The translations under genes were made by a program, and so were the position numbers. DNA of 64,000 nt from Chitinophagaceae bacterium (GTDB lineage Bacteria > Bacteroidota > Bacteroidia > Chitinophagales > Chitinophagaceae), in the NCBI GenBank assembly GCA_019638615.1, contig JAHBTL010000012.1, forward strand, positions 62,001-126,000, given 5' to 3'. Each line of letters starts with the position of its first letter. Position 1 is the first letter of the stretch. The notes under the pieces were generated by a model. The model was not told the origin of the DNA. It did no database searches and was given only the letters and a program-made list of their open reading frames with translations. Positions 1-64,000 of this stretch are shown here, one piece after another.

Positions 1-49
1 AATCGGTGAACCGTTGCTGCAGGTGTTCAATTAAAGAAGTGTTCAGCAT
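1..49 (-). CDS. Possible 5' end of a gene running off the left edge
   Basis: An ATG at 49 on the minus strand opens a frame that stays open to the window edge (16 codons, beginning MLNTSLIEHLQQRF). It lies 9 nt after the folC stop on the same strand, so it could be the next gene of the same transcript. No Shine-Dalgarno is visible, which is normal for Bacteroidota. The visible part is too short to assign a family, and it may not be coding. Confidence 0.3.
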   Translation of the reverse strand, partial: MLNTSLIEHLQQRFTD

Positions 50-58
50 AGTAATACT

Positions 59-1384
59 TTATTGGGATAAATATGTTTTAACAGTTGAAAAAACACTGGT
101 GTCAACCTCTCCTACTAAAAATACGCTGCCGCAAATAACCACCAGGTCATCTGTATGGGTGTTTGATAAACAATTTTGCAAAGCGGAATTTACATCAGGG
201 TATGCATGCCCGGTTAAACCTTTTCGGTTGGCCAGCGCTGCAAGCGCAGATTCCGGCAATGCACGCGGTATCCCGGCTTTTGTAAAATAGTACCGGGCTT
301 CCACGGGCAATAGTGCCAGTACTTTTTCTATATCCTTGTCTTTAACCATTCCAATAATGATATGAAGCTGATGATAATCCATCCATTCTATCTGCGCACA
401 AACCTGTCTCATGCCGTCTTCATTATGTGCAACATCCATCACTACTGTCGGATGCTGGTGAATAACATCCCATCTGCCGGAAAGTCCGGTTGTTTTTTTC
501 ACATGCCTCAGCCCTTCATGCAACGCTTCGTTCGAAATGTTCCATCCCAGTAACCGGAGCTCATCGATGACGGCCAGCACAGTCACCAGGTTTTTCGACT
601 GGTATATCCCCGTAAGATCCAGGCTTATGCTTTCTTTTTCGTTAGTAACCGCATCAACAACAGATAATGTGAGAACGTGGTCCTTGTACAGGTATTCATC
701 TGTATATCTTTGCCTGTCTGCATACACTAATTTCGCATCTTTTTGCAATGCTGCCTGTGCAAATACAGGGTCGGTCAAAGCATTGCTTTCCCCTATAATC
801 GCGGGTACGCCTTTCTTGATGATACCCGCTTTTTCGAAAGCTATTTTTTCAATGGTGTCGCCCAGTATATTTACATGATCCAGTCCAATATTGGTTATGA
901 CCGATACTTCCGGGACAATAATATTGGTACTGTCCAGCCTTCCGCCCAGCCCTGTTTCAACGACCGCGATGTCTGTTTTACTAAAGGCAAAATACTCAAA
1001 CGCCATCGCCACTGTTATCTCAAAAAAAGAGGGCTCTACCTCGCTGATGACCGGCTTTATCTTCCTCACAAAATCCACCACAAATGCTTCCGGTATCATT
1101 TCCCCGTTGACCCTGATCCTCTCCCTGAAATCTTTAAGATGCGGAGATGTATACAAGCCTGTTCTATAACCGGCAGCCTGAAGAATAGCGGCCAGCATAT
1201 GGCTTACGGACCCTTTACCATTGGTTCCGGCAATATGGATGGCTTTAAATTGATGATGAGGATTATTCAATCGCCCGCACAGCAGTCGGGTATTGGTAAG
1301 ATCTTTCTTGATCGCCTCAACGCCTATCCTGCTGAACATGGGCAGTGCACTATAAAGATAACCAATGGTTTCCTGGTAGTTCAT
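59..1384 (-). CDS. folC: Bifunctional folylpolyglutamate synthase / dihydrofolate synthase
   Basis: This 441-residue Mur-ligase-family enzyme adds glutamate to dihydropteroate and to folates with ATP in the cytoplasm. The P-loop GTNGKGS is at residues 53-59 within HIAGTNGKGSVSHML, and a FolC-type loop follows (LYTSPHLKDFRERIRVNGE). The Mur-ligase central-domain motif VVETGLGGRLDSTN and a C-terminal ligase domain with VVMDVAHNEDGM complete the fold. Length is normal for the family. The neighbours (a repeat and a ferritin-like protein) do not suggest a folate operon. Start is the ATG at 1384. Assignment is from motifs and overall resemblance. Confidence 0.93.
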   Translation of the reverse strand: MNYQETIGYLYSALPMFSRIGVEAIKKDLTNTRLLCGRLNNPHHQFKAIHIAGTNGKGSVSHMLAAILQAAGYRTGLYTSPHLKDFRERIRVNGEMIPEAFVVDFVRKIKPVISEVEPSFFEITVAMAFEYFAFSKTDIAVVETGLGGRLDSTNIIVPEVSVITNIGLDHVNILGDTIEKIAFEKAGIIKKGVPAIIGESNALTDPVFAQAALQKDAKLVYADRQRYTDEYLYKDHVLTLSVVDAVTNEKESISLDLTGIYQSKNLVTVLAVIDELRLLGWNISNEALHEGLRHVKKTTGLSGRWDVIHQHPTVVMDVAHNEDGMRQVCAQIEWMDYHQLHIIIGMVKDKDIEKVLALLPVEARYYFTKAGIPRALPESALAALANRKGLTGHAYPDVNSALQNCLSNTHTDDLVVICGSVFLVGEVDTSVFSTVKTYLSQ

Positions 1385-1454
1385 AACGCTTTGCTGAAAA
1401 GAATTTTCAAAATTATGCTTTAAAGCATTGCGAGGGGCAAGTTTGTTGTTTGGA

Positions 1455-1550
1455 GTTTCGTGTTGCAGGTTACAAGTTACAGGTTATTTGAAATTTGAGA
1501 TTGCATAGTCGATGACAGATAGCTGATGGCTGAAAGCTGATACCTGACAG
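1455..1550. repeat. Phrase-like intergenic repeat, copy 1
   Basis: Between folC and the next gene the DNA is built of short phrases such as GTTACAAGTTACAGGTT, TTTGAAATTTGAGATT and AGCTGATGGCTGAAAGCTGA. The same phrases return, in either orientation, near 11.05-11.3, 12.2-12.4, 15.65-15.8, 19.5, 42.2 and 57.6 kb. No protein-like frame is credible here. Confidence 0.75.
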
Positions 1551-2024
1551 CTACATCGTACTGCTGAACAATTTTAGCCTAAGGAAAGCATACATAATAC
1601 CATTTAACTGGCAGCGGATCAAACGTCTTATATCTTCTATGAGATAAGGCTCGTTAAGTATTTCCCTGTAAACCCGGATCATTTTTTTCTCACTATCTCT
1701 GCAAACCTGCAATATTTCGCCGGTGCTTTGCAAACTATCCCCGGCAACATCTGCCGGATACTGCTCATCAAACGCTTTGGCTATGCCAGCTATACCATCG
1801 GTGTTCCTGTTTTCCGCACCCAGCATCTGGATCTGAGAAAATAACTCACTGGCATACTGGTTATTTTCCTGGGCCAGTATATTAATATTATCTTTTAATT
1901 GCTTGTTTGAAATGGTAGACGCTGCCCGGGTGTATTGATCACGCTCTTTTTTTAAAGCAGCCAACAGGTATAAAAGTTTTTCAACTATATAGGCAGGCAT
2001 TTGGGAGGATGTGGACTTAAGCAT
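1551..2024 (-). CDS. Ferritin-like four-helix protein (DUF2383 / PA2169-like)
   Basis: This 157-residue, highly helical protein has no signal peptide or membrane segment. Its layout resembles the DUF2383/PA2169 family of four-helix-bundle proteins: an N-terminal helix with LLYLLAALKKERDQYTRAA, a second with LKDNINILAQENNQYASEL, and a final pair around EILQVCRDSEKKMIRVYREIL. Members often sit with stress genes, which fits the CsbD and small membrane protein genes about 2 kb away. Function is unknown. The upstream 200 nt (2025-2228) also serves the divergent histidine kinase. The assignment rests on pattern resemblance only. Confidence 0.6.
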   Translation of the reverse strand: MLKSTSSQMPAYIVEKLLYLLAALKKERDQYTRAASTISNKQLKDNINILAQENNQYASELFSQIQMLGAENRNTDGIAGIAKAFDEQYPADVAGDSLQSTGEILQVCRDSEKKMIRVYREILNEPYLIEDIRRLIRCQLNGIMYAFLRLKLFSSTM

Positions 2025-2134
2025 AAGATAGAGTTTGTTCTAAAGTTACAAATAACAATGGTAAAATGCAATGGAAAAGATGATTTAACCATGTATAAAC
2101 AATTGTTATACCACTTATAGATAAGTATTTGAAG

Positions 2135-2142
2135 TAGCTTTG
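2135..2142 (+). promoter_or_regulatory. Candidate -7 box for the histidine kinase gene
   Basis: TAGCTTTG matches the Bacteroidota -7 consensus TAnnTTTG exactly and would start RNA near 2149, giving an 80-nt leader. No convincing -33 TTG lies 17-21 nt upstream, so this is only a candidate. Confidence 0.35.
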
Positions 2143-2228
2143 GAATACTTTATGAAAACCACCTTCACTCACCACAAGCAACGGCTGTGCAAACATTAAG
2201 GATGTAAACTGTAAACTGAAAACCTGGC

Positions 2229-3644
2229 ATGAAACGCATTATAAAAAAATTCAGGATTGATAAGCGTATAAAAGCAGGTTATGGATCTGCATTTATTTTA
2301 CTGTTAATATCGTATGTACTTACCCTGGTGGTAAACAAAAAATCGGGCGAACAATCAAGATTAATCGGGCATACCACTGCCGTAATCAGTAAGCTTGAAA
2401 GCTTTCAATCTATCATGAAAGATATGGAATTGGGGTTCAGGGGATTTGTGCTTACAGGCGACAAAAAAATGCTGGATCCTTACTATCAAAGCAGAACACA
2501 GGCAGGGCCTTTATTTTATGAACTATTAAAGGAAATAATGCCCTTCCCGGAACAGAAAAACCGGCTTCAGCAGGCCAAAGTGCTGATGGACAAAAAATAT
2601 GAATTAACGGCAAAAGCGATTGATGAATATGAAAAGAACAATCGCATTATTACCACCCGGTTGCAGGAACTTGAAAGAGAAGGGCAACTCAGGCAGGATG
2701 AGCTGAAAGCGGTAATTGAAGCAATGCAGGAATCGGAAAAAGACCTGCTGAAAACACGTACCGAAAAATTGGAAGACCGGTACAGCCTGCTAAACAATAT
2801 TGTTATTATATCGCTGCTTTTTGCATTATTGCTGTTTATTTTTGGCTATTTCACCTACGTGTCGGAAAACAGGGCCAGGCAGATTGCCAATGTGCGCGCG
2901 GAAGAATACCGCCAGGAACTGGAAGAAAGAATTAAAGAATTAAATAAAGCCAACAAAGAGCTGATGGAAATGCGCAGGCTGGAAAAATTTACATCCACCG
3001 GACGCATCGCCAGAACAATAGCGCATGAAATAAGGAATCCTCTTACCAATATCAATCTATCCGTAGATCAGCTAAAATCAGAGCCAGATGCAGAGACCGA
3101 AACACGGGATACATTTTATGAAATGATCTTAAGGAACAGCCATCGCATTAACGCGCTCATCACCTCGCTGCTGGATGCCACCAAATTCGTTGAATTGAAC
3201 GTCGAAAAAATTTCGATCAATACATTATTAGAAGAAAGCCTGCAACTGGCGGGAGACAGGTTAACATTAAATAACATTACCATCATTAAAAATTTCAGTA
3301 GGGATATATGCAATGTTACGGTAGACAAAGAGAAGATTAAAATCGCTTTTCTGAATATCATCGTGAACGCAATTGAGGCGATGACACCCGGAGAAGGTGT
3401 GCTGACGATAGAAACGTATGAACAGAATCAGAAATGCGTTGTTATAATAAGCGATAATGGCAGTGGCATGGACGAAGAAACACTCAACAAACTTTTTGAA
3501 CCTTATTATAGTAAAAAAGCAAAAGGAACCGGGCTGGGACTCACCAATGCCGAAAACATTGTCCTAAGTCACAAAGGGAGCATACATGTGGAAAGCAGTC
3601 CGGGGAGCGGAACCACCTTTATTATTACACTCAATTTCTCATAA
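2229..3644 (+). CDS. CHASE3-type membrane sensor histidine kinase
   Basis: This 471-residue protein has a membrane segment at about 18-35, an extracytoplasmic CHASE3-like helical domain (about 36-185, with LGFRGFVLTGDKKMLDPY), a second membrane segment at 188-210, a coiled linker and a full kinase core. The phospho-acceptor is His266 in ARTIAHEIRNPLTNI. The N-box is around Asn380 (NIIVNAIEAM), the G1 box is DNGSG at 409-413 and the G2 box GTGLGL at 433-438. It should phosphorylate a response regulator. The nearest candidate is the sigma-54 activator at 4556, on the same strand about 0.9 kb away and separated by two minus-strand stress genes. That pairing is an inference. Confidence 0.9.
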   Translation: MKRIIKKFRIDKRIKAGYGSAFILLLISYVLTLVVNKKSGEQSRLIGHTTAVISKLESFQSIMKDMELGFRGFVLTGDKKMLDPYYQSRTQAGPLFYELLKEIMPFPEQKNRLQQAKVLMDKKYELTAKAIDEYEKNNRIITTRLQELEREGQLRQDELKAVIEAMQESEKDLLKTRTEKLEDRYSLLNNIVIISLLFALLLFIFGYFTYVSENRARQIANVRAEEYRQELEERIKELNKANKELMEMRRLEKFTSTGRIARTIAHEIRNPLTNINLSVDQLKSEPDAETETRDTFYEMILRNSHRINALITSLLDATKFVELNVEKISINTLLEESLQLAGDRLTLNNITIIKNFSRDICNVTVDKEKIKIAFLNIIVNAIEAMTPGEGVLTIETYEQNQKCVVIISDNGSGMDEETLNKLFEPYYSKKAKGTGLGLTNAENIVLSHKGSIHVESSPGSGTTFIITLNFS

Positions 3645-3676
3645 AAAAGCCACAGGAACATTCGTTATCCTGTGGC
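3643..3676 (-). terminator. Intrinsic terminator of the csbD-like gene
   Basis: On the minus strand a perfect 9-bp stem GCCACAGGA/TCCTGTGGC (3649-3657 with 3668-3676) is followed by six T. It begins about 25 nt after the CsbD-like stop. It abuts the stop of the convergent histidine kinase gene and may also serve that gene weakly. Confidence 0.8.
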
Positions 3677-3700
3677 TGTATACAAAAATCATTGGCTTTT

Positions 3701-3892
3701 CTATAAGCTTTCAATCCATTCCTTCAGCTTTTCCTTTGTTTCGCCTGCCTTTTTTTGAATACGTCCGAGCAGTTCCTCGTCTTTTCCTTCTTCCAGTAAA
3801 AGGTCATCGTCTGTAAGATCGGCATATTTCTGCTTTACTTTTCCTTTTATTTCGTTCCAGTTACCCTTTAACTTTAATTTCCATGTTTCCAT
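3701..3892 (-). CDS. CsbD family small stress protein
   Basis: This 63-residue hydrophilic protein has the CsbD signature: an N-terminal [20 protein letters not shown] followed by an acidic stretch and a lysine-rich helix ending in KLKEWIESL. CsbD-like proteins are induced by general stress in Bacillus and Escherichia (as YjbJ), but their biochemical role is not known. It lies 77 nt downstream of the small membrane protein gene on the same strand and is followed by a clear terminator, so the two probably form one stress operon. Confidence 0.85.
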
Positions 3893-3969
3893 AAACCAGT
3901 TTTTATATAGTTAATTAATCTGATGGTGAAGCCATCGGGGTTAGCACAGGGATACCATCTCAAGAAAGA

Positions 3970-4119
3970 TCAGGCTGCTCCCCTTATCACTCTCAATAAA
4001 ATTGCAATGATGGCAATCACTAACAGGATGTGAATCAGCCCGGACGCATGATATCCTAAAAAGCCAATTGCCCATGCAATTACAAGTATTACGGCAATAA
4101 TATATAATAAGTTTCCCAT
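3970..4119 (-). CDS. Small lmo0937-type membrane protein
   Basis: The preferred start is the ATG at 4119, giving 49 residues beginning MGNLLYIIAVILVIAW. The frame is open to an ATG at 4194, but the extra 25 residues do not look like part of the family and would overlap a candidate promoter. Two hydrophobic segments (about 3-22 and 28-45) form a hairpin membrane protein like the short lmo0937 family, found beside stress genes such as csbD. Function is unknown. It is probably cotranscribed with the CsbD gene. Confidence 0.65.
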   Translation of the reverse strand: MGNLLYIIAVILVIAWAIGFLGYHASGLIHILLVIAIIAILLRVIRGAA

Positions 4120-4183
4120 ACCTGAATTATTTAAAAATGTTGAACAATGCCTTATACCAAATAAAATATACTGCCAAACAGCA

Positions 4184-4199
4184 GGCAACGCCATAGCCG
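4184..4199 (-). promoter_or_regulatory. Candidate sigma-54 promoter of the small membrane protein/csbD pair
   Basis: Read on the minus strand, CGGCTATGGCGTTGCC has the invariant GG and GC of a -24/-12 promoter with exactly ten bases between them, plus GGC and TTGC. A start near 4173 would give a leader of about 54 nt. The neighbouring divergent gene encodes a sigma-54 activator, which makes the match more meaningful. A single short match is still weak evidence. Confidence 0.35.
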
Positions 4200-4509
4200 T
4201 TTATTCATCGGTCATTCAATCCGCTGTAATTTTTTTATCTCAATAATTTTCGGGAATGTTTTTCTACGAGATGAGAAAAAAGACCATACAATTATGTATC
4301 AAAGGGGCAAAGCTTTCCCCAAAACCATTTTTTAGCGTATTGAAAAGATATTTTTAAAAGTGAGTAAAAAAATTCCCGATCAGCGCATTATAATCATCAC
4401 AGCCTGTATTTACTACCATTTTTTATTACCACCGGATGGGTTTACATTTTGGCAGCATTTTTCGTTTACTTAGCCTGTTTTACCCTGACAGGTTTAACAG
4501 AAGTGGATT

Positions 4510-4540
4510 TTTGCACTTAACTTTATAAACCGTAATTTAT
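4510..4540 (+). promoter_or_regulatory. Candidate promoter of the sigma-54 regulator, in a 360-nt gene-free stretch
   Basis: TTTG at 4510-4513 and TAATTTAT at 4533-4540 are 19 nt apart, as in Bacteroidota promoters, though the -7 box has two mismatches to TAnnTTTG. Upstream, 4200-4509 holds no gene. It has an inverted repeat CCTGT/ACAGG (4474-4478, 4488-4492) and a nearly perfect palindrome GGGGCAAAGCTTTCCCC near 4302, either of which could be an activator site. Confidence 0.3.
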
Positions 4541-4555
4541 CCAAAATTCACCCGC

Positions 4556-5971
4556 ATGAACAGGATATTGATTATTGACGATGACATGGATATGTGCGCT
4601 TTGCTAAGTCGTTTCTTGCAGCGCAAAGGCTTTGAAACAGATATGGCGTATACAGGTAATTCGGGAATTGCAAAATTCAAAGAGAATCCGTTCGATGTTG
4701 TTTTATGCGACTTCAGGTTGGGCGATAAAGAGGGTCATGAAGTACTCCGCGAAATTAAAACGGCAAGACCTGTTACCACAGTAATCATAATAACCGGCTA
4801 TTCCGATATTAAAACGGCTGTAGATATTATTAAACAAGGGGCCTTTGATTATATTACAAAACCCCTGATCCCCGACGAAGTGCTCAATGTGATAAAAAAA
4901 TCGCAGGAATATTCAGATTCCCGGGCGATTGCAGGGAGCGTTCAAAAAACAGCCGCTACTGTAAAGAACAAACCTGCCGGCGCAATGCCTGAGGATGAAT
5001 ACCTGGTAGGAAAAGATCCGCGTACCAGGGAATTGTATAAGCAAATCAGGCTGGTGGCTCCTACGCCCTACAGTATAATTTTATACGGGGAAAGCGGCAC
5101 CGGCAAAGAAGTGATTGGCAAAACCATTCACCAGTACAGCGACCGGAAATCAAAACCTTTTATTGCACTCGATTGCGGCACTTTATCTAAGGAGCTGGCG
5201 GGCAGTGAATTGTTTGGTCATATGAAAGGATCTTTTACCGGGGCTATTAATGATAAAGAGGGACACTTTGAAATGGCGAACGGAGGAACCCTTTTCCTGG
5301 ATGAAGTTGCCAATTTGCCGATTGATGTACAGGCTGCCCTGTTGCGTGTAATACAGGAAAGAAAGTTTAAACGCGTAGGCGGCACCAGGGAGATGAGCCT
5401 GGACATACGTATCATTGTCGCTTCCAACGAAAATTTACAGGAAGCCTACCGCAAAGGAAGGTTCAGGGAAGACCTGTTTCACCGTTTTAATGAATTTTCA
5501 ATCCATATCCCTCCGTTGAGAGAGCGCAAAGAAGACATTCTTCCGTTTGCAGATTTCTTTCTGAAAAAAGCATCCCAGGAGCTTGACAAGGAAATAGAAG
5601 GTTTTGACAACGAAGTATTAAAGCTTTTTATTCAATATCCCTGGCCGGGTAATTTAAGAGAATTCAGGAACGTAATACGAAGAGCGGCGTTGTTAACCGA
5701 TACCCCGGTCATCAATTCATCAGTGCTTCCGATTGAAATTATAAAGCCTGCCCAGCTCAGCGAAGATGCTCCGGCACAGGCTTCTTTCTCCGACCCGTTA
5801 AAGGAACCGGATCTGAAAGTTGCCGCTTCGCAGGCTGAATATGAAACCATATTAAAAGTGCTGAAGCAGGTAAATTATAATAAAACAAAAGCGGCTGTTA
5901 TTCTTAAAATAGACAGGAAAACGTTGTATAACAAGATCAAGGATTACGAAACGCAGAAACAAACAGAATAA
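4556..5971 (+). CDS. NtrC-family sigma-54-dependent response regulator
   Basis: This 471-residue activator has three domains. The receiver (1-115) has the acidic pocket at Asp8-10, phospho-acceptor Asp52 and Lys102. The AAA+ sigma-54 interaction domain (about 148-385) has Walker A GESGTGKE at 178-185, the sigma-54 contact loop as GSFTGA at 225-230 (an accepted variant of GAFTGA) and Walker B GGTLFLDE at 243-250. The arginine-finger region follows (FREDLFHR), then a Fis-type helix-turn-helix at about 428-463. It opens sigma-54 promoters after phosphorylation. The CHASE3 kinase at 2229 is a likely partner, and the divergent stress pair is a possible target. Confidence 0.92.
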   Translation: MNRILIIDDDMDMCALLSRFLQRKGFETDMAYTGNSGIAKFKENPFDVVLCDFRLGDKEGHEVLREIKTARPVTTVIIITGYSDIKTAVDIIKQGAFDYITKPLIPDEVLNVIKKSQEYSDSRAIAGSVQKTAATVKNKPAGAMPEDEYLVGKDPRTRELYKQIRLVAPTPYSIILYGESGTGKEVIGKTIHQYSDRKSKPFIALDCGTLSKELAGSELFGHMKGSFTGAINDKEGHFEMANGGTLFLDEVANLPIDVQAALLRVIQERKFKRVGGTREMSLDIRIIVASNENLQEAYRKGRFREDLFHRFNEFSIHIPPLRERKEDILPFADFFLKKASQELDKEIEGFDNEVLKLFIQYPWPGNLREFRNVIRRAALLTDTPVINSSVLPIEIIKPAQLSEDAPAQASFSDPLKEPDLKVAASQAEYETILKVLKQVNYNKTKAAVILKIDRKTLYNKIKDYETQKQTE

Positions 5972-5996
5972 ATTCCTTACCTATTAATACTTTTAT

Positions 5997-6323
5997 ATGG
6001 CCGATAACAGTTTCATGACTACTTTATCCGGAGTGCTGAATGAGTTGAAAAAAAGGGACCAGGACAAAGAATTCCGGATGAACGGCGATTTTTTTACCCT
6101 GGATGACAAACGTCTGTATAAACCGGAGGAATTAAAGATCATTAAAACTTACCGCTTTGAGGGCGATTCTAACCCCGACGATTCCTCTATTCTTTATCTT
6201 ATTCAGACAATTGATGATATAACAGGCTTTTTAATTGATGCCTATGGGGTATACAGTAATTTCGAACCGGAAAAATACAATCGTTTTATCAGGCAAATTC
6301 CCGTAGAGCACCGGGAAGAATGA
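5997..6323 (+). CDS. Conserved hypothetical small acidic protein
   Basis: This 108-residue soluble protein has no signal peptide. It starts MADNSFMTTLSGVLNELKKR, continues with EFRMNGDFFTLDDKRLYKPEEL, and has a second half (SILYLIQTIDDITGFLIDAYGVY) that looks like a compact alpha/beta fold. It resembles short conserved proteins of Chitinophagaceae with no established function. It is 25 nt downstream of the sigma-54 regulator on the same strand and may share its transcript. Confidence 0.6.
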   Translation: MADNSFMTTLSGVLNELKKRDQDKEFRMNGDFFTLDDKRLYKPEELKIIKTYRFEGDSNPDDSSILYLIQTIDDITGFLIDAYGVYSNFEPEKYNRFIRQIPVEHREE

Positions 6324-6333
6324 TCGCTTATCG

Positions 6334-6774
6334 TCAGGATTTATATCCCGGTATTTCTGATATAGGCTGGATCCCCTTTTCCGTACGCTTATAGCCAAAG
6401 CAGTAAGCACCGTTGGTCACTATAAGATACCGCACCGGCAGCGAGATATTATAGCGTAAAATCTGATCTATTGTTTTAGTGGTAATTTCAACCTCCATAG
6501 CCTTACACTCCACTATCAGTTCCGGCAGTGCAGACGTATTGTATATCACGATATCGCACCGTTTGGTAAGTTCTCCCAGCTTTATTTCTTTTTCTACGGC
6601 GATCAAAGCCGGAGGATATCCCTTCTGCAGCAATAAATACTGAATAAAATTCTGTCTTACCCATTCCTCAGGCGTAAGTGTTACCCATTGTTTCCGGACT
6701 ATATCAAAAATAAAATCACGCCCGTTTTCGTTCCTGATCCTGTATTGATATGAGGGATATTCTATCTTGATCAT
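6334..6774 (-). CDS. Stand-alone HsdR-N-like (type I restriction R subunit N-terminal) nuclease-fold protein
   Basis: This 146-residue protein matches the short HSDR_N_2 type: an N-terminal lead (YRIRNENGRDFIFDIVRKQWVTLTPEEWVRQ), then a PD-(D/E)xK-like core with an acidic residue in KRCDIVIYN and the E-x-K element in LIVECKAME. It ends with a conserved LPVRYLIVTNGAYCFGY strand-helix unit. Only the nuclease-fold part is present. There is no helicase, methylase or specificity gene nearby, so this is not a restriction system. Such short forms are common in Bacteroidota, and their role is unknown. Confidence 0.75.
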   Translation of the reverse strand: MIKIEYPSYQYRIRNENGRDFIFDIVRKQWVTLTPEEWVRQNFIQYLLLQKGYPPALIAVEKEIKLGELTKRCDIVIYNTSALPELIVECKAMEVEITTKTIDQILRYNISLPVRYLIVTNGAYCFGYKRTEKGIQPISEIPGYKS

Positions 6775-6813
6775 AACTAAAATGAATTTGCTAATTTAGA
6801 TAAATAAAGAAGT

Positions 6814-7584
6814 ATGCATACGAAAGAAGATATTGTAGAAAACTGGTTGCCGAGATATACAGGCGAAAAGCTGAAAAATTTTGGAAAATATATACTGCTT
6901 ACCAATTTTGGCAATTATGTTTCGCTCTTTGCCAAATGGCACAATGTACCCGTGGTTGGTAAAGACAGACCGATGCAATGCGCCACTGCAGATGGGATTA
7001 CCATTATTAATTTTGGCATGGGCAGTCCCGGGGCTGCCACCATTATGGACCTGCTTACAGCCATTGCCCCCAAAGCTGTTTTGTTTTTAGGCAAATGCGG
7101 CGGACTTAAAAAGCGGAATAAGATCGGAGACCTGATCCTGCCTATTGCAGCCATCCGGGGGGAAGGTACTTCCAACGATTATTTCCCTCCCGAAGTGCCC
7201 GCTTTACCGGCTTTTGCCCTGCAAAAAGCTACCTCTACCACCATACGCGACTATGGGGTAGATTACTGGACGGGGACAGTATATACTACCAACCGTCGCG
7301 TATGGGAGCACGATGAAGAGTTCAAGACATACCTGCAAAAAATAAGAGCATATGCGATCGATATGGAAACCGCTACTATTTTTTCAGTAGGGTTTTATAA
7401 TAAAATCCCAACCGGCGCTTTGCTGCTGGTAAGCGATCAGCCCATGATCCCCGAGGGAGTTAAAACCACTGAAAGTGATAAAAAGGTTACGGCAGGTTAT
7501 GTGGAAAATCACATTAAGATCGGCATTGATTCGTTAAAACAACTGATCAACGATGGATTGACCGTGCGTCATTTAAGATTTTAA
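6814..7584 (+). CDS. amn: AMP nucleosidase (short Bacteroidota type)
   Basis: This 256-residue protein of the purine nucleoside phosphorylase/UDP family hydrolyses AMP to adenine and ribose 5-phosphate. Diagnostic stretches are FGMGSPGAATIMDLLTAI, the glycine-rich FLGKCGGLKK, and DMETATIFSVGF, which carries the family Met-Glu pair contacting ribose. It is about half the length of the Escherichia coli enzyme because the N-terminal regulatory domain is absent, as in many Bacteroidota. The ATG at 6814 follows an A-rich leader. The lipoprotein gene starts 9 nt later. Confidence 0.85.
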   Translation: MHTKEDIVENWLPRYTGEKLKNFGKYILLTNFGNYVSLFAKWHNVPVVGKDRPMQCATADGITIINFGMGSPGAATIMDLLTAIAPKAVLFLGKCGGLKKRNKIGDLILPIAAIRGEGTSNDYFPPEVPALPAFALQKATSTTIRDYGVDYWTGTVYTTNRRVWEHDEEFKTYLQKIRAYAIDMETATIFSVGFYNKIPTGALLLVSDQPMIPEGVKTTESDKKVTAGYVENHIKIGIDSLKQLINDGLTVRHLRF

Positions 7585-7593
7585 AATATCAAC

Positions 7594-7983
7594 ATGAAAC
7601 TTTTTATACCGGGAATATTAATAATATCCTTTATTTCCTGCACTAATACCAACAGGCTAAACACTACTGGTTTAAAGGGCAGATTGGTCGTAAGCGAATT
7701 ATGTTCGCACTATATAGTAGAAGTTACCGGTGGAAATATTTCGCCGGAAAAAACAGCCGCCAACTGGACCGATGATAAAAGGAATGCCACCTACGCCATT
7801 GCCTTTACCGTAGCCAACAGGTGTGCTTTTGCAAAAGCGGGGTTGGCAGAAGGAGATGAATTTAGCTTTTCGGTAGATGAAACCAGCCAGCCGGAAAACT
7901 GTGCTGTTTGTATGGCTTACTATCCTACCCCATCGCAAACACTGGCCATTACCAATATCCAAAAGATTGCAAAAAATAAATAG
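7594..7983 (+). CDS. Small cysteine-containing lipoprotein
   Basis: This 129-residue protein has a lipoprotein signal: MKLFIPGILIISFISC with the lipidated cysteine at residue 16. The mature part is a probable beta-rich domain with four further cysteines (LCSHY, NRCAF, ENCAVCMAYY) that could form disulphides in the periplasm. It resembles no family I can name. It sits 9 nt after amn and 4 nt before the ABC ATPase, so the three may share a transcript. Confidence 0.7.
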   Translation: MKLFIPGILIISFISCTNTNRLNTTGLKGRLVVSELCSHYIVEVTGGNISPEKTAANWTDDKRNATYAIAFTVANRCAFAKAGLAEGDEFSFSVDETSQPENCAVCMAYYPTPSQTLAITNIQKIAKNK

Positions 7984-7987
7984 ATCA

Positions 7988-9715
7988 TTGCCACTTTTAG
8001 ATGTTCAGAACCTTTGTGTTGATTTCTCAACGCAAAATGGAATATTCCGGGCCCTGCACCAGGTTTCATTTACACTTAACCGGGGGGAAATCGTAGCCAT
8101 TGTCGGCGAATCCGGATCGGGAAAATCCGTCACTTCATTGTCTATATTACAATTGCTGCCGGCACCACCTGCAGAGTATCCCGAAGGTGCTATCCTGTTT
8201 TCCGAAGATGGATCATCGGCGGTTGATCTGACAAAACAACCTTCACAGGCTTTAAGGAATATCAGGGGAAATAAGATATCAATGATCTTCCAGGAACCTA
8301 TGACATCGCTCAACCCTTTGTTTACCTGCGGCGACCAGGTAATGGAGGCAATAGCGCTTCATCAGCGGCTTTCCTTTGGTGCTGCCAAACAAAAAACAAT
8401 TGAATTATTTGAAAAAGTCCAGCTACCGGATCCTTCGGGTATATTCAAACGTTATCCTCACCAGTTGAGCGGCGGGCAAAAGCAAAGGGTAATGATAGCG
8501 ATGGCGATGAGCTGCGAACCCCTGCTGCTGATTGCCGATGAGCCCACCACAGCGCTGGATGTAACAGTGCAGCAAAACATTTTAAGGCTTATTAAGCAAC
8601 TCCAGCAGGAAAAACAGATGGGAGTCATTTTTATAAGCCACGACCTGGGGTTGGTAGCCGACATTGCAGACAGGATAATAGTAATGTACAAAGGGAAAAT
8701 TGTTGAACACGGAAATACCGAAACCATCTTTAAAAAGCCGGCTCACCCCTACACCAAAGCGTTGCTTCATTGTCGTCCCGTTCTTCACTCCAGACATGAA
8801 AGGCTGCCGGTGGTGAGCGACTTTATGGAGATAAACAGTGCAGGTGAGATAGTGGAGAAGGAAGGAGATGCGGCACTCCATACCGCTACTCCCGGTACTC
8901 CTGTAATGACCGCCAACACAGCGAACGAGCCACTCGTTAAGGCGGAGAATATAAAGGTATGGTTCCCTAAAGGGCAGCAGCTATGGGGCAGACAAAAAGA
9001 ATTCATCAAAGCAGTTGATAATGTTTCTTTAGAAATTTTTAAAGGCGAAACAATAGGACTGGTAGGAGAATCCGGCTGTGGAAAGACCACGTTGGGGCGC
9101 AGCCTGCTGCAGCTTATTCAACCCACATCGGGGAAAGTATTTTTCAAAGGAAAAGATATCGCCTTATTGAACCCAAAGCAGCTAAGCGCATTACGGAAAG
9201 ACATGCAGATCATTTTCCAGGATCCCTACTCATCTCTCAATCCGAGACTTACAACAGGCAATGCCATTATGGAAGCGATGCAGGTACATCATATTGGTTT
9301 GAATGAGGAGGAACGACGCGAAAAAACCATACAGCTTTTACAGAAAGTTGAGCTGAAAGCGGAGCATTTTAACAGATACCCGCATGAATTCAGCGGTGGA
9401 CAAAGACAGCGCATCGGTATCGCCAGGGCATTGGCGCTGAGCCCTTCTTTTGTTGTGTGTGATGAATCTGTATCGGCCCTCGATATGAGCGTACAGGCAC
9501 AGGTGCTGAACATGCTGAACGATTTGAAAAAAGAATTTGGCTTCGCCACTCTTTTTATATCGCACGATCTGTCGGTAGTGCGGTACATAAGCGACCGTAT
9601 ACTGGTAATGTACAAAGGCAGCGTAATAGAAAGCGGCAACGCCGAAGACATTTATAATACCCCCCAGAGTGAGTATACCCGCAAACTGATAGCCGCGGTA
9701 CCAAAAGGGCTGTAA
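7988..9715 (+). CDS. Fused double ATPase of a peptide/nickel-type ABC importer
   Basis: Two complete nucleotide-binding domains lie in one 575-residue chain, as in YejF or GsiA. The first has Walker A GESGSGKS at 40-47, LSGGQ at about 160-164 and Walker B LLLIADEP. The second has GESGCGKT at 360-367, FSGGQ at 468-472 and VVCDES. Each repeat carries the C-terminal oligopeptide-transporter region (HPYTKALL and SEYTRKLI). The frame is open to an ATG at 7877, but that would overlap the lipoprotein gene. The TTG at 7988 begins at the family's normal first strand (LLDVQNLCVDF). No permease or binding-protein gene is next to it. Confidence 0.9.
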   Translation: MPLLDVQNLCVDFSTQNGIFRALHQVSFTLNRGEIVAIVGESGSGKSVTSLSILQLLPAPPAEYPEGAILFSEDGSSAVDLTKQPSQALRNIRGNKISMIFQEPMTSLNPLFTCGDQVMEAIALHQRLSFGAAKQKTIELFEKVQLPDPSGIFKRYPHQLSGGQKQRVMIAMAMSCEPLLLIADEPTTALDVTVQQNILRLIKQLQQEKQMGVIFISHDLGLVADIADRIIVMYKGKIVEHGNTETIFKKPAHPYTKALLHCRPVLHSRHERLPVVSDFMEINSAGEIVEKEGDAALHTATPGTPVMTANTANEPLVKAENIKVWFPKGQQLWGRQKEFIKAVDNVSLEIFKGETIGLVGESGCGKTTLGRSLLQLIQPTSGKVFFKGKDIALLNPKQLSALRKDMQIIFQDPYSSLNPRLTTGNAIMEAMQVHHIGLNEEERREKTIQLLQKVELKAEHFNRYPHEFSGGQRQRIGIARALALSPSFVVCDESVSALDMSVQAQVLNMLNDLKKEFGFATLFISHDLSVVRYISDRILVMYKGSVIESGNAEDIYNTPQSEYTRKLIAAVPKGL

Positions 9716-9768
9716 GACAGCAGTGTATATTACAAATAAACAATATACAACTACGTAAATAATTAATT

Positions 9769-9797
9769 TTTGATAACTATATTATTCAGTAATTTTG
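9769..9797 (+). promoter_or_regulatory. Strong Bacteroidota-type promoter of queA
   Basis: TTTG at 9769-9772 and a perfect TAnnTTTG box (TAATTTTG, 9790-9797) are separated by 17 nt, a good match to the Bacteroidota/Flavobacteria consensus. RNA should start near 9803, which gives a 5' leader of about 120 nt before queA. Confidence 0.6.
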
Positions 9798-9818
9798 CCC
9801 GCTGTAAAATGCAGCCTT

Positions 9819-9899
9819 ACATGAAACCTGGTGCCGTAAGATCAGGTTCCGGAGTCCAGTGCTATCTCTCCCATCTTTTACTTGTGGTAAGTTTCATGT
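9819..9899 (+). promoter_or_regulatory. Predicted structured 5' leader of queA (candidate cis-regulatory RNA)
   Basis: A closing stem pairs ACATGA (9819-9824) with TCATGT (9894-9899). Inside it AACCTG (9825-9830) pairs with CAGGTT (9843-9848), and GGAG (9851-9854) with CTCC (9868-9871), so a three-way junction is possible. A competing pairing CTTAC/GTAAG also exists. No known riboswitch consensus was recognised. A 30-codon frame (9809-9901, starting MQPYMKPG) covers the same DNA and may be an upstream ORF. Structures were judged by eye only. Confidence 0.4.
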
Positions 9900-9925
9900 G
9901 ACTGTACAAAATAATAAACACTCAA

Positions 9926-10975
9926 ATGAAACTATCTCAATTCCGTTTCGACCTTCCACTGAACCTTATTGCTCAACATCCGGCCAAGAAAAGAGAAGAC
10001 GCCCGAATGATGGTTGTGCACCGCCATACCGGTAATATTGAAAACAAACACTTCAGAGATGTTCTTGATTATTTTGATGATAAGGATGTATTTGTGGTGA
10101 ACAACACAAAAGTGTTTCCGGCCCGTATGTATGGGCGTAAAGAAAAAACGGGTGCTAAAATCGAAGTTTTTTTACTCCGTGAGCTGAACCACCAGAATAA
10201 ATTATGGGATGTAATTGTTGATCCGGCCCGTAAGATCAGGGTTGGCAACAAACTATACTTTGGAGAAACAGAAGACCTGGTAGCAGAAGTGATTGACAAT
10301 ACTACTTCGCGCGGCAGAACCATCCGTTTTCTTTTTGATGGTACCGATGAAGAATTCAAGCAGGTGCTCAACAGCCTGGGCGAAACGCCCTTGCCCAAAT
10401 ACATCAAACGCAAGCCTGATGAGGAAGACAGGGAACGTTATCAAACAGTATATGCCAAGCACGAAGGTGCTGTTGCAGCCCCTACCGCCGGTTTGCACTT
10501 CAGCATTGAGCTTATAAAGAAGCTGGAGATTAAAGGCATCCGCTTTGCCGAAGTAACATTACACACCGGGCTGGGTACCTTTCGCCCTATTGAGGTGGAA
10601 GACCTGAGCAAGCACAAAATGGATGCAGAATACTATCGCATAGAAGAAAAAGCCTGCGCCATAGTAAACAAGGCCCGTCAAACCAATAAAAGGATATGTT
10701 CGGTAGGCACCACCACTATGAGGGCTTTGGAGTCTTCATTTACGGCAGAGAAATTATTAAAACCTTCTGAAGGCTGGACGAATACATTTATTCATCCCCC
10801 TTATAATTTTTCTATTGCAGATTCTTTAATTACCAATTTCCACCTGCCTAAAACCAGCCTGCTGATTATGACCTGCGCCTTTGCCGGTTATGATCTTGCT
10901 GTGGAGGCTTATAAAAAAGCGATAAAAGACAAGTACCGTTTCTTCAGCTATGGCGATGCCATGCTGGTGATCTGA
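9926..10975 (+). CDS. queA: S-adenosylmethionine:tRNA ribosyltransferase-isomerase
   Basis: This 349-residue enzyme transfers and isomerises the ribosyl group of S-adenosylmethionine onto preQ1 in tRNA, giving epoxyqueuosine in Asn, Asp, His and Tyr tRNAs. The start [30 protein letters not shown] is typical of the family, and the conserved [24 protein letters not shown] and TTTMRALES stretches follow in order. It ends with the family's [11 protein letters not shown] and [10 protein letters not shown]-like signature ([13 protein letters not shown]). Length is normal. It stands alone, with its own promoter and long leader, and repetitive DNA follows. Confidence 0.96.
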
Positions 10976-11053
10976 TCTGTGCTGTTTTACATTATGGAAC
11001 AGGTTTCCAACTTTTTAAAGGTTGAGAACCTTTTGTTTTATGGTGGGCTGGGG

Positions 11054-11312
11054 GCTATCAGCTTTCAGTCATCAGCTAACAGTAAATTTCGCTCATTTCA
11101 AATCTCAAACCTGTCAGCCGTGGCGGATCTCAAATCAGAAATCAAGAATCTTACCTGTGACCTGAAACCTGCAACTTGTAACCTGTAATCAGCTATCAGC
11201 AATCAGGTATCAGCTTTCGACTTTTTTGAACCAAAAAGCCACGGAGACACAAAGGTACACAGAGAACATTCCGGCTCTGAGCCATCCAATCTCAAATTTC
11301 AAATATCAAATT
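11054..11312. repeat. Phrase-like intergenic repeat, copy 2 (337-nt gene-free stretch)
   Basis: From 10976 to 11312 there is no gene. The DNA is made of phrases such as ATCAGCTTTCAG, TTTCAAATCTCAAACCTG, GACCTGAAACCTGCAACTTG and AATTTCAAATATCAAATTTC. Positions 11084-11143 are a 60-nt segment that recurs at 12286-12345 with 56 of 60 bases identical. Apparent reading frames across it are artefacts of the repeats. Confidence 0.8.
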
Positions 11313-12011
11313 TCAAAGTCCCGCTGTAGCCGGGGTTTGATGAAACAGCGCGATCTCTACTCTCCTGTTCAGGGCACGCCCTTCCACTGTATCATTATCG
11401 GCTATCGGATCGGATATACCGTTGGCAGACAGAACGATCCGGTCTTCACTGATGCCTAGATCAACCAGGTATCTCTGTACATTCAGCGCTCTCATCAATG
11501 AAAGCGTATTGTTGTAATCGGCGTTGCCCACATTGTCTGTAAAACCTGCTATGCTCACCTTTAAAGATTCGTCAAACATTAAATGATCAGCGTATTGCAG
11601 GATTGTATTAAACTCGTCTGTTTTAATGGACACATAATTGTTGTGCTCAAACATCACAGAGTTAATTGCCTCATAATTGCCGGATTCTTTAATGGAACGA
11701 TGCAGCGCCGAGGCAAACTGGTTTACTTTTTTCGACTGGCGAATGGTAGATTTTGAAGCTGATTTGCCTGCTTGTTTTACGGCTATTGTTTTTTTTGAAT
11801 TCGCGGATGAAACAGCAGCAACTGTTTTTTTCATTGATTTAACGCCACGTACTGCTACAGAAGTATCACCAACGGTGTGATCCTGCGCTAAAGCTTCTGA
11901 CAGTGTTATTTTTTGGACCTGTTCAACAGGCAAGGCAACATCCCTTGTTACAAAACGGTCGATCTGATAGGATATAAGGATAATACTGGCAATGATAAAT
12001 ACTGTTTTCAT
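11313..12011 (-). CDS. OmpA-family envelope protein
   Basis: This 232-residue protein has an N-terminal hydrophobic segment (MKTVFIIASIILISYQI), a basic Ala/Lys/Ser linker (about 60-100) and a C-terminal OmpA-like peptidoglycan-binding domain. The domain shows SIAGFTDNVGNADYNNTLSL, the helix LMRALNVQRYLVDLGI, and ALNRRVEIALF with the conserved arginines. It probably tethers the envelope to peptidoglycan. There is no beta-barrel domain. It is flanked on both sides by repetitive DNA, with the near-identical 60-nt segment on each side in the same orientation. Confidence 0.85.
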   Translation of the reverse strand: MKTVFIIASIILISYQIDRFVTRDVALPVEQVQKITLSEALAQDHTVGDTSVAVRGVKSMKKTVAAVSSANSKKTIAVKQAGKSASKSTIRQSKKVNQFASALHRSIKESGNYEAINSVMFEHNNYVSIKTDEFNTILQYADHLMFDESLKVSIAGFTDNVGNADYNNTLSLMRALNVQRYLVDLGISEDRIVLSANGISDPIADNDTVEGRALNRRVEIALFHQTPATAGL

Positions 12012-12180
12012 AAAGCTACTTTTAAGGTTGTAAACTATTAGTATTATCCCCGAAGGGTACCGTAAAATTACGCTACTATTTAAGAGAAAACCACAAAATT
12101 TCGATTAAAAGGAAACCCTTACCGTCTTTTTTATCATACCTCAACAATGCTGCAATCAATGCATAAAAACGTGTTGAGAA

Positions 12181-12375
12181 ATGGTAAACGGGTGCCAGGT
12201 GTTAGGAAAATGGACAATGGATGGTGGACAATTGACAATGAAAATCATTGTACCTGCAAACTGCGATGAGGTATCAGGTATGAGCAAATTTCGCATATTT
12301 CAAATCTCAAACCTGTCCGCCGTGGCGGATCTCAAATCAAAAATCGTCAATCGTCCATTATCAACTGTCAATTGC
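12181..12375. repeat. Phrase-like intergenic repeat, copy 3 (473-nt gene-free stretch)
   Basis: 12012-12180 shows nothing I recognise. From 12181 the phrase-like DNA returns (TGGACAATGGATGGTGGACA, TTTCAAATCTCAAACCTG, GTCAATCGTCCATTATCAAC). The 12286-12345 segment matches 11084-11143, and its centre TCCGCCGTGGCGGA is a palindrome. Confidence 0.75.
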
Positions 12376-12391
12376 TTTAACCCGGACTCTA

Positions 12392-12425
12392 CTTTAATAA
12401 AGCTGAACTTAATTCTTTACTTTTA
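12392..12425 (+). repeat. Promoter-proximal shared element, copy A
   Basis: This 34-nt element upstream of the cytochrome/FG-GAP lipoprotein gene is nearly identical to 14241-14274 upstream of the NeuD-type gene. Twenty-two bases are identical in a row (12398-12419 and 14247-14268). It begins with the palindrome CTTTA-N-TAAAG, which looks like an operator, and lies about 60 nt before the start codon. Confidence 0.5.
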
Positions 12426-12484
12426 TTCAGGGTATTGATTTAAACAATTTTCAGCAATGCTCAACCCCTCTCTTCTGCAATCAC

Positions 12485-14065
12485 ATGAAAAAGCAAATTG
12501 TCTCATTTTGCATTTTGGTAAGCTTGCTTATTTCCTGTAGCGCAGGAAGACAAAATGATCATACAGAATTGGATGAGCCACCTGCTTCCGGGCTTTCAGG
12601 GAAGGAACTGGCAACAGCGCACTGCAGCCGGTGTCATGCCTTTGTTGACCCTCAATTACTACCCAAAAAGATATGGAGAGAAGATGTGCTTCCTGCAATG
12701 GGTCACCGGATGGGCATTTACAACAGAGGCGGCAGACCCGATAGCTTATTTGATCCCGGTGTAAGTGGCGATATAGTGCGCAAGGCTAATATTTATCCGG
12801 AAAAACCTGTTTTAGCAAAAGCTGACTGGGATAAGATCGTGCAATATTTCATTGAACACGCGCCCGATACCATACCAGTTCCTGTTCGCAGTCATCCGAT
12901 CAGGATCGGGCTTAAGCATTTTAAATACAGGGAAGCTTCTTTTTCCCGTCACCCGGCTTTTACCACTCTGGTTAAGATCCTGCCTGATAACAGGGGTATC
13001 ATATACAACGATTCCAAACCCGGCCTCAATATGTTGACGTTCCTGACCCCCGGCCTTGGGGAACATTATAGTATACCGATGAAATCAACACCTGTTCAGT
13101 TTGATGAAAGATCAAACCAGGCATACCTCACAACAGCGGGGGGAGGGATATTTCCAACAGACGCCCCCTTTGGCGCCATGCAGCAAATGCGGCAAACCGG
13201 GCCCGGGAAAGTGTATCAACCCGGCAATATAGTTATCGCGAATTTACAGCGCCCGGTTTGTATGGCATACGGAGACCTGAATAAAGATGGATTTGAAGAC
13301 ATGGTAGCCTGTGAATTTGGCAACGAAACCGGGGAGCTGGCCTGGTATGAAAACAATGGCAAAGGGAGCTATAGCAAAAGAATGTTGCGGGCAAAACCCG
13401 GCGCGGTCACGGCAATAATTAAGGATGCCAATAACGACGGACTGCCGGATATTTATGCACTCATGGCACAGGGGGATGAGGGCGTTTTTTTATATGAAAA
13501 CCTGGGTGCAGGTAAATTCCGGGAAAAACGATTGTTGTCCTTTTCGCCGCTCAACGGTTCCCAGTATATTGAACTGGCGGATTTCAACAAAGATGGCTTT
13601 GATGACATTGTATACGTTTGCGGAGACAACGCTGACAAAACACCTGTACTAAAGCGTTATCATGGTATTTATATTTTCCTGAACGACGGCAAATGCAATT
13701 TTAAGCAGGCCTGTTTCTACCCGCTGAATGGCGCTTATAAAGCGATGGTACGGGATTATGACCTCGATGGGGACCTCGATATAGCTGCGATCTCCTTTTT
13801 CCCCGACTATCGTCATTATCCCGAGGAAAGCTTTGTGTATTTAGAGAATAAAGGGGACTTAAAATTTGATGGCTATTCATTTCCCCAGGCCTCCGGGGGA
13901 AGATGGATCGTAATGGATACAGCCGATATGGACGGAGACGGGGATACGGATATTGCTTTGGGCTCTTTTGTATACTTTCTGCCGGATGGCGATACCACCG
14001 GGCTTGGTAAAAAATGGTTATCAGAGGGACCATCCGTCATTGTTTTGGAAAATACTGCCCGGTAA
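12485..14065 (+). CDS. Lipoprotein with a cytochrome c motif and FG-GAP/VCBS repeats
   Basis: This 526-residue protein starts with a lipoprotein signal (lipidated Cys18 in SLLISCSAG). A short cytochrome-like segment has the haem-binding CSRCH at 47-51 and a candidate distal methionine in LPAMGHRMG. The remaining 400 residues are FG-GAP/VCBS-type propeller repeats, with Ca-binding loops such as GDLNKDGFEDM, DANNDGLPD, DFNKDGFDDI, DYDLDGDLD and DMDGDGDTD. It is probably anchored facing the periplasm or the surface. Such proteins occur in Bacteroidota and Planctomycetes without a known role. A shared 34-nt element lies upstream. Confidence 0.8.
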   Translation: MKKQIVSFCILVSLLISCSAGRQNDHTELDEPPASGLSGKELATAHCSRCHAFVDPQLLPKKIWREDVLPAMGHRMGIYNRGGRPDSLFDPGVSGDIVRKANIYPEKPVLAKADWDKIVQYFIEHAPDTIPVPVRSHPIRIGLKHFKYREASFSRHPAFTTLVKILPDNRGIIYNDSKPGLNMLTFLTPGLGEHYSIPMKSTPVQFDERSNQAYLTTAGGGIFPTDAPFGAMQQMRQTGPGKVYQPGNIVIANLQRPVCMAYGDLNKDGFEDMVACEFGNETGELAWYENNGKGSYSKRMLRAKPGAVTAIIKDANNDGLPDIYALMAQGDEGVFLYENLGAGKFREKRLLSFSPLNGSQYIELADFNKDGFDDIVYVCGDNADKTPVLKRYHGIYIFLNDGKCNFKQACFYPLNGAYKAMVRDYDLDGDLDIAAISFFPDYRHYPEESFVYLENKGDLKFDGYSFPQASGGRWIVMDTADMDGDGDTDIALGSFVYFLPDGDTTGLGKKWLSEGPSVIVLENTAR

Positions 14066-14240
14066 GTTCTTTCACCATGAAAGAGCCACGCTACGCCGCT
14101 GGCGCAGGTTTGGTAGCATCGCCCGATTAAGCACCGGTCTTCCCTTCTTACATTGCATGACTACCAGGCCGAAGCTATAGAAGGGAGAGGAGTGTATACT
14201 TTGTTTTGCTGGCACGCCTGCGCGGATAATCTGATATGGA

Positions 14241-14274
14241 CTTTATTAAAGCTGAACTTAATTCTTTATTTTAG
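14241..14274 (+). repeat. Promoter-proximal shared element, copy B
   Basis: This copy of the element at 12392-12425 lies 28 nt before the NeuD-type start codon. Here the palindrome reads CTTTATTAAAG. The rest of the gap (14066-14240) shows no gene or recognisable site. Confidence 0.5.
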
Positions 14275-14300
14275 ATAAGGTAAATTTCTAAATATCGCTA

Positions 14301-14948
14301 ATGGAAAGAGACAACATTATACTGATTGGTGCTGGCGGACATTGTAAATCCTGTATTGAAGTGATAGAGTTGTTACCTCAATATAATATTAGAGGTATTG
14401 TCGACAACGAATTAGTGAATTTGGACCATGCTTTTTCTTATCCAGTATTGGGAGATGATGCTACTATACCTAACCTGGTAGATAATAATACTTTTTTTTT
14501 GATTGCCGTTGGACAAATAAAAACAGCAACAATCAGAAGGCGCTTATACGAACAGGTTAAAGGTTCTGGTGGTGCTTTTGTTACTGTCATTAGCCCCTCT
14601 GCACTTATTTCCAAACGTTCTTCCATAGGAAAAGGGAGCATTATTTTCAATCTAGCAATTGTAAATACATGCGTCACTATTGGTACAAATGTGATTGTTA
14701 ATAATAAAGCTCTTATTGAACATGACTGCATAATAGGCAATCACACGCACATATCAACCGGTGCAGTAGTAAATGGCAAATGTGTAGTAGGTGAAGAGGT
14801 TTTTGTTGGAAGCAACACTGTTTTGGTGCAGGGAATAAGAGTTACTTCTAATGTTGTTATTGGCGCTGGCAGTGTGGTCGCGAAAGATATTGAAAGCCCA
14901 GGAATATACGTGGGAAATCCGGCAAAAAAAATTGCAGACATTGAATAA
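14301..14948 (+). CDS. NeuD/PglD-type sugar O- or N-acyltransferase
   Basis: This 215-residue protein has the NeuD layout. An N-terminal Rossmann-like part (IILIGAGGHCKSCIEVIELL) is followed by a left-handed beta-helix of hexapeptide repeats from about 100 (IISPSALISKRSSIGKGSIIF, VNTCVTIGTNVIVNNKALIEHD, VVGEEVFVGSNTVLVQG). It ends in a family-typical tail (GAGSVVAKDIESPGIYVGNPAKKIA). It should use acetyl-CoA to acylate an amino or nonulosonic sugar. It is isolated from the glycan clusters at 32-39 and 51-56 kb. Its codons are more AT-rich than its neighbours, and broken DNA follows it, so it may have been acquired. Confidence 0.85.
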   Translation: MERDNIILIGAGGHCKSCIEVIELLPQYNIRGIVDNELVNLDHAFSYPVLGDDATIPNLVDNNTFFLIAVGQIKTATIRRRLYEQVKGSGGAFVTVISPSALISKRSSIGKGSIIFNLAIVNTCVTIGTNVIVNNKALIEHDCIIGNHTHISTGAVVNGKCVVGEEVFVGSNTVLVQGIRVTSNVVIGAGSVVAKDIESPGIYVGNPAKKIADIE

Positions 14949-15004
14949 ACACTGTATTAGTTCACTGCAGGGTCTCAACTCACAGCTTTTTTGTGCGTTA
15001 GCTG

Positions 15005-15106
15005 GACTCTGCGAGACATTCATCATCTCTTTTTTTGTTTAACATACATCTTTCAATATGCAGCAGTTTTAATTGCAGCCTTTGATTCTTCGCCTACCGC
15101 AGAGTC
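15005..15106. repeat. 102-nt interval bounded by a perfect 9-bp inverted repeat
   Basis: GACTCTGCG (15005-15013) and CGCAGAGTC (15098-15106) bound an AT-rich interval. The right arm ends the broken lipoprotein frame. It could be a MITE-like remnant or a long hairpin. The rest of 14949-15093 holds no recognisable gene. Confidence 0.4.
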
Positions 15107-15408
15107 GACAATGTGTCACTTGGTAGTTGTTCGAACAATTCTTTCCATCTTTTAATTGGGAAATCATATACAGCGCTCCCAGCAGGTGGAATTGTCCGCA
15201 AATCCCATTGTCGCTGTGTTATGTCCGGAATGACAGTATCAGGATATTGAAAACTTGTGACCGTACAAACAGGAACAGATCCATTGTTCTTTATCCAGAG
15301 CCCCCGCATTGAACGAGCTCCGGGTGGCTTTTCACACGCCATCCCAATGCCTACAAAAAGTAAGACTGTTAAAATAAGCCTCTCTATCTCAATTAATTTT
15401 TGATTCAA
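15094..15408 (-). pseudogene. Truncated small lipoprotein gene
   Basis: Read from a TTG at 15408, the frame has a lipoprotein signal (LILTVLLFVGIGMAC) and a mature part with WIKNNGSVPVCTVTSFQYPDT and an end KELFEQLPSDTLSTLR. From memory, Bacteroidota homologues continue past PSDTLS with a hydrophobic strand, whereas here the frame stops within the right arm of a 9-bp inverted repeat. I therefore read it as a 3'-truncated gene, although a short intact gene is possible. The frame is also open upstream to an ATG at 15492, but that part looks non-native. Confidence 0.45.
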
Positions 15409-15592
15409 GTAGCTGCCACTAAACCTCACCCCGGGAAGGGACAGGGAAGAACCAATACTTACGCTGTGCAAAGTGTGCGGCTTTGTATGCAATATGTTCT
15501 ACCGCGGCCGAGTCCCGGAATAATACCTGCAAAATAATCATTCTCTCTGTGCCGGGGTTGTCTCCATACGCTTTCAGCCCTATTCTGTCCCG

Positions 15593-15639
15593 CCGGGGGT
15601 CTTCACAACAGGCAATTGAGTGAAGGGGCGAGACCCCGG
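15593..15639. other. Long GC-rich hairpin in decayed DNA
   Basis: CTTCAC (15601-15606) pairs with GTGAAG (15620-15625), and CCGGGG upstream pairs with CCCCGG (15634-15639), giving a stable stem with a small internal bulge. There is no T tract. On the minus strand one frame through 15440-15640 looks protein-like (GLKAYGDNPGTERMIILQVL) but has no full gene around it. Together these suggest a remnant of a lost gene or element. Confidence 0.35.
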
Positions 15640-15647
15640 TGCGACTT

Positions 15648-15785
15648 AATCTGAAACTTGTAACCTGCTATGGGGTATGAGGTGCCAGGTATCAGCTTTC
15701 AATCTCGAATATCAAATCTCCAATTTCAAATAACCTGTAACACGAAACTCCAAACTATAAACCCGAAACTTGAAACCTGAAACCT
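15648..15785. repeat. Phrase-like intergenic repeat, copy 4
   Basis: Phrases include CTGAAACTTGTAACCTG, AATATCAAATCTCCAATTTC and CCGAAACTTGAAACCTGAAA, matching the other copies. It ends about 15 nt before the 3' end of the DUF952 gene. Confidence 0.75.
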
Positions 15786-15799
15786 TGCTGTATTTTACT

Positions 15800-16108
15800 T
15801 TAGCTATGAACAGGCTCAACAGCTACCACGGCATTCAGGTTGATGGGGCCGTAAATATGAGGGAAAGTATCTTCTATGGCATTGGACCAGTCGTATATCA
15901 ACTGGCTGGTGAGCTTTTCCGTATCAATGGTGAGTTTAACAAGATCGCTTTTACCTGAAAAATACCTTCTCAGCACATCGGCAACCTGCCGCGCTTCACA
16001 GCAATGAATAAATCCTTCTTCTTTGAGGGCGGGCGATGCATATTGTCCAGCCGCCTGCTGGGCGCTGTTCCATTCCTCACCGGTAGTAATGTGGTAAATA
16101 AGTGGCAT
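15800..16108 (-). CDS. DUF952 family protein
   Basis: This 102-residue soluble protein matches DUF952: start MPLIYHITTGEEWNSAQQAAGQYASP, then the family-typical GFIHCCEARQVADVLRRYF, a middle LVKLTIDTEKL, and an end FPHIYGPINLNAVVAVEPV. No activity is established for the family. It lies 25 nt downstream of aroC on the same strand and may be the last gene of the aromatic transcript. Confidence 0.85.
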   Translation of the reverse strand: MPLIYHITTGEEWNSAQQAAGQYASPALKEEGFIHCCEARQVADVLRRYFSGKSDLVKLTIDTEKLTSQLIYDWSNAIEDTFPHIYGPINLNAVVAVEPVHS

Positions 16109-16133
16109 AACGATCGTTTACTTACAAATGAAC

Positions 16134-17132
16134 CTACAATATACGTTTTATCTTTTGCTCTGCAAGCATCAGATCGCAAAGTACAAAAGCCGTTACGGCT
16201 TCCAGCACCACCGGCACGCGCAGGGCGATGCACAGATCGTGGCGTCCTTTTACCGAAAAGCTTTCTGTTTCACCCGTTTCCCAGTTAAGCGTTTGCTGGG
16301 TTTTGGGAGTGGAGGAAGTGGGTTTTATGGCGATCCTGAATACCAGCTCGTTGCCGTTACTGATGCCGCCTACAATTCCTCCCGCATGATTGGTAGTTGT
16401 TTTGCCGCTCATATCGGCAATGGCATCGTTATGCTCGCTGCCAAACATGCGTGCCGCGGCAAAGCCGGTTCCGAACTCTATGCCCCGTATAGCAGGTATG
16501 GCAAATACGGCATGACTGATCAGCGATTCTGCCGAATCGAAAAAAGGCTCGCCTAAGCCGGCAGGCAATCCATTCGCCCTGCATTCCACAATGCCGCCTA
16601 TGCTGTCTTTCGCATCAATGGCTTTCTGCAACCCTTTTTCCAGGTCGCTTTCCCCTCCTATTTCCAGTATGTTCGCTGTTACCTTTGTGCCGGAATACGC
16701 CAGCAGCTTTTTCGCTATTACGCCGGCGGCTACCAATGCTACCGTTAGCCTGCCGCTGAAATGGCCGCCTCCCCTGTAATCTTCATAGCCTCCAAACTTT
16801 TGATGCGCTACAAAATCCGCGTGACCCGGGCGCGGGACCGATCTTTGCTTCTGGTAATCGCCCGACCGGGTATTGTTATTTTCGAACAGGATGGTAATGG
16901 GCGCCCCGGTGGTAGCATCGTTGAAAATACCACTTTTGAAAATGGGCAGATCGGACTCCTGGCGGGGAGTAGTGCCTTTTTGCGTACCGCCTTTCCTTCT
17001 TTCAATGTCTGTTAAAAAATCTTCTACTTTTAAAGGCAATCCTGCCGGACAACCATCAATTAAAATGCCCACACTTTCACCATGCGACTCACCGAAAATA
17101 TGAATGCGGAACAACCTGCCAAAAGAGTTCAT
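16134..17132 (-). CDS. aroC: Chorismate synthase
   Basis: This 332-residue enzyme makes chorismate from 5-enolpyruvylshikimate 3-phosphate and needs reduced FMN. The start MNSFGRLFRIHIFGESHGESVGI carries the family signature with the catalytic His. RPGHADF, the RGGGHFSGRLTVA stretch (RARE-type flavin loop region) and GGISNGNELVFRIAIKPTSS all fit. Length is slightly below the usual 350-370, but both ends are intact. It is 21 nt downstream of aroA on the same strand. Confidence 0.96.
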   Translation of the reverse strand: MNSFGRLFRIHIFGESHGESVGILIDGCPAGLPLKVEDFLTDIERRKGGTQKGTTPRQESDLPIFKSGIFNDATTGAPITILFENNNTRSGDYQKQRSVPRPGHADFVAHQKFGGYEDYRGGGHFSGRLTVALVAAGVIAKKLLAYSGTKVTANILEIGGESDLEKGLQKAIDAKDSIGGIVECRANGLPAGLGEPFFDSAESLISHAVFAIPAIRGIEFGTGFAAARMFGSEHNDAIADMSGKTTTNHAGGIVGGISNGNELVFRIAIKPTSSTPKTQQTLNWETGETESFSVKGRHDLCIALRVPVVLEAVTAFVLCDLMLAEQKIKRIL

Positions 17133-17153
17133 ATAAAGTATTACTGATTGAAA

Positions 17154-18440
17154 TTAATGTATATGCCCGACTTCAACCACAGCGCCTATGCTGCGAATGT
17201 CATCATAAAAATCGGGATAAGATTTATTGATCGCTTCAGCGTCGCTGATCACTGTTTCTCCGCTGGCTTTCAGCGCTGCGGTAGCGCACGCCATAGCGAT
17301 ACGATGATCGTGACGGGAATGTACGTGGGCGCCTTGTAAGCCACTGCCGCCATGCACCCGCATCACATCCTCCTCCAGGTCAATCTGCAGTCCCATTTTA
17401 CCGAATTCCTCCTGTAAAGTAAGTCCCCGGTTGCTTTCTTTATGAGCAAGCCGGCTGACTCCTTTAATAGAAGTGATTCCTTTGCAATAAGCAGCCAATA
17501 CCACCAGCGGTGGAAAAAGGTCGGGACAATCGGTAGCGTCAAAGCTAAAGGCTTTTAATTCCTTCGGGTACAAACGGATACGGTCATCCGAAACTTCCAT
17601 GCCCGCCCCCGCGTCTTTCAGCGCTTCCAGTATTTTTTTATCCGCCTGGGCAGAAGAAGGATCCAGCCCTTTTACGTCAACGGCGCCTGCTATGGCGCCC
17701 GCTACCAGCAGAAAAGCACCACCGCTCCAGTCGCCTTCTACCGTATATGTAATTTTTTTTTCTTTTTTGTCAACAGGAGCGCCGTCAAAATAAAACGACT
17801 CATAATTATTATTCACCGGTGTTTTCAGCCCGAACGCTTCCATTACTTTTAAAGTAAGATCAATATAAGGGCGGCTTTTCAGATTGGTTACACGGATGCT
17901 GACATCCCGCGCACCTGCAGCCGCATAAGCCATCAGCAATCCCGTAAGGAACTGCGAACTCAGGGAGCCATCTATCTCAATATCTGCCGGTTGCAAAGGC
18001 CCGGTAAGGGAAATAGGAAGCCTGCCCTTATTGGACTGAACGGTTACGCCTAAGCGAGGCAATACCTCATCAAAAAAATCCATGGGTCTTGTTAACAAGC
18101 TTCCCTCACCATTAATGGTAATCGCTGTGGAATGCAGTGCTATCAATGGCGCGAACATACGTATGCCCAGCCCGCTTTCACCACAATGAACCACTGCCGG
18201 TGTATTTTCATTACTGCTGTTTACCCGTATTTCATCGGGGGATATATGCTTCACATCGGCGCCCAATGCCTGTATAACGCCCAATGCCGCCTGGTCGTCG
18301 TTGGAATGCCCCGGATTTACAATAGTGGTCTCCCCTTTTGTTATCAATGCCGCGGCACATGCACGCTGCATGGAGCTCTTGGAAGCCGGCGCCTGCAGGT
18401 TCCCGGATAAGGTGGAAGGATGTATGGTAGCGATCATCAT
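17154..18440 (-). CDS. aroA: 3-phosphoshikimate 1-carboxyvinyltransferase (EPSP synthase)
   Basis: This 428-residue enzyme joins phosphoenolpyruvate to shikimate 3-phosphate. Motifs are the substrate-binding SKSSMQRA near residue 20, ESGLGIRMFAPL, LSSQFLTGLLMAYA, and HDHRIAMACATAAL near the C-terminus. The normally SASKSxSxR start appears as PASKSSMQRA, a Bacteroidota-type variant. The ATG overlaps the aroB stop by one base (TAATG), so the two genes are translationally coupled. Confidence 0.95.
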   Translation of the reverse strand: MMIATIHPSTLSGNLQAPASKSSMQRACAAALITKGETTIVNPGHSNDDQAALGVIQALGADVKHISPDEIRVNSSNENTPAVVHCGESGLGIRMFAPLIALHSTAITINGEGSLLTRPMDFFDEVLPRLGVTVQSNKGRLPISLTGPLQPADIEIDGSLSSQFLTGLLMAYAAAGARDVSIRVTNLKSRPYIDLTLKVMEAFGLKTPVNNNYESFYFDGAPVDKKEKKITYTVEGDWSGGAFLLVAGAIAGAVDVKGLDPSSAQADKKILEALKDAGAGMEVSDDRIRLYPKELKAFSFDATDCPDLFPPLVVLAAYCKGITSIKGVSRLAHKESNRGLTLQEEFGKMGLQIDLEEDVMRVHGGSGLQGAHVHSRHDHRIAMACATAALKASGETVISDAEAINKSYPDFYDDIRSIGAVVEVGHIH

Positions 18441-19459
18441 TACAATGCGGTTATAATTTTATCCAGTTGTTTTAAAGCGATAGGCTGAATAACTCCTTTG
18501 CCTATCCTGTCAAGCAATACATAGCTCATCTCTTTTTTTACCCTTTTCTTATCCATCTTCAATACTTCCAGTACTTTTTGCTTATCAAACTCGGCGTATG
18601 TGGGAAGTCCGTATTGTTCAAGCACTGCAATTACTTTTTCAGCGTCCTTAAAGCCAAGCAACTGTGCGGATATAAGTGAAGCGTAAGTCATTCCGATAGA
18701 TATGGCCTGCCCGTGAGAAAGCTCATACTGGTTTTCAAGCGCATGCCCCAGCGTATGACCAAAGTTCAACAGCTTCCGGTCGCCTTTTTCAAATTCATCT
18801 TTCTGTACCACTTTTATTTTTATCAACGCATTGCGTTTGATGAGCGAAGCCATTTTCTTCCTGTTCCGTCGGTAATCCGATACGGAATGCTGCTCCAGCT
18901 CCGAGAACATTGCCGCGTCTTTAATGCAGGCATGCTTTATAATTTCAGCAAATCCATTTTGCCATTCACTTTCCGGCAGCGATTCCAGCAGCTTCAGGTC
19001 GTGCAGGATAAAAGAAGGCTGGCGGATAATGCCTACCATGTTTTTATATACTCCTACATCAATCCCGTTTTTACCGCCGATGCTCGCGTCTACCATTGCC
19101 AGTACCGATGTGGGTATGAACCCGAAGCCGATACCCCGCATATAAACCGAGGCAACATACCCCGTAATATCGGTAATTACCCCACCGCCTATTCCGACAA
19201 GCGTTGTTTTACGATCGGCCTCCATTTCTATCATCTGTTCAATAATGGTGTCTACCGTTGCCTGTACTTTGAACTCCTCCCCGGCTTTGAGCACAATCAC
19301 ATTCCATCCTTTGAGTTTTGCTTCATGCGCATTAAAGATATTTTCATCGGTAATGATGATAGCGGCCCTGCTGTCTGCGATCTTTTTTAAGTTCGAAAAA
19401 GCAGCATCGAAATAATATTGTGTAGAAGCTTGGCTGAATTTGTATGTTTCGGAAGTCAA
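18440..19459 (-). CDS. aroB: 3-dehydroquinate synthase
   Basis: This 339-residue NAD-dependent enzyme makes 3-dehydroquinate from DAHP. The NAD-binding GIGGGVITDITGYVASVYMRG, the metal-binding NGFAEIIKHACI and the FGHTLGHALE region with its metal-ligand histidines are all present. Length is close to the usual 350-360. The gene follows a repetitive segment and a RAYT-like transposase gene on the same strand, which part it from the upstream aromatic genes. Confidence 0.95.
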   Translation of the reverse strand: MTSETYKFSQASTQYYFDAAFSNLKKIADSRAAIIITDENIFNAHEAKLKGWNVIVLKAGEEFKVQATVDTIIEQMIEMEADRKTTLVGIGGGVITDITGYVASVYMRGIGFGFIPTSVLAMVDASIGGKNGIDVGVYKNMVGIIRQPSFILHDLKLLESLPESEWQNGFAEIIKHACIKDAAMFSELEQHSVSDYRRNRKKMASLIKRNALIKIKVVQKDEFEKGDRKLLNFGHTLGHALENQYELSHGQAISIGMTYASLISAQLLGFKDAEKVIAVLEQYGLPTYAEFDKQKVLEVLKMDKKRVKKEMSYVLLDRIGKGVIQPIALKQLDKIITAL

Positions 19460-19469
19460 AGTGATAATG

Positions 19470-19640
19470 TTTATGAGATATTTGAGATTTGAAATTTGAG
19501 ATGTTTGTGGTTTGCAGTTTATGATTTATGGTTTTTAGATCATTGCCCCATTGTCAACTGTCAACTATCAATCCTCAATTAACCTGTAACCATAAACTCC
19601 AGGCCCAAAACCTGTAACCTGAAACTTGCAACCTGTACCC
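19470..19640. repeat. Phrase-like intergenic repeat, copy 5, abutting the RAYT-like gene
   Basis: The left part has TTTGAGATTTGAAATTTGAG and TTTATGATTTATGGTTTTTA. The right part has AACCTGTAACCATAAACTCC and ACCTGTAACCTGAAACTTGC, so left and right are roughly complementary and could fold back. It ends exactly at the 3' end of the transposase-like gene. Confidence 0.8.
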
Positions 19641-20078
19641 TTACTCCTTCAGATTCACTACCATTTTTTCAAAGGCTGCAAGCTCTTCTTCCAGCGATTT
19701 GGTTTGATGGTATTCTTCCTGCCGGTTGATATAATCTGCTGATTTATCCACGTTCGCAGGGCTGACGGAATAGGCTGAATAACCGTCTTCCCAACTAAAA
19801 GCTTCCTGCCAGAACCGGTTGCCGTTTACCCAGTCTTCCGTATCCATTTTCAGCTGCTTTACTATTTCCTGCACATTCTGTACGGGCATTAGCTTAAACA
19901 GGCAATGTATATGATCGTTGTAACCGTTTACAGCCAGCAACTGTATACCTTTGGAGGTTGCATGTTGCCTCATGTAAGGAAACAATACCTTTCTTACGAC
20001 CGGGCTAAGCAGTTGCTGCCTGCCATTCGTACTCCATATGGTGTGAATATAGATATTAGTATGGGTAATGCCCGGCAT
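19641..20078 (-). CDS. REP-associated (Y1/IS200-like) tyrosine transposase, RAYT
   Basis: This 145-residue Y1-transposase-like protein starts with the family's MPGITHTNIYIHTIWST strand and has the metal-binding HUH motif as NDHIHCLF (His56, His58). FWQEAFSWEDGYSAYSVS follows, and the likely catalytic Tyr116 is in SADYINRQ. All catalytic residues seem present. No second gene or insertion-sequence ends accompany it, so it looks like a single-copy RAYT that may process hairpin repeats. It sits inside the aromatic gene cluster, 28 nt after the DAHP synthase stop, with a phrase-like repeat directly downstream. Confidence 0.8.
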   Translation of the reverse strand: MPGITHTNIYIHTIWSTNGRQQLLSPVVRKVLFPYMRQHATSKGIQLLAVNGYNDHIHCLFKLMPVQNVQEIVKQLKMDTEDWVNGNRFWQEAFSWEDGYSAYSVSPANVDKSADYINRQEEYHQTKSLEEELAAFEKMVVNLKE

Positions 20079-20106
20079 GTATTGATGAGCTACCAGCCTG
20101 TATAAC

Positions 20107-21195
20107 TCAGGCGTTCATGATCTTGTTCTGGTGATTGATAGATTCCATATGCACCGCGTCGAAATACTTGGTGATGAACTCTTTGCTCAGCCCGGTTTTT
20201 TCACCCCTTGCAAATGCCCTTTCCAGTATTTCATTCCAGCGGCTCGTCTGTAAAATGGTAATACCATTGTCTTTTTTATACTGTCCGATCTTTTCTGCCA
20301 GCTTCATACGCTGACTGAGAATCTGCATCATTTCGTCATCGAGGTGATTGATCTGCTGACGCAGTTTTTCCAGCGCAGCATGGTATGCTTCTGAGTTAAC
20401 ATCTTCTTTTCTCCAAACGATCGCCTCCAGCATTTCGGCCAGTTTTTCGGGTGTAACCTGCTGCTTGGCATCGCTCCAGGCATTATCGGGGTCAATATGG
20501 CTTTCGATCATCAGCCCGTCAAAATCAAGGTCGATGGCTTTTTGCGCTACATCCAGCAAAATATCCCTGCGGCCGCATATATGCGAAGGATCGTTGATCA
20601 TCAGCATTTCGGGGTTACGGCGTTTCATTTCAATGGCAAGATGCCACATAGGTGCATTGCGGTATTCCGTATTGCCGTAAGCGCTGAAGCCGCGATGGAT
20701 CAGCCCGATCTTTTTAATGCCCGCCTTGGCTACTCTTTCAACAGCGCCTGTCCACAATTCAAGATCAGGATTGATAGGATTCTTAATTAAAACAGGTACA
20801 TCTGCGCCACGCAATGCATCCGCTACTTCCTGCACACTGAAAGGATTGACAGTGGTGCGCGCACCGATCCACAGCATGTCCACTTCAAAATGCAAAGCGT
20901 CTTCTACCTGTTTGCCGGTAGCTACTTCCACAGTGGTGGGCAAGCCGGTCAGCTTTTTAGCCTGTTGCAACCAGGGTAAACCTTTTGCGCCTATTCCCTC
21001 AAAACTTCCGGGACGTGTACGGGGCTTCCAGATACCCGCCCTCAGCATGTCTACCTTTCCTGTTTTCGCCAGGCGCTGTGCTGTTTCCAGCACCTGTGTT
21101 TCTGTTTCTGCACTGCACGGACCGGAAATGATCAATGGCTTTTTATTCAGTTTTTCAAGCACCACAGCTTTCATATTATTTTCAACCGCTTGCAT
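20107..21195 (-). CDS. DAHP synthase (type I-beta) fused to chorismate mutase (AroQ)
   Basis: The N-terminal part of this 362-residue protein (to about 265) is a class I-beta 3-deoxy-7-phosphoheptulonate synthase, with ISGPCSAET, RAGIWKPRTRPGSFEG, IGARTTVNPFSVQEVADAL, KNPINPD, LIHRGFS and DPSHICGRRD. The C-terminal part (about 270-355) is an AroQ mutase, with LEKLRQQINHLDDEMMQILSQRMKLAEKIGQYKKDN. The fusion, common in Bacteroidota, joins the first shikimate step to the first Phe/Tyr step, and the mutase domain may serve in feedback control by prephenate. It lies 47 nt after the helicase gene. Confidence 0.93.
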   Translation of the reverse strand: MQAVENNMKAVVLEKLNKKPLIISGPCSAETETQVLETAQRLAKTGKVDMLRAGIWKPRTRPGSFEGIGAKGLPWLQQAKKLTGLPTTVEVATGKQVEDALHFEVDMLWIGARTTVNPFSVQEVADALRGADVPVLIKNPINPDLELWTGAVERVAKAGIKKIGLIHRGFSAYGNTEYRNAPMWHLAIEMKRRNPEMLMINDPSHICGRRDILLDVAQKAIDLDFDGLMIESHIDPDNAWSDAKQQVTPEKLAEMLEAIVWRKEDVNSEAYHAALEKLRQQINHLDDEMMQILSQRMKLAEKIGQYKKDNGITILQTSRWNEILERAFARGEKTGLSKEFITKYFDAVHMESINHQNKIMNA

Positions 21196-21242
21196 ATGTT
21201 TGTTATTTTGAAATGGTTAAATAGTTATCGTTGGGTTTGTTG

Positions 21243-22940
21243 TTACCGCCTGCTGTCGGCATCGTTCATACGAATGCTTCTGCCTTTGTATTTCTTGCCG
21301 TCTATGGACCGGATCATTTGTCCCGCCGCCTTTTTATCAATCTCAATCCAGCTGTTCATTTCTTTCATATCAACTCTGCCCAGCACTTCTTTTTTCAGAT
21401 CGCTCATATCAAGGATGAACTGCAGAAAGCTTGCTTTATAGAAGCCATCTTTGGTTCCAAGATTTACAAACAGTCTTGCGTATTCTCCGCCGCTGTTCCT
21501 GCTGCCATATTCTTTCCTGCCTTCTGTTCTGCGCCCTGTAGCAGCACGCCCGTTATCGCGCCTGTCGCCATACGCAGACCGCCCGTCCCTGCTGCTGTAT
21601 TCGCGTACCCTTTCCCTTACATTCAGGTCTTCCGCGTTTTCGTAATACTTTAAAAACCTCGTGAACTCCTGCGCCGCCAGTCTTTTCAGTATTTCTTCTT
21701 TACTGATATCGGCAAACTTTTCTTCAAGCATAGGCAGGTACGGCTCATAGCTGGTGTCATCTATATCCAGTTGCAGCAGGTTATCCATAAAATGATAGAA
21801 CTGCTTACGGCAAACATCTTTACCCGAGGGTATTTCAAGCTTATGAAAAGGAACCTGCACCATTCTTTCGATCTGGCGAACCTTTCCTATTTCGCGGCTA
21901 TGTATGATAGACATACATATTCCCGTATTGCCGGCTCTTCCCGTACGACCGCTGCGATGCGTATATACTTCCACATCATCGGGCAGCTCGTAATTAATAA
22001 CATGTGTAATGCCCTGCACATCTATGCCTCTTGCGGCCACATCCGTAGCGATCAGCAATTGCAAAGTTTTTTCCCTGAACTCACCCATTACCTTGTCGCG
22101 CTGCTGCTGGGTAAGATCCCCATGCAACGCATCAATATCATATCCTTCGCGGGTGAGCTTTTCAGCTATCCCCTGGGCATCGGCCTTGGTACGGGTGAAA
22201 ATAATGCCATAAATACCGGGGTTAAAATCAATCAACCGTTTTAAAGCCTCATACCGGTGCTGTGCATTGGTTACATAATACTGGTGATCAATGTTTTTAT
22301 TGGCAGTATTTACCTTACCCACTGTTACTTCTACCGGCTGCTGCATGTATTTTTTGCTTACGCGGCGTATTTCAGGAGGCATGGTAGCGCTGAACAGCCA
22401 GGTGCTTTCCCGGTTAGGCGTATTCTGTAATATAAATTCAATATCGTCCTGGAAACCCATGTTCAGCATTTCATCCGCCTCGTCCAGCACCACGTACTTT
22501 ATCTGTTCCAGGTTGATCGCTTTCCTTTCAATCAGATCAATCAGTCTGCCGGGAGTAGCCACTACAATCTGTACTCCTCTTTTCAACTCACGTATCTGCG
22601 CCCCAATGGAAGCTCCGCCATATACCGCCACCACGTGCATACCGGGTATGAACTTCTTAAACAACTCTACTTCATTCACAATCTGCAAGCACAATTCTCT
22701 TGTAGGGCAAACTACCAGCGCCTGTGGAAATTTATCCTTGGCATCGATAAGATGAAGTAATGGCAATCCAAAAGCTGCCGTTTTGCCTGTACCGGTCTGT
22801 GCCAGCCCTACCAGGTCTTTGGTACCGCTCAATAAAACAGGAATCGCTTTTTCCTGTATGGGCGTTGGCTGTTTAAACCCCAAAGCATCGGTAGCCTGTA
22901 CCAATCTCCCGTCTAAACCCAACCCTTCAAATGTCATCAT
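21243..22940 (-). CDS. DEAD-box RNA helicase with DbpA-type RNA-binding tail
   Basis: This 565-residue protein has the full helicase core: Q motif (GFKQPTPIQEKAIP), motif I AQTGTGKT, DEAD, SAT, and motif VI HRSGRTGRAG. A basic, Gly/Arg-rich linker (about 435-475) is followed by a DbpA-like RNA-binding domain (YARLFVNLGTKDGFYKASFL to GKKYKGRSIRMND), as in CsdA/DeaD-type proteins that remodel rRNA or mRNA, often in the cold. A perfect TAnnTTTG box lies 20-27 nt upstream, so it can be expressed apart from the tyrA transcript around it. Confidence 0.92.
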   Translation of the reverse strand: MMTFEGLGLDGRLVQATDALGFKQPTPIQEKAIPVLLSGTKDLVGLAQTGTGKTAAFGLPLLHLIDAKDKFPQALVVCPTRELCLQIVNEVELFKKFIPGMHVVAVYGGASIGAQIRELKRGVQIVVATPGRLIDLIERKAINLEQIKYVVLDEADEMLNMGFQDDIEFILQNTPNRESTWLFSATMPPEIRRVSKKYMQQPVEVTVGKVNTANKNIDHQYYVTNAQHRYEALKRLIDFNPGIYGIIFTRTKADAQGIAEKLTREGYDIDALHGDLTQQQRDKVMGEFREKTLQLLIATDVAARGIDVQGITHVINYELPDDVEVYTHRSGRTGRAGNTGICMSIIHSREIGKVRQIERMVQVPFHKLEIPSGKDVCRKQFYHFMDNLLQLDIDDTSYEPYLPMLEEKFADISKEEILKRLAAQEFTRFLKYYENAEDLNVRERVREYSSRDGRSAYGDRRDNGRAATGRRTEGRKEYGSRNSGGEYARLFVNLGTKDGFYKASFLQFILDMSDLKKEVLGRVDMKEMNSWIEIDKKAAGQMIRSIDGKKYKGRSIRMNDADSRR

Positions 22941-22959
22941 ATAATAAAAAAAATTTTCG

Positions 22960-22967
22960 CAAAGATA
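22960..22967 (-). promoter_or_regulatory. Candidate internal promoter before the DEAD-box gene
   Basis: Read on the minus strand, TATCTTTG is a perfect TAnnTTTG box, about 20 nt before the start codon at 22940. No clear -33 TTG is seen. It lies in a 110-nt gap after tyrA and would also serve the downstream DAHP synthase gene. Confidence 0.45.
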
Positions 22968-23050
22968 ACCACGATTTAGCTGATTATCCTTATTATTTGA
23001 CTTTTTGTGCCTCTCTTCAACATCTTTTTATATACTGCTGCAAGGCCGGT

Positions 23051-23899
23051 TTATTTGATGATCCGGTTTATTTTATTGGCATTTTCCATGAGCTCACGCA
23101 GGTACTCATAATTTTCTTTTTCAATACAGCTTTTGAACTTTCTTAACTGCGTAATGTGTTCATTTAAAACGTCCAGCACATGTTCCCTGTTCTGCTTAAA
23201 AATAGGCAGCCACATAGAGGGACTGCTTTTAGCCAGCCTCACCGTACTTTCAAATCCACCGCCGGCCAGCTCGAAAATGGCCTCGTCTTCCTTTTCTTTT
23301 TCAAGCACCGTATTGGCCAGCGCGAACGAAGTGATGTGCGATATATGGCTTATATAGGCCGCATGCATATCGTGGCTGTGAGCATCCATATAGGTAACCC
23401 GCATGCCCAATTCATGATATACTTTTTCAATAGTAGCCGCTGCGTCCGGATCACTTTTCTCTTTTTCGCAAATCACACAGGTCCTGCCGGCAAAAGCATC
23501 CCGCACTGCCGCCTCGGGGCCACTGTATTCTGTACCCCACATGGGATGTGTTGCCACAAATCGTTTACGCATGCGATGATCTGCAAGCGCCTGACACAAA
23601 GCATCTTTGGTTGACCCGGCATCTGCAACGATCTGCTTATCGGTTATAAGATCCATAATGCGCTGCATCATGGGGATGGTGGCATCTACCGGAATGGCCA
23701 CATAAATGAGGTCACTTTTCTTAACTGCTTCTTCCAGTGGCAAAGCTTCATCTATAATACCCAGCTCCAGTGCTTTTTGTATGCTGTTTTCCGTGCGGCT
23801 TACTCCTATTACATGTTTTACCAGCCCTTTATCTTTTAAAATAAGGGCAAAGGAACCGCTGATCAGGCCCACACCTACTATTGTTATCGTTTCGAACAT
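23051..23899 (-). CDS. tyrA: Prephenate dehydrogenase
   Basis: This 282-residue NAD(P)-dependent enzyme commits prephenate to tyrosine. A Rossmann start TITIVGVGLISGSFALILKDKG is followed by the family's VADAGSTKDAL and FVATHPMWGTEYSGPEAA (substrate-binding His and conserved Gly). A helical C-terminal domain has HAAYISHISHITSFALA and FESTVRLAKSSPSMW. There is no ACT or mutase domain. The gene ends 110 nt before the helicase and begins 4 nt after the aminotransferase stop, so it is in the pheA transcript. Confidence 0.94.
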   Translation of the reverse strand: MFETITIVGVGLISGSFALILKDKGLVKHVIGVSRTENSIQKALELGIIDEALPLEEAVKKSDLIYVAIPVDATIPMMQRIMDLITDKQIVADAGSTKDALCQALADHRMRKRFVATHPMWGTEYSGPEAAVRDAFAGRTCVICEKEKSDPDAAATIEKVYHELGMRVTYMDAHSHDMHAAYISHISHITSFALANTVLEKEKEDEAIFELAGGGFESTVRLAKSSPSMWLPIFKQNREHVLDVLNEHITQLRKFKSCIEKENYEYLRELMENANKINRIIK

Positions 23900-23902
23900 C
23901 TT

Positions 23903-25084
23903 TTATTTTTTACTGTTCCCGGATGTTTTGATCCTGTTAATGCTTTCCTGGATTTTTTCTTCGGCACAACAAAGGCTCACCCGTATGTATTGATCACCCG
24001 CATTCCCAAATATGCCGCCGGGAGTAATAAATACGGATGAACCATACAATACTTCGTCGCTAAGCACATACCCATCGGCGTAACCATCGGGGATACCCGC
24101 CCACACAAACATACCGGCCTGCGACCTGGAAAAGGTGCAGTTCAACAATTCCAGCAGCTCAAATACTTTTTCTCTTCTTTTTCTATATACAGCGTTTACG
24201 CTGTCGTACCAGTCTTTTGTTAAGCTTAAAGCTTTGGCAGCGGCCAATTGCAGGGGCAAAAACATTCCGCTGTCCATATTACTTTTAAAGCGCAAAACTT
24301 CATCAATTCTTTCTTTTGCCCCGCATAACATTCCTACTCTCCAGCCTGCCATATTCTGCGACTTGCTCAGCGAATTCAGCTCTATAGCAACCTCTTTCGC
24401 CCCGTCTACGCTTAAAATACTTAAGGGATTTTCATTCAGGATAAAGCTGTAAGGATTATCGTGCACCAGCAACACATTGTTTGCTTTTGCAAACGCAACC
24501 AGTTCTTCAAACAAAGCTTTATCGGGCAATTGTCCTGTAGGCATGTGCGGATAATTCACAAAAAGCAATGCGCTCCTGCCCGTATGGTTTGTTGATAGTT
24601 GCTTTGCAAGTTGCCTGAAATCGGGCTTCCAGTTGTTTTTTTCATCCAACGCATATTCCACAATATTGCCGCCGGCCAGCCTGGCCGCACTCCGGTAGGT
24701 AGGATAACCGGGATTGGGTACGTATACATTGTCGCCTTCATTAATGTAAGTCATGCAAACGTGCATTATACCTTCCTTGCTTCCGATCAAAGGCAATATT
24801 TCTGTATCAGGATTCAAAGCAACACGATACCAGGTTTGATACCATTCCGCGATAGCCTTTCGTAATATGGGAGATCCTTTATAGTTCTGGTAAGCATGTA
24901 CGTTGGATCTCGCGCTTTCTTCCTGCAGGGTTTTAATTACATCGGGGTGCGGTGGTAAATCAGGACTACCAATACCCAGGTTAATGACCTGCTTACCCTG
25001 CCTGTTCAGTTCATCTATTTCCCTGAGCTTGGTAGAGAAATAATATTCTCCAATGCCATCCAGTCGTTTTGCCGTTGCAATCAT
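23903..25084 (-). CDS. PLP-dependent class I/II aminotransferase
   Basis: This 393-residue fold-type I aminotransferase has INLGIGSPDLPPHPDV at the start, NPGYPTYRSAARLAGG, VNYPHMPTGQ (the substrate Asn/Pro region), DNPYSFIL, and the lysine motif ELNSLSKSQNMAGWRVG, where the lysine after SLS binds PLP. A C-terminal arginine sits in YIRVSLCC. Its position between pheA and tyrA suggests that it makes Phe and Tyr from the 2-oxo acids, an inference from context. It could also be LL-diaminopimelate-type by sequence. Confidence 0.85.
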   Translation of the reverse strand: MIATAKRLDGIGEYYFSTKLREIDELNRQGKQVINLGIGSPDLPPHPDVIKTLQEESARSNVHAYQNYKGSPILRKAIAEWYQTWYRVALNPDTEILPLIGSKEGIMHVCMTYINEGDNVYVPNPGYPTYRSAARLAGGNIVEYALDEKNNWKPDFRQLAKQLSTNHTGRSALLFVNYPHMPTGQLPDKALFEELVAFAKANNVLLVHDNPYSFILNENPLSILSVDGAKEVAIELNSLSKSQNMAGWRVGMLCGAKERIDEVLRFKSNMDSGMFLPLQLAAAKALSLTKDWYDSVNAVYRKRREKVFELLELLNCTFSRSQAGMFVWAGIPDGYADGYVLSDEVLYGSSVFITPGGIFGNAGDQYIRVSLCCAEEKIQESINRIKTSGNSKK

Positions 25085-25117
25085 ATCGATAATTAGTGGT
25101 AAGTGATAAGAAATAAA

Positions 25118-26038
25118 TTAAGAATGATGTTTGCCTTTACGGTATACCCCATATATTTTCAGGTCTTCGGTTAAGCTCTTCATGTCCTTGATCACCTGGT
25201 AAAACCGGTCAAGCGAATCAAATTCCATGTCTGCATGAAATGAATACCTGAAATCGGAGCCCGGTATGGGAGAGCTTTGCAGCTTACTCAAATTAATACC
25301 TCCGTCAGCGATACGCGTCAACACCTTTGCAAGGCTCCCTCTGGAATGATCCGTATGAAAGTTCACCGAAGCTTTGTCGGCATTTTCAATTACCTGGGCC
25401 AGGTCTTCATGCTGCAATACCAGGAAACGGGTATAATTATTCCGGAGCGTGTGGATATCCGGCTGCAATACATCCAGTCCGAAAAGCCGGGCTGCCAGGC
25501 TGCTGGCTATAGCGGCTATATGTTTGCTTTTATGTTGCTGAAGCTGTTTTGCGCTGAGGGCAGTGTCTTCTGTTTCAACCAGTTTCCAGCTATACTTATC
25601 TAAAAACTCAAGGCATTGCTGCAATGCCATAGGGTGAGAGTGCACTTCGCGGATATCCTGAAGGGCGATTCCGGGATTTACCAGCAGGTTTTGCCTTATT
25701 TGCAGGTATATCTCTCCAACTATTTTAAGCTTGCTTTTTTGCAATAAATTGTAGTTGGGCAGAATGCTTCCGGCAATCGAATTTTCGATGGCCATTATAC
25801 CGCCATCACTTTCCTTTTTATTGGATGCTTTTTTAACAACTTCCCGGAAAGTATCACAACATATAACCGTTACATTGTTGTCAAAATAATGATTGGCTGC
25901 CACCTGGTGAAAGCTTCCTTCGTAACCCTGTATGGCGATCACCATGGCTGTATCTGTTGCCGGGCTGTCATTCAGCGTAGAGACCTCTCCCGGTTTTTCT
26001 GTTGCTGCCGTTTTAACTGCGCTGCTGTTATTGTTCAT
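25118..26038 (-). CDS. pheA: Prephenate dehydratase
   Basis: This 306-residue enzyme converts prephenate to phenylpyruvate. The dehydratase domain starts at IAIQGYEGSFHQVAANHYF, and ESDGGIMAIENSIAGSILPNYNLL and NNYTRFLVLQ (catalytic Thr-Arg-Phe) follow. A C-terminal ACT domain (SRGSLAKVLTRIADGGINLSKLQSSP) should bind Phe for feedback inhibition. The first 31 residues are Ser/Thr-rich and atypical, so the ATG at residue 32 (25945) could be the true start. It is the first structural gene after the attenuator. Confidence 0.92.
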   Translation of the reverse strand: MNNNSSAVKTAATEKPGEVSTLNDSPATDTAMVIAIQGYEGSFHQVAANHYFDNNVTVICCDTFREVVKKASNKKESDGGIMAIENSIAGSILPNYNLLQKSKLKIVGEIYLQIRQNLLVNPGIALQDIREVHSHPMALQQCLEFLDKYSWKLVETEDTALSAKQLQQHKSKHIAAIASSLAARLFGLDVLQPDIHTLRNNYTRFLVLQHEDLAQVIENADKASVNFHTDHSRGSLAKVLTRIADGGINLSKLQSSPIPGSDFRYSFHADMEFDSLDRFYQVIKDMKSLTEDLKIYGVYRKGKHHS

Positions 26039-26075
26039 AAAGTTATAATGCCTGTTATGTTACTGGTTGCCGCAT

Positions 26076-26100
26076 AAAAAATCCCGGCTTTTAGCCGGGA
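26076..26100 (-). terminator. Intrinsic terminator of the aromatic attenuator
   Basis: On the minus strand TCCCGGCT and AGCCGGGA form a perfect 8-bp stem with a 3-nt AAA loop (26093-26100 with 26082-26089), followed by six T (26076-26081). It stands between the leader peptide and pheA, 37 nt before the pheA start. It therefore stops transcription of the downstream aromatic genes rather than ending a gene. Confidence 0.88.
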
Positions 26101-26155
26101 CTGATTATGTTGAACTTCTTCGTTTGTTTTATTTTTTCAACAAAAGCAATCCCGG
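26095..26155 (-). promoter_or_regulatory. Antiterminator pairing of the pheA leader
   Basis: On the minus strand CCGGGATTG (26155-26147, inside the leader ORF) can pair with CAGTCCCGG (26103-26095) over 9 bp with one G-U wobble. The second strand holds the 5' arm of the terminator, so the two folds exclude each other. CCGG-TAGA-CCGG (26163-26152) could form a small competing hairpin. Pairings were worked out by eye. Confidence 0.75.
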
Positions 26156-26212
26156 TCTACCGGTAAAGTAGAAGTAAAAAAAGAAAAAACGGTATGCTTT
26201 TGAAATTGTCAT
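26129..26212 (-). CDS. Phe/Tyr-rich leader peptide of the aromatic operon
   Basis: From the ATG at 26212 the frame encodes 27 residues, beginning MTISKA and ending LLLLKK-stop. Residues 7-16 read YRFFFFYFYF, so nine of ten consecutive codons are for Phe or Tyr (six Phe codons and three Tyr in the whole peptide). There is no Trp codon. It ends 28 nt before the terminator hairpin and contains the 5' half of the antiterminator. This is the layout of enterobacterial PheL-type leaders: stalling at Phe/Tyr codons should allow antitermination. A perfect TAnnTTTG box lies 7 nt upstream, so the mRNA may be nearly leaderless. Confidence 0.88.
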   Translation of the reverse strand: MTISKAYRFFFFYFYFTGRPGLLLLKK

Positions 26213-26219
26213 TGCGAGG

Positions 26220-26227
26220 CAAATGTA
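26220..26227 (-). promoter_or_regulatory. Promoter -7 box of the aromatic leader transcript
   Basis: Minus-strand TACATTTG matches TAnnTTTG exactly. The expected start is near 26213-26215, only a few bases before the leader ATG. The -33 region (AAAAATG, 21 nt upstream) is a weak match to TTG. Confidence 0.55.
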
Positions 26228-26311
26228 ATACTAAAAATAAAATAAATACATTTTTGATCCCTGTTTCTTAAAACATTCCTGATTTTTCATGCTTATCAAC
26301 AGCAAGCAAAT

Positions 26312-26339
26312 AAAAAAACCACCCCTTTTCAGGAGTGGC
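26312..26339 (-). terminator. Intrinsic terminator of the alanine-rich lipoprotein gene
   Basis: Minus-strand CCACTCC pairs with GGGGTGG (one wobble), followed by seven T. It lies about 40 nt after the stop at 26379. An outer inverted repeat GCAAGCAA/TTGCTTGC (near 26302 and 26349) surrounds it and may lengthen the stem. Confidence 0.75.
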
Positions 26340-26378
26340 CTCAACGATTGCTTGCCATAAAAAAAATCGTAGAATCTC

Positions 26379-26588
26379 TTATTTATTTACTACAGAATCT
26401 GCAGCAGCTTTCAGGCTGTCACCTGCAGCTTTCAGGCTGTCGCCAGCGGCTTTCACTTCTTCTTTAACAGCTTCACCGGCAGCTTTTACTTCTTCTGTTG
26501 CTTTTTCAGCAGCAGCTTCTGTAGATTCAGCAGCGTTGTTGCAGGCAGCAAAAGCGCCTATAGCGAGGATAACCAGTAACTTTTTCAT
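26379..26588 (-). CDS. Alanine/lysine/glutamate-rich small lipoprotein
   Basis: This 69-residue protein starts with a lipoprotein signal, MKKLLVILAIGAFAAC (lipidated Cys16). The rest is one long amphipathic helix with repeated heptad-like units (EKATEEVKAAGEAVKEE, then the tandem repeat AAGDSLKAAGDSLKAAADS). It recalls Lpp-like envelope lipoproteins and small LEA-like helices, but no family is certain. It has its own terminator. It is divergent from the ECF sigma factor and shares with it a palindromic upstream region. Confidence 0.75.
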   Translation of the reverse strand: MKKLLVILAIGAFAACNNAAESTEAAAEKATEEVKAAGEAVKEEVKAAGDSLKAAGDSLKAAADSVVNK

Positions 26589-26649
26589 TCTTAATAGTTT
26601 TTGAATAGTTTGATAATGAAATTTCTTGTTAATACAAAAAGCTAAAAAA

Positions 26650-26698
26650 GGTAACCTGCTTTTTTTAAATAATTTTTTTTACCCAATTTTGGGTTACC
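26650..26698. promoter_or_regulatory. Nested inverted repeats between lipoprotein and sigma factor genes
   Basis: GGTAACC (26650-26656) and GGTTACC (26692-26698) are perfect inverted repeats. Within them ACCCAATTTTGGGT (26681-26694) is a perfect palindrome. The site lies between two divergent genes and could be an operator for one or both. Confidence 0.4.
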
Positions 26699-26730
26699 AA
26701 TCAGGATAATAAAGTATTAATACTTGCTTA

Positions 26731-27306
26731 GTGAACAATAACCTCCGGGAACAGGAATTAATCAAGGGTTTGTCTGTCAATGATAAAAAAGCCATTGAGG
26801 CAATCTATAAGGACAATTTTGGAGTGGTTCAGAGCCTGATTCTCAATAACACTGGTTCGGAAGACGATGCGAAAGATGTTTTCCAGGAAGCCATGATCGT
26901 ACTGTATGAAAAAGCGAAATCAGGAGTATTTGAATTGAACTGCCAGATAAAAACTTATTTGTATTCGGTAAGTAAACGGCTGTGGCTGAAGCGCTTACAA
27001 AAGAACAGCCGGTATGAACTGCAGGCGAACGGATTAGAGGAAATGGTATATGTAGAGGATGACCTGGGCGGGCATGAAAAAAGAAATGTGGAGTTTGGCA
27101 TGATGGAGCATGCAATGGCTCATATAGGGGAACCCTGTAAAAGCCTTTTGGAAGCATACTACTTAAAAAGGAGCAGTATGCAGGAAATAGCGGAGACATT
27201 TGGCTATACCAATGCTGATAATGCCAAGAACCAGAAATATAAATGCCTGGCGCGATTAAGAAAGTTGTTTTTTGCACAATATAAAAACGGTAACAAAAAT
27301 GGATGA
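26731..27306 (+). CDS. ECF-type RNA polymerase sigma factor
   Basis: This 191-residue sigma-70 family factor starts at a GTG (26731). Region 2 is at about 15-85, with AIEAIYKDNFGVVQSLI and the core-binding/-10 recognition stretch EDDAKDVFQEAMIVLYEKAK. Region 4 is at about 125-185, with CKSLLEAYYLKRSSMQEIAETFGYTNADNAKNQKYKCLARLRKL, a normal helix-turn-helix. It overlaps the next gene by 8 nt, a sign of translational coupling to its likely regulator. Regulon unknown. Confidence 0.88.
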   Translation: MNNNLREQELIKGLSVNDKKAIEAIYKDNFGVVQSLILNNTGSEDDAKDVFQEAMIVLYEKAKSGVFELNCQIKTYLYSVSKRLWLKRLQKNSRYELQANGLEEMVYVEDDLGGHEKRNVEFGMMEHAMAHIGEPCKSLLEAYYLKRSSMQEIAETFGYTNADNAKNQKYKCLARLRKLFFAQYKNGNKNG

Positions 27307-28396
27307 TATTCGGCTGCTTGAAATGATTGAACGTTACCTCCAGGGAGAAATGTCGGAGGAGGAAAAAATATTGTTTAAAGAATTACGCAGAACCAACCCC
27401 GACGTGGATCAACTGGTGGTTGAACAGCATTTTTTTATTAACCAGTTGGAGCGTTATGAACAGGACCGCCAGCTAAGGGCTTCATTAACGGAAGTACACG
27501 ATAAGCTGGAAACAGAGGGCGCCATAGGCAGATTTAGTGGTTCAGGTAAGCTTGTGTATTTGTGGAACAGGTCTAAGAAAACCATAGCCGTTGCGGCTTC
27601 CATAGCAGGCATTACTGCTTTGGTCATCAGTGGAATGATTTCCTCACTCACCCCTAAAGCCGATAAGGCCCAGATTGAAAACCTGGGAAGGAAAATTGAT
27701 ATTCTTGAAAAAGATCAGAATCATACCCGGCGTGAGCTAAGCGATGTTAAAAATAAAATTGAAATACCCGGCGAGCCGGCTAAATTTGGTGGAACCGGCT
27801 TTTTAATAGATACGAAAGGATATTTGGTTACCAATGCCCATGTAGTAAATAAAGCAGATAAAGTAACGGTTCAAAGCCGTTCGGGTGTTGAATTGAGCGC
27901 TAAAACGATTTATTTTGACGATAGCCTGGATATCGCCATCCTTAAGATCAATGACAGCCTGTTCAAAACAGTGTCTTCTCTGCCATATAGCATTAACCGG
28001 AAATCGTCTGCCGAACTTGCGGAACCCATTTTTACGCTGGGCTTTCCCCGCGACGAAATTGTGTATGGAGAAGGCTACCTGAGCGCCAAAACAGGATTTA
28101 ACGGCGATACGCTTACCTGCCAGATTTCGATTTCTGCAAATCCCGGCAACAGCGGAGGTCCCGTTATCAACAAGGATGGTGAAGTAATAGGCATATTAAG
28201 TACAAGGCAAACCACGGCAGAAGGTGTTGTATTTGCCATTAAATCGAAAAACATTTTTAAAGCTGTTGAGGGACTCAAAAAAGACAGTTCAAACCTTCAC
28301 ATCAAGTTGCCGGGCACTTCTTATCTTAAAAATACTGAAAGAACACAGCAGGTAAAGAAAATTGAAGAATGCATATTTATGGTGAAAGGATATTAA
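27299..28396 (+). CDS. Membrane-anchored trypsin-like (HtrA-type) protease with anti-sigma-like N-terminus
   Basis: The start chosen is the ATG at 27299 (365 residues), where the N-terminus becomes family-like. The frame is open 27 nt further up. Residues 1-60 (MDDIRLLEMIERYLQGEMSE and on) resemble the cytoplasmic end of Bacteroidota anti-sigma factors. A membrane segment at about 94-116 and a short coiled linker follow. The S1C protease domain has the triad His181 (NAHVV), Asp211 (DIAILKI) and Ser285 (GNSGGP). There is no PDZ domain. The 8-nt overlap with the sigma gene suggests that it holds or senses for that factor. Its substrate is unknown. Confidence 0.85.
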   Translation: MDDIRLLEMIERYLQGEMSEEEKILFKELRRTNPDVDQLVVEQHFFINQLERYEQDRQLRASLTEVHDKLETEGAIGRFSGSGKLVYLWNRSKKTIAVAASIAGITALVISGMISSLTPKADKAQIENLGRKIDILEKDQNHTRRELSDVKNKIEIPGEPAKFGGTGFLIDTKGYLVTNAHVVNKADKVTVQSRSGVELSAKTIYFDDSLDIAILKINDSLFKTVSSLPYSINRKSSAELAEPIFTLGFPRDEIVYGEGYLSAKTGFNGDTLTCQISISANPGNSGGPVINKDGEVIGILSTRQTTAEGVVFAIKSKNIFKAVEGLKKDSSNLHIKLPGTSYLKNTERTQQVKKIEECIFMVKGY

Positions 28397-28428
28397 TTCA
28401 AATCCACATTCTATCTATATAACTGCAG

Positions 28429-28457
28429 CCGGAAACGTACATGTTTCCGGTTTTTTA
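28429..28457 (+). terminator. Intrinsic terminator after the sigma/protease pair
   Basis: CCGGAAAC (28429-28436) and GTTTCCGG (28443-28450) form a perfect 8-bp stem followed by six T. It closes the sigma factor-protease transcript 32 nt after the stop. Confidence 0.88.
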
Positions 28458-28626
28458 TTAGAAGCCGTACAGCCTATGCCTTTTAAAGCATATTTAGCCC
28501 GGTTATACATTTACTTTATTTATATATTACAGCGCATAATAAAAACAAATACCTTTGTTCTTTCTCATCCAGTATCTTGTTAACCTTTTGTTTACGCATC
28601 ACCATTTTTCTTTTTTTAAAGAAAAA

Positions 28627-28983
28627 ATGATTTGGTTTGCAGCAACCCTATATGAGATGGAACAGTATCATTTACAACTACCGGAAAATTATGACGCGCT
28701 CGTCATTCACAAAAGAGAGGGCATCCGCCGGCCTGTTCATTTTCTTTTTTTTAAATATAAAAACAGGGAACGCTTAATTGCCTACACCGTACATCTGCGG
28801 CACGACGATAGTAAAAATCAATATATGGTTTATAAAACCAAAGCAAATGGAAAGTGGCTGAACGGTGCAGTAATCGATGGAGAATCACTGCAGAGCGAAA
28901 GCAAAATCTTAGCCTCGCTTAAAAAGGCTATAGATGAATATGAAGGCGGGATAAGTAATATAGCTTACAGGGAATTGTTTTAA
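28627..28983 (+). CDS. Hypothetical protein
   Basis: I chose the ATG at 28627 (118 residues), preceded by an A-rich stretch. The frame is open up to an ATG at 28555, and an ATG at 28657 (MEQYHLQLPENYDALVIHKREG) is equally credible. The protein has mixed alpha/beta character with VHFLFFKYKNRERLIAYTVHL and a basic, soluble C-terminal half. No family was recognised. It is convergent with the esterase, and the two stop codons are adjacent. Confidence 0.55.
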   Translation: MIWFAATLYEMEQYHLQLPENYDALVIHKREGIRRPVHFLFFKYKNRERLIAYTVHLRHDDSKNQYMVYKTKANGKWLNGAVIDGESLQSESKILASLKKAIDEYEGGISNIAYRELF

Positions 28984-29796
28984 CTACTGTGCCCATCCCC
29001 ACCTTAAAAATACCGGCATGGCTTTGGCCCAGGTAGCAATATCATGGCAGCCATCATTCAGTTCCAGGTACATAATATCCTTTGAGCGGTCATAGCCCTT
29101 TTTAATAAGCTCATCAATGAGTCCCAACGTGTCATCAATCGAATCAATAATGCCATTGTTATTCCTGTCTTCCGTTTCATCTAAAGTGCCGGTTTCAAAA
29201 AAAAATTTCAGGTGGGGTGAATAAGCGCCTTTTCTGATAAGATCGTGCATGATCCTGTCTGTTTCTTCCACGTATCCGTCATCCAATGCCCTGGTTCTCC
29301 ACCACAATGATCCGCTGAAAACCCCTACCCTGCTAAATTCTGCGGGGTGGGCCCATGCAATATCCAGGGCCGATAGCCCCCCCAGGGAAAAGCCGGCAAA
29401 AGATTTTTCCCTGAACCGGTCAATTGCGCTTACGCGATGGATGAACGGAAGCAGTTCTTCAAAAACAAACCTCGTATACAATCCGGCCTTACCTCCTCTC
29501 CCTTTAAAGTCCTTTACTTTTGCTGTACCGTATTCATTTTTCCGGTCTTCGCCGCAATGAATTGCCGCACAAAGCAATAGAGAAAGCTGATGAGATGACT
29601 GCAGATCCGCGAGAATACCCGCCAATCCCAGTTCTTCCATATTCTGTCCATCGTTTATCAGCAACAAACTGATATCCTGCCCATCAGCATCATGGTCAAA
29701 AGCATAAAATAAATCAACCGCTACTTCCCTTTGAAGGAACGAAGAAAATAAGGAATGAGAACGAACGGGAATAGTAGTTTTCTTGGTCATAAGCAT
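28984..29796 (-). CDS. Esterase-D/Fes-type alpha/beta hydrolase
   Basis: This 270-residue protein resembles the putative esterase family (CE1-like). It has DISLLLINDGQNMEELGL (family D-G-Q/N region), the nucleophile elbow GFSLGGLSALD with Ser in G-x-S-x-G, the acid-containing FFETGTLDETEDRNNNGI, and a C-terminal catalytic His in LNDGCHDIATWAKAMP. There is no signal peptide, so it should be cytoplasmic. The start could be the ATG at 29796 or 29790. It is divergent from the ATP-grasp/GCS2 gene pair and may act on the same unknown product. Confidence 0.82.
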   Translation of the reverse strand: MLMTKKTTIPVRSHSLFSSFLQREVAVDLFYAFDHDADGQDISLLLINDGQNMEELGLAGILADLQSSHQLSLLLCAAIHCGEDRKNEYGTAKVKDFKGRGGKAGLYTRFVFEELLPFIHRVSAIDRFREKSFAGFSLGGLSALDIAWAHPAEFSRVGVFSGSLWWRTRALDDGYVEETDRIMHDLIRKGAYSPHLKFFFETGTLDETEDRNNNGIIDSIDDTLGLIDELIKKGYDRSKDIMYLELNDGCHDIATWAKAMPVFLRWGWAQ

Positions 29797-29919
29797 ACAG
29801 GCTCAAATATAACGGAAAGATCTAAAGATAAGATTACAAATAAATTGTTTTCACTATCTTACAAGTACAACATTAAAACCTATTTCAAAACCGCCCGGGC
29901 TGCCTTGCCGGGCTAAAAC

Positions 29920-30879
29920 ATGAGCATGAAAAAAATTGGAATCCTTCATGGTAAAGAACGGTCTTTTCCCAATGCCTTCGTAGAACGGATTAACAGCAAA
30001 AAGCCGGATGGAATAATAGCGGAACCCGTTTCGATAGATAAGGTCATACAGGGAGAATCAAGCGGGTATGCCGTAATTGTTGACCGCATTTCGCAGGATG
30101 TTCCTTTTTATCGCGCTTTTTTAAAAAACGCCGCTATCAGCGGAACTGCCGTTGTTAACAACCCATTTTGGTGGAGCGCCGACGAAAAATTTTTCAATAA
30201 TGCGCTGGCTGTAAAAATCGGGGTTCCGGTTCCTAAAACAGTCATCCTCCCTTCGCGTGAACTACCCACTGACACTTCAGAAGATTCCTTTTCCAATTTG
30301 ACCTATCCTTTGGATTGGGAAGGCATTTTTAAATATGTTGGATTTCCGGCCTATATGAAACCATTTGCAGGAGGGGGATGGAAAAATGTATACAGGCTTA
30401 CAAACATGGAAGATTTTTTTGACAAACACGGAGAAACGGGTCAACTGGTAATGCTGCTGCAGGAGGAAATTATGTTCGAAGAATATTACAGGTGTTATTG
30501 CATTGGCGGCAAACATGTGCGTATAATGCCTTACGAGCCCCGTAATCCCCACCATCTGCGCTATGTAAGCGATTTCAGTCCCTCGCCTGAACGGCACAGG
30601 CAAATGGAAGAAATCGTATTAAAAATCAATCGGTTTTTAGGTTATGATTTCAATACCGTTGAACTGGCCGTACGCAACGGCATTCCTTATGCTATAGATT
30701 TTTGTAATCCTGCTCCCGACGCTGAAAAAACGAGCGTAGGGGAAGAAAATTTTGAGTGGGTGGTGGAAACTGCCGCCAATTACGCCATTGAAAGGGCAAG
30801 GTTACACCAGGATAATATTGACAATCTTACATGGGGCGAATTTGTGAAACAAAGCGTGGAAAGGAAAAAGCTGGGATAA
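29920..30879 (+). CDS. ATP-grasp ligase-like protein
   Basis: This 319-residue protein has a pre-grasp N-terminus (KIGILHGKERSFPNAFVERI), then ATP-grasp elements. These are PVPKTVILPSRE, the first nucleotide-binding strand FPAYMKPFAGGGWKNVYRL, LMLLQEEI-like MLLQEEIMFEEYYRCYC, and the metal-binding NTVELAVRNGIPYAIDFCNPAPD. The family name is uncertain, and the nearest recognisable type is RimK/carboxylate-amine ligase. A gene for a GCS2-type carboxylate-amine ligase follows by 108 nt, so the pair may join amino acids into a small peptide. That role is inferred. Confidence 0.8.
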   Translation: MSMKKIGILHGKERSFPNAFVERINSKKPDGIIAEPVSIDKVIQGESSGYAVIVDRISQDVPFYRAFLKNAAISGTAVVNNPFWWSADEKFFNNALAVKIGVPVPKTVILPSRELPTDTSEDSFSNLTYPLDWEGIFKYVGFPAYMKPFAGGGWKNVYRLTNMEDFFDKHGETGQLVMLLQEEIMFEEYYRCYCIGGKHVRIMPYEPRNPHHLRYVSDFSPSPERHRQMEEIVLKINRFLGYDFNTVELAVRNGIPYAIDFCNPAPDAEKTSVGEENFEWVVETAANYAIERARLHQDNIDNLTWGEFVKQSVERKKLG

Positions 30880-30987
30880 TTTGAAAATTTGAAGATGTGA
30901 GTATAAAATACAATTATAGGAAGACCGCTGGTTTTGCATTAACTGTTTTAATGCTGTCTCAACAAATAATATAACACGATATACAAT

Positions 30988-32100
30988 ATGGCTAATCTCA
31001 ATTATAAACAATTCACGCTGGGTGTTGAGGAGGAATATATGGTAATAGACCCTCAAACATTTGAGCTAAAAAGCCACGAACAGAAAATTGTTTCGGAAGG
31101 GCAAAAAATTATACGCGATAAAGTGAAGGCCGAAATGCACCAGGCGGTAGTGGAGGTAGGCACGGATATATGTGAAGATATTGAGGCGGCTTATAATGAT
31201 GTAGCTATACTGCGGAAAACGATCGCTTCCATTGCCGATGGATTGGGCTTAGGCATGGGCGCCGCGGGAACCCATCCTTTCAGCGCGTGGGAAAGCCAGT
31301 TGATAACAGACAATGTTCGCTACCACGAAATTGTAAATGAAATGCAGGATGCTGCAAGGAGCAATCTTATTTTCGGGCTGCATGTGCATGTAGGGATGGA
31401 AAGCCGCAAAATGGCGATACATATCGCCAACTCGGCAAGATATTTCCTGCCGCACGTTTTTGCATTAAGCACCAATTCTCCCTTTTGGGAGGGCCGGCAC
31501 ACAGGTTTTAAATCATTCCGCACAAAAGTTTTTGATAAATTTCCACGAACCGGCATCCCTGATTTTTTTGAAAGCATAGAAGCGTATGACAACTATGTAA
31601 ACCTGCTTATTAAAACCAATTGCATTGATAATGCCAAGAAGATTTGGTGGGATCTGCGGGTACATCCCTTTTTCAATACAGTAGAATTCAGGATATGCGA
31701 CGTGCCGCTTACGGTAGATGAAACAATTGCCCTGGCAGCGCTTTTCCAGGCCATCTGTGCCAAATTATACAAGCTGCGCATGCAGAATATGAACTTTATT
31801 CAGTACTCACGGGCGCTGGTAAACGAAAATAAATGGCGTGCCAGCCGTTACGGTCTGGACGGGCATTTAATAGATTTTGGTAAAGAAGAAGAGGTAAATA
31901 CACGTGTACTGATTTATGAATTGCTGGATTTTGTAGACGACATGGTAGATAATCTTGGCTCCAGGAATCGCCTGGCAATGGTTCAAAAGATCATCGAGAA
32001 CGGAACAGGCGCCGACAGGCAACTGGCAGTATATAACAACACACAAAGCCTGCAGTCGGTTGCTCAGTACATTCATACGCAGTTCCTGTCCGGTTTATAA
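30988..32100 (+). CDS. GCS2-family carboxylate-amine ligase (YbdK-like)
   Basis: This 370-residue protein matches the glutamate-cysteine ligase type 2 family. It has FTLGVEEEYMVIDPQTFELKSH, HQAVVEVGTDICEDIEAAY, GLGLGMGAAGTHPFSAW, GLHVHVGMESR and PFFNTVEFRICDVPLTVDE. YbdK-like members make gamma-glutamyl peptides weakly, and their physiological product is often unknown. Length is normal. It follows the ATP-grasp gene by 108 nt on the same strand, and with the divergent esterase it forms a possible peptide-making set. Confidence 0.88.
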   Translation: MANLNYKQFTLGVEEEYMVIDPQTFELKSHEQKIVSEGQKIIRDKVKAEMHQAVVEVGTDICEDIEAAYNDVAILRKTIASIADGLGLGMGAAGTHPFSAWESQLITDNVRYHEIVNEMQDAARSNLIFGLHVHVGMESRKMAIHIANSARYFLPHVFALSTNSPFWEGRHTGFKSFRTKVFDKFPRTGIPDFFESIEAYDNYVNLLIKTNCIDNAKKIWWDLRVHPFFNTVEFRICDVPLTVDETIALAALFQAICAKLYKLRMQNMNFIQYSRALVNENKWRASRYGLDGHLIDFGKEEEVNTRVLIYELLDFVDDMVDNLGSRNRLAMVQKIIENGTGADRQLAVYNNTQSLQSVAQYIHTQFLSGL

Positions 32101-32112
32101 GCCGTTCCTGTA

Positions 32113-32976
32113 TCAGGATAATAAGTTACGGATGCAGGTTTCCAGGCTCTGTTTCCAGGGGAGCATGGCAATACCATAGGCTTGAGTGATAGCAGAGGTA
32201 TCCAATAAAGAAAAGCTGGGCCGTCTGGCCGGTGTCGGATAATCAGAAGACGGTATAGGATGGATATGGCAATTACTCCCCGTTAATTCCTTTATAGCCA
32301 GGGCAAACTGGTACCACGTAATGCGCCCTTCATTGCAATAGTGGTAGATACCCGCTTCTGAAGCGCCCGCCTCCACAATCTGTAAAATAGCCCCGGCGAG
32401 ATCCCTGGCATAGGTCGGCGCACCTGTCTGGTCGTTCACTACCCTCACCTCATTTTTTTCCTGCATCAGCCTGAGCATGGTCTTCACAAAATTTTTACCA
32501 TGTTCGCTGTATACCCATGAAGTTCTTATAACAACGGTAGCTGCATTCTCCGCCATTGTCAACTCTTCCCCTTTTGCTTTTGACAAACCATATACACTTC
32601 CGGGATCAACCTTTGAACCAGGCAGATAAGGTATTTCACTGTTGCCACCGAACACATAATCGGTAGAAATATGAATAAACCTGGTATTGTGCCTGCTGCA
32701 CGCTCTAGCCAGTATACCCGCTCCCTGGGCGTTCACTGCAAAAGCATCTTCAACATGCGTTTCTGCCGCATCCACTGCAGTATAGGCGGCACAGTTGATG
32801 CAAAAACCGGGCCTCGACTTTTCAAAAAAAGCAGCCACTGCAGCTTCATCATCAACAGGCAGAGCAGCACGGGACAGAAAAGCAAATTCATATTTATCAA
32901 ATGCAGGTGCTATATCCTGTATGCTCCTGCCCAGTTGCCCCCCTGCACCTGTAATAATTACTTTTAATTTCTGCAT
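32113..32976 (-). CDS. rmlD: dTDP-4-dehydrorhamnose reductase
   Basis: The start ATG at 32976 gives 287 residues beginning MQKLKVIITGAGGQLGRSI. The GTG at 32985, which overlaps the rmlC stop, is an alternative. This short-chain dehydrogenase reduces dTDP-4-keto-rhamnose to dTDP-rhamnose with NADPH. It has the glycine-rich nucleotide motif, CINCAAYTAVDAAE, HISTDYVFGG, catalytic Tyr in VYGLSKAKGEE, and VIRTSWVYSEHGKNFVKTM. It is the last gene of the minus-strand nucleotide-sugar operon. Confidence 0.94.
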   Translation of the reverse strand: MQKLKVIITGAGGQLGRSIQDIAPAFDKYEFAFLSRAALPVDDEAAVAAFFEKSRPGFCINCAAYTAVDAAETHVEDAFAVNAQGAGILARACSRHNTRFIHISTDYVFGGNSEIPYLPGSKVDPGSVYGLSKAKGEELTMAENAATVVIRTSWVYSEHGKNFVKTMLRLMQEKNEVRVVNDQTGAPTYARDLAGAILQIVEAGASEAGIYHYCNEGRITWYQFALAIKELTGSNCHIHPIPSSDYPTPARRPSFSLLDTSAITQAYGIAMLPWKQSLETCIRNLLS

Positions 32977-32984
32977 GATTATCA

Positions 32985-33548
32985 CTACTGATCTTCAAAT
33001 ACAAAGTCATGATTACAATCTTTCAAGCCAGGGTGATGCTGATCCTTTTCAGAAAGTATAATATCGCCTGCGGGGATTTTCCAGTCGATATTTAATGCAG
33101 GATCGTTGTACATAATGCCCCTTTCGGAAGCTTTATCATAATTCTTGTCACATTTGTACAACACCACCGCTTTTTCGCTCAGTACAGAAAATCCATGCGC
33201 AAAGCCCCTGGGAATAAGCATTTGCAGTCTGTTGTCAGCATTCAGCTCAATACCAAAGGATTTTCCATAAAAAGGTGATCCTTTTCGTATATCTACCGCT
33301 ACGTCCCAGATTCTTCCCTCCAGCACCCTTACCAGTTTCGCCTGAGCATGGGGATTGTTCTGAAAATGCAGTCCCCGTATTACACCGTAGGAAGATAAAG
33401 ATTGATTATCCTGCACCCATTGAAAGTTCAACCCTTCTTTTCTAAAAATGTTTTCATTATAGCTTTCGAAAAAATATCCCCTGGTATCTTCCAATACCAA
33501 AGGTTGAAAAACGAGTAAGCCGGGTATATCTGTTGTAGCAAAAGACAT
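32985..33548 (-). CDS. rmlC: dTDP-4-dehydrorhamnose 3,5-epimerase
   Basis: This 187-residue cupin-type epimerase has LVLEDTRGYFFESYNENIFRKEGL, FVQDNQSLSSYGVIRGLHFQ (catalytic His in GLHFQ), QAKLVRVLEGRIWDVAVDIRKGSP, and FAHGFSVLSEKAVVLYKCD. Length and order of motifs are normal. It lies between rmlB and rmlD, 52 nt after the rmlB stop. Confidence 0.96.
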   Translation of the reverse strand: MSFATTDIPGLLVFQPLVLEDTRGYFFESYNENIFRKEGLNFQWVQDNQSLSSYGVIRGLHFQNNPHAQAKLVRVLEGRIWDVAVDIRKGSPFYGKSFGIELNADNRLQMLIPRGFAHGFSVLSEKAVVLYKCDKNYDKASERGIMYNDPALNIDWKIPAGDIILSEKDQHHPGLKDCNHDFVFEDQ

Positions 33549-33600
33549 GAAACATGATTAAGCCATGAACAATGGAATGGATGAAGATAAGAATGTTTCC

Positions 33601-34662
33601 TTATCTCTTTTGATACTGATCGGCATAATATTGCTGGTAAGCCCCGGTAGTAACATGATTGACCCAGTCCTGGTTCTGCAGGTACCAGTCCACTGTTTTT
33701 TCAAGCCCTTCTTCAAACTGCAGCGATGGCTGCCAGCCAAGCTCAGTAGTCAGCTTAGCAGCATCTATAGCGTATCGCAGGTCATGACCAGCCCTGTCTT
33801 TTACATAAGCAATCAACCTGGCGGATGAACCTTCCGGACGGTCTAACTTCTTATCCATAATGGAACACAATAACATTACCAGGTCAATATTCTTCCATTC
33901 ATTGTGCCCGCCGATATTGTATTTTTCTCCCGGACGTCCCTTATGGAAAATAAGATCGATCGCCCTTGCATGATCCTCTACCCATAGCCAATCGCGTACA
34001 TTTTCTCCTTTGCCATATACAGGCAGCGGCTTACTGTGCAGGATATTATTGATCATTAAAGGAATCAGCTTTTCAGGAAAATGGTGTGACCCATAATTGT
34101 TTGAGCAGTTAGACAATACTACCGGCAGCCCATAAGTATGATGGTATGCCATCACCAAATGATCGGAAGATGCCTTGGAAGCAGAATAGGGCGAACGCGG
34201 ATCGTAGGGAGTTGTTTCAGTAAAGAAACCGGTTGCTCCCAAAGAACCATACACTTCGTCGGTAGAAACATGATAGAAGAGTTTACCCGTACTTTCTTTC
34301 CAGTTTTTTTTACAGGCATTTAAAAGAATGCCGGTTCCCAGCACATTGGTTTTAATAAAAGCCAGAGGGTCCATAATGGAACGATCTACATGGCTTTCGG
34401 CAGCCAGGTGTATAATGGCATCAAACTTATACCGCGCAAACACACGATCAACAGCCTGCTCATCGCAAATATCAATGTGCTCAAAAACGTAATTGGGGAG
34501 CTGATCTACATCTTTTAAATTTTCGAGATTACCTGCATAGGTAAGCGCATCTATATTGACGATTTGGTAACCGGGGTATTTTTTTACAAACAGCCGTATA
34601 ACATGAGAGCCGATAAAACCGGCTCCCCCTGTTATTCCAATTGTTTTATGATATGATGACAT
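33601..34662 (-). CDS. rmlB: dTDP-glucose 4,6-dehydratase
   Basis: This 353-residue NAD-dependent dehydratase makes the 4-keto-6-deoxy sugar. It has IGITGGAGFIGSHVIRLFV, HLAAESHVDRSIMDP, FYHVSTDEVYGSLG, the catalytic YSASKASSDHLVMAYHHTYGLP and SNNYGSHHFPEKLIPLMI. Its ATG overlaps the upstream stop by one base (TAATG). The partner rmlA (thymidylyltransferase) is not in this window, so dTDP-glucose must come from a gene elsewhere. Confidence 0.96.
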   Translation of the reverse strand: MSSYHKTIGITGGAGFIGSHVIRLFVKKYPGYQIVNIDALTYAGNLENLKDVDQLPNYVFEHIDICDEQAVDRVFARYKFDAIIHLAAESHVDRSIMDPLAFIKTNVLGTGILLNACKKNWKESTGKLFYHVSTDEVYGSLGATGFFTETTPYDPRSPYSASKASSDHLVMAYHHTYGLPVVLSNCSNNYGSHHFPEKLIPLMINNILHSKPLPVYGKGENVRDWLWVEDHARAIDLIFHKGRPGEKYNIGGHNEWKNIDLVMLLCSIMDKKLDRPEGSSARLIAYVKDRAGHDLRYAIDAAKLTTELGWQPSLQFEEGLEKTVDWYLQNQDWVNHVTTGAYQQYYADQYQKR

Positions 34663-35957
34663 TATAAACTCCAGTATTTCAATTTCGAAAGCCTGTTCCT
34701 GTATAACCCTTTCAGGTCTGCAAAAATAGCATTCGGATTGGTAATACTAAGCAAATAATCTTCTGAAAGATCCTTGTATTCATTGTGTGGAACCCCGAGG
34801 ATAACGGCATCGTAATTTTTACCTATTGCCGGCGATAGCGGGAATCCGTACTCGTGCTGCAGCTCTTCGCTGTCGGCATGAGGATCTACGATATCTACAT
34901 TCAGCGAAAATGCACGCAATTCCCTCACCATGTCAATGATCTTTGAATTACGGATATCGCTCACATTTTCCTTAAAGGTTGCCCCCATGATCAATACCCG
35001 CGCCCCGGTGGCTTCTTTCGAATGTTTAATAATATGCTGAACTACTTTTTTTGCGACATACAGTGGCATTTCATCATTGATAACCCTTCCTGCAAGGATT
35101 ACCCGTGAATCGTAGCCAAGCGCGCTGGATTTGTAAGTAAGATAATAAGGGTCTACCCCGATACAGTGGCCGCCAACCAGTCCCGGCTGAAACTTCAGAA
35201 AGTTCCATTTGGTTCCGGCCGCTTCCAGCACCTCGAAAGTATTAATGCCTATCATGTCGAAAATGATTGACAGCTCATTCATCAACGCAATGTTAAGATC
35301 GCGTTGCGTATTCTCTATTATTTTCGCAGCTTCGGCAACCTTGATACAAGAAGCCCTGTGTACGCCGGCTTTTACTACAATTTCATACGTTTTGGCAATT
35401 TCCTCCAGCGCGCCGGCATCCGAGCCGGAAACCACTTTAATGATTTTCGCCAGTGTATGTTCTTTATCTCCCGGATTAATGCGCTCCGGAGAATAGCCCA
35501 GCTTAAAATCTTCTCCCATTTTAAGCCCGCTTAACTTTTCAATAATGGGCAAACAATCTTCTTCCGTACAGCCGGGATATACGGTTGACTCGTATACCAC
35601 ATAATCGCCTTTCTTAATTACTTTGCCGATTGTTTCCGAAGCTTTTGTAACGGGTATCAGGTCGGGCACATTGTGCTCGTCTACCGGCGTGGGAACCGCT
35701 ACAATAAAAAACCTGGCTTCCTTTAATACATCCAGCGAATTGGTAAAAACAATATCTGAATTTTCAAAAGCAGACGAATCGAGCTCATTGCTGGGATCAA
35801 TTCCGTTTTTCATCATCTCAATGCGCTTTGCATTGATGTCGAAACCAATTACACTTACTTTTTTAGCAAATTCCAGCGCTATGGGCAAGCCAACATAGCC
35901 TAAGCCAATTACTGCGAGCTTGGCCTTCTTATCAATGATATCCTGGTAAATTAACAT
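34662..35957 (-). CDS. Nucleotide sugar dehydrogenase (UDP-HexNAc type)
   Basis: This 431-residue member of the UDP-glucose/GDP-mannose dehydrogenase family has an N-terminal Rossmann domain (KLAVIGLGYVGLPIALEFAKK), FIVAVPTPVDEHNVPDL, YESTVYPGCTEEDC, and the catalytic-cysteine region GGHCIGVDPYYLTYKS. The VPTPVD and GGHCIGVDPYYL forms are those of UDP-N-acetyl-hexosamine dehydrogenases such as WbpO/TviB, rather than UDP-glucose dehydrogenase. The exact sugar cannot be fixed from sequence. It is translationally coupled to rmlB. Confidence 0.88.
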   Translation of the reverse strand: MLIYQDIIDKKAKLAVIGLGYVGLPIALEFAKKVSVIGFDINAKRIEMMKNGIDPSNELDSSAFENSDIVFTNSLDVLKEARFFIVAVPTPVDEHNVPDLIPVTKASETIGKVIKKGDYVVYESTVYPGCTEEDCLPIIEKLSGLKMGEDFKLGYSPERINPGDKEHTLAKIIKVVSGSDAGALEEIAKTYEIVVKAGVHRASCIKVAEAAKIIENTQRDLNIALMNELSIIFDMIGINTFEVLEAAGTKWNFLKFQPGLVGGHCIGVDPYYLTYKSSALGYDSRVILAGRVINDEMPLYVAKKVVQHIIKHSKEATGARVLIMGATFKENVSDIRNSKIIDMVRELRAFSLNVDIVDPHADSEELQHEYGFPLSPAIGKNYDAVILGVPHNEYKDLSEDYLLSITNPNAIFADLKGLYRNRLSKLKYWSL

Positions 35958-35961
35958 GGGT

Positions 35962-36936
35962 TTATTTTTTAAATTCTTTAGGCAATTTATAAAGTTCTTC
36001 TTTAGGGAGGGTACTGAAATAATCGTATGTTAATTTCAATCCTTCCGCCCTGCTAATCAATGGCTGCCACCCCAAAATTTCCTTTGCTTTGCTTATATCC
36101 GGCTGTCGCTGTTTAGGATCGTCAACAGGTAACGGTTTATATACAATTTTCTGATTGGTGCCGGTCAATTTTATTATTTCTTCTGCAAAATCTTTTAAAC
36201 TGATTTCATCAGGGTTACCAATATTAACAGGATAGGGATAATCACTATGTAATAACCGGTATATTCCTTCAATCAAATCGTCGACATAGCAAAACGAACG
36301 GGTTTGAGAACCATCTCCAAACACTGTTAAATCTTCACCGCGCAATGCCTGCCCTATGAAAGCAGGAAGCGCCCTGCCATCGTTAAGGCGCATACGAGGA
36401 CCATACGTATTGAATATTCTGACTATTCTTGTTTCAAGGTGGTGATAGGTGTGGTATGCCATGGTAATAGCTTCCTGGAAACGTTTGGCTTCGTCGTAAA
36501 CTCCGCGGGGGCCTACGGGATTTACATTCCCCCAGTAATCTTCGGTTTGAGGATGCACCAACGGATCGCCATAAATTTCCGAAGTAGAAGCGATCAGCAC
36601 TCTTGCACCTTTGCTTTTAGCCAATCCCAGGCAATTGTGTATACCCAACGATCCTACTTTTAAAGTAGGTATAGGGATTTTCAGGTAGTCAATCGGGCTC
36701 GCAGGAGAAGCAAAATGTAGAATGTAATCTAATGTACCGGGTACATGGATGAACCTGGAAACATCGTGGTGATAAAACTCGAATGATTCCAGCGGAAATA
36801 AATGCTCAATATTTTTAAGATCACCGGTAATCAGGTTATCCATTCCTATTACATGATACCCTTCTTTTATGAAACGATCACACAAATGAGACCCTAAAAA
36901 TCCGGCAGCGCCGGTAATCAATATTCTTTTTTGCAT
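35962..36936 (-). CDS. UDP-glucuronate decarboxylase-type SDR
   Basis: From the ATG at 36936 the protein is 324 residues and begins [20 protein letters not shown]. The frame is open 69 nt further but would run into the upstream gene. It shows [71 protein letters not shown] (Tyr-x3-Lys) and [21 protein letters not shown], a close match to UDP-xylose synthase. With UDP-glucose dehydrogenase 4 nt upstream, it should make UDP-xylose from UDP-glucuronate. Confidence 0.9.
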
Positions 36937-36940
36937 AGCC

Positions 36941-38299
36941 TTATTTTGGAACAACGAGGGCGCGCCCAATACTTTCGTAATAAAAGCCAAGTCCCCCGAT
37001 GGCATTTATGTCGAAAAGGTTTCGTCCGTCAAATATCACCTTGTTCTTTATTTTAGATACTATTTTCAGGAAGTCCGGTGTCCGGAATTCGTTCCATTCC
37101 GTTGCAATAACCAGTGCGTCGGCGTCTTTTAAACAATCATACTGGTTATCAGCAAAGACAATCTTATCGCCCAGCACCTGCTTTACATTATTCATCGCTT
37201 CAGGATCGTAAGCCTCAACAGAAGCTCCTTCTTTTAGCAAAGCGTCTATTATATATAAAGCCGGCGCTTCCCGTATATCATCCGTATTGGGTTTAAATGC
37301 CAGCCCCCAAACAGCAATTTTTTTTCCTGACAGGTTATTATCAAAATACGCTTTTATTTTAGGAACAAGATGAAGCTTTTGCCTTTCATTCACATCCATT
37401 ACTGCATTCAGAATCTTAAAATCATACTTTACGTCTTCCGAACTTTTTACCAGGGCCTGCACATCTTTGGGAAAACAGCTTCCCCCATAGCCGATACCCG
37501 GAAATAAAAAGCGTTTGCCGATCCGGTCGTCGCTCCCTATTCCCTTCCGTACCATATCAACATCAGCTCCCAGTTTTTCGCAGAGCTGCGCAATTTCATT
37601 CATAAACGAAATTTTGGTAGCTAAAAATGAGTTGGCAGCATATTTAGTGAGTTCAGCAGAGCGAAGATCCATGTGAATGACGGGATTCCCCTGTCTTACA
37701 AAAGGCGCATACAGGTCATTCATTACTTTTCTGGCTTTTTCAGACGAAGCGCCTATCACTACCCTGTCGGGTTTCATAAAATCATCTACAGCAACCCCTT
37801 CTCTCAAAAACTCAGGATTCGATACTACATCAAAAGCGCCGATGCTTTTAAGATCCTGCCCCCCGGATAAAGCTTCTTTTGAGCTTTCAATGATGGCAGC
37901 TTCTACCTTTTCTGCCGTTCCAACCGGCACAGTACTTTTGTCAACGATCACTTTGTACTGCCCGGGTCTTATTATTTTACCCAGATCTTTTGCCACCCCC
38001 AGCACATACTTCAGATCAGCAGAACCATCTTCGCCCGGCGGGGTGGGCAAAGCCAGGAAAATCACGTCTGCATCTTCCACTCCTTTAGCAAGGTTATTCG
38101 TAAAATAAAGTCGTTCTTCTTTGATATTGCGTAAGAAAATTTTCTCCAAACCCGGCTCATAAATGGTTATCTGCCCCGACGATAATTTCTTTACTTTATT
38201 TTCATCTATGTCTATACAGGTTACACTATTGCCTGTTTCTGCAAAACATGTTCCTGTTACAAGTCCCACATAGCCGGTGCCTACTACTGCAATTTTCAT
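36941..38299 (-). CDS. ugd: UDP-glucose 6-dehydrogenase
   Basis: This 452-residue enzyme oxidises UDP-glucose to UDP-glucuronate. It has [22 protein letters not shown], the family region [58 protein letters not shown], and the catalytic cysteine in [14 protein letters not shown]. It supplies the substrate for the downstream decarboxylase-like gene. Its product also serves directly as a polysaccharide precursor. Confidence 0.95.
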
Positions 38300-38312
38300 A
38301 TTTGTTCAGTGT

Positions 38313-39443
38313 TTATGAATGTGTGAATTCGTTTACCTTTCCTGTAATCAAAGCAAGCTGGTCGTTGTCTAACTCGGTATGGATGGGAAGTGAAATCACT
38401 CTCTGCGTTAACCAGTCTGTAACAGGTAACTCAAAAGCGGATCCGCCAAACGATTCGAACATTTTTTGCCTGTGCGCAGGCACAGGATAGTAAATCATAG
38501 AAGGGATATCATGGGAGGCAAGAAATTCGTGCAACTGATTGCGGTTTATCTCCTTTAATATTAATGTATATTGATGATATACATGATTGGTATACGCCGC
38601 GACAAAAGGAGCGGTAATATTGGGATTGCCCGCAAATGCATTGTTGTAGAACGCTGCAGCTTTTTGCCTTGCAGCAATGTATTCATTTAACTTTTTCAGC
38701 TTTACATTCAGCACAGCCGCCTGCAAGGTATCCAGCCTGGAATTACACCCTACCACATCATGATAATACCGGGCGCTTTGTCCGTGATTGGCTATCATTT
38801 TCAGCCTGGCTGCTAATTGATCGTCATTGGTACATATCGCTCCCCCATCTCCGTAACATCCCAGGTTTTTAGAAGGGAAGAACGACGTACAACCTATCGT
38901 ACCTATCGTGCCTGTTTTTTGGGTGGTCCCATTTTTAAAAGTATAATCACAGCCTATTGCCTGGGCATTGTCTTCTACTACATATAAATTATGTTGGGTT
39001 GCAATCTGCATAATGGCTTCCATATTGGCAGCCTGACCATACAAATGAACAGGTACAATTGCTTTGGTTTTTGAAGTAATGGCTTTTTCAATGGACTCCA
39101 CATTCATGCAAAAGGTATCAGGATCAACATCCACAAAAACAGGCTTCAGTCGCAGCAATGCAATCACTTCGGTCGTAGCTATGTAAGTAAAGGAAGGCGT
39201 AATGACTTCGTCTCCGGGTTGTAAACCCAGCGCCATTAACGCTATTTGCAATGCATCGGTACCGTTGGCACAGGGTATAACATGTTTTACCTGCAAATAT
39301 GTTCCAAGGTTTTCCGTAAAATCCTGTACCGCTTTTCCATTAATAAAGGCGCAGCTATCCAGCACATCATGTATCGCAGCATCTACATCGCGTTTAATAT
39401 GTTCATACTGCTTTTTTAAATCAACCATTTGAATAGGCCGCAT
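38313..39443 (-). CDS. DegT/DnrJ/EryC1/StrS sugar aminotransferase
   Basis: The start is set at the ATG 39443 (376 residues, MRPIQMVDLKKQYEHIKRDV). The frame is open to 39560 but overlaps waaA and its promoter. This PLP enzyme of surface-sugar synthesis has GTDALQIALMALGLQPGDEVITPSFTYIAT, VEDNAQAIGCDYTFKNG, the PLP-lysine region GCTSFFPSKNLGCYGDGGAI, and GCNSRLDTLQAAVLNVKL. It aminates a keto sugar, probably for an exopolysaccharide or O-antigen. It is first in the minus-strand operon that ends with rmlD. Confidence 0.93.
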   Translation of the reverse strand: MRPIQMVDLKKQYEHIKRDVDAAIHDVLDSCAFINGKAVQDFTENLGTYLQVKHVIPCANGTDALQIALMALGLQPGDEVITPSFTYIATTEVIALLRLKPVFVDVDPDTFCMNVESIEKAITSKTKAIVPVHLYGQAANMEAIMQIATQHNLYVVEDNAQAIGCDYTFKNGTTQKTGTIGTIGCTSFFPSKNLGCYGDGGAICTNDDQLAARLKMIANHGQSARYYHDVVGCNSRLDTLQAAVLNVKLKKLNEYIAARQKAAAFYNNAFAGNPNITAPFVAAYTNHVYHQYTLILKEINRNQLHEFLASHDIPSMIYYPVPAHRQKMFESFGGSAFELPVTDWLTQRVISLPIHTELDNDQLALITGKVNEFTHS

Positions 39444-39467
39444 AACCTCATTATTTTTAAATGGGTG

Positions 39468-39500
39468 CAAAAATAGTAAAATATATACAGGATAATCAAT
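39468..39500 (-). promoter_or_regulatory. Promoter of the nucleotide-sugar operon
   Basis: Minus-strand TATTTTTG (39475-39468) matches TAnnTTTG, with ATTG (39500-39497) 21 nt upstream as a -33 box. RNA should start near 39462, which supports the start codon at 39443. A back-to-back promoter serves waaA. Confidence 0.5.
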
Positions 39501-39506
39501 AGGTAT

Positions 39507-39514
39507 TAGATTTG
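39507..39514 (+). promoter_or_regulatory. Candidate promoter -7 box of waaA
   Basis: TAGATTTG is a perfect TAnnTTTG box 27 nt before the GTG start at 39541. No clear -33 box is seen. With the minus-strand promoter at 39468 it forms a compact divergent control region. Confidence 0.4.
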
Positions 39515-39540
39515 TAACATATTTTAATACATAGCAAATA

Positions 39541-40815
39541 GTGATTACCTTATTATACAATACTTTTACCGTTTTTTACGGATTGGGCATCCGGCTTGCT
39601 TCCTTGTGGAATCCTAAAGCAAAACGCTGGGTCCGGGGAAGAAAAAACATCTTTTCAAGGCTAAAGACCGCCGTTGATAATTTACCAAAAGATAATAAGG
39701 GCGTGGTGTGGATGCATTGTGCCTCGCTGGGCGAGTTTGAGCAGGGCCGCCCGGTGATAGAGCAACTAAAAAAGGATAATCCCCGTATTTCCATAGTAAT
39801 AACATTCTTTTCCCCCTCGGGCTATGAAATAAGGAAAAATTATACCGGCGCTGACCTTGTTTTTTACCTGCCATTAGATACACCCCGGAATGCAAAACAA
39901 TTTGTCAATATGGTCAAACCTACCCTGGTATTGTGGATACGTTACGAATTCTGGTTTCATTACCTGCATGAACTTAAAAAAAAGCAGGTACCCGTATTAC
40001 TGGTATCAGGCGTATTCAGGGAAGGCGATATCTTTTTTAAAAAATATGGCCAATACTGGCGCAATACATTAAAGAATTTCTCCCATTTTTTTGTACAAAC
40101 CCCCGAGTCTGAAACCATGCTCCGTACCATAGGGTTTACGCAAAATGTAACACTGTCGGGAGATACCCGTTTCGACAGGGTTTCGGCTATTGCGGAGGAC
40201 TTTAGCCCTATTCCTGAAATCGCTTCATTTTGCAGCGGACATAAGGTGCTGGTAGCAGGAAGCACCTGGACGGATGATGAAGAAGAGCTGACACACTATG
40301 TACGGGTAAATAAAGATATCCGTTTTATTATAGCGCCGCACGAGGTAGATGAGGAGAATATAAAAGATGTACAAAAGGAGTTCCCGTCCTCTGTCCGTTT
40401 TTCTGTATTAAAGCAACAAGGAATGCCCGGCAACACGCCCCTGCCTGTTAATGCAGTTATTATTGATAATATAGGAATGCTCTCCCGGTTGTACTATTAT
40501 GCCGACGTGGCTTATGTAGGCGGCGGTTTTGGTACAGGCTTGCACAATATACTGGAGGCGGCAGTTTACGGTAAGCCTGTGATTTTCGGACCCTATTACC
40601 AGGATCATTACGAAGCTATTGAAATGGAAGCGGCGGGCGGCGCCACCAGCATAGAAAACGCACTGGAACTGGAAACTGTCTTAAACCGTTTTTGGAACAA
40701 CCCGGACGGGTTAAAAAAGAGCGGGGAAGCAGCGGGGATCTACATTCGATCCAACACGGGCGCTACCGAAAAAATTACCGGCTATATTCAAAGGAACCGC
40801 CTTCTTACCAACTGA
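39541..40815 (+). CDS. waaA: 3-deoxy-D-manno-octulosonic acid transferase
   Basis: This 424-residue GT30 enzyme transfers Kdo from CMP-Kdo to lipid A at the inner membrane. It starts at a GTG with an N-terminal hydrophobic anchor (ITLLYNTFTVFYGLGIRLASL). GVVWMHCASLGEFEQGRPVIEQL carries the family catalytic Glu. VLWIRYEFWFHYLHELKKKQVPVLLVSG, VLVAGSTWTDDEE and VAYVGGGFGTGLHNILEAAVYGKPVIFGP follow. Length is normal. The 3' end overlaps the convergent hypothetical gene by 28 nt. Confidence 0.95.
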   Translation: MITLLYNTFTVFYGLGIRLASLWNPKAKRWVRGRKNIFSRLKTAVDNLPKDNKGVVWMHCASLGEFEQGRPVIEQLKKDNPRISIVITFFSPSGYEIRKNYTGADLVFYLPLDTPRNAKQFVNMVKPTLVLWIRYEFWFHYLHELKKKQVPVLLVSGVFREGDIFFKKYGQYWRNTLKNFSHFFVQTPESETMLRTIGFTQNVTLSGDTRFDRVSAIAEDFSPIPEIASFCSGHKVLVAGSTWTDDEEELTHYVRVNKDIRFIIAPHEVDEENIKDVQKEFPSSVRFSVLKQQGMPGNTPLPVNAVIIDNIGMLSRLYYYADVAYVGGGFGTGLHNILEAAVYGKPVIFGPYYQDHYEAIEMEAAGGATSIENALELETVLNRFWNNPDGLKKSGEAAGIYIRSNTGATEKITGYIQRNRLLTN

Positions 40816-41495
40816 TCAAATTGCTTTACCGAAGGATGATCTTCTTTCCACCCCAGTTTTAGCTTGAGTTCCCGCTGTATCCAGAATTCTGCTTCGGGGT
40901 ATATGGTAAAATGATTGATCGTTTTTAAAGAACGCTCATACATGGCTTCATCTCCCCTGAAAAGCTCCGTAATAAAAATATACCGGTCGTTCAGTCCAAT
41001 GGCTTTCTTAATATCCTTAAGCGGTTCTTCTTTTAGCTTTTCAGCCAGTTCAACTTTGGGCTGATGCAACCTTTCGTTCAGGGAAAGTTCCCTGTCGCCA
41101 ATTACCTCGTTCAGCTCTTTTACCTGTGGCTGGTGCGCCAAAGTAGGCACTTCCTCCAGCACATTAAATCGCTTTCTTTCCACAACAGGCGCTTCCTTTT
41201 TTGCCGCACCTTCCGAAGCCGCAGGGTACTTCTCTTCAGGTTGTTCTGCTTCGTTTATGAATGAAGAATCGCTTTCTGCATTCTCCTGCGCCGTGCCTGC
41301 CTCATTACCCGCCATAGAAATACCGGCAGGCATTAACACGGAAATTTTTTTGCGCTCCGGAGCATTTTGATGTTGTTGTTTCAGCAGGAACAATTCTGTT
41401 TGCAACATTTGCACCACATGAATAATCTGATCGGGGGAAGCACGTTGCTGATAAAGTTCCTGTAATTTACTAATCAAAACGCCGATACGTTCCAT
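40788..41495 (-). CDS. Conserved hypothetical protein with coiled N-terminus
   Basis: This 235-residue soluble protein has three parts: an N-terminal helix ([14 protein letters not shown], about 4-48), a low-complexity acidic Glu/Ala-rich middle (about 60-120), and a conserved C-terminal domain ([38 protein letters not shown]). The last part recurs in Bacteroidota hypothetical proteins. Function is unknown. Its 3' end overlaps waaA tail-to-tail by 28 nt. Confidence 0.75.
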
Positions 41496-41620
41496 TTGAA
41501 TGTGGTATTTTTGCCCGCCTGAACAGAATTACCTGGGCAGGCACACCTGCTGTTGAGGTATTTTTAATTTTTATTGAAGGTACAAAGAACTTACAAACAC
41601 CTTGCCATAAAAATCATAAA

Positions 41621-42190
41621 ATGTTTATAGAACCACATATCAATGGCGAAAGAAGGGGATGGATCGAAGTGATCTGCGGCTCTATGTTCAGCGGAAAAAC
41701 GGAAGAGCTCATCAGGAGACTGAAGAGAGCGAGGATAGCCAACATGAAAGTTGAAATATTTAAACCCGCTATAGATAAGCGTTACAGGGAAAAGGAAATA
41801 GTGTCGCACGACGAAAACTCAATCGTATCTACACCGGTAGAAAGTGCACATTCCATTTTATTGCTCACCAACGAAGTAGACGTGGTTGGCATTGATGAAG
41901 CACAGTTCTTTGATGAACAGATAACCGATGTTTGCAACCGGCTGGCATTGCGCGGAACACGTGTTATAGTGGCAGGGCTCGACATGGATTACGCCGGTAA
42001 GCCTTTTGGGCAAATACCCTTTTTGCTGGCAACCGCCGATTATATTACCAAGCTCCATGCGATATGTGTGATATGTGGCAATATAGCCAGCTACTCCTAC
42101 CGAAAAACTCCTCACGAAGCGCAGGTGCTATTAGGGGAAAAAGACATATACGAACCCCGGTGCAGGCATTGCTATAATTTGGAGGAATGA
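41621..42190 (+). CDS. tdk: Thymidine kinase
   Basis: This 189-residue enzyme phosphorylates thymidine with ATP for salvage. The P-loop [17 protein letters not shown], the Walker B-like [31 protein letters not shown], and the zinc cysteines in HAICVICGN and EPRCRHCYN are all in place. Length is normal. A GC-rich inverted repeat (GCCTG/CAGGC, about 41517-41548) lies in the gap upstream. Confidence 0.96.
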
Positions 42191-42335
42191 TGGAATTTAT
42201 GATTTGAAATTTGAAATTTAAGATTTGTGGTTTTTAGTTTACAGTTACAAACTTGAAACCTGTAACTTGAAACCTGTAACTTGAAACCTGAGACCTGTAA
42301 TTCGTAACCATAAACTCCAAACCTGCAACCCATAA
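42191..42335. repeat. Phrase-like intergenic repeat, copy 6 (fold-back)
   Basis: This copy holds tandem AACTTGAAACCTGT units and a left/right fold-back: GGTTTTTAGTTTACAGTTAC (42229-42248) against GTAACCATAAACTCCAAACC (42304-42323), 16 of 20 pairs. It lies between tdk and ccmB. Confidence 0.8.
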
Positions 42336-42344
42336 CTTTACTTC

Positions 42345-43001
42345 ATGTACAAACACATCGTCACACTTTTAAAAAAAGACCTGTTGCTGGAGCTGAGGCA
42401 ACAATATACCTTTTATGGTGTGCTGCTGTATGTAGCGTCTACCATTTTCGTATTGTATCTTTCTCTGGAACAGCCCGAAACCAATGTATGGAATGGTTTG
42501 TTCTGGATGATCCAGCTTTTTATTTGTGTAAATGCAGTCGCTAAAAGCTTCCTCCAAGAAACAAAGGGCAGGATGCTTTATTTTTACTCCATTGCAGGCC
42601 CCGTGCAATTCATCATTGCCAAACTGGTATACAATATCATTATTATGCTGCTTATGAGCAGTATCAGTCTTTTGCTGTTCCAGCTTTTGCTTGGAAATCC
42701 TTTGATCCATTTCTGGCAGTTTGCCGGCATTGTCTGCCTGGGCTCCATCAGCCTGAGCCTCGTATTTACCATGCTTGCTGCCATAGCCGCCAAAGCACAG
42801 CAACAGGCATCGCTGATGGCTATCATGGGATTTCCTGTTATCATTCCGCAGTTGTTGTTATTAATGCGTATTTCAAAAGCGGGATTAGGAGAAATTTTTA
42901 AGGAAAGCGCTCTGAGCGATATGGTGTGGCTGCTGACAGGTTTGAACGGGCTGGTAATGATAATGGCGGTTATCCTGTTCCCTTTTTTGTGGAAAGATTA
43001 A
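42345..43001 (+). CDS. ccmB: CcmB-like haem exporter membrane subunit
   Basis: This 218-residue protein has six or so hydrophobic segments and the CcmB start (HIVTLLKKDLLLELRQQYTFYGVLLYVASTIFVLYL). A conserved SFLQETKGRMLYFYSIAGPVQFIIAKLVYN stretch and a TMLAAIAAKAQQQASLMAIMGFPVIIPQLL unit follow. In system I it pairs with the CcmA ATPase, which is not in this window. A cytochrome assembly gene follows by 58 nt. Confidence 0.88.
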   Translation: MYKHIVTLLKKDLLLELRQQYTFYGVLLYVASTIFVLYLSLEQPETNVWNGLFWMIQLFICVNAVAKSFLQETKGRMLYFYSIAGPVQFIIAKLVYNIIIMLLMSSISLLLFQLLLGNPLIHFWQFAGIVCLGSISLSLVFTMLAAIAAKAQQQASLMAIMGFPVIIPQLLLLMRISKAGLGEIFKESALSDMVWLLTGLNGLVMIMAVILFPFLWKD

Positions 43002-43059
43002 AGTGCATTGAACATTGGGGAAATTGGCGTAGGTTTGTCACTCTAATAAATTCAAAGGG

Positions 43060-43728
43060 ATGAGACTGTCCTGGTGGAAATTACTCTGCATTGTATTATT
43101 GTCGTATGTTTTATTTGCCGGTTTTTTAATGGCGGTGCCCCGCAAGGCCATATTGAACGAAACCATCCGTAATATCTACTTTCATGTACCTATGTGGCAA
43201 ACAATGATGGTTCTCTGCGGTTGTTCGGTATATCACTCCATCCGTTTTTTAAGAAAACCTGATTTGTTAAGCGATATAAAAGCCACTTCTTATGCTACAG
43301 CCGGTATGGTATTTGGCATATTGGGTATTGTAACCGGCGCCATTTGGGCCAACTACACCTGGGGTAAGCCCTGGAGCAACGATATCAAGCAGATTGGCTC
43401 TGCCATTGCACTGCTGATATATGCCGCCTATTTTGTTTTAAGGAATTCCATTACAGATATCGACAAAAGGGCAAGGGTAGGCGCTGTTTACAACATCTTT
43501 GCTTTTGTAATGCTGCTGCCTGCGTTATGGATCATACCCCGCATGATGGAATCGCTGCATCCCGGCGGGCAGGGCAATCCCGGCGCAGACCCGAGGGATA
43601 TGGATACCCGTATGAGAATCATCTTTTATCCTGCCGCAATTCCGGGCTTTATTTTACTGGGGCTTTGGATCAGCTCGCTTGTCATCCGTGTACGTAAAAT
43701 TGAAGATAAAAACCTTTTACATGCTTAA
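43060..43728 (+). CDS. ccsA: CcmC/CcsA-type cytochrome c assembly protein
   Basis: This 222-residue membrane protein has about six segments. It contains the haem-handling tryptophan-rich motif of the CcmC/CcsA family as TWGKPWSNDIKQIGSA, flanked by histidine-bearing segments (IYFHVPMWQTMM). An N-terminal WKLLCIVLLSYVLFAGFLMAVPRKA fits. It should bind and present haem on the periplasmic side. It overlaps the small CcmD-like gene by 8 nt. Confidence 0.9.
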   Translation: MRLSWWKLLCIVLLSYVLFAGFLMAVPRKAILNETIRNIYFHVPMWQTMMVLCGCSVYHSIRFLRKPDLLSDIKATSYATAGMVFGILGIVTGAIWANYTWGKPWSNDIKQIGSAIALLIYAAYFVLRNSITDIDKRARVGAVYNIFAFVMLLPALWIIPRMMESLHPGGQGNPGADPRDMDTRMRIIFYPAAIPGFILLGLWISSLVIRVRKIEDKNLLHA

Positions 43729-43948
43729 GTTTTTTGTGAAAAAAGCTGTTCTGCTTTTCTTACTGTTCATCACAACACTTTCATTAAACGCCCAACCCCC
43801 TGTAGAAATGGCCGATGGAATGCGCAGCAATGGGAAGATATATGTAGTAGTGGCTGTGCTTGCTGTAATTCTTACAGGATTATTTATTTTCCTGATCAGC
43901 ATCGACAGAAAAGTGACCCGGCTTGAAAAAGAAAAAAGTAAGCAATAA
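43721..43948 (+). CDS. CcmD-like small membrane protein
   Basis: From the ATG at 43721 the protein is 75 residues. A signal-like N-terminus (LKFFVKKAVLLFLLFITTLSLNAQ) is followed by a short loop, one membrane segment (IYVVVAVLAVILTGLFIFLISI) and a charged tail KVTRLEKEKSKQ typical of CcmD. The frame is open 42 nt further up inside ccsA, but the later start is more natural. The gene overlap and context support cytochrome c assembly. CcmD stabilises haem transfer between CcmC and CcmE in other bacteria. Confidence 0.8.
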   Translation: MLKFFVKKAVLLFLLFITTLSLNAQPPVEMADGMRSNGKIYVVVAVLAVILTGLFIFLISIDRKVTRLEKEKSKQ

Positions 43949-44003
43949 TTCTATCTTTCTATAGTTTTATTGGCTAACGATATACCTTTAAACACATAGC
44001 CAT

Positions 44004-45422
44004 ATGTCTGCTCAATCAGAATACAGCTTTTTCGACGCGGTTTCCGCAAGCTTCGACAAAGCCGCCCGCTTTACTTCCTGGGATCCGGGTATACTCGAAC
44101 AGATCAAACAGTGCAATTCCGTTTACCGTATGCATTTTCCCGTTAAGATCGGCGATAAAATTGAAACGATCAAAGCATATCGTGTACAACATTCGCATCA
44201 TAAAATGCCCTGTAAAGGAGGTATTCGCTTTGCTACTACCGTAAATCTGGATGAAGTGATGGCGCTTGCAGCCCTGATGACCTATAAATGCGCTATTGTG
44301 AATGTTCCGTTTGGAGGAGCAAAAGGCGGTATCAATATCGACCCTAAAAAATACACGCCTTACGAACTGGAAAAGATCACAAGGCGCTATACACACGAAC
44401 TCATTAAAAAGAACTTTATCGGGCCCGGCACCGATGTACCCGCTCCCGACTATGGAACCGGCGAGCGCGAAATGGCCTGGATACTGGATACTTATACCAG
44501 CATGAAACCGGGCGAAATTGATGCGCAGGGTTGCGTAACCGGCAAACCGGTTACGCAGGGAGGCGTTCGCGGCCGGAGGGAAGCTACGGGACTGGGCGTA
44601 TTTTATGGCATACGCGAAATATGCAGCATGAAAGACCTGATGGAGAAAGTGGGTTTGCCCGCAGGCATACCGGGAAAAAGAGTAATTGTGCAGGGGCTGG
44701 GCAATGTTGGATACCATGCAGCCAGGTTCTTTCGTAAGGGGGGCGCTAAAGTGATTGCCATAGCTGAATTTGAAGGCGCTATTCATAACCCGGACGGGCT
44801 GAATGAAGAAGAAGTATTCCAACACAGGAAAAAAGAAGGCACTATTCTCAACTTTCCCGGCGCTACCAATATTTTACAATCCGGTGAAGCACTGGAACTG
44901 GATTGTGACATTCTTATTCCCGCCGCCCTGGAAAATGTAATCAACGGAGAAAATGCGCCACGTATCAAAGCTAAAATTATTGGTGAAGCAGCCAATGGCC
45001 CGCTTTCGCCCGAAGCTGATGAAGTGTTCATCAAAAAAGGCGTGCTGGTAGTACCCGATATGTACCTGAATGCGGGCGGTGTAACCGTAAGTTATTTTGA
45101 ATGGTTGAAAAATCTAAGCCATGTACGTTACGGCAGAATGGAAAAAAGATTTACAGAAAACCTGAACCAGGCGATGCTGGAGCAAATTGAAAAGCTTACA
45201 GACAAGCAGGTAGGCGATAAAGAAAAAGAATTCCTCCTGCACGGGCCGGACGAGGCAGACCTTGTATATTCCGGGCTGGAAGAAACCATGATCTCGGCTA
45301 CCCGCGAGATCATAGATGCCTGGAAAAGCAACCCTGCTATACCCGATATGCGCACTGCCGCTTACGTTGTTGCCATCAATAAAGTGGGCACCAGCTATGC
45401 CGAGCTGGGCATTTTCCCGTAA
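44004..45422 (+). CDS. gdhA: Glutamate dehydrogenase
   Basis: This 472-residue Glu/Leu/Phe/Val-dehydrogenase family enzyme interconverts glutamate with 2-oxoglutarate and ammonia. [14 protein letters not shown] and the catalytic lysine motif [13 protein letters not shown] are present, followed by [16 protein letters not shown], the cofactor fold [28 protein letters not shown] and [17 protein letters not shown]. Length fits the 46-50 kDa class. Context gives no hint of NAD or NADP preference. Confidence 0.93.
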
Positions 45423-45606
45423 TAAAAGTTGCACGGCGATCAGATAGTCAAAAAAGAACAGGTGAATATTTCGTCTTCATGCAATTTATCCTTTCTGCAG
45501 AGTAATTTTTACATTCATACAACGACAAAACCCGTTGTTTGCATACCAAACCTGCTCTCTGCAGGCTGATAAGAAAAGCTATGCATGTTTGGGCTAACAT
45601 TGCAGC

Positions 45607-46215
45607 ATGCATGAAACAATTATCAATCCTGTCATTAAAGACCAGGTGACATTTATTCAAACATCTGCTGCAACAAAAGGGCGGATTACAACCTTACAGG
45701 TCAGGCTGATGCCCGGTGGCGGTACGCCTATGCATTATCATAAGAATTTTTCAGAAACCTTTATTGTTGCTGAAGGCATACTAACCATAACGCTGAAGAA
45801 TAAAACGGTTACACTTTCCCCCGGCGATAAAATGGAGGTGAAAAAAGAGCAATGGCACCGTTTCTCCAATGAATCAACAATGCCTGTTAGTTTTACAACT
45901 GTAGTCACTCCGGGCTCTGAAGGGTTTGAGCATGCACTGCGCATCTTATACGGGCTCGCTGCCGATCGCAAAACAAACGAAAAAGGAATGCCTCAAAACC
46001 CTTTGGTACTGGCTGTGATCTCGAAAATAAGTGATATGTGGCCGGTCGGTCCCCGCATACTCATTGTTCCGTTGCTGGAACTGATGAATTTTATAGCTGT
46101 TCTGACCGGAGTGAGAAAAAAGCTGTTGAAAAAATACTGTGCAAAATATAAATCCCAGCCAGCTAACTTTGTCGCAAAAGAGCTACAATATGGAAAACAC
46201 AATGATAACGGATGA
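45607..46215 (+). CDS. Cupin-domain protein
   Basis: This 202-residue protein has an N-terminal single cupin barrel (about 20-105). Motif 1 is in MHYHKNFSETFIVAEG (metal-binding His pair and Glu), and motif 2 is in PGDKMEVKKEQWHRFSN. A C-terminal helical or membrane-associated part has ILIVPLLELMNFIAVLTGV. Substrate is unknown. The last 9 residues are encoded in DNA shared with the ORF6N gene start, whose promoter lies inside this gene. Confidence 0.78.
   Translation: MHETIINPVIKDQVTFIQTSAATKGRITTLQVRLMPGGGTPMHYHKNFSETFIVAEGILTITLKNKTVTLSPGDKMEVKKEQWHRFSNESTMPVSFTTVVTPGSEGFEHALRILYGLAADRKTNEKGMPQNPLVLAVISKISDMWPVGPRILIVPLLELMNFIAVLTGVRKKLLKKYCAKYKSQPANFVAKELQYGKHNDNG
46164..46171 (+). promoter_or_regulatory. 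Candidate promoter of the ORF6N gene inside the cupin gene
   Basis: TAACTTTG is a perfect TAnnTTTG box, 19 nt before the ORF6N start at 46190 and within the last 17 codons of the cupin frame. No clear -33 TTG is present. Confidence 0.45.
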
Positions 46216-46747
46216 ACTGCTGCTTTCTAAAATATTACATATCCGAAATCAGCGGGTAATGATCGATCGTGATCTTGCTGAATTATATGGAGTGCCTACC
46301 AAAAGGCTTAACGAGCAGGTAAAACGAAATATTAAACGTTTTCCTGTTGATTTTATGTTTCAGTTGAACATTCGGGAAAAAGCTGAGGTAGTCGCAAAAT
46401 GCGACCACCTTAAAAAACTAAGGTATTCACCCAATTTACCTTACGCTTTCACAGAACATGGAGCCGTAATGTTAGCAAGCATACTAAATAGCGAAAGGGC
46501 TATTGAAGTAAACGTTCGTATTGTAAAATTGTTTAATGCCATGCGAGAGGTACTACGAACCAATCATGATCTGTTATTGAAACTGGAAAAAATAGACAAA
46601 AGCTTACAGGCACAAGGTTATTCCTTAAAACAACATGATGAAGAAATAGCAGCATTGTTTGAACTCATCAGCCAGTTGCGCAGCAAAAACGAACCACCCC
46701 CACCCCGTAATCCTATTGGATTCAAAACAAAGGCTGTGGAGGAATAA
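46190..46747 (+). CDS. ORF6N-domain DNA-binding protein
   Basis: From the ATG at 46190 (185 residues) the N-terminal ORF6N domain has LSKILHIRNQRVMIDRDLAELYGVPTKRLNEQVKRN and FPVDFMFQL. YAFTEHGAVMLASILNSERAIEVNVRIVKLF and a coiled C-terminus follow. ORF6N domains come from phage antirepressors and spread as stand-alone genes in Bacteroidota. A later ATG at 46202 is possible. The gene overlaps the cupin stop by 26 nt, and short decayed DNA follows, a pattern expected of an inserted gene. Confidence 0.85.
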   Translation: MENTMITDELLLSKILHIRNQRVMIDRDLAELYGVPTKRLNEQVKRNIKRFPVDFMFQLNIREKAEVVAKCDHLKKLRYSPNLPYAFTEHGAVMLASILNSERAIEVNVRIVKLFNAMREVLRTNHDLLLKLEKIDKSLQAQGYSLKQHDEEIAALFELISQLRSKNEPPPPRNPIGFKTKAVEE

Positions 46748-46794
46748 AATCTTATACTACTTCACATAAGATACACCGGACGGCACTGATCCGC

Positions 46795-46890
46795 TCAATC
46801 CTTCCGGATAACGGTCGCGCCAATAGCAAAGGGCTCATCCGGCAGCCTCATTTCCTCTGCGGTAAATTCAAGCCTCAGCGCCGTACATTG
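46795..46890 (-). pseudogene. 31-codon remnant of an unknown coding sequence
   Basis: Between in-frame stops on the minus strand the 31 codons read protein-like (LRLEFTAEEMRLPDEPF, then AIGATVIRKD, stop). No start codon or Shine-Dalgarno fits. It looks like a 3' remnant of a lost gene downstream of the ORF6N gene. It may equally be chance. Confidence 0.25.
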
Positions 46891-46944
46891 TCACACAAAG
46901 ACCAGGTAATATTATAACCTGCAAAAAAGAGCAGCCGCAACACG

Positions 46945-47781
46945 TTATTTTGTGGCTCTGATCACTCCACGGAAATACCCGACAGATTCTGCAATACCCA
47001 TAAAAGGATTGTCCATGTTTCGTTCGTGCTCAAGGCTTACCACGCCGGAATAACCTGTTTTGCGAAGCATTTTTACAAATGCCGGAAAATCAATGATACC
47101 ACGCCCAACTTCTACAGAGTAGCCCAGCTTTGTACTGCCTGTTACATCTTTCAGGTGCATATCAAATATACGGCTATGATATTTCTTAAGATCCTTTACA
47201 GGGTCTTTTCCGTTGCGCGTATCATGACCGATGTCGAGGCACATACCCATACGCAGATCAAGGTCTTTCACATGCTTCCACACATCATCGGCATCAGGAT
47301 ACAAAGCTATATCAGGGCCATGCAGATGTATAGCGTATTTCATGTCGTATTCTTTCACTTTTTCATTTATGTAAGGCAGCAGTTCATGCTCCGGCACGCC
47401 CACAATCAGCTTTACCCCTACTCTTTTTGCATATTCGAAAGCGGTATCCACAGCGCCTTTTGTTTTCATATAAATAGGCCCCACGCCGTAGCCTGTTACA
47501 CCTTTCGATTGTAGCTTTTCGTGAAAAGCGGCAATTTGTTCTGCATTACTGTTAATTGGCAAATGAAAATCCTTAATGCAGAGATAATGCACATCTGCTC
47601 TTTGCAGGGTTTCAAGTGTTTTATCCAGGTCGAAGTTGACAAATGTGTATCCTGCAAAACCCATTTTAAATTTTTCGTAAGTATCAACAGGAGGTTGCGG
47701 ATCCGGCCTCGCAGGTTGCTGCGCATTTAAAAAAGGAGAAACAAAAAGTGCAAGCACAAGCGCTGAATAAAATCGTTTCAT
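46945..47781 (-). CDS. Secreted sugar phosphate isomerase/epimerase-like TIM-barrel protein
   Basis: This 278-residue xylose isomerase-like TIM barrel is exported: MKRFYSALVLALFVSPFLNA is a signal peptide with cleavage near Gln21. Metal-binding stretches are HLHGPDIALYPDADDVWKHV, MCLDIGHDTRNGKDPV, FDMHLKDVTGS and VSLEHERNMDNP. Such periplasmic members of the AP-endonuclease-like fold are common in Bacteroidota carbohydrate catabolism, with substrate unknown. It stands alone on the minus strand. Confidence 0.83.
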   Translation of the reverse strand: MKRFYSALVLALFVSPFLNAQQPARPDPQPPVDTYEKFKMGFAGYTFVNFDLDKTLETLQRADVHYLCIKDFHLPINSNAEQIAAFHEKLQSKGVTGYGVGPIYMKTKGAVDTAFEYAKRVGVKLIVGVPEHELLPYINEKVKEYDMKYAIHLHGPDIALYPDADDVWKHVKDLDLRMGMCLDIGHDTRNGKDPVKDLKKYHSRIFDMHLKDVTGSTKLGYSVEVGRGIIDFPAFVKMLRKTGYSGVVSLEHERNMDNPFMGIAESVGYFRGVIRATK

Positions 47782-47991
47782 AATTATATATAAGCTGTTA
47801 AAGATTACGAATGTAGCAAAAACTAACCTGCCATGCTAAAACTATTTGCTTCACTCCGCTGCCACTTTCCCCAAAAGTTTCAAAAACAAGGGCACCTTCC
47901 CCAATGGTCATCCGGGATGCCCTGACACCTAATAATCCTGCTCATTAAAGCCCCGGGCTTAGCTTGCTGCCGGTTCTGAAACGCAGTCGGC

Positions 47992-48744
47992 CTACTCAAT
48001 AAAAACCGGTGCATTGTGATTGCCCGGGTTAAACTTTTCAGCGCAGACCTGCTTATAATTTCTGCCGATCGGGATCTTCGTGTTTTCAATCATAAGATAA
48101 TTGGGATTGTAACCTTTTACTTTATTCAGGGGAATGATATAAGAACGGTGCACTCTCAAAAAAGCCCGGATGGGAAGCAGGTTTTCCATGGAGCTGATCT
48201 TTTGCTTTGTTATATGCGTCTTCTTCCTGGTAATTACTTTAATATAATCTTTGTCACTTTCAATCCAAAGGATTTCTTCTGTATCTATTTTTATTAATTG
48301 CCGGTCGATGCGCATATAGATATAAAAAGGCTGGGAAGATTCAACGGATCTGACGGGTTCAGGAAGGGGACGGATAACCATTTCCATTTTATAGAGGTTC
48401 ATGACCTTATCTATAGCGCGGAGGAAACGGTCGAAGGGAATAGGTTTCAGTAAATAATCAACGGCATTCAGGTCAAACCCTTCGATAGCGTATTCCTGGT
48501 ATGCGGTAGTGAATATCACGAATGGAGGATTTTGCAGGCTTCTTACCAGGTCAGTTCCCGACAGCCCGGGCATATTAATATCCAGGAACATCAGGTCTAT
48601 TTTATTTTTTTGAAGTTCCTGGAATGCACTAATAGCATTGGTATGCGTTCCCAGCAGTTCAATTTCAGGGATCTGGCTGACATATTTTTTAATCACTTCG
48701 ATGGCATGTGGTTCATCATCCACTATTAATGTTCTGATTGGCAT
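47992..48744 (-). CDS. LytTR-family response regulator
   Basis: This 250-residue protein has a receiver (1-120) with the acidic pocket VDDEPH, phospho-acceptor Asp55 (FLDINMPGLSG) and DYLLKPIPFDRF. A C-terminal LytTR DNA-binding domain (about 140-245) has ILWIESDKDYIKVITRKK, FLRVHRSYIIPLNKVKGY and PIGRNYKQ. It is paired with the LytS-type kinase 12 nt upstream on the same strand. Target genes are unknown. Confidence 0.92.
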   Translation of the reverse strand: MPIRTLIVDDEPHAIEVIKKYVSQIPEIELLGTHTNAISAFQELQKNKIDLMFLDINMPGLSGTDLVRSLQNPPFVIFTTAYQEYAIEGFDLNAVDYLLKPIPFDRFLRAIDKVMNLYKMEMVIRPLPEPVRSVESSQPFYIYMRIDRQLIKIDTEEILWIESDKDYIKVITRKKTHITKQKISSMENLLPIRAFLRVHRSYIIPLNKVKGYNPNYLMIENTKIPIGRNYKQVCAEKFNPGNHNAPVFIE

Positions 48745-48756
48745 AACAATAGATCG

Positions 48757-49836
48757 TCAATTGGTCAGGGTAATGTTCAGTACGGTAATAAAGCAATCCT
48801 GCTCGTCAAAGAAATCCAGGGAATGTTTACCCGGATATAAGAGATTTAATCGTTTGCGCACATTTTCAATGCCAATCTTTCCTGCCGAATTATCTAAAAC
48901 ATTATTCATCTCTGGCTTGCTGTTACTGATGTTTAAGATAAGATCATTGTTCTGAATATGCAACTGAATATTGATCCACGGGTTATCGATAGTTGCCGCC
49001 GTACCATGCTTAAATGCATTTTCTACTAACGGCAGCATGAGCAGGGGAGCTATCTGCAAAGTACCTGTATTTTCACAAATAAATACATTCAGTTCAAGAC
49101 GCTCCTCATACCTTATCTTTTCGAGCCTGATATAATCATATAATATCTCAATATCTTTTTTAAGAGAAACCTGCTGCGCCGTGCATTCATATAAAGAATA
49201 CCGGAGTATATTGGATATTCCTAAAACTACTTCAGGCGTTTTTTCTGATCTGTTCAACGAGAGCGAGTAAATGTTATTAAGTGAATTGAACAGGAAATGC
49301 GGGTGCAGTTGCGCTTTTAAAGAATCCAGTTCGGCTTGTAAGGCAGACTGCTTCCTTTCATGCGATAATGTAAATAGTCTTAAAGTGATGCCGATCCATG
49401 CCACGGCATTGCTTCTTTCAATAGCCGTAACAAAAAAGATCGGGTTAAATAATTGCTCGGTTTTGTTCAGTTGCATCCTTTCCCAGGAAAAGTTACTGTC
49501 GGTTTGCTTATAAAACCGGTATATATAAGGGTCGGTTATAAAGATTTCTGTAATCCGGTAGAGGAAAGCGATGAAGATCATAATGGCTAATGTTACGAAA
49601 AAAGCCTTTACATACTGTCCTTTGACATAGAAGTACCTAACTACAATGTAGTCGATTAGATAAAAATAGATCATGTGCACCGGTAAAAGCATGGCGATTA
49701 CTTTTACGCCCAGTTCAAAACTTTCATAAGCTGTTCCATAAATATAGGTCAGCAGCAAAAATGCTAAGAGCCAGAAGCACAACTGCTTTAACAGCGGATA
49801 ATTTTTAAACAAACTATTATCATTTAATGAATCCAA
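48757..49836 (-). CDS. LytS/YehU-type sensor histidine kinase
   Basis: This roughly 359-residue protein has an N-terminal block of membrane segments (about 15-105), then the His_kinase domain of the LytS type: phospho-acceptor region LKAQLHPHFLFNSLNNIYSLSL, IDYIRLEKIRYEERL, and an ATPase part with LLMLPLVENAFKHG and KIGIENVRKRLNLLYPG. Start is uncertain. The TTG at 49836 overlaps a possible promoter box (TAATTTTG at 49841-49834), and a TTG at 49812 would suit that transcript. It forms a pair with the LytTR regulator. Confidence 0.88.
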   Translation of the reverse strand: MDSLNDNSLFKNYPLLKQLCFWLLAFLLLTYIYGTAYESFELGVKVIAMLLPVHMIYFYLIDYIVVRYFYVKGQYVKAFFVTLAIMIFIAFLYRITEIFITDPYIYRFYKQTDSNFSWERMQLNKTEQLFNPIFFVTAIERSNAVAWIGITLRLFTLSHERKQSALQAELDSLKAQLHPHFLFNSLNNIYSLSLNRSEKTPEVVLGISNILRYSLYECTAQQVSLKKDIEILYDYIRLEKIRYEERLELNVFICENTGTLQIAPLLMLPLVENAFKHGTAATIDNPWINIQLHIQNNDLILNISNSKPEMNNVLDNSAGKIGIENVRKRLNLLYPGKHSLDFFDEQDCFITVLNITLTN

Positions 49837-50025
49837 AATTAACAGGTATCCGTAAAGATCGAACGGAATGTAGACGAAATCAGTCTTTTGTCGACAGATT
49901 ATCCTGTTATCGTTTATCTACGTTTACCGCTCTCTGTCTATTCAGCCAGGTATTCATCGCTATAAGTTTTTCGGCAGCAAAAAACGGCTCAATATTGCTC
50001 CCGAATTAAAAAAAATACTTTAACA

Positions 50026-50511
50026 ATGAATGTAAATGACTTGCTGCAGAAGACAACTGATATTGCTTCTGCATACCGAGGTTACCACGGCGGGTACTTT
50101 AAGACCCTGCTTTCTCCCATGCAAAGTGGCGGCGAACTGGCAATATTGGATATGGTTTTACCCAAAGGAGCGGAACCTCCTCCCCATATTCATGAAAAGG
50201 AGCATGAGACCTTTTATATACTGGAAGGAACTGTTGAGTTTGTAATCAACGGAACGGCGCATGTGCTTGTGCCGGGAGCCGCTTTATTCGCTCCGCGGCA
50301 GGCTCCGCATTATTTTAAGATATTAACAGCTACCGCCCGTATTATTACCATAATGACTCCGGGTGATCTCTGGCATTATTTTGTAGAGTTCAGCGAACCC
50401 TGCAATGAAATACCTCAGATCACTTCACCTGAGCCTCCAACGCCTGAACAAATCCGGTATATGGCCGAAAGGCTTTCCAGCAGATATCATTTGAACCTTT
50501 TAACTAAATAA
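50026..50511 (+). CDS. Cupin-domain protein (quercetinase-like)
   Basis: This 161-residue soluble protein has a single cupin barrel: motif 1 PPPHIHEKEHETFYILEGTVEF (His pair, Glu) and motif 2 PGAALFAPRQAPHYF. A C-terminal helical tail ends in YMAERLSSRYHLNLLTK. The closest resemblance is to quercetin 2,3-dioxygenase-like cupins, but the substrate is unknown. It lies 3 nt before the YceI-type gene, so the two are cotranscribed. Confidence 0.82.
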   Translation: MNVNDLLQKTTDIASAYRGYHGGYFKTLLSPMQSGGELAILDMVLPKGAEPPPHIHEKEHETFYILEGTVEFVINGTAHVLVPGAALFAPRQAPHYFKILTATARIITIMTPGDLWHYFVEFSEPCNEIPQITSPEPPTPEQIRYMAERLSSRYHLNLLTK

Positions 50512-50513
50512 TC

Positions 50514-51107
50514 ATGAAATATCAGTTTGCATTATACGCACTTCTAATCATAGCCAGCGCCTGTTCAAGAAAAAACGAAAATTTATTGAGCACTTACATT
50601 GTTGATGAGTCGCACTCAGTCATAGGATGGAAAGGCGCTGCCCCTGACCATTTCCATGAAGGTTCTTTTTCGCTATGGGGAAAAATACATGGTGATAGCA
50701 ACGGGAATATTAAAGACGGTAAATTTTCTATTCCTATTGCCAGCATCAAAAACTTTGATCTGCCGGACACCATCAAACCCCAGTTGCTTGATCATTTAAA
50801 AGGACAGGACTTTTTTAATATAGCTTTATATCCCGATGCCGGCTTTGAAATAGAACGGGTAACACCTTATGATAAGTTCTCCCCTGATACTACGCATATC
50901 ATACAGGGCGTCTTTACCATGTTAGGCAAGACGAATACAATCAGCTTTCCTGCAAAAATCACATTTGAAAATGGCAGCATAAGAACACAGGCAGGTTTTA
51001 GCATTGATCGTTTAAAATGGGGAATGGCCAGCTTCAGCGATCCGAACGGGGAGTTGTACATATTCCCCGAGGTAGAAATAAAGCTTGATATAAAAGCAAC
51101 AAAATGA
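50514..51107 (+). CDS. YceI-family lipoprotein
   Basis: This 197-residue protein has a lipoprotein signal (YALLIIASACSRK, lipidated Cys17) and a YceI barrel: VDESHSVIGWKG, GSFSLWGKIHG, LLDHLKGQDFFNIALYPDAGFEI and GMASFSDPNGELYIFPEVEIKLDI. YceI proteins bind isoprenoid-like lipids in other bacteria. It forms an operon with the upstream cupin gene. A second YceI gene lies at 60521. Confidence 0.9.
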   Translation: MKYQFALYALLIIASACSRKNENLLSTYIVDESHSVIGWKGAAPDHFHEGSFSLWGKIHGDSNGNIKDGKFSIPIASIKNFDLPDTIKPQLLDHLKGQDFFNIALYPDAGFEIERVTPYDKFSPDTTHIIQGVFTMLGKTNTISFPAKITFENGSIRTQAGFSIDRLKWGMASFSDPNGELYIFPEVEIKLDIKATK

Positions 51108-51151
51108 GACTAAGCTTTATCTATATTATATAACGCTTCGATGAAGAAATT

Positions 51152-51188
51152 GCCGCGGATGCGAAGATTCAACCCATGCATCCGCGGC
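51152..51188. terminator. Perfect 11-bp hairpin, probable transcription end
   Basis: GCCGCGGATGC (51152-51162) and GCATCCGCGGC (51178-51188) pair perfectly. A moderately T-rich stretch follows on the plus strand. It lies between the convergent YceI and membrane-protein genes and could act on both strands. Confidence 0.6.
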
Positions 51189-51236
51189 TTCTGGTTTCTT
51201 TAAACAGAACACACAAGGGCTAAGCTGAAACATTCT

Positions 51237-51713
51237 TCAGGCCTGAAGCACCTCCATATCTACTGCTTTTTTTTCGAAGTTTCTGTTAAGGGTTCGCCGA
51301 AGCTTTACCATACCAAGTAATATGTATACCTGGAAGATGGTTACAAGCAAGTGGAGTAAAACCGACGCATAAAAAAGCGGGCTTAATACCAAAGTTCCCG
51401 CTCCCGATAATCCTGTTACCAATTTCACATCATTGATGTTATAAGTAAGCAAGGCAGAGAGCAGGAAAAAGTTCAGGATGAAAAGCCAGTTGAAAGTAGT
51501 TTTCTGACTTAAGGAAAGTGGCATATCCGGGTAGTTCTTATAAATGACCTGCCAAACAAACGAAGTCAGGTAAACAGCAAAACAAAATGCAATGAAGCTG
51601 ACAATGCTGTGCCAACCAGCTTCATTAAAAATATATACAAAACTGTTGAGCGTCATGTAACCTGCTAAAGCAAACTGCAGTGCGCAAATCAGTTTCAGCA
51701 AAGAGATATTCAT
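51237..51713 (-). CDS. Hypothetical four-segment membrane protein
   Basis: This 158-residue protein has four hydrophobic segments (about 8-28, 33-55, 70-88 and 106-132) and a charged C-terminus (KLRRTLNRNFEKKAVDMEVLQA). Sequence stretches such as TSFVWQVIYKNYPDMPLSLSQKTTFNWLFILNFF do not point to a named family. It stands alone, convergent with the yceI-like gene. Confidence 0.65.
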   Translation of the reverse strand: MNISLLKLICALQFALAGYMTLNSFVYIFNEAGWHSIVSFIAFCFAVYLTSFVWQVIYKNYPDMPLSLSQKTTFNWLFILNFFLLSALLTYNINDVKLVTGLSGAGTLVLSPLFYASVLLHLLVTIFQVYILLGMVKLRRTLNRNFEKKAVDMEVLQA

Positions 51714-51804
51714 ATCCCTAATATAACACAGTTCCCTGAAAATAAAGAAGAAAATATACCGAGGACAGCCTGCAATACACGATTCCTCAAAGGGGTCAGT
51801 TCAA

Positions 51805-52815
51805 CTAGTTTACCTTTATCAACCTGTCACATTTCGAAAACATAAGGCCTTCAGCATAATGAGAATGAGCAGAAATACCTTTTTTACCTTTTAACCAGTC
51901 GATATAAATGGCTGCCGTATTAATACCCGCTTCATGCGAAAAGGGATACCCGCCTCCAAACCTGGGGTTCAGCTCCAGTATATAATACTCCCCTTTTTCT
52001 TCAAATATATCACAGTCGAGGTTGCCAATATGCTTTAGGTTTTGCCCTATCGTTTTGCCTATTTCCTCTATTTTCGGATCAATTACCGAAATCGCTTTAT
52101 CAGTTTCTCCTGACCGCATGGATAACTTTTTACGGGCAAACGTGCCCATGTACTCTCCATCAAAATTATTGAGCACATCCATGCCATATTCATCTCCGTC
52201 AATTTTTTCCTGGATCATTATCGCATGACTCAGATCTTCCTTACTTGCCTCGGCCAGTATGCTGCGTGTCAATCTGATCGTCAGAAGCTTATAGGCCAGC
52301 TCCAGTTCTTCCATATCTTCCGGAAAGTCAATGCCTATAGAAGCGCTACCCCATCTTGGTTTAATTACCAATGGAAACTTTAACTCGCCGGACGCGAGCG
52401 CCTTTTTAGCTTCTTCCAAATCTATATAGGTCCTGGGAGAACGTAAACCTATACTTTCAACAAAAAGGGCTGTTTCCCATTTATCGAAAGCAATTCTTAT
52501 CACCCTTTCATCCGAAACAATTACCCTGGCCCCCAATTGCTCTATTTCATCCTTTCCAGCCGAAAGGATCGGAAGTTCAAGGTCGTTCAGGGAAATAACT
52601 GCATCTACCTTCTGCTCTGCAACAATTTTCTTAATGGCGTCCAGGTAACCATCCTCGTAAATTGCAGGCACAATAAACGCTTCATCCGCATCTACCATTG
52701 CCGGTGCCGAATCCTGCATGTCCGATGCAAGCACTTTTCCGTCATCGCCCAAAGCCTCTTTAAAATAGTTTATGAGGTAGTTCCTTCTACCTGCACATGT
52801 GAACAATATATTCAT
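51805..52815 (-). CDS. ATP-grasp ligase of the surface-glycan cluster
   Basis: This 336-residue protein of the carbamoyl-phosphate-synthase-like ATP-grasp type has MNILFTCAGRRNYLINYFKEAL, FPLVIKPRWGSASIGIDFP (nucleotide-binding lysine), MIQEKIDGDEYGMDVLNN, and the metal-binding LDCDIFEEKGEYYILELNPRFGGGYPFSHEAG. Such genes sit in capsule and glycan clusters. It follows the PLP-enzyme gene with a 1-nt gap and is probably last in the operon from 56032. It may attach an amino acid or acyl group to a sugar, an inference from context. Confidence 0.85.
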   Translation of the reverse strand: MNILFTCAGRRNYLINYFKEALGDDGKVLASDMQDSAPAMVDADEAFIVPAIYEDGYLDAIKKIVAEQKVDAVISLNDLELPILSAGKDEIEQLGARVIVSDERVIRIAFDKWETALFVESIGLRSPRTYIDLEEAKKALASGELKFPLVIKPRWGSASIGIDFPEDMEELELAYKLLTIRLTRSILAEASKEDLSHAIMIQEKIDGDEYGMDVLNNFDGEYMGTFARKKLSMRSGETDKAISVIDPKIEEIGKTIGQNLKHIGNLDCDIFEEKGEYYILELNPRFGGGYPFSHEAGINTAAIYIDWLKGKKGISAHSHYAEGLMFSKCDRLIKVN

Positions 52816-52816
52816 G

Positions 52817-53728
52817 TTATCTTGCTAAAAAGTTTAGTACTCCTCCTGTATGCCAAAATAAGATATTTTTTTTTGTAACGTCATATTTTCTGATATACTG
52901 CAACATTCCGTAAAACGCTTTTCCGGAATAGCATGTATCTAAAATAAAACCATAGTCACGGATAGAGCTATCTGAAAACGCTTTTAACTCGCTGTCATAT
53001 TTCTCATATCCTCCAAACAGGTAGTCATCAACCACAATTGCCTTTTGGTTTGTAAATTTAATATTATAATGAGCACAAAGATCCTGATAGAACTTAGCCA
53101 CAATTTCCGTTGCCTGTGCAGACCTCCTGGCAATTGACATTCCTACAACCGCAGTATTTTCAAATCCAAATTTATCGAGCCCGGCCATTAGCCCGGCCTG
53201 CGTTGAGCCTGTTCCAGACGCCAGAAAAATCAAATCGGGATGCCAGTTGCTCTGAACACAATAGTCTTTCAACTCAGCAACCGCATCAATGTATGCACCC
53301 CCCCCCTCCATTGTATGTGCTCCTCCCCAAATATAGTATGGCTTCAGTCCCCTTTCTTCATAATATTTCATCTCGGCATTCATCAATGTTCCTATCTCCG
53401 CAGGAGCTGAAGCAAATATAATTTTGCTCCCGGACATTCTCATAATCTTGGCATTCCCCGAATCTTTATAAAAATCTTCCGCTGATCCATGCAGCACCAG
53501 GGAGCACTCTAATTTGTTTTGTGCAGCAAAAACAGCAGCGGCCCTGCAATGATTCGACTGGACACCTCCTGTTGTAACAATGGCATTCGCTTTTTTAGAA
53601 AAAACATCCAGGCCAACCGCCTTCATTTTCCGGCCTTTATTTCCACCTCCCAAAAAGGGGAACAAGTCATCCCGAAAGATGAATAACTTTTCATTGATTT
53701 GCTGTATCCAATCGAAATTCATCTTCAT
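52817..53728 (-). CDS. PLP-dependent deaminase/desulfhydrase-like enzyme
   Basis: This 303-residue fold-type II PLP enzyme resembles the 1-aminocyclopropane-1-carboxylate deaminase / D-cysteine desulfhydrase family. It has IFRDDLFPFLGGGNKGRKMKAVGLDVF (PLP-lysine region), VTTGGVQSNHCRAAAVFAA, YIWGGAHTMEGGGAYIDAVAEL, LIFLASGTGSTQAGLMAGLD, and FWHTGGVLNFLA near the end. Its place among glycan genes suggests that it supplies or alters an amino acid. The start could be 53728 or 53722. It overlaps the upstream GNAT gene by 38 nt. Confidence 0.85.
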   Translation of the reverse strand: MKMNFDWIQQINEKLFIFRDDLFPFLGGGNKGRKMKAVGLDVFSKKANAIVTTGGVQSNHCRAAAVFAAQNKLECSLVLHGSAEDFYKDSGNAKIMRMSGSKIIFASAPAEIGTLMNAEMKYYEERGLKPYYIWGGAHTMEGGGAYIDAVAELKDYCVQSNWHPDLIFLASGTGSTQAGLMAGLDKFGFENTAVVGMSIARRSAQATEIVAKFYQDLCAHYNIKFTNQKAIVVDDYLFGGYEKYDSELKAFSDSSIRDYGFILDTCYSGKAFYGMLQYIRKYDVTKKNILFWHTGGVLNFLAR

Positions 53729-54251
53729 TATTTTTTTTCCAGTCCTGGCGCTCCCAATCAGATTTCAAAAGTCCATATATTCTCCTGTTTTGAAAAGCTC
53801 CGTTTTTCCATTTATGCTGGCGTAAAGTGCCTTCAAGAATAAAACCGGATTTTTCATAAATCCTGTAGGCAGCAACATTATCATCGTTTGTATATAAATA
53901 AATCCTGTTTAAATTTAGCTTCAGGAATGCACAATTATACATCCACTCACACACCCTTTTACCGATGCCCTGCCGGTGCAGTTCGGGGTTTACCATTACA
54001 TAGAACTCGGCATAGCGGTGTTCCTCACTTATTCCCGTAAACCCACCCATTGCTAAATATGTACCGTCTTCTCCCATAAAAGTAAAATCTATCCTGGATT
54101 TATTTTCAGCAATCGTTTTAAACCAGTTCCTTGTTTTTTCTTCTGAAGCAGGTAGGTCAAAATACATAGTACTATTTACCACAGGGTTGTTGATCCAGTC
54201 TACCCGGCATTTTATATCCTCTTTACTGAAAAGCTTCGGCACGATTTTCAT
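53691..54251 (-). CDS. GNAT N-acetyltransferase (sugar- or amino-acid-modifying)
   Basis: This 186-residue GNAT protein resembles amino-sugar N-acetyltransferases. It has DWINNPVVNSTMYFDLPAS, FTFMGEDGTYLAMGGFTGI, AEFYVMVNPELHRQGIGKRVCEWM (acetyl-CoA pyrophosphate loop, RQGIGK) and IYLYTNDDNVAAYRIYEKSGFILEGTLRQHKWKNG. It overlaps both flanking genes (38 and 29 nt), so it is tightly bound into the operon. With the sugar transferase upstream it probably N-acylates an amino sugar of the repeat unit. Confidence 0.88.
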   Translation of the reverse strand: MKIVPKLFSKEDIKCRVDWINNPVVNSTMYFDLPASEEKTRNWFKTIAENKSRIDFTFMGEDGTYLAMGGFTGISEEHRYAEFYVMVNPELHRQGIGKRVCEWMYNCAFLKLNLNRIYLYTNDDNVAAYRIYEKSGFILEGTLRQHKWKNGAFQNRRIYGLLKSDWERQDWKKNNEDEFRLDTANQ

Positions 54252-54858
54252 TTGATCTGTATTTATCTAAAGTAGTAAAAAGCTGACCGGGTATAATCAC
54301 TACATCCTTTCCGTTTATTACATTTTTTATGGTTCTCAGAATTATTTTTACATCCGTTTTTAAAGAAATATTCTCCACATACTTTACATCCAGTTCCAGG
54401 CGCTCATCCCAATTTAATGTATTCCGCCCGCCTACCTGGGCCAATCCTGTAATCCCGGGGCGGACAGCATGCCTTAGTTTTTCTCTTTCGGAATAGTACG
54501 GCAAATATTTTACTAATAGCGGGCGGGGACCTATAAGCGACATGTCGCCCTTTACTACGTTGATTAGCTGCGGAATCTCATCCAGGGATGTTTTCCTTAC
54601 AAAAGCTCCAACCCGTGTCAATCGTGCAGCATCAGGCAAAAGGTTCCCATCGGAGTCTTTTTTGTCGTTCATGGACTTGAACTTTATTATCTTAAAAATT
54701 CTTTCGTTAAGCCCCGGGCGCTCCTGATAAAAAAAAGGCTTTCCATTGTTTAAGAAATAAAGCGCCACAGTTACAATAATAAAAACAGGTGACAGCAGTA
54801 TCAAAACTATCAAGGCAATTGTAAAGTCGAAAAAACGTTTGAAAAAGAACTTATACAT
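54223..54858 (-). CDS. Undecaprenyl-phosphate sugar phosphotransferase (PglC-type)
   Basis: This 211-residue monotopic phosphoglycosyl transferase has an N-terminal re-entrant helix (KRFFDFTIALIVLILLSPVFIIVTVALYFL). The catalytic region follows with GKPFFYQERPGLNERIFKIIKFKSM, RVGAFVRKTSLDEIPQLINVVKGDMSLIGPRPLLVKYLP, and RPGITGLAQVGGRNTLNWDERLELD. It starts glycan assembly by adding a sugar phosphate, often a bacillosamine-type sugar, to the lipid carrier. It overlaps the glycosyltransferase stop by 8 nt. Confidence 0.93.
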   Translation of the reverse strand: MYKFFFKRFFDFTIALIVLILLSPVFIIVTVALYFLNNGKPFFYQERPGLNERIFKIIKFKSMNDKKDSDGNLLPDAARLTRVGAFVRKTSLDEIPQLINVVKGDMSLIGPRPLLVKYLPYYSEREKLRHAVRPGITGLAQVGGRNTLNWDERLELDVKYVENISLKTDVKIILRTIKNVINGKDVVIIPGQLFTTLDKYRSNENRAEAFQ

Positions 54859-56032
54859 TATTTTTCTTTATTAATGAATGATATTCATTCAATATCTCAT
54901 TTTGAACATATAACCTTTCATAGTTTTTGACGATAAGCTCCCGGCTAACCCGGGAAATTTTTTTCCTCACTTCCGTATTTTCATACAAATAAAGCATTTT
55001 CTCCATCAATTTATCCTGGTTTTGAGGAGGAATGATAATACCATTATAGCCATCTTCTACAATCTCATTACATCCATTTATATCAGTGGTTACGCTGGCA
55101 ATACCCATAGCACAGGACTGCATCAGCACGTTCGGAAAACCTTCCCTGTAGCTGGGAAAAGTAAACACATCAGCTATCGCAAAATAAGGGCGAACATCTT
55201 TCTGATACCCTGCCGCAATAATAGCGGAATTGGTTTCTATTTCCCGCTCTGTTTCCGGTTTGAGCGGATCAAGATGCCTTTCATAGTTACCTACCAGTAA
55301 CAGTTTTGTATTGGGGTATCTCTCATGAATGCAGCAGAAAGCAGCTACCAGCTCATTTATCCCCTTATCCCTTACCATTCTCCCCACAAACACATATACA
55401 AAATCATCGTGTTTGATGCCCAACGATTCCCTGAGCTGCAGCTTTTGCTCATCCGATATGAAAGCCGGGTCAAAATGCGAGGTATCTATTCCATTGGAGC
55501 TTCCTTTCCCTATCACTTTCAGCTTTGCCTGATTCGTGAATTTATGCTGCAAAATAATATTGTATAATCCATAAGAATTAGGGTACACCATTGTTGCCCA
55601 GCCGTAAGTCCTTTTCTCCACAAAGTTCAAAAGATGTCTTTTTCTTCCTTTTGCCATCAACAACGGCATGCCTGCAACGGTGTGCAGCCTGTAGGGAACA
55701 CCAGCCAGCCAGGCGGCCAACATACCAACAGTTCCGGCTTTAGGCGTATGCGTGTGTACAATCAGCGGCTTTTCTTTTCTGAAAATCCGGTATAATTTCC
55801 ACACGGATTGCAGATCCTTCAACGGCGTGATCATCCGGGTCATCTCTACCTCTATGGTTCTCACATTTTCCTGGCGGCTCAGCTCTTTTAGCGCTTTGCC
55901 GGCACTGGAAATGCCAATCACCTCAAACCCATTTTCAGACATAAACTTAAGCTGCCCGTTAAGTAATCCCATCAAAGACTGGGGAACAGTCGTAATCCTG
56001 ATCAGCTTTTTTCTATCCACGGAAATAACCAA
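54851..56032 (-). CDS. Family 4 glycosyltransferase
   Basis: This 393-residue GT-B enzyme has N-terminal LIRITTVPQSLMGLLNGQLKFM and PLIVHTHTPKAGTVGMLAAWLAGVPYRLHTVAGMPL. The C-terminal nucleotide-sugar site shows FVYVFVGRMVRDKGINELVAAF and FPSYREGFPNVLMQSCAMGIASVTTDINGCNEIVEDGYNG (the EGFP and terminal Glu of GT4). It is first in the five-gene minus-strand glycan operon and probably adds the second sugar. Confidence 0.93.
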   Translation of the reverse strand: MVISVDRKKLIRITTVPQSLMGLLNGQLKFMSENGFEVIGISSAGKALKELSRQENVRTIEVEMTRMITPLKDLQSVWKLYRIFRKEKPLIVHTHTPKAGTVGMLAAWLAGVPYRLHTVAGMPLLMAKGRKRHLLNFVEKRTYGWATMVYPNSYGLYNIILQHKFTNQAKLKVIGKGSSNGIDTSHFDPAFISDEQKLQLRESLGIKHDDFVYVFVGRMVRDKGINELVAAFCCIHERYPNTKLLLVGNYERHLDPLKPETEREIETNSAIIAAGYQKDVRPYFAIADVFTFPSYREGFPNVLMQSCAMGIASVTTDINGCNEIVEDGYNGIIIPPQNQDKLMEKMLYLYENTEVRKKISRVSRELIVKNYERLYVQNEILNEYHSLIKKNNV

Positions 56033-56090
56033 CTTTATTTAAACAGATACACGAGCAGTTCAATGCCTTCCGAAAATTCTTTTGTGAGCG

Positions 56091-56098
56091 CAAAGATA
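56091..56098 (-). promoter_or_regulatory. Candidate promoter of the glycan operon
   Basis: Minus-strand TATCTTTG is a perfect TAnnTTTG box about 60 nt before the glycosyltransferase start at 56032. No -33 TTG is visible. The gene-free stretch from 56033 to 56691 otherwise holds only the possible small ORF at 56291. Confidence 0.45.
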
Positions 56099-56290
56099 AT
56101 GAAGTTACCTTTCCGATGTTTGAAAGCATTATTATCTTACAATAAAAGCATCCCTCTTTTACATTTATATTATGAAGATAAATGCTAAAAAGGGGGCTCG
56201 CTTTACTGGTAAAACGATCATTGTTATCCCCGCAATCATATTAACAGTAAATTAACACCAAATGGCAGTGTCGCTGTAAAACATCATTGT

Positions 56291-56455
56291 ATGCAACAAG
56301 TTTTACTTCTGTTAATTCCACCCCAAAACCAACTCTTTATGGCTGATTCATTTGCCAGTGAGCAATATTGTCAATATCCGGGCTGTAACACCACAGGAGT
56401 GGCAACTTGCGACCATGTATTTTTCGGGGGTATGATCCAGAAAATAATGGAGTAA
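56291..56455 (+). CDS. Possible small cysteine-bearing protein (54 residues)
   Basis: This ATG-initiated frame in a 659-nt gap encodes 54 residues with an unusual segment EQYCQYPGCNTTGVATCDHV, whose cysteine/histidine spacing (C-x4-C-x7-C-x-H) looks like a zinc site. No homologue was recognised, there is no promoter or Shine-Dalgarno evidence, and the frame may be chance. Confidence 0.25.
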   Translation: MQQVLLLLIPPQNQLFMADSFASEQYCQYPGCNTTGVATCDHVFFGGMIQKIME

Positions 56456-56691
56456 AAAATAATTCGAAATAGAACCCTCATACAAAAAATAAATGCCATT
56501 CTACTGAACCCGGTACATAATAAATATACGTATTTGCCGGCAACAATTACAACTTCTTGCCATTGCGTTTTAATCTGTTGTATTGCCATATTACTCTTTT
56601 GACATTTGTTATTTTTTATCAGTTCCTGCATTCGGATGTAATAATAAATTCCCTATCTTGAACTTTTAACGTATAAATACTGTTCTGCCAT

Positions 56692-57612
56692 ATGCCACAA
56701 AACAAATTTAACCGGAGAGAATGGAGTAAGCTGATGCTAACCGGCTTTGCAGGCGCCCTGTTGCCTTCCGCATTATCAGCGAATGTTCCGGCTTATAAAT
56801 ATTCCTTCGTATTAGGCGTACAAACCTATAGTATGCGCGATCAGTCAAGAGAAGGCGCTATACAAATGATGAAAGAACTGGGCATTAAAAGTTGCGAAAT
56901 ATGGCAGGGGCATATTGAACCAAAAGAATTTCAATGGGCAAGGAATATTACACCGGAACAGTTGCAGGCAAGGCAGGAATCGCTTTTAAAATGGAGGCAG
57001 CAGGTGAACATGAAAGAGATCGCAGCCATGCGTAAGCAATTTACAAAGGCAGGCATCCATATACAGGCGTACGCCAGCAATATGAATGATGCTACTTCCG
57101 ACCATGATATAGAACTGGCATTCAGGATCGCAGAAGCGCTGCAAACAGATACCCTTACTACTTCCGCTACCATCACTTCCATGAAAAGAATTGATGCGGC
57201 TGCCCAAAAATACAAGATCAAAGTAGGCATGCACAATCATTCGAATGTTGACAGGCCGAATGACTTTTCATCGCCTGAAAGCTTTGAACGCGCAATGGAA
57301 GGTTGTTCATCCTATACCCGCATTAACCTGGACATCGGACACTTTGTTGCTGCTAATTTTGACCCGGTTGATTTCATCCGCAAAAACCACGAAAAAATAG
57401 TTTGCCTGCACGTAAAAGACAGGAAAAAAAACCAGGGCGTGAATGTTCCTTTTGGCGAAGGAGATACTCCTATTAAAGAGGTGCTGGAGCTGATCCGCGA
57501 TAATCAATGGCCCATACCTGCCAATATTGAGTATGAATACAACGGCCCGGATACAAAAACAGAACTCGGTAAATGCTTTGAGTATTGCAAAAAAATCTTC
57601 AATAGCAAATAA
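56692..57612 (+). CDS. Tat-exported sugar phosphate isomerase/epimerase-like protein
   Basis: This 306-residue xylose isomerase-like TIM barrel has a twin-arginine signal: NRREWSKLMLTGFAGALLPSALSA. Core stretches are GVQTYSMRDQSREGAIQMMKELGIKSCEIW, IKVGMHNHSNVDRPNDF, INLDIGHFVAANFDPVDFI, IVCLHVKDRKKNQGVNVPFGEGD and PANIEYEYNG, which carry the expected metal ligands. It should act in the periplasm on a sugar, with substrate unknown. A fold-back repeat follows 12 nt after the stop. Confidence 0.85.
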   Translation: MPQNKFNRREWSKLMLTGFAGALLPSALSANVPAYKYSFVLGVQTYSMRDQSREGAIQMMKELGIKSCEIWQGHIEPKEFQWARNITPEQLQARQESLLKWRQQVNMKEIAAMRKQFTKAGIHIQAYASNMNDATSDHDIELAFRIAEALQTDTLTTSATITSMKRIDAAAQKYKIKVGMHNHSNVDRPNDFSSPESFERAMEGCSSYTRINLDIGHFVAANFDPVDFIRKNHEKIVCLHVKDRKKNQGVNVPFGEGDTPIKEVLELIRDNQWPIPANIEYEYNGPDTKTELGKCFEYCKKIFNSK

Positions 57613-57624
57613 GCATAAAGCAAT

Positions 57625-57678
57625 GTTTGTAGTTTATGGTTTTTAGTTTATTGAAGTTGTGAACCATACACTACAAAC
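57625..57678. repeat. Phrase-like repeat, copy 7, forming a near-perfect hairpin
   Basis: GTTTGTAGTTTATGGTT (57625-57641) and AACCATACACTACAAAC (57662-57678) pair at 16 of 17 positions with a 20-nt loop. Further phrases (AACTGTCAACCGTCCATTGC) continue to the murB stop near 57722. It is the clearest hairpin of the repeat family. Confidence 0.75.
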
Positions 57679-57722
57679 CACAAACGATAAACTTCAAACT
57701 GTCAACCGTCCATTGCCCATCG

Positions 57723-58751
57723 TCAATAAACATTAACCTCCCTCTCCAGGGTTACACCAAACTTTGAATACACGCTTTCAAGCACCTGTTTACTCAATTC
57801 ATATATTTCCCTGCCGGTGGCGCCGCCATAATTTACCAATACCAGGGCCTGACGGTCATGCACACCCGCCGCTCCTTCCCTGTATCCTTTCCAGCCTGTA
57901 CCTTCTGAAGGGCCGCTGTGCTCTATCAGCCAGCCCGCAGCAAGCTTTACTGTTCCATCAGCATTTTCATAGCCAACTATGGAAGGATATTTTTCTTTTA
58001 AACCGGCATATTGTTTTTTACTTACCGAAGGATTTTTAAAAAAGCTGCCGGCATTACCCGTTACGGCCGGATCGGGCAATTTTGAAGAGCGGATATTGAT
58101 AACGGCCTGCGATACAGCCCCTATACTCAACGAGGTGATATTCATTTTATCCAGCTCTTCCCTGATAGCTCCATACGTTGTATGAAACACCGGGTCTTTA
58201 CGCAACCGGAAGCTTACATTCAGGATAACATATTCCCCTTTCAGCTCTTTTTTAAAGACACTTTCACGGTAACCGAAATGACAATCGCCTGCTGTAAAAG
58301 TATGCACCTTCTTTTCTCGGAGATGAAAAGCTTCCAGGCTGTTGAACACTTCTTTCAATTCAACGCCATAAGCGCCTATATTCTGCATAGGAGCAGCGCC
58401 TACATTACCGGGGATCAGCGACAGGTTTTCCAGACCGGCCCAATTCCTCGATATTGCATATTGAACAAACCTGTGCCAGTTTTCGCCGGCGCCCGCTTTT
58501 ACATATACAAATGAATTGTCTTCGCCCAGCTCTTCAATACCCATGATGTTATTTTTCCATACCCAGCCATTTATATTTTGAGTGAACAGCACGTTGCTGC
58601 CTCCGCCTAATACAATTACCGCGTCTTTATGAGCCTGTTCGGTAAGCCGTGCAAGCTCATTCATATTCGAAAAGCCTGCAAAATATTTTGCATACACCTC
58701 AATCCCGAAAGTATTGTATTGCCGGAGCGAAATATTTTCCTGAATTTGCAT
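57723..58751 (-). CDS. murB: UDP-N-acetylenolpyruvoylglucosamine reductase
   Basis: The ATG at 58751 is preferred (342 residues, MQIQENISLRQYNTFGIEVYAKY). The frame is open 84 nt further but would run past the divergent gene start. This FAD enzyme of peptidoglycan precursor synthesis has VIVLGGGSNVLFTQ, GLENLSLIPGNVGAAPMQNIGAYGVEL, the catalytic region FGYRESVFK, and NAGSFFKNPSV. The C-terminal GAAGVHDRQALVLVNYGGATGREI is typical of the type I (E. coli-like) enzyme. Confidence 0.94.
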   Translation of the reverse strand: MQIQENISLRQYNTFGIEVYAKYFAGFSNMNELARLTEQAHKDAVIVLGGGSNVLFTQNINGWVWKNNIMGIEELGEDNSFVYVKAGAGENWHRFVQYAISRNWAGLENLSLIPGNVGAAPMQNIGAYGVELKEVFNSLEAFHLREKKVHTFTAGDCHFGYRESVFKKELKGEYVILNVSFRLRKDPVFHTTYGAIREELDKMNITSLSIGAVSQAVINIRSSKLPDPAVTGNAGSFFKNPSVSKKQYAGLKEKYPSIVGYENADGTVKLAAGWLIEHSGPSEGTGWKGYREGAAGVHDRQALVLVNYGGATGREIYELSKQVLESVYSKFGVTLEREVNVY

Positions 58752-58785
58752 ACCGTTGTCATTTACCGCAAAATAAATCAAAAAC

Positions 58786-59463
58786 ATGCATACAAAAACA
58801 GCTTTGCTGCTGGGAGCTACAGGATTGATCGGCAATCACCTGCTGCAATTGTTATTGAAAGATGAGGGGTATACGAAGGTGACAGCACTTACGAGGAAAC
58901 CGTTGGTCATTGCTCATGCCAAACTGGAAACAAGAATAACGGATTTCTCCAACGCGCATAATTATAACACTGCTGTGACGGAAGGCGATGTGGTTTTTTG
59001 TTGTATTGGCACTACCATGAAAAATGTAAAGGGCGATAAACAATTATACAGGCAAATCGATTTCGATATACCTGTGCAAGGCGCAAAGTTCGCGCTGGAA
59101 AAAGGATACAGGCAGTATGTGCTGGTATCTGCCATTGGCGCCCGGGCAACTGCTCCTAATTTTTATCTTTCCCTTAAAGGACAAACAGAAGACGCCGTAT
59201 CTTCTCTTGGATTCCCTGTTGTTCATATTTTCCGGCCGTCTTTGTTGCTGGGCAACAGGAAAGAATCGAGGGCGGGTGAAAAAGCCGCACAGGTTATCAT
59301 GCCGCTCCTGTCCTTTCTATTGATGGGACCGCTGGCCCAATACAAGCCTATTTCCGCGGCACAGGTAGCTGAAGCCATGTTAATAGCCTCCAAAGCGAAT
59401 AAAAAAGGAACGAACATATATACATACGCGCAAATAAAATCCTTACTAACACAGAACAGTTAA
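58786..59463 (+). CDS. NAD(P)-binding oxidoreductase (HTATIP2-like SDR)
   Basis: This 225-residue protein has an N-terminal Rossmann motif KTALLLGATGLIGNHLLQLLLKDEGY. GDVVFCCIGTTMKNVKGDKQLYRQIDFD and YVLVSAIGARATAPNFYLSLKGQTEDAVSSLGF (catalytic-type Ser and Tyr/Lys region) follow, then HIFRPSLLLGNRKESRAGEKAAQ. It resembles atypical SDRs of the HTATIP2/YwnB type, with substrate unknown. It is divergent from murB and lies 11 nt before the next gene, so that pair shares a transcript. Confidence 0.85.
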   Translation: MHTKTALLLGATGLIGNHLLQLLLKDEGYTKVTALTRKPLVIAHAKLETRITDFSNAHNYNTAVTEGDVVFCCIGTTMKNVKGDKQLYRQIDFDIPVQGAKFALEKGYRQYVLVSAIGARATAPNFYLSLKGQTEDAVSSLGFPVVHIFRPSLLLGNRKESRAGEKAAQVIMPLLSFLLMGPLAQYKPISAAQVAEAMLIASKANKKGTNIYTYAQIKSLLTQNS

Positions 59464-59474
59464 TTATAAAGAGT

Positions 59475-60470
59475 ATGAAAAAAATCAGATGGGGAATTAT
59501 GGGTTGCGGCAAGATCGCCAGGAAGTTCGCTTCAGACCTCCGGCTGCTGGTGGATGCTGAGCTGCTGGCAGTGGCATCGCGCGATCAGCAAAATGCGGAA
59601 AATTTTGGAAGAGCGTATGGAGCCCGTTTTATTTATGCAAGCTATGATGCATTAATAAACAATGATGAAGTGGATGTGATATATGTAGCAACGCCGCACG
59701 GGCTGCATTACGATCATGTAATGCAGTGCCTGTCGGGCGGCAAGGCGGTGTTGTGCGAAAAAGCTTTCGCGCTAAACCTGCGTCAAACCAGCGCTATGAT
59801 AACCCTGGCAAAAAGCAAGCGTATTTTTTTGATGGAAGCATTGTGGTCAAAATTCATTCCGTCGTTCAGGAAAATGAAAGAGCTGATAGATGAGAACCGG
59901 CTGGGAAGTATTCAGAATGTATTGATCAATTTCGGATTTATTCCACAGCCTCCCGTAGCGCAACGCCTTTTCGATCCCTTGTTGGGCGGTGGCACATTAC
60001 TGGATATTGGTATTTACAATGTATTCTACGCGCTGAGCGCATTGGGGAAGCCAGATCATATAGAAGCCTGTATTACTCCCGCTGCCACCGGCGTAGACGA
60101 ACAATGCGCGGTTCTTTTTCGTTATAACAACGGCGCTATGGCACAATTGTTTTCTTCGTATACAAGCCACCTGCCTACCGAAGTCAACATCAGCGGTACC
60201 AGGGGAAGAATACGGCTGACACATCGCTTTTATACTCCTGAAGCACTCCTGGAATTTTATCCCGAAAGAATGGACAGCCGGCAGGTGATAGAAGTGCCCG
60301 CCACACAGGGATGGGGCTATCATTATGAAGCAAGTCATGTAAGCGACTGCTTACGGAAAGGGCTGACCGAAAGCCCGGTAATGACACATACCGATACATT
60401 AGTGCTGATGGAAACGCTGGATACCATCAGGCACAAAAGTGGACTTGTATACCCTGCCGACCAAACATAA
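59475..60470 (+). CDS. Gfo/Idh/MocA-family oxidoreductase
   Basis: This 331-residue NAD(P)-dependent oxidoreductase has IRWGIMGCGKIARKFASDLRLL at the start and VIYVATPHGLHYDHVMQCLSGGKAVLCEKAFALN (family EKP-like lysine region as EKAF). A second domain has LMEALWSKFIPSFRKMKELIDENRLG, GGGTLLDIGIYNVFYAL and YHYEASHVSDCLRKGLTESP, like dihydrodiol/trans-1,2-dehydrogenase relatives. It probably oxidises a cyclic diol or sugar, the exact substrate being unknown. A terminator hairpin follows immediately. Confidence 0.88.
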   Translation: MKKIRWGIMGCGKIARKFASDLRLLVDAELLAVASRDQQNAENFGRAYGARFIYASYDALINNDEVDVIYVATPHGLHYDHVMQCLSGGKAVLCEKAFALNLRQTSAMITLAKSKRIFLMEALWSKFIPSFRKMKELIDENRLGSIQNVLINFGFIPQPPVAQRLFDPLLGGGTLLDIGIYNVFYALSALGKPDHIEACITPAATGVDEQCAVLFRYNNGAMAQLFSSYTSHLPTEVNISGTRGRIRLTHRFYTPEALLEFYPERMDSRQVIEVPATQGWGYHYEASHVSDCLRKGLTESPVMTHTDTLVLMETLDTIRHKSGLVYPADQT

Positions 60471-60501
60471 AAACCGGCTGCAAACATTGCAAGCCGGTTT
60501 T
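60471..60501. terminator. Bidirectional terminator hairpin
   Basis: AAACCGGCT (60471-60479) and AGCCGGTTT (60492-60500) pair perfectly. The plus strand has four T and the minus strand five T after the stem. It lies between the convergent oxidoreductase and yceI genes. Confidence 0.82.
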
Positions 60502-60520
60502 CAGGGAATAAAATATACAA

Positions 60521-61159
60521 CTATTTCTTTGCCGTAATGTTCAATGTAAGGTTCACTTCGGGACGAATAAAATTATCGCCCAGCGATTGCTTGTTATTGA
60601 AGTGTATTCCCCACTCGTTCCTGTCAATATTAAAGCTAGCGGTAGCTTTTAATTCAGTATCTGTTACGGCTACCTTAGCAGGAAAAGTCACATTTTTGGT
60701 ACTGTCTTTCAGCGTAAGATTGCCGCTTACCTTATGTGTACCGGTGGTATCGTTCTGTAACGCTTCCACGCTGGTTATTTCAAATTTGGCAGTCGGGTAT
60801 TTCCCTATATCAAAAAAATCGGGCCCTTTCAGGTGACCTATCAGCTTTTCATTGTCTTTACCTTCCAGATCAAAATCCTGGATAGAAGTGATATCAATTA
60901 CGAAGCTGCCACTGGTTACATTCCCGTTATCTACCGTAAAAGTTCCGCCCGAAAGTTTAAAATCTCCGTTGTGAGCGGCAATGGGTTTCGTACCAATCCA
61001 GGCTATACGGCTGGAAGTAGTGTCTACTGTGTACGTAGCTCCGTTTCCAACAGCAGCATCCTGCTTTTCTGCGGTTTCGCCTTTAGCGGCATCAGGCGCC
61101 TGCTGGCAGGCAGTTACCAATAACGCAACTGCAGCAAAAGGAATCAATAATTTTTTCAT
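60521..61159 (-). CDS. YceI-family lipoprotein
   Basis: This 212-residue protein has a lipoprotein signal (MKKLLIPFAAVALLVTAC, lipidated Cys18), an Ala/Glu/Lys linker, and a YceI barrel: YTVDTTSSRIAWIGTKP, SGSFVIDITSIQDFDLEGKDNEKLIGHLKGPDFFDI, KYPTAKFEIT, and NEWGIHFNNKQSLGDNFIRPEVNLTLNI. YceI relatives bind isoprenoid lipids. A terminator follows, and upstream a perfect TAnnTTTG box and a 20-bp palindrome suggest repressor control. Confidence 0.9.
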   Translation of the reverse strand: MKKLLIPFAAVALLVTACQQAPDAAKGETAEKQDAAVGNGATYTVDTTSSRIAWIGTKPIAAHNGDFKLSGGTFTVDNGNVTSGSFVIDITSIQDFDLEGKDNEKLIGHLKGPDFFDIGKYPTAKFEITSVEALQNDTTGTHKVSGNLTLKDSTKNVTFPAKVAVTDTELKATASFNIDRNEWGIHFNNKQSLGDNFIRPEVNLTLNITAKK

Positions 61160-61232
61160 GTGCTATGTTTTAGTGTGAATATCATTAGTTGTGCTAATCC
61201 GGAATGACCGAAAAAAGACAACCAAAAGTGTG

Positions 61233-61240
61233 CAAATGTA
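61233..61240 (-). promoter_or_regulatory. Promoter -7 box of yceI
   Basis: Minus-strand TACATTTG matches TAnnTTTG exactly, giving a leader of about 70 nt. The -33 position falls in the palindrome at 61251-61270. Confidence 0.5.
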
Positions 61241-61250
61241 GAATCAAATA

Positions 61251-61270
61251 TTTAATGTTTAAACATTAAA
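61251..61270. promoter_or_regulatory. Perfect 20-bp palindrome (operator) upstream of yceI
   Basis: TTTAATGTTT followed directly by its reverse complement AAACATTAAA makes a perfect palindrome. It begins 10 nt upstream of the -7 box and covers the -33 region, so a bound dimeric repressor would block transcription. A MarR-type site is possible. No regulator gene is adjacent. Confidence 0.6.
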
Positions 61271-61318
61271 CCTGTTAATTTTTCCACACTTTTTCCATAG
61301 CGCTTTGATAATGAATCA

Positions 61319-62302
61319 TTACCCTTTAGCATATGCTATTTCGGCTGAAAACTTAGGGTCTTTATCAGGAACTTTAAGCTCCGCTGCCGCCGCGTTGCTG
61401 ATGCGGATCAGGAGCCCCTCGTTTTCCTTTCCGGGAGGAAGCTCTCCCAGTACTTTTGCAAAAACGGTTCTGTTATTAGTGGAGTTGGTAATTCTGACAA
61501 TGGTTCCGGGTGGAATATTGTTCATCAGTGCATAGTACTTGGCATCCTGCCAGCCACTGGTACTTTTAAAAATGGAACCTGCCCCCATTTCACTACGAAA
61601 CACGGCGCTTCCACGGGACTGTTGCTGGTATACGCCTTTAAAAAAACCTGTTCCATCAACATCCGTTTTTACAGTTGCGCCGGAAGAACCCTGTGCTGTA
61701 TTGACAGGCGCGGATTCAGGAGCTTTGGTGGTGGTTACAGGCTGTTGCGGCGTTTCGCCGGCCGGGGCTTTTGCAACTGCGGGCGGAGCGCTGCTCACTA
61801 CCCCCCCTATTTTACTGATGCCGCCTGCCGCCAGGGAAGAAAGTTCTTTTTTTACACGCAGAAACCCTATTACAAGCTGTTGCCCCGAACTAATATTTTC
61901 GGAAGTCAATCCATTCCATTTTTTAAGATTATCGGCGCTTACTTTATTAAAATTCTGCCCGATCCTGAACAATCCTTCTTTTTCCGTAACCGTATGATAC
62001 AATGGAACAAATGTTTCGTCTGCCTTTGCAACCCCCTGTTGCGTAAAGTTGCTGACAGTAAGGGGTATTTTTATTACCTGGTCTATTTCAAGTCCGCTGG
62101 AAATCGTTAATCCGTTCAACGGGGCAATTTCTTTGGGGCTGATATTATAGAGTCTTCCAATGCTATAAAGGTTTTCTTTAGGCGCAACTGTGTGATTTAG
62201 ATATAGTTTTCCTCCCTCGCTTTGCACATTTAAGTCAGAGGATTGTGCGGCAAGCCTTAATATGAATACAAATAATAATAATGTGAACCACAGTTTCTTC
62301 AT
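61319..62302 (-). CDS. LysM-repeat exported protein with a possible C-terminal barrel
   Basis: This 327-residue protein has a signal peptide (MKKLWFTLLLFVFILRLAAQS) and two LysM domains (about 35-80 with NHTVAPKENLYSIGRLYNIS, and about 100-150 with YHTVTEKEGLFRIGQNFNKV). An Ala/Pro/Thr-rich linker and a C-terminal RlpA/barwin-like part (YALMNNIPPGTIVRITNSTNNRTVFAKVLG) follow. LysM binds peptidoglycan, so the protein probably acts in the envelope. It is exported and lies downstream of the RsmF-like gene on the same strand, with a 68-nt gap. Confidence 0.85.
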   Translation of the reverse strand: MKKLWFTLLLFVFILRLAAQSSDLNVQSEGGKLYLNHTVAPKENLYSIGRLYNISPKEIAPLNGLTISSGLEIDQVIKIPLTVSNFTQQGVAKADETFVPLYHTVTEKEGLFRIGQNFNKVSADNLKKWNGLTSENISSGQQLVIGFLRVKKELSSLAAGGISKIGGVVSSAPPAVAKAPAGETPQQPVTTTKAPESAPVNTAQGSSGATVKTDVDGTGFFKGVYQQQSRGSAVFRSEMGAGSIFKSTSGWQDAKYYALMNNIPPGTIVRITNSTNNRTVFAKVLGELPPGKENEGLLIRISNAAAAELKVPDKDPKFSAEIAYAKG

Positions 62303-62370
62303 CAGATATTATTTATTGTCAGCACCTACGAAAATAGTAAAAATTACCGATTGGATATATAACGTGAAAA

Positions 62371-63789
62371 TCAATGTTTTAATATCCGGAAACGCTGTGG
62401 ATAATAGTTATTTATCCTGTTTGGCAAAACCTTTACCCAACCTAAACAAAAACCATTATAAACAACCGCGGCCCAGCCTTTTACAGCAGCGTTTCCTTCC
62501 ATTTCCTGTTTGCGCAGGTATTGAAGAGCAATATCCAGATCTACCGTAAACTGATTCACATTGCTGGAAATCAACCTGCTGAGCAAAAGCTCATGATCCG
62601 GGATAAGCTCGTTCCTGATCATCTTTCCTATCCTGATCCCCGCTTTTTTAACATACAGCATCTGCATTAATACCGCTATGTCCTTTCCCCGGTTCCTGTC
62701 AAACGCCAGTATCTCCTCTTCTAACAATACATAGTCGTATTTAGCTGCATCCACGATCCATTCTTCCAGTATTTTTTGCCCATGGCTGCCCACATTTAAC
62801 AATTTCTTTCCTTTTTCCGGCGCCGTGGATGCCGTGCCCAGCTTTTCAACACAGGCCATAAACAAGCCTTCTCCTTCTACCCGATCGGGGTAAAACCGGT
62901 ATCCCGGGCAGCCCGAGACAGACCTCGTTTCAATGATCCCCCACTGCTCTTCCTTCATTATCCTTTTGCTTTCCACCTGAAATTTCCCGTTCATCCAGTC
63001 GAGTATATCTTCATTTTCCTCTTTTGAATAAGAGCAGGTCGAGTAGATCAACAATCCATTTTCCTTGAGACAGGGCCAAACGTCTTCGAGTATGCGCCGC
63101 TGCCGCTTAGCGCAATGATCAACATGCTGCAACGACCACTCTCCTATCGCCTTCTCATCTTTCCTGAACATGCCGCTACCGCTGCAGGGAGCATCTACCA
63201 CTATCACATCAAAAAAGCCCGGCAACCTCTTAAAATCTGCGGCATCGTTACTGGTCACTACCACGTTTTCATTGCCCCATTTAATAATATTTTCTATTAA
63301 AATGCCTGCGCGTGCTTTAATTACCTCATTACACACTACAAGTCCCTTGGGAAAAAGCGATGAAAGATGTGTGGACTTTCCGCCGGGAGCGGCACAGAGA
63401 TCCAACACGCGGTATGCTTCACTGTTATGTAAAGGCAACACTTTTTTTACAACCTGTTCCAGGAACATAGAAGAAGCCTCCTGCACGTAATACGCTCCGG
63501 CATGAAACAACGGGTCAAGCGTAAAGGAAGGGCGTTGTGATAAATAATAGCCTGTTGAGCACCAGGGTACCGGAGACAAGGGTGCTTGCTTACCCAACTC
63601 AGCAAGTACCGTGTTTACCGCCCCGTCATCCGCAGCCATATTTTTTTTACCCGGATTGAGCCTTACGGATGTGATTTGTCCGCCTGCCTCATGTACTTTC
63701 ACAAAAGACTCTTCTGAAAATCCCTGTAGGTCTTGTAACGATTGTAATAATTCAACAGGAAGCTGCAAATTTTTCAATTTAAATCGCAA
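62371..63789 (-). CDS. RsmB/RsmF-type rRNA (cytosine-5-)-methyltransferase
   Basis: This 472-residue protein has an N-terminal RNA-binding part (VHEAGGQITSVRLNPGK, PFTLDPLFHAG-type region), an S-adenosylmethionine fold (VLDLCAAPGGKSTHLSSLFPKG) and two catalytic cysteines (DAPCSGSGMFRK and IYSTCSYSKEENE). The C-terminal PUA-like domain marks it as RsmF-like, and it probably methylates 16S rRNA. The start is uncertain. The TTG at 63789 overlaps a possible -7 box (TATATTTG, 63794-63787), and TTG codons at 63777 or 63768 would fit better. Confidence 0.88.
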   Translation of the reverse strand: MRFKLKNLQLPVELLQSLQDLQGFSEESFVKVHEAGGQITSVRLNPGKKNMAADDGAVNTVLAELGKQAPLSPVPWCSTGYYLSQRPSFTLDPLFHAGAYYVQEASSMFLEQVVKKVLPLHNSEAYRVLDLCAAPGGKSTHLSSLFPKGLVVCNEVIKARAGILIENIIKWGNENVVVTSNDAADFKRLPGFFDVIVVDAPCSGSGMFRKDEKAIGEWSLQHVDHCAKRQRRILEDVWPCLKENGLLIYSTCSYSKEENEDILDWMNGKFQVESKRIMKEEQWGIIETRSVSGCPGYRFYPDRVEGEGLFMACVEKLGTASTAPEKGKKLLNVGSHGQKILEEWIVDAAKYDYVLLEEEILAFDRNRGKDIAVLMQMLYVKKAGIRIGKMIRNELIPDHELLLSRLISSNVNQFTVDLDIALQYLRKQEMEGNAAVKGWAAVVYNGFCLGWVKVLPNRINNYYPQRFRILKH

Positions 63790-63818
63790 ATATAATTCAC
63801 GACGCCAGCTTTCTGTAT

Positions 63819-64000
63819 TTAAAACCTTATCACAAAATCCTGCTTTACTTTAAAGTCGGGGTTAAAAAATACGATACCGATAAAAAACAGGTCAATACTA
63901 CAGGTAACCGCAGGATGCACAATGATTTTTTTCCATGCAGCTTCCATGCCCCTGCTCCAGTGAATATCATCGAACACCAGAATGGTGCCCCGATGCGTAT
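63819..64000 (-). CDS. C-terminal part of a class I SAM-dependent O-methyltransferase-like protein
   Basis: The frame is open at the right edge and covers 60 codons ending at the stop 63819. The readable part has ILVFDDIHWSRGMEAAW, KKIIVHPAVTCSIDLFF and VFFNPDFKVKQDFVIRF. It resembles the end of class I SAM methyltransferases of Bacteroidota (the FDDIHWS motif). The start and the SAM-binding site lie beyond the window. Confidence 0.7.
   Translation of the reverse strand, partial: THRGTILVFDDIHWSRGMEAAWKKIIVHPAVTCSIDLFFIGIVFFNPDFKVKQDFVIRF

Follow-up and report, generated by a model that had tools for sequence, protein, structure and literature searches.

A Putative Ribosome-Mediated Attenuator with a Mixed Phenylalanine/Tyrosine Leader Upstream of pheA in Chitinophagaceae

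Introduction

The short region that precedes pheA in the DNA considered here raises the question of whether transcription of genes for phenylalanine and tyrosine synthesis is governed by a ribosome as it translates a leader rich in codons for the same two amino acids. The DNA (henceforth the window, the whole stretch of 64,000 nucleotides that was analysed, from a Chitinophagaceae bacterium) had been read beforehand from its letters, and that original prediction proposed a ribosome-mediated attenuator. The proposal is supported by a leader and a terminator that have been kept, helices that covary, the placement of one helical arm relative to the leader codons and the nature of the target genes. 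Judging from these comparisons, pheA, the adjacent aminotransferase gene and tyrA are very probably controlled by ribosome-mediated attenuation of transcription.

The proposed mechanism may be stated in terms of four RNA segments, called arms 1 through 4. Transcription would probably begin a few bases 5' of the leader ATG. A shortage of charged Phe-tRNA or Tyr-tRNA would cause a ribosome to stall within the run of Phe and Tyr codons, leaving arm 2 free to pair with arm 3 as an antiterminator before arm 4 has been made, and RNA polymerase would continue into pheA. When both charged tRNAs are plentiful, the ribosome would advance toward the stop codon and cover arm 2, arms 3 and 4 would pair as a terminator, and transcription would end before pheA. 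I infer the stalling, the start site, the termination in the cell and the order of folding; Tyr would be sensed as well as Phe. The conservation of the leader, its spacing, the two alternative helices and the target genes can be read from the sequences compared below.

The Element and Its Genes

The features of the element and of the genes that follow it are given in Table 1.

Table 1. Features of the pheA leader and the downstream gene cluster, in window coordinates.
Feature	Position	Strand	Evidence or remark
-7 box TACATTTG	26220..26227	-	matches TAnnTTTG
Leader ORF, 27 codons, MTISKAYRFFFFYFYFTGRPGLLLLKK	26129..26212	-	ORF translation
Sensor run, leader codons 7-16	26165..26194	-	nine Phe/Tyr in ten
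Arm 1, CAAAAGC, possible protector hairpin (doubtful)	26196..26202	-	can pair with GCTTTTG (26147-26141)
Arm 2, antiterminator 5' arm within leader ORF	26136..26155	-	CCGGGATTG (26155-26147) and TGTTGAA (26142-26136)
Arm 3, antiterminator 3' arm	26095..26114	-	TTCAACA (26114-26108) and CAGTCCCGG (26103-26095)
Intrinsic terminator, arms 3:4	26076..26102	-	TCCCGGCT-AAA-AGCCGGGA at 26100-26082, then six T
pheA, prephenate dehydratase	25118..26038	-	PF00800
Aminotransferase class I/II	23903..25084	-	PF00155
tyrA, prephenate dehydrogenase	23051..23899	-	PF02153, PF20463
DEAD-box RNA helicase with DbpA domain, candidate operon member	21243..22940	-	domain match
DAHP synthase-chorismate mutase fusion, candidate co-transcription	20107..21195	-	PF00793, PF01817
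IS200-like transposase ORF, interposed before aroB	19641..20078	-	PF01797 (Y1_Tnp, E 7.4e-22)
aroB, 3-dehydroquinate synthase, candidate co-transcription	18440..19459	-	domain/annotation evidence
aroA, EPSP synthase, candidate co-transcription	17154..18440	-	domain/annotation evidence
aroC, chorismate synthase, candidate co-transcription	16134..17132	-	domain/annotation evidence

The pieces named in the original prediction are present as described: a box of the form TAnnTTTG, which I take to be the -7 box of Bacteroidota, a 27-codon leader with nine Phe or Tyr codons in ten (codons 7-16 read Y R F F F F Y F Y F, with no Trp codon in the run), and a perfect 8-bp terminator followed by six T. 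The terminator stem (26100-26093 with 26089-26082) reaches 10 bp if the outer A-T and G-T are counted, its loop is AAA, and the six T occupy 26081-26076. The antiterminator had been described as a helix of 9 bp. The nine pairs between CCGGGATTG and CAGTCCCGG, one of them G-U, are there as claimed, but the description was incomplete: TGTTGAA also pairs with TTCAACA, so the window antiterminator amounts to 16 pairs in two helices separated by an internal loop. A predicted intrinsic terminator thus stands between the leader ORF and the first structural gene, as it does in attenuators.

The end of the box and the leader ATG are 7 nt apart. The distance usually found in Bacteroidota between a -7 box and the start of transcription was used to place the start site, and from these two quantities the 5' UTR is predicted to be just a few bases long. 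The segment 26222-26060 folds 3.3 standard deviations below its dinucleotide shuffles and was equalled or bettered by 1 of 200 of them. When 16000-26700 was scanned for terminators, the one in the pheA leader ranked first (10 pairs) among 11 sites, a number of sites not above chance (shuffle mean 11.3). A sigma-70 scan was uninformative in this region, finding 14 sites as compared to a shuffle mean of 19.5.

Upstream of the element lies an ORF of 69 amino acids (26379-26588, minus strand) that begins like a lipoprotein and contains a repeated segment, KAAGDSLKAAGDSL. It gave no Pfam match above the cut-off, and it is followed by a terminator-like hairpin at 26342-26315.

All of the genes that the original prediction placed downstream are present, but its list omitted the DEAD-box helicase and the IS200-like transposase ORF. 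Because these two ORFs intervene, the aro genes are considered only candidate members of the pheA transcript. The aminotransferase gene and tyrA were found 3' of pheA in all 77 of the relatives' loci with more than 2500 nt of downstream sequence, an arrangement that fits joint sensing of Phe and Tyr. A same-strand helicase match occurs in the available downstream sequence of 36 of these 77 relatives.

Conservation in Close Relatives

The loci of relatives were drawn from two sources, named genomes, of whose 177 matching stretches the best 80 were used, and a sample of the family (42 of 60 genomes matching, with loci from the best 30). Of the 110 loci, 104 are distinct, and the sample leans to near relatives. 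Leaders were sought in the 400 nt upstream of the conserved core of pheA, with ATG, GTG or TTG accepted as starts.

The original prediction named the loss of the Phe/Tyr run and of the terminator in close relatives as the observation that would count against it. I looked for such loss and found instead that every one of the 104 loci has a leader ORF with at least 6 Phe/Tyr within 10 codons, 103 have at least 7 and 97 at least 8; if only ATG starts are allowed, 6 is reached at 103 loci and 8 at 96. In 2797 control tiles cut from these loci, a count of 6 is reached by 61, a count of 7 by 8 and a count of 8 by none, nor does any of 1040 dinucleotide shuffles (ATG starts only) come to 8. Twelve further matches from the window's own family, left over from the family sample, have at least 6 in 10 cases and at least 7 in 9, the leader falling below the threshold of 6 in the other 2. 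The leader, whose translation is predicted, therefore has the codon bias characteristic of attenuators. A Trp codon is found among the last ten codons of the run in 9 of the 104 relatives.

The signals on either side of the leader are kept as well. A TAnnTTTG box begins 9-24 nt 5' of the leader start in 94 of the 104 loci (12-18 nt in 88), where the chance expectation for the wider interval is under 1%. By a relaxed rule, a terminator is present at 104 of 104 loci; among the controls, the rule finds one in 59 of 982 tiles taken from these loci and in 9 of 520 shuffles. A strict rule recognizes it at 73 of 104, because many of the U-tracts are interrupted (TTCTTGTTTT). The distance from the last Phe/Tyr codon to the start of arm 2, counted from 6 nt on so that shorter spacings could not show, is 8-12 nt in 103 of the 104 loci and exactly 9 nt in 85.

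One of the loci (L074) comes from a record titled as a Williamsia MAG. Its pheA is 72% identical to that of the window and is preceded by the same leader; the title may be wrong.

Alternative Helices and Their Folding

Covariation was assessed in an alignment of 97 sequences, 7 near-identical ones having been dropped, with the pairs drawn from the window. The terminator is paired in 86% of cells and the antiterminator in 78%. The covariation scores of both helices exceed those of all 500 shuffles and of every slid version, though the shuffles ignore relatedness, and related sequences can give such scores without structure. Some secondary measures are less marked: the further pair types of the antiterminator were matched by 11 of 500 shuffles and the terminator pairs changed on both sides by 5 of 500. 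One inner antiterminator pair occurs as G-C in 64 sequences and as A-U in 12. The antiterminator appears to be shorter in relatives, since 3 of the 16 pairs seen in the window fail, in 49, 71 and 77 of the 97 sequences. RNAalifold, applied to the alignment, predicted the terminator only. The comparison points to an antiterminator that overlaps both the leader ORF and an arm of the terminator and that has been kept by covariation.

A protector hairpin between arms 1 and 2 (CAAAAGC with GCUUUUG) is doubtful. It is paired in 83% of cells and its covariation score exceeds that of the shuffles, but pairs changed on both sides were reached by 335 of 500 shuffles and fall below every slid version.

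A ribosome with the last Phe/Tyr codon in its A site would reach to about the start of arm 2, and the common spacing of 9 nt is close to that reach. The original prediction called for the folding of both states to be computed, and the window RNA was modelled with arm 4 present and an assumed ribosome footprint. The terminator has a modelled probability of 0.01-0.21 when the ribosome is stalled at codons 9-14, of 0.52 at codon 15, of 0.81 at codon 16, of 0.97 from codon 17 through the stop codon, and of 0.53 with no ribosome. In the model, the window RNA thus switches as anticipated for stalls at codons 9-14 but not at codons 15-16, nor do most relatives switch at equilibrium: over the 104 loci, full-length equilibrium folding gives mean terminator probabilities of 0.78 with the ribosome stalled, 0.99 with it at the stop codon and 0.94 without it. 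In 26 loci the value at the stop codon is higher than that at the stall by over 0.3; no locus shows the reverse. Since equilibrium folding yields no switch in most relatives, the attenuator model needs folding to take place during transcription. When arm 4 is left out of the model, a stalled ribosome leaves arm 3 mostly paired with upstream sequence in 104 of 104 loci; the same holds in 0 of 104 when the ribosome is at the stop codon and in 102 of 104 without a ribosome. The contrast between stall and stop is partly built in, because the script allows no pairing beneath the ribosome or 5' of it.

Alternative Explanations

The alternative most deserving of attention retains the attenuator but has it sense Phe alone, with the Tyr codons serving to break U-rich runs of Phe codons or to keep the RNA sequence. 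Long runs of TTT can indeed be slippery, TTT is the commonest codon in the leader runs of the 104 loci, and Phe outnumbers Tyr across them, 513 to 315. Nevertheless, both residues are present in all 104 runs, accompanied by just 43 others in all (few others are expected, because the runs were delimited by their density of Phe and Tyr), and the presence of tyrA downstream in 77 of 77 loci also speaks for Tyr. I regard sensing of Phe alone as unlikely, though well worth keeping in mind. A different use of the leader, in which the nascent peptide itself arrests the ribosome in response to free Phe or Tyr or some other ligand, might be suggested by residues outside the run that recur across many loci (KAY, RPGLLLL). 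It is hard to reconcile with the varying length of the run and order of Phe and Tyr within it, and with the stretch after the run, which at several loci lies in other frames (those with VVFAKA and SFC endings) while the RNA pairing is kept. Such arrest seems very improbable.

Leader and terminator might also have nothing to do with one another, the one being an unrelated gene for a small protein and the other a constitutive terminator. The number of terminator-like sites in the region, no greater than in shuffles, would be in keeping with this, but the leader, the spacing and the two mutually exclusive helices are conserved together, and I give the idea scarcely any credence. Least credible of all is a riboswitch that binds a ligand or a tRNA (a T-box or something similar) and dispenses with the ribosome as sensor. 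A structured 5' region ahead of amino-acid genes is what one would expect of it, yet the Rfam scans that were made returned no T-box or riboswitch match, and the best match of the window stretch by E-value is to Phe_leader, below the cut-off.

Other Families and Other Operons

The reach of the putative attenuator beyond the family was examined in a sample of the class consisting of 197 genomes with a completeness of 90% or more. Matches were found in 58 of them: the window's own genome, two others in its family and 55 from other families. Of the 55 loci from other families, 35 carry a leader in which 6 or more of 10 codons are for Phe or Tyr (7 or more in 29), while about 2% of control tiles reach 6. 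The remaining 20 have no leader at the threshold of 6, and one family, f13, has none in 7 loci. The three loci of family f17 contain a short YFWFY run that goes uncounted at this threshold.

The pairing of arms 2 and 3 was compared over 45 leader-positive loci, 10 from the window's family and the 35 from others. Arm 2 with its own arm 3 gives a mean of -16.9 kcal/mol, as compared to -11.1 with the arms of other families and -7.8 with shuffled arms. In the 35 loci from other families, the native pairing outdoes 95% or more of 100 shuffles in 31 cases and 95% or more of the swaps in 18. Nineteen of the 35 have a TAnnTTTG box no more than 70 nt from the start of the leader, and in 15 of these the distance is 23-41 nt; the near-leaderless spacing therefore looks typical of the window's own family. 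At two loci from two other families (L125 in G113 and L137 in G188), two tandem leaders rich in Phe and Tyr seem by eye to precede pheA, each with a terminator-like hairpin.

In a sample of the phylum, 128 of 148 genomes gave a match, and 40 further loci were taken, spread over families. A leader was found in 4 of 4 that fall within the class and in 3 of 36 outside it. The three out-of-class carriers (L281, L287 and L295) have pheA genes 41-47% identical to that of the window and are the only out-of-class matches in the phylum sample at 41% identity or more, so the leader seems to go with a lineage of pheA. This hints at transfer or shared descent of both leader and gene. Out-of-class leaders farther upstream could have been missed, because many of the pheA genes are N-terminally fused, within open frames of up to 736 amino acids.

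Similar leaders precede other operons in the window's own genome: MIITTHHHHHILPSR before hisG (L191, G000:C34), MKNIANKYWWWHTNSLRGL before trpE (L260, G000:C12) and MLKSSILNIVSSPVIVVVVIIIPAIQGGGIGI before an ilv locus (L225, G000:C19), each followed, by eye, by a hairpin and then a run of T. In uncontrolled counts over the same genome and related ones, at least 4 His in 10 codons were found at 16 of 16 hisG loci, WWWH at 12 of 20 loci from the trpE search and an Ile/Val run at 7 of 28 loci from the ilvD search. No clear Thr/Ile leader was seen at 28 homoserine dehydrogenase loci, where long fused genes start beyond the 1500 nt examined. Positions 299-398 of L225, at the ilv leader, give a sub-threshold match to the Rfam Thr_leader family (27.3 bits as compared to a cut-off of 55).

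A much broader reading can be entertained, tentatively: that the element represents an RNA family found throughout the class and outside Rfam 15, that it reads the charging of Phe-tRNA and Tyr-tRNA jointly, that it accompanies a single pheA lineage, outside the class too, that it is near-leaderless in its own family, with an untranslated leader perhaps read through, unlike in enterobacteria, and that it forms part of a general use of attenuation in Bacteroidota along with His, Trp and Ile/Val leaders. Taken as a whole I hold this to be possible but doubtful, and it is made less probable by the full-length model, which predicts termination for an untranslated leader.

Comparison with Known Systems

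Among the closest known systems is enterobacterial pheL, where a Phe-rich leader ORF and alternative antiterminator and terminator helices lie before pheA. The element described here is alike in having a Phe-rich leader ORF and alternative helices ahead of pheA. It differs in its mixed run of Phe and Tyr, its predicted near-leaderless start, the inclusion of tyrA within the gene set and a protector hairpin that is doubtful. The Rfam family for such leaders, RF01859 (Phe_leader), is the best Rfam match of the window stretch by E-value (28.4 bits, E 0.0076), and sub-threshold matches to it were found at 4 of 17 pheA loci scanned together (L001, L020, L031 and L161, the highest at 38.2 bits). With scores of 28-38 bits, neither the window nor the scanned relatives reach its cut-off of 55 bits, and a scan of the window at Rfam gathering level gave no match. 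RF01692 (Bacteroid-trp), which I take to be a Trp leader, matched neither the window stretch (E 10) nor the trpE locus L260 (E 0.5).

No detailed description of this pheA element was found in the literature searched, most subscription journals being outside its scope. Lopatovskaya, Seliverstov and Lyubetsky reportedly treated the attenuation of amino-acid operons, and their work may hold an earlier prediction. What the original prediction left unsaid, whether such leaders had been described in Bacteroidota, can be answered in part: according to the sections drawn on here, clues to attenuation at amino-acid operons and a 5' element at pheA have already been published for a flavobacterium (PMC9723704). 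That report finds strong clues to leader-peptide attenuation upstream of amino-acid biosynthesis operons in Flavobacterium psychrophilum, with 5' elements upstream of pheA and hisG that also occur in other Flavobacteriaceae and have no Rfam hits (PMC9723704). The pheA element of F. psychrophilum likewise belongs to the Bacteroidetes, but those sections neither give a leader sequence nor call that element itself an attenuator (PMC9723704).

Individual traits of the element have counterparts farther afield, at least in the portions of the reports used here. A putative leader peptide with Phe-Tyr-Phe precedes aroF in Corynebacterium glutamicum (PMC4046766), again at a gene of aromatic biosynthesis, DAHP synthase, but with only three such residues and in another phylum. 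In Streptomyces lividans, leader peptides of attenuators (e.g., trpL1, ilvL and leuL) are reported to be transcribed leaderless (PMC8079986), as found by RNA sequencing and for other amino acids in another phylum, whereas the start proposed here is predicted. A leaderless start and a Phe-Tyr-Phe leader therefore exist elsewhere, separately (PMC8079986, PMC4046766). Within the consulted parts of other sources, the Bacteroid-trp RNA motif RF01692 is listed for Bacteroidetes (PMC2864571), Bacteroides thetaiotaomicron has short ORFs resembling leader peptides and about 3.7% of its 5' UTRs are shorter than 10 nt (PMC7366714), attenuators have been predicted in Actinobacteria (PMC1262725), and leader genes have been treated in general (PMC4833913).

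Against this background, the pheA leader offers a testable and well-supported candidate regulator for the making of Phe and Tyr. The papers found have little on how amino-acid synthesis is controlled in this phylum, and the leader sequences can be used to build an RNA family missing from Rfam 15. The element may also be a case of a single leader that responds to two amino acids and has hardly any 5' UTR ahead of its start codon. As compared to the known systems, the mixed Phe/Tyr run, the predicted near-leaderless start and the doubtful protector are the details that distinguish this element, which is real, conserved and built like a ribosome-mediated attenuator.
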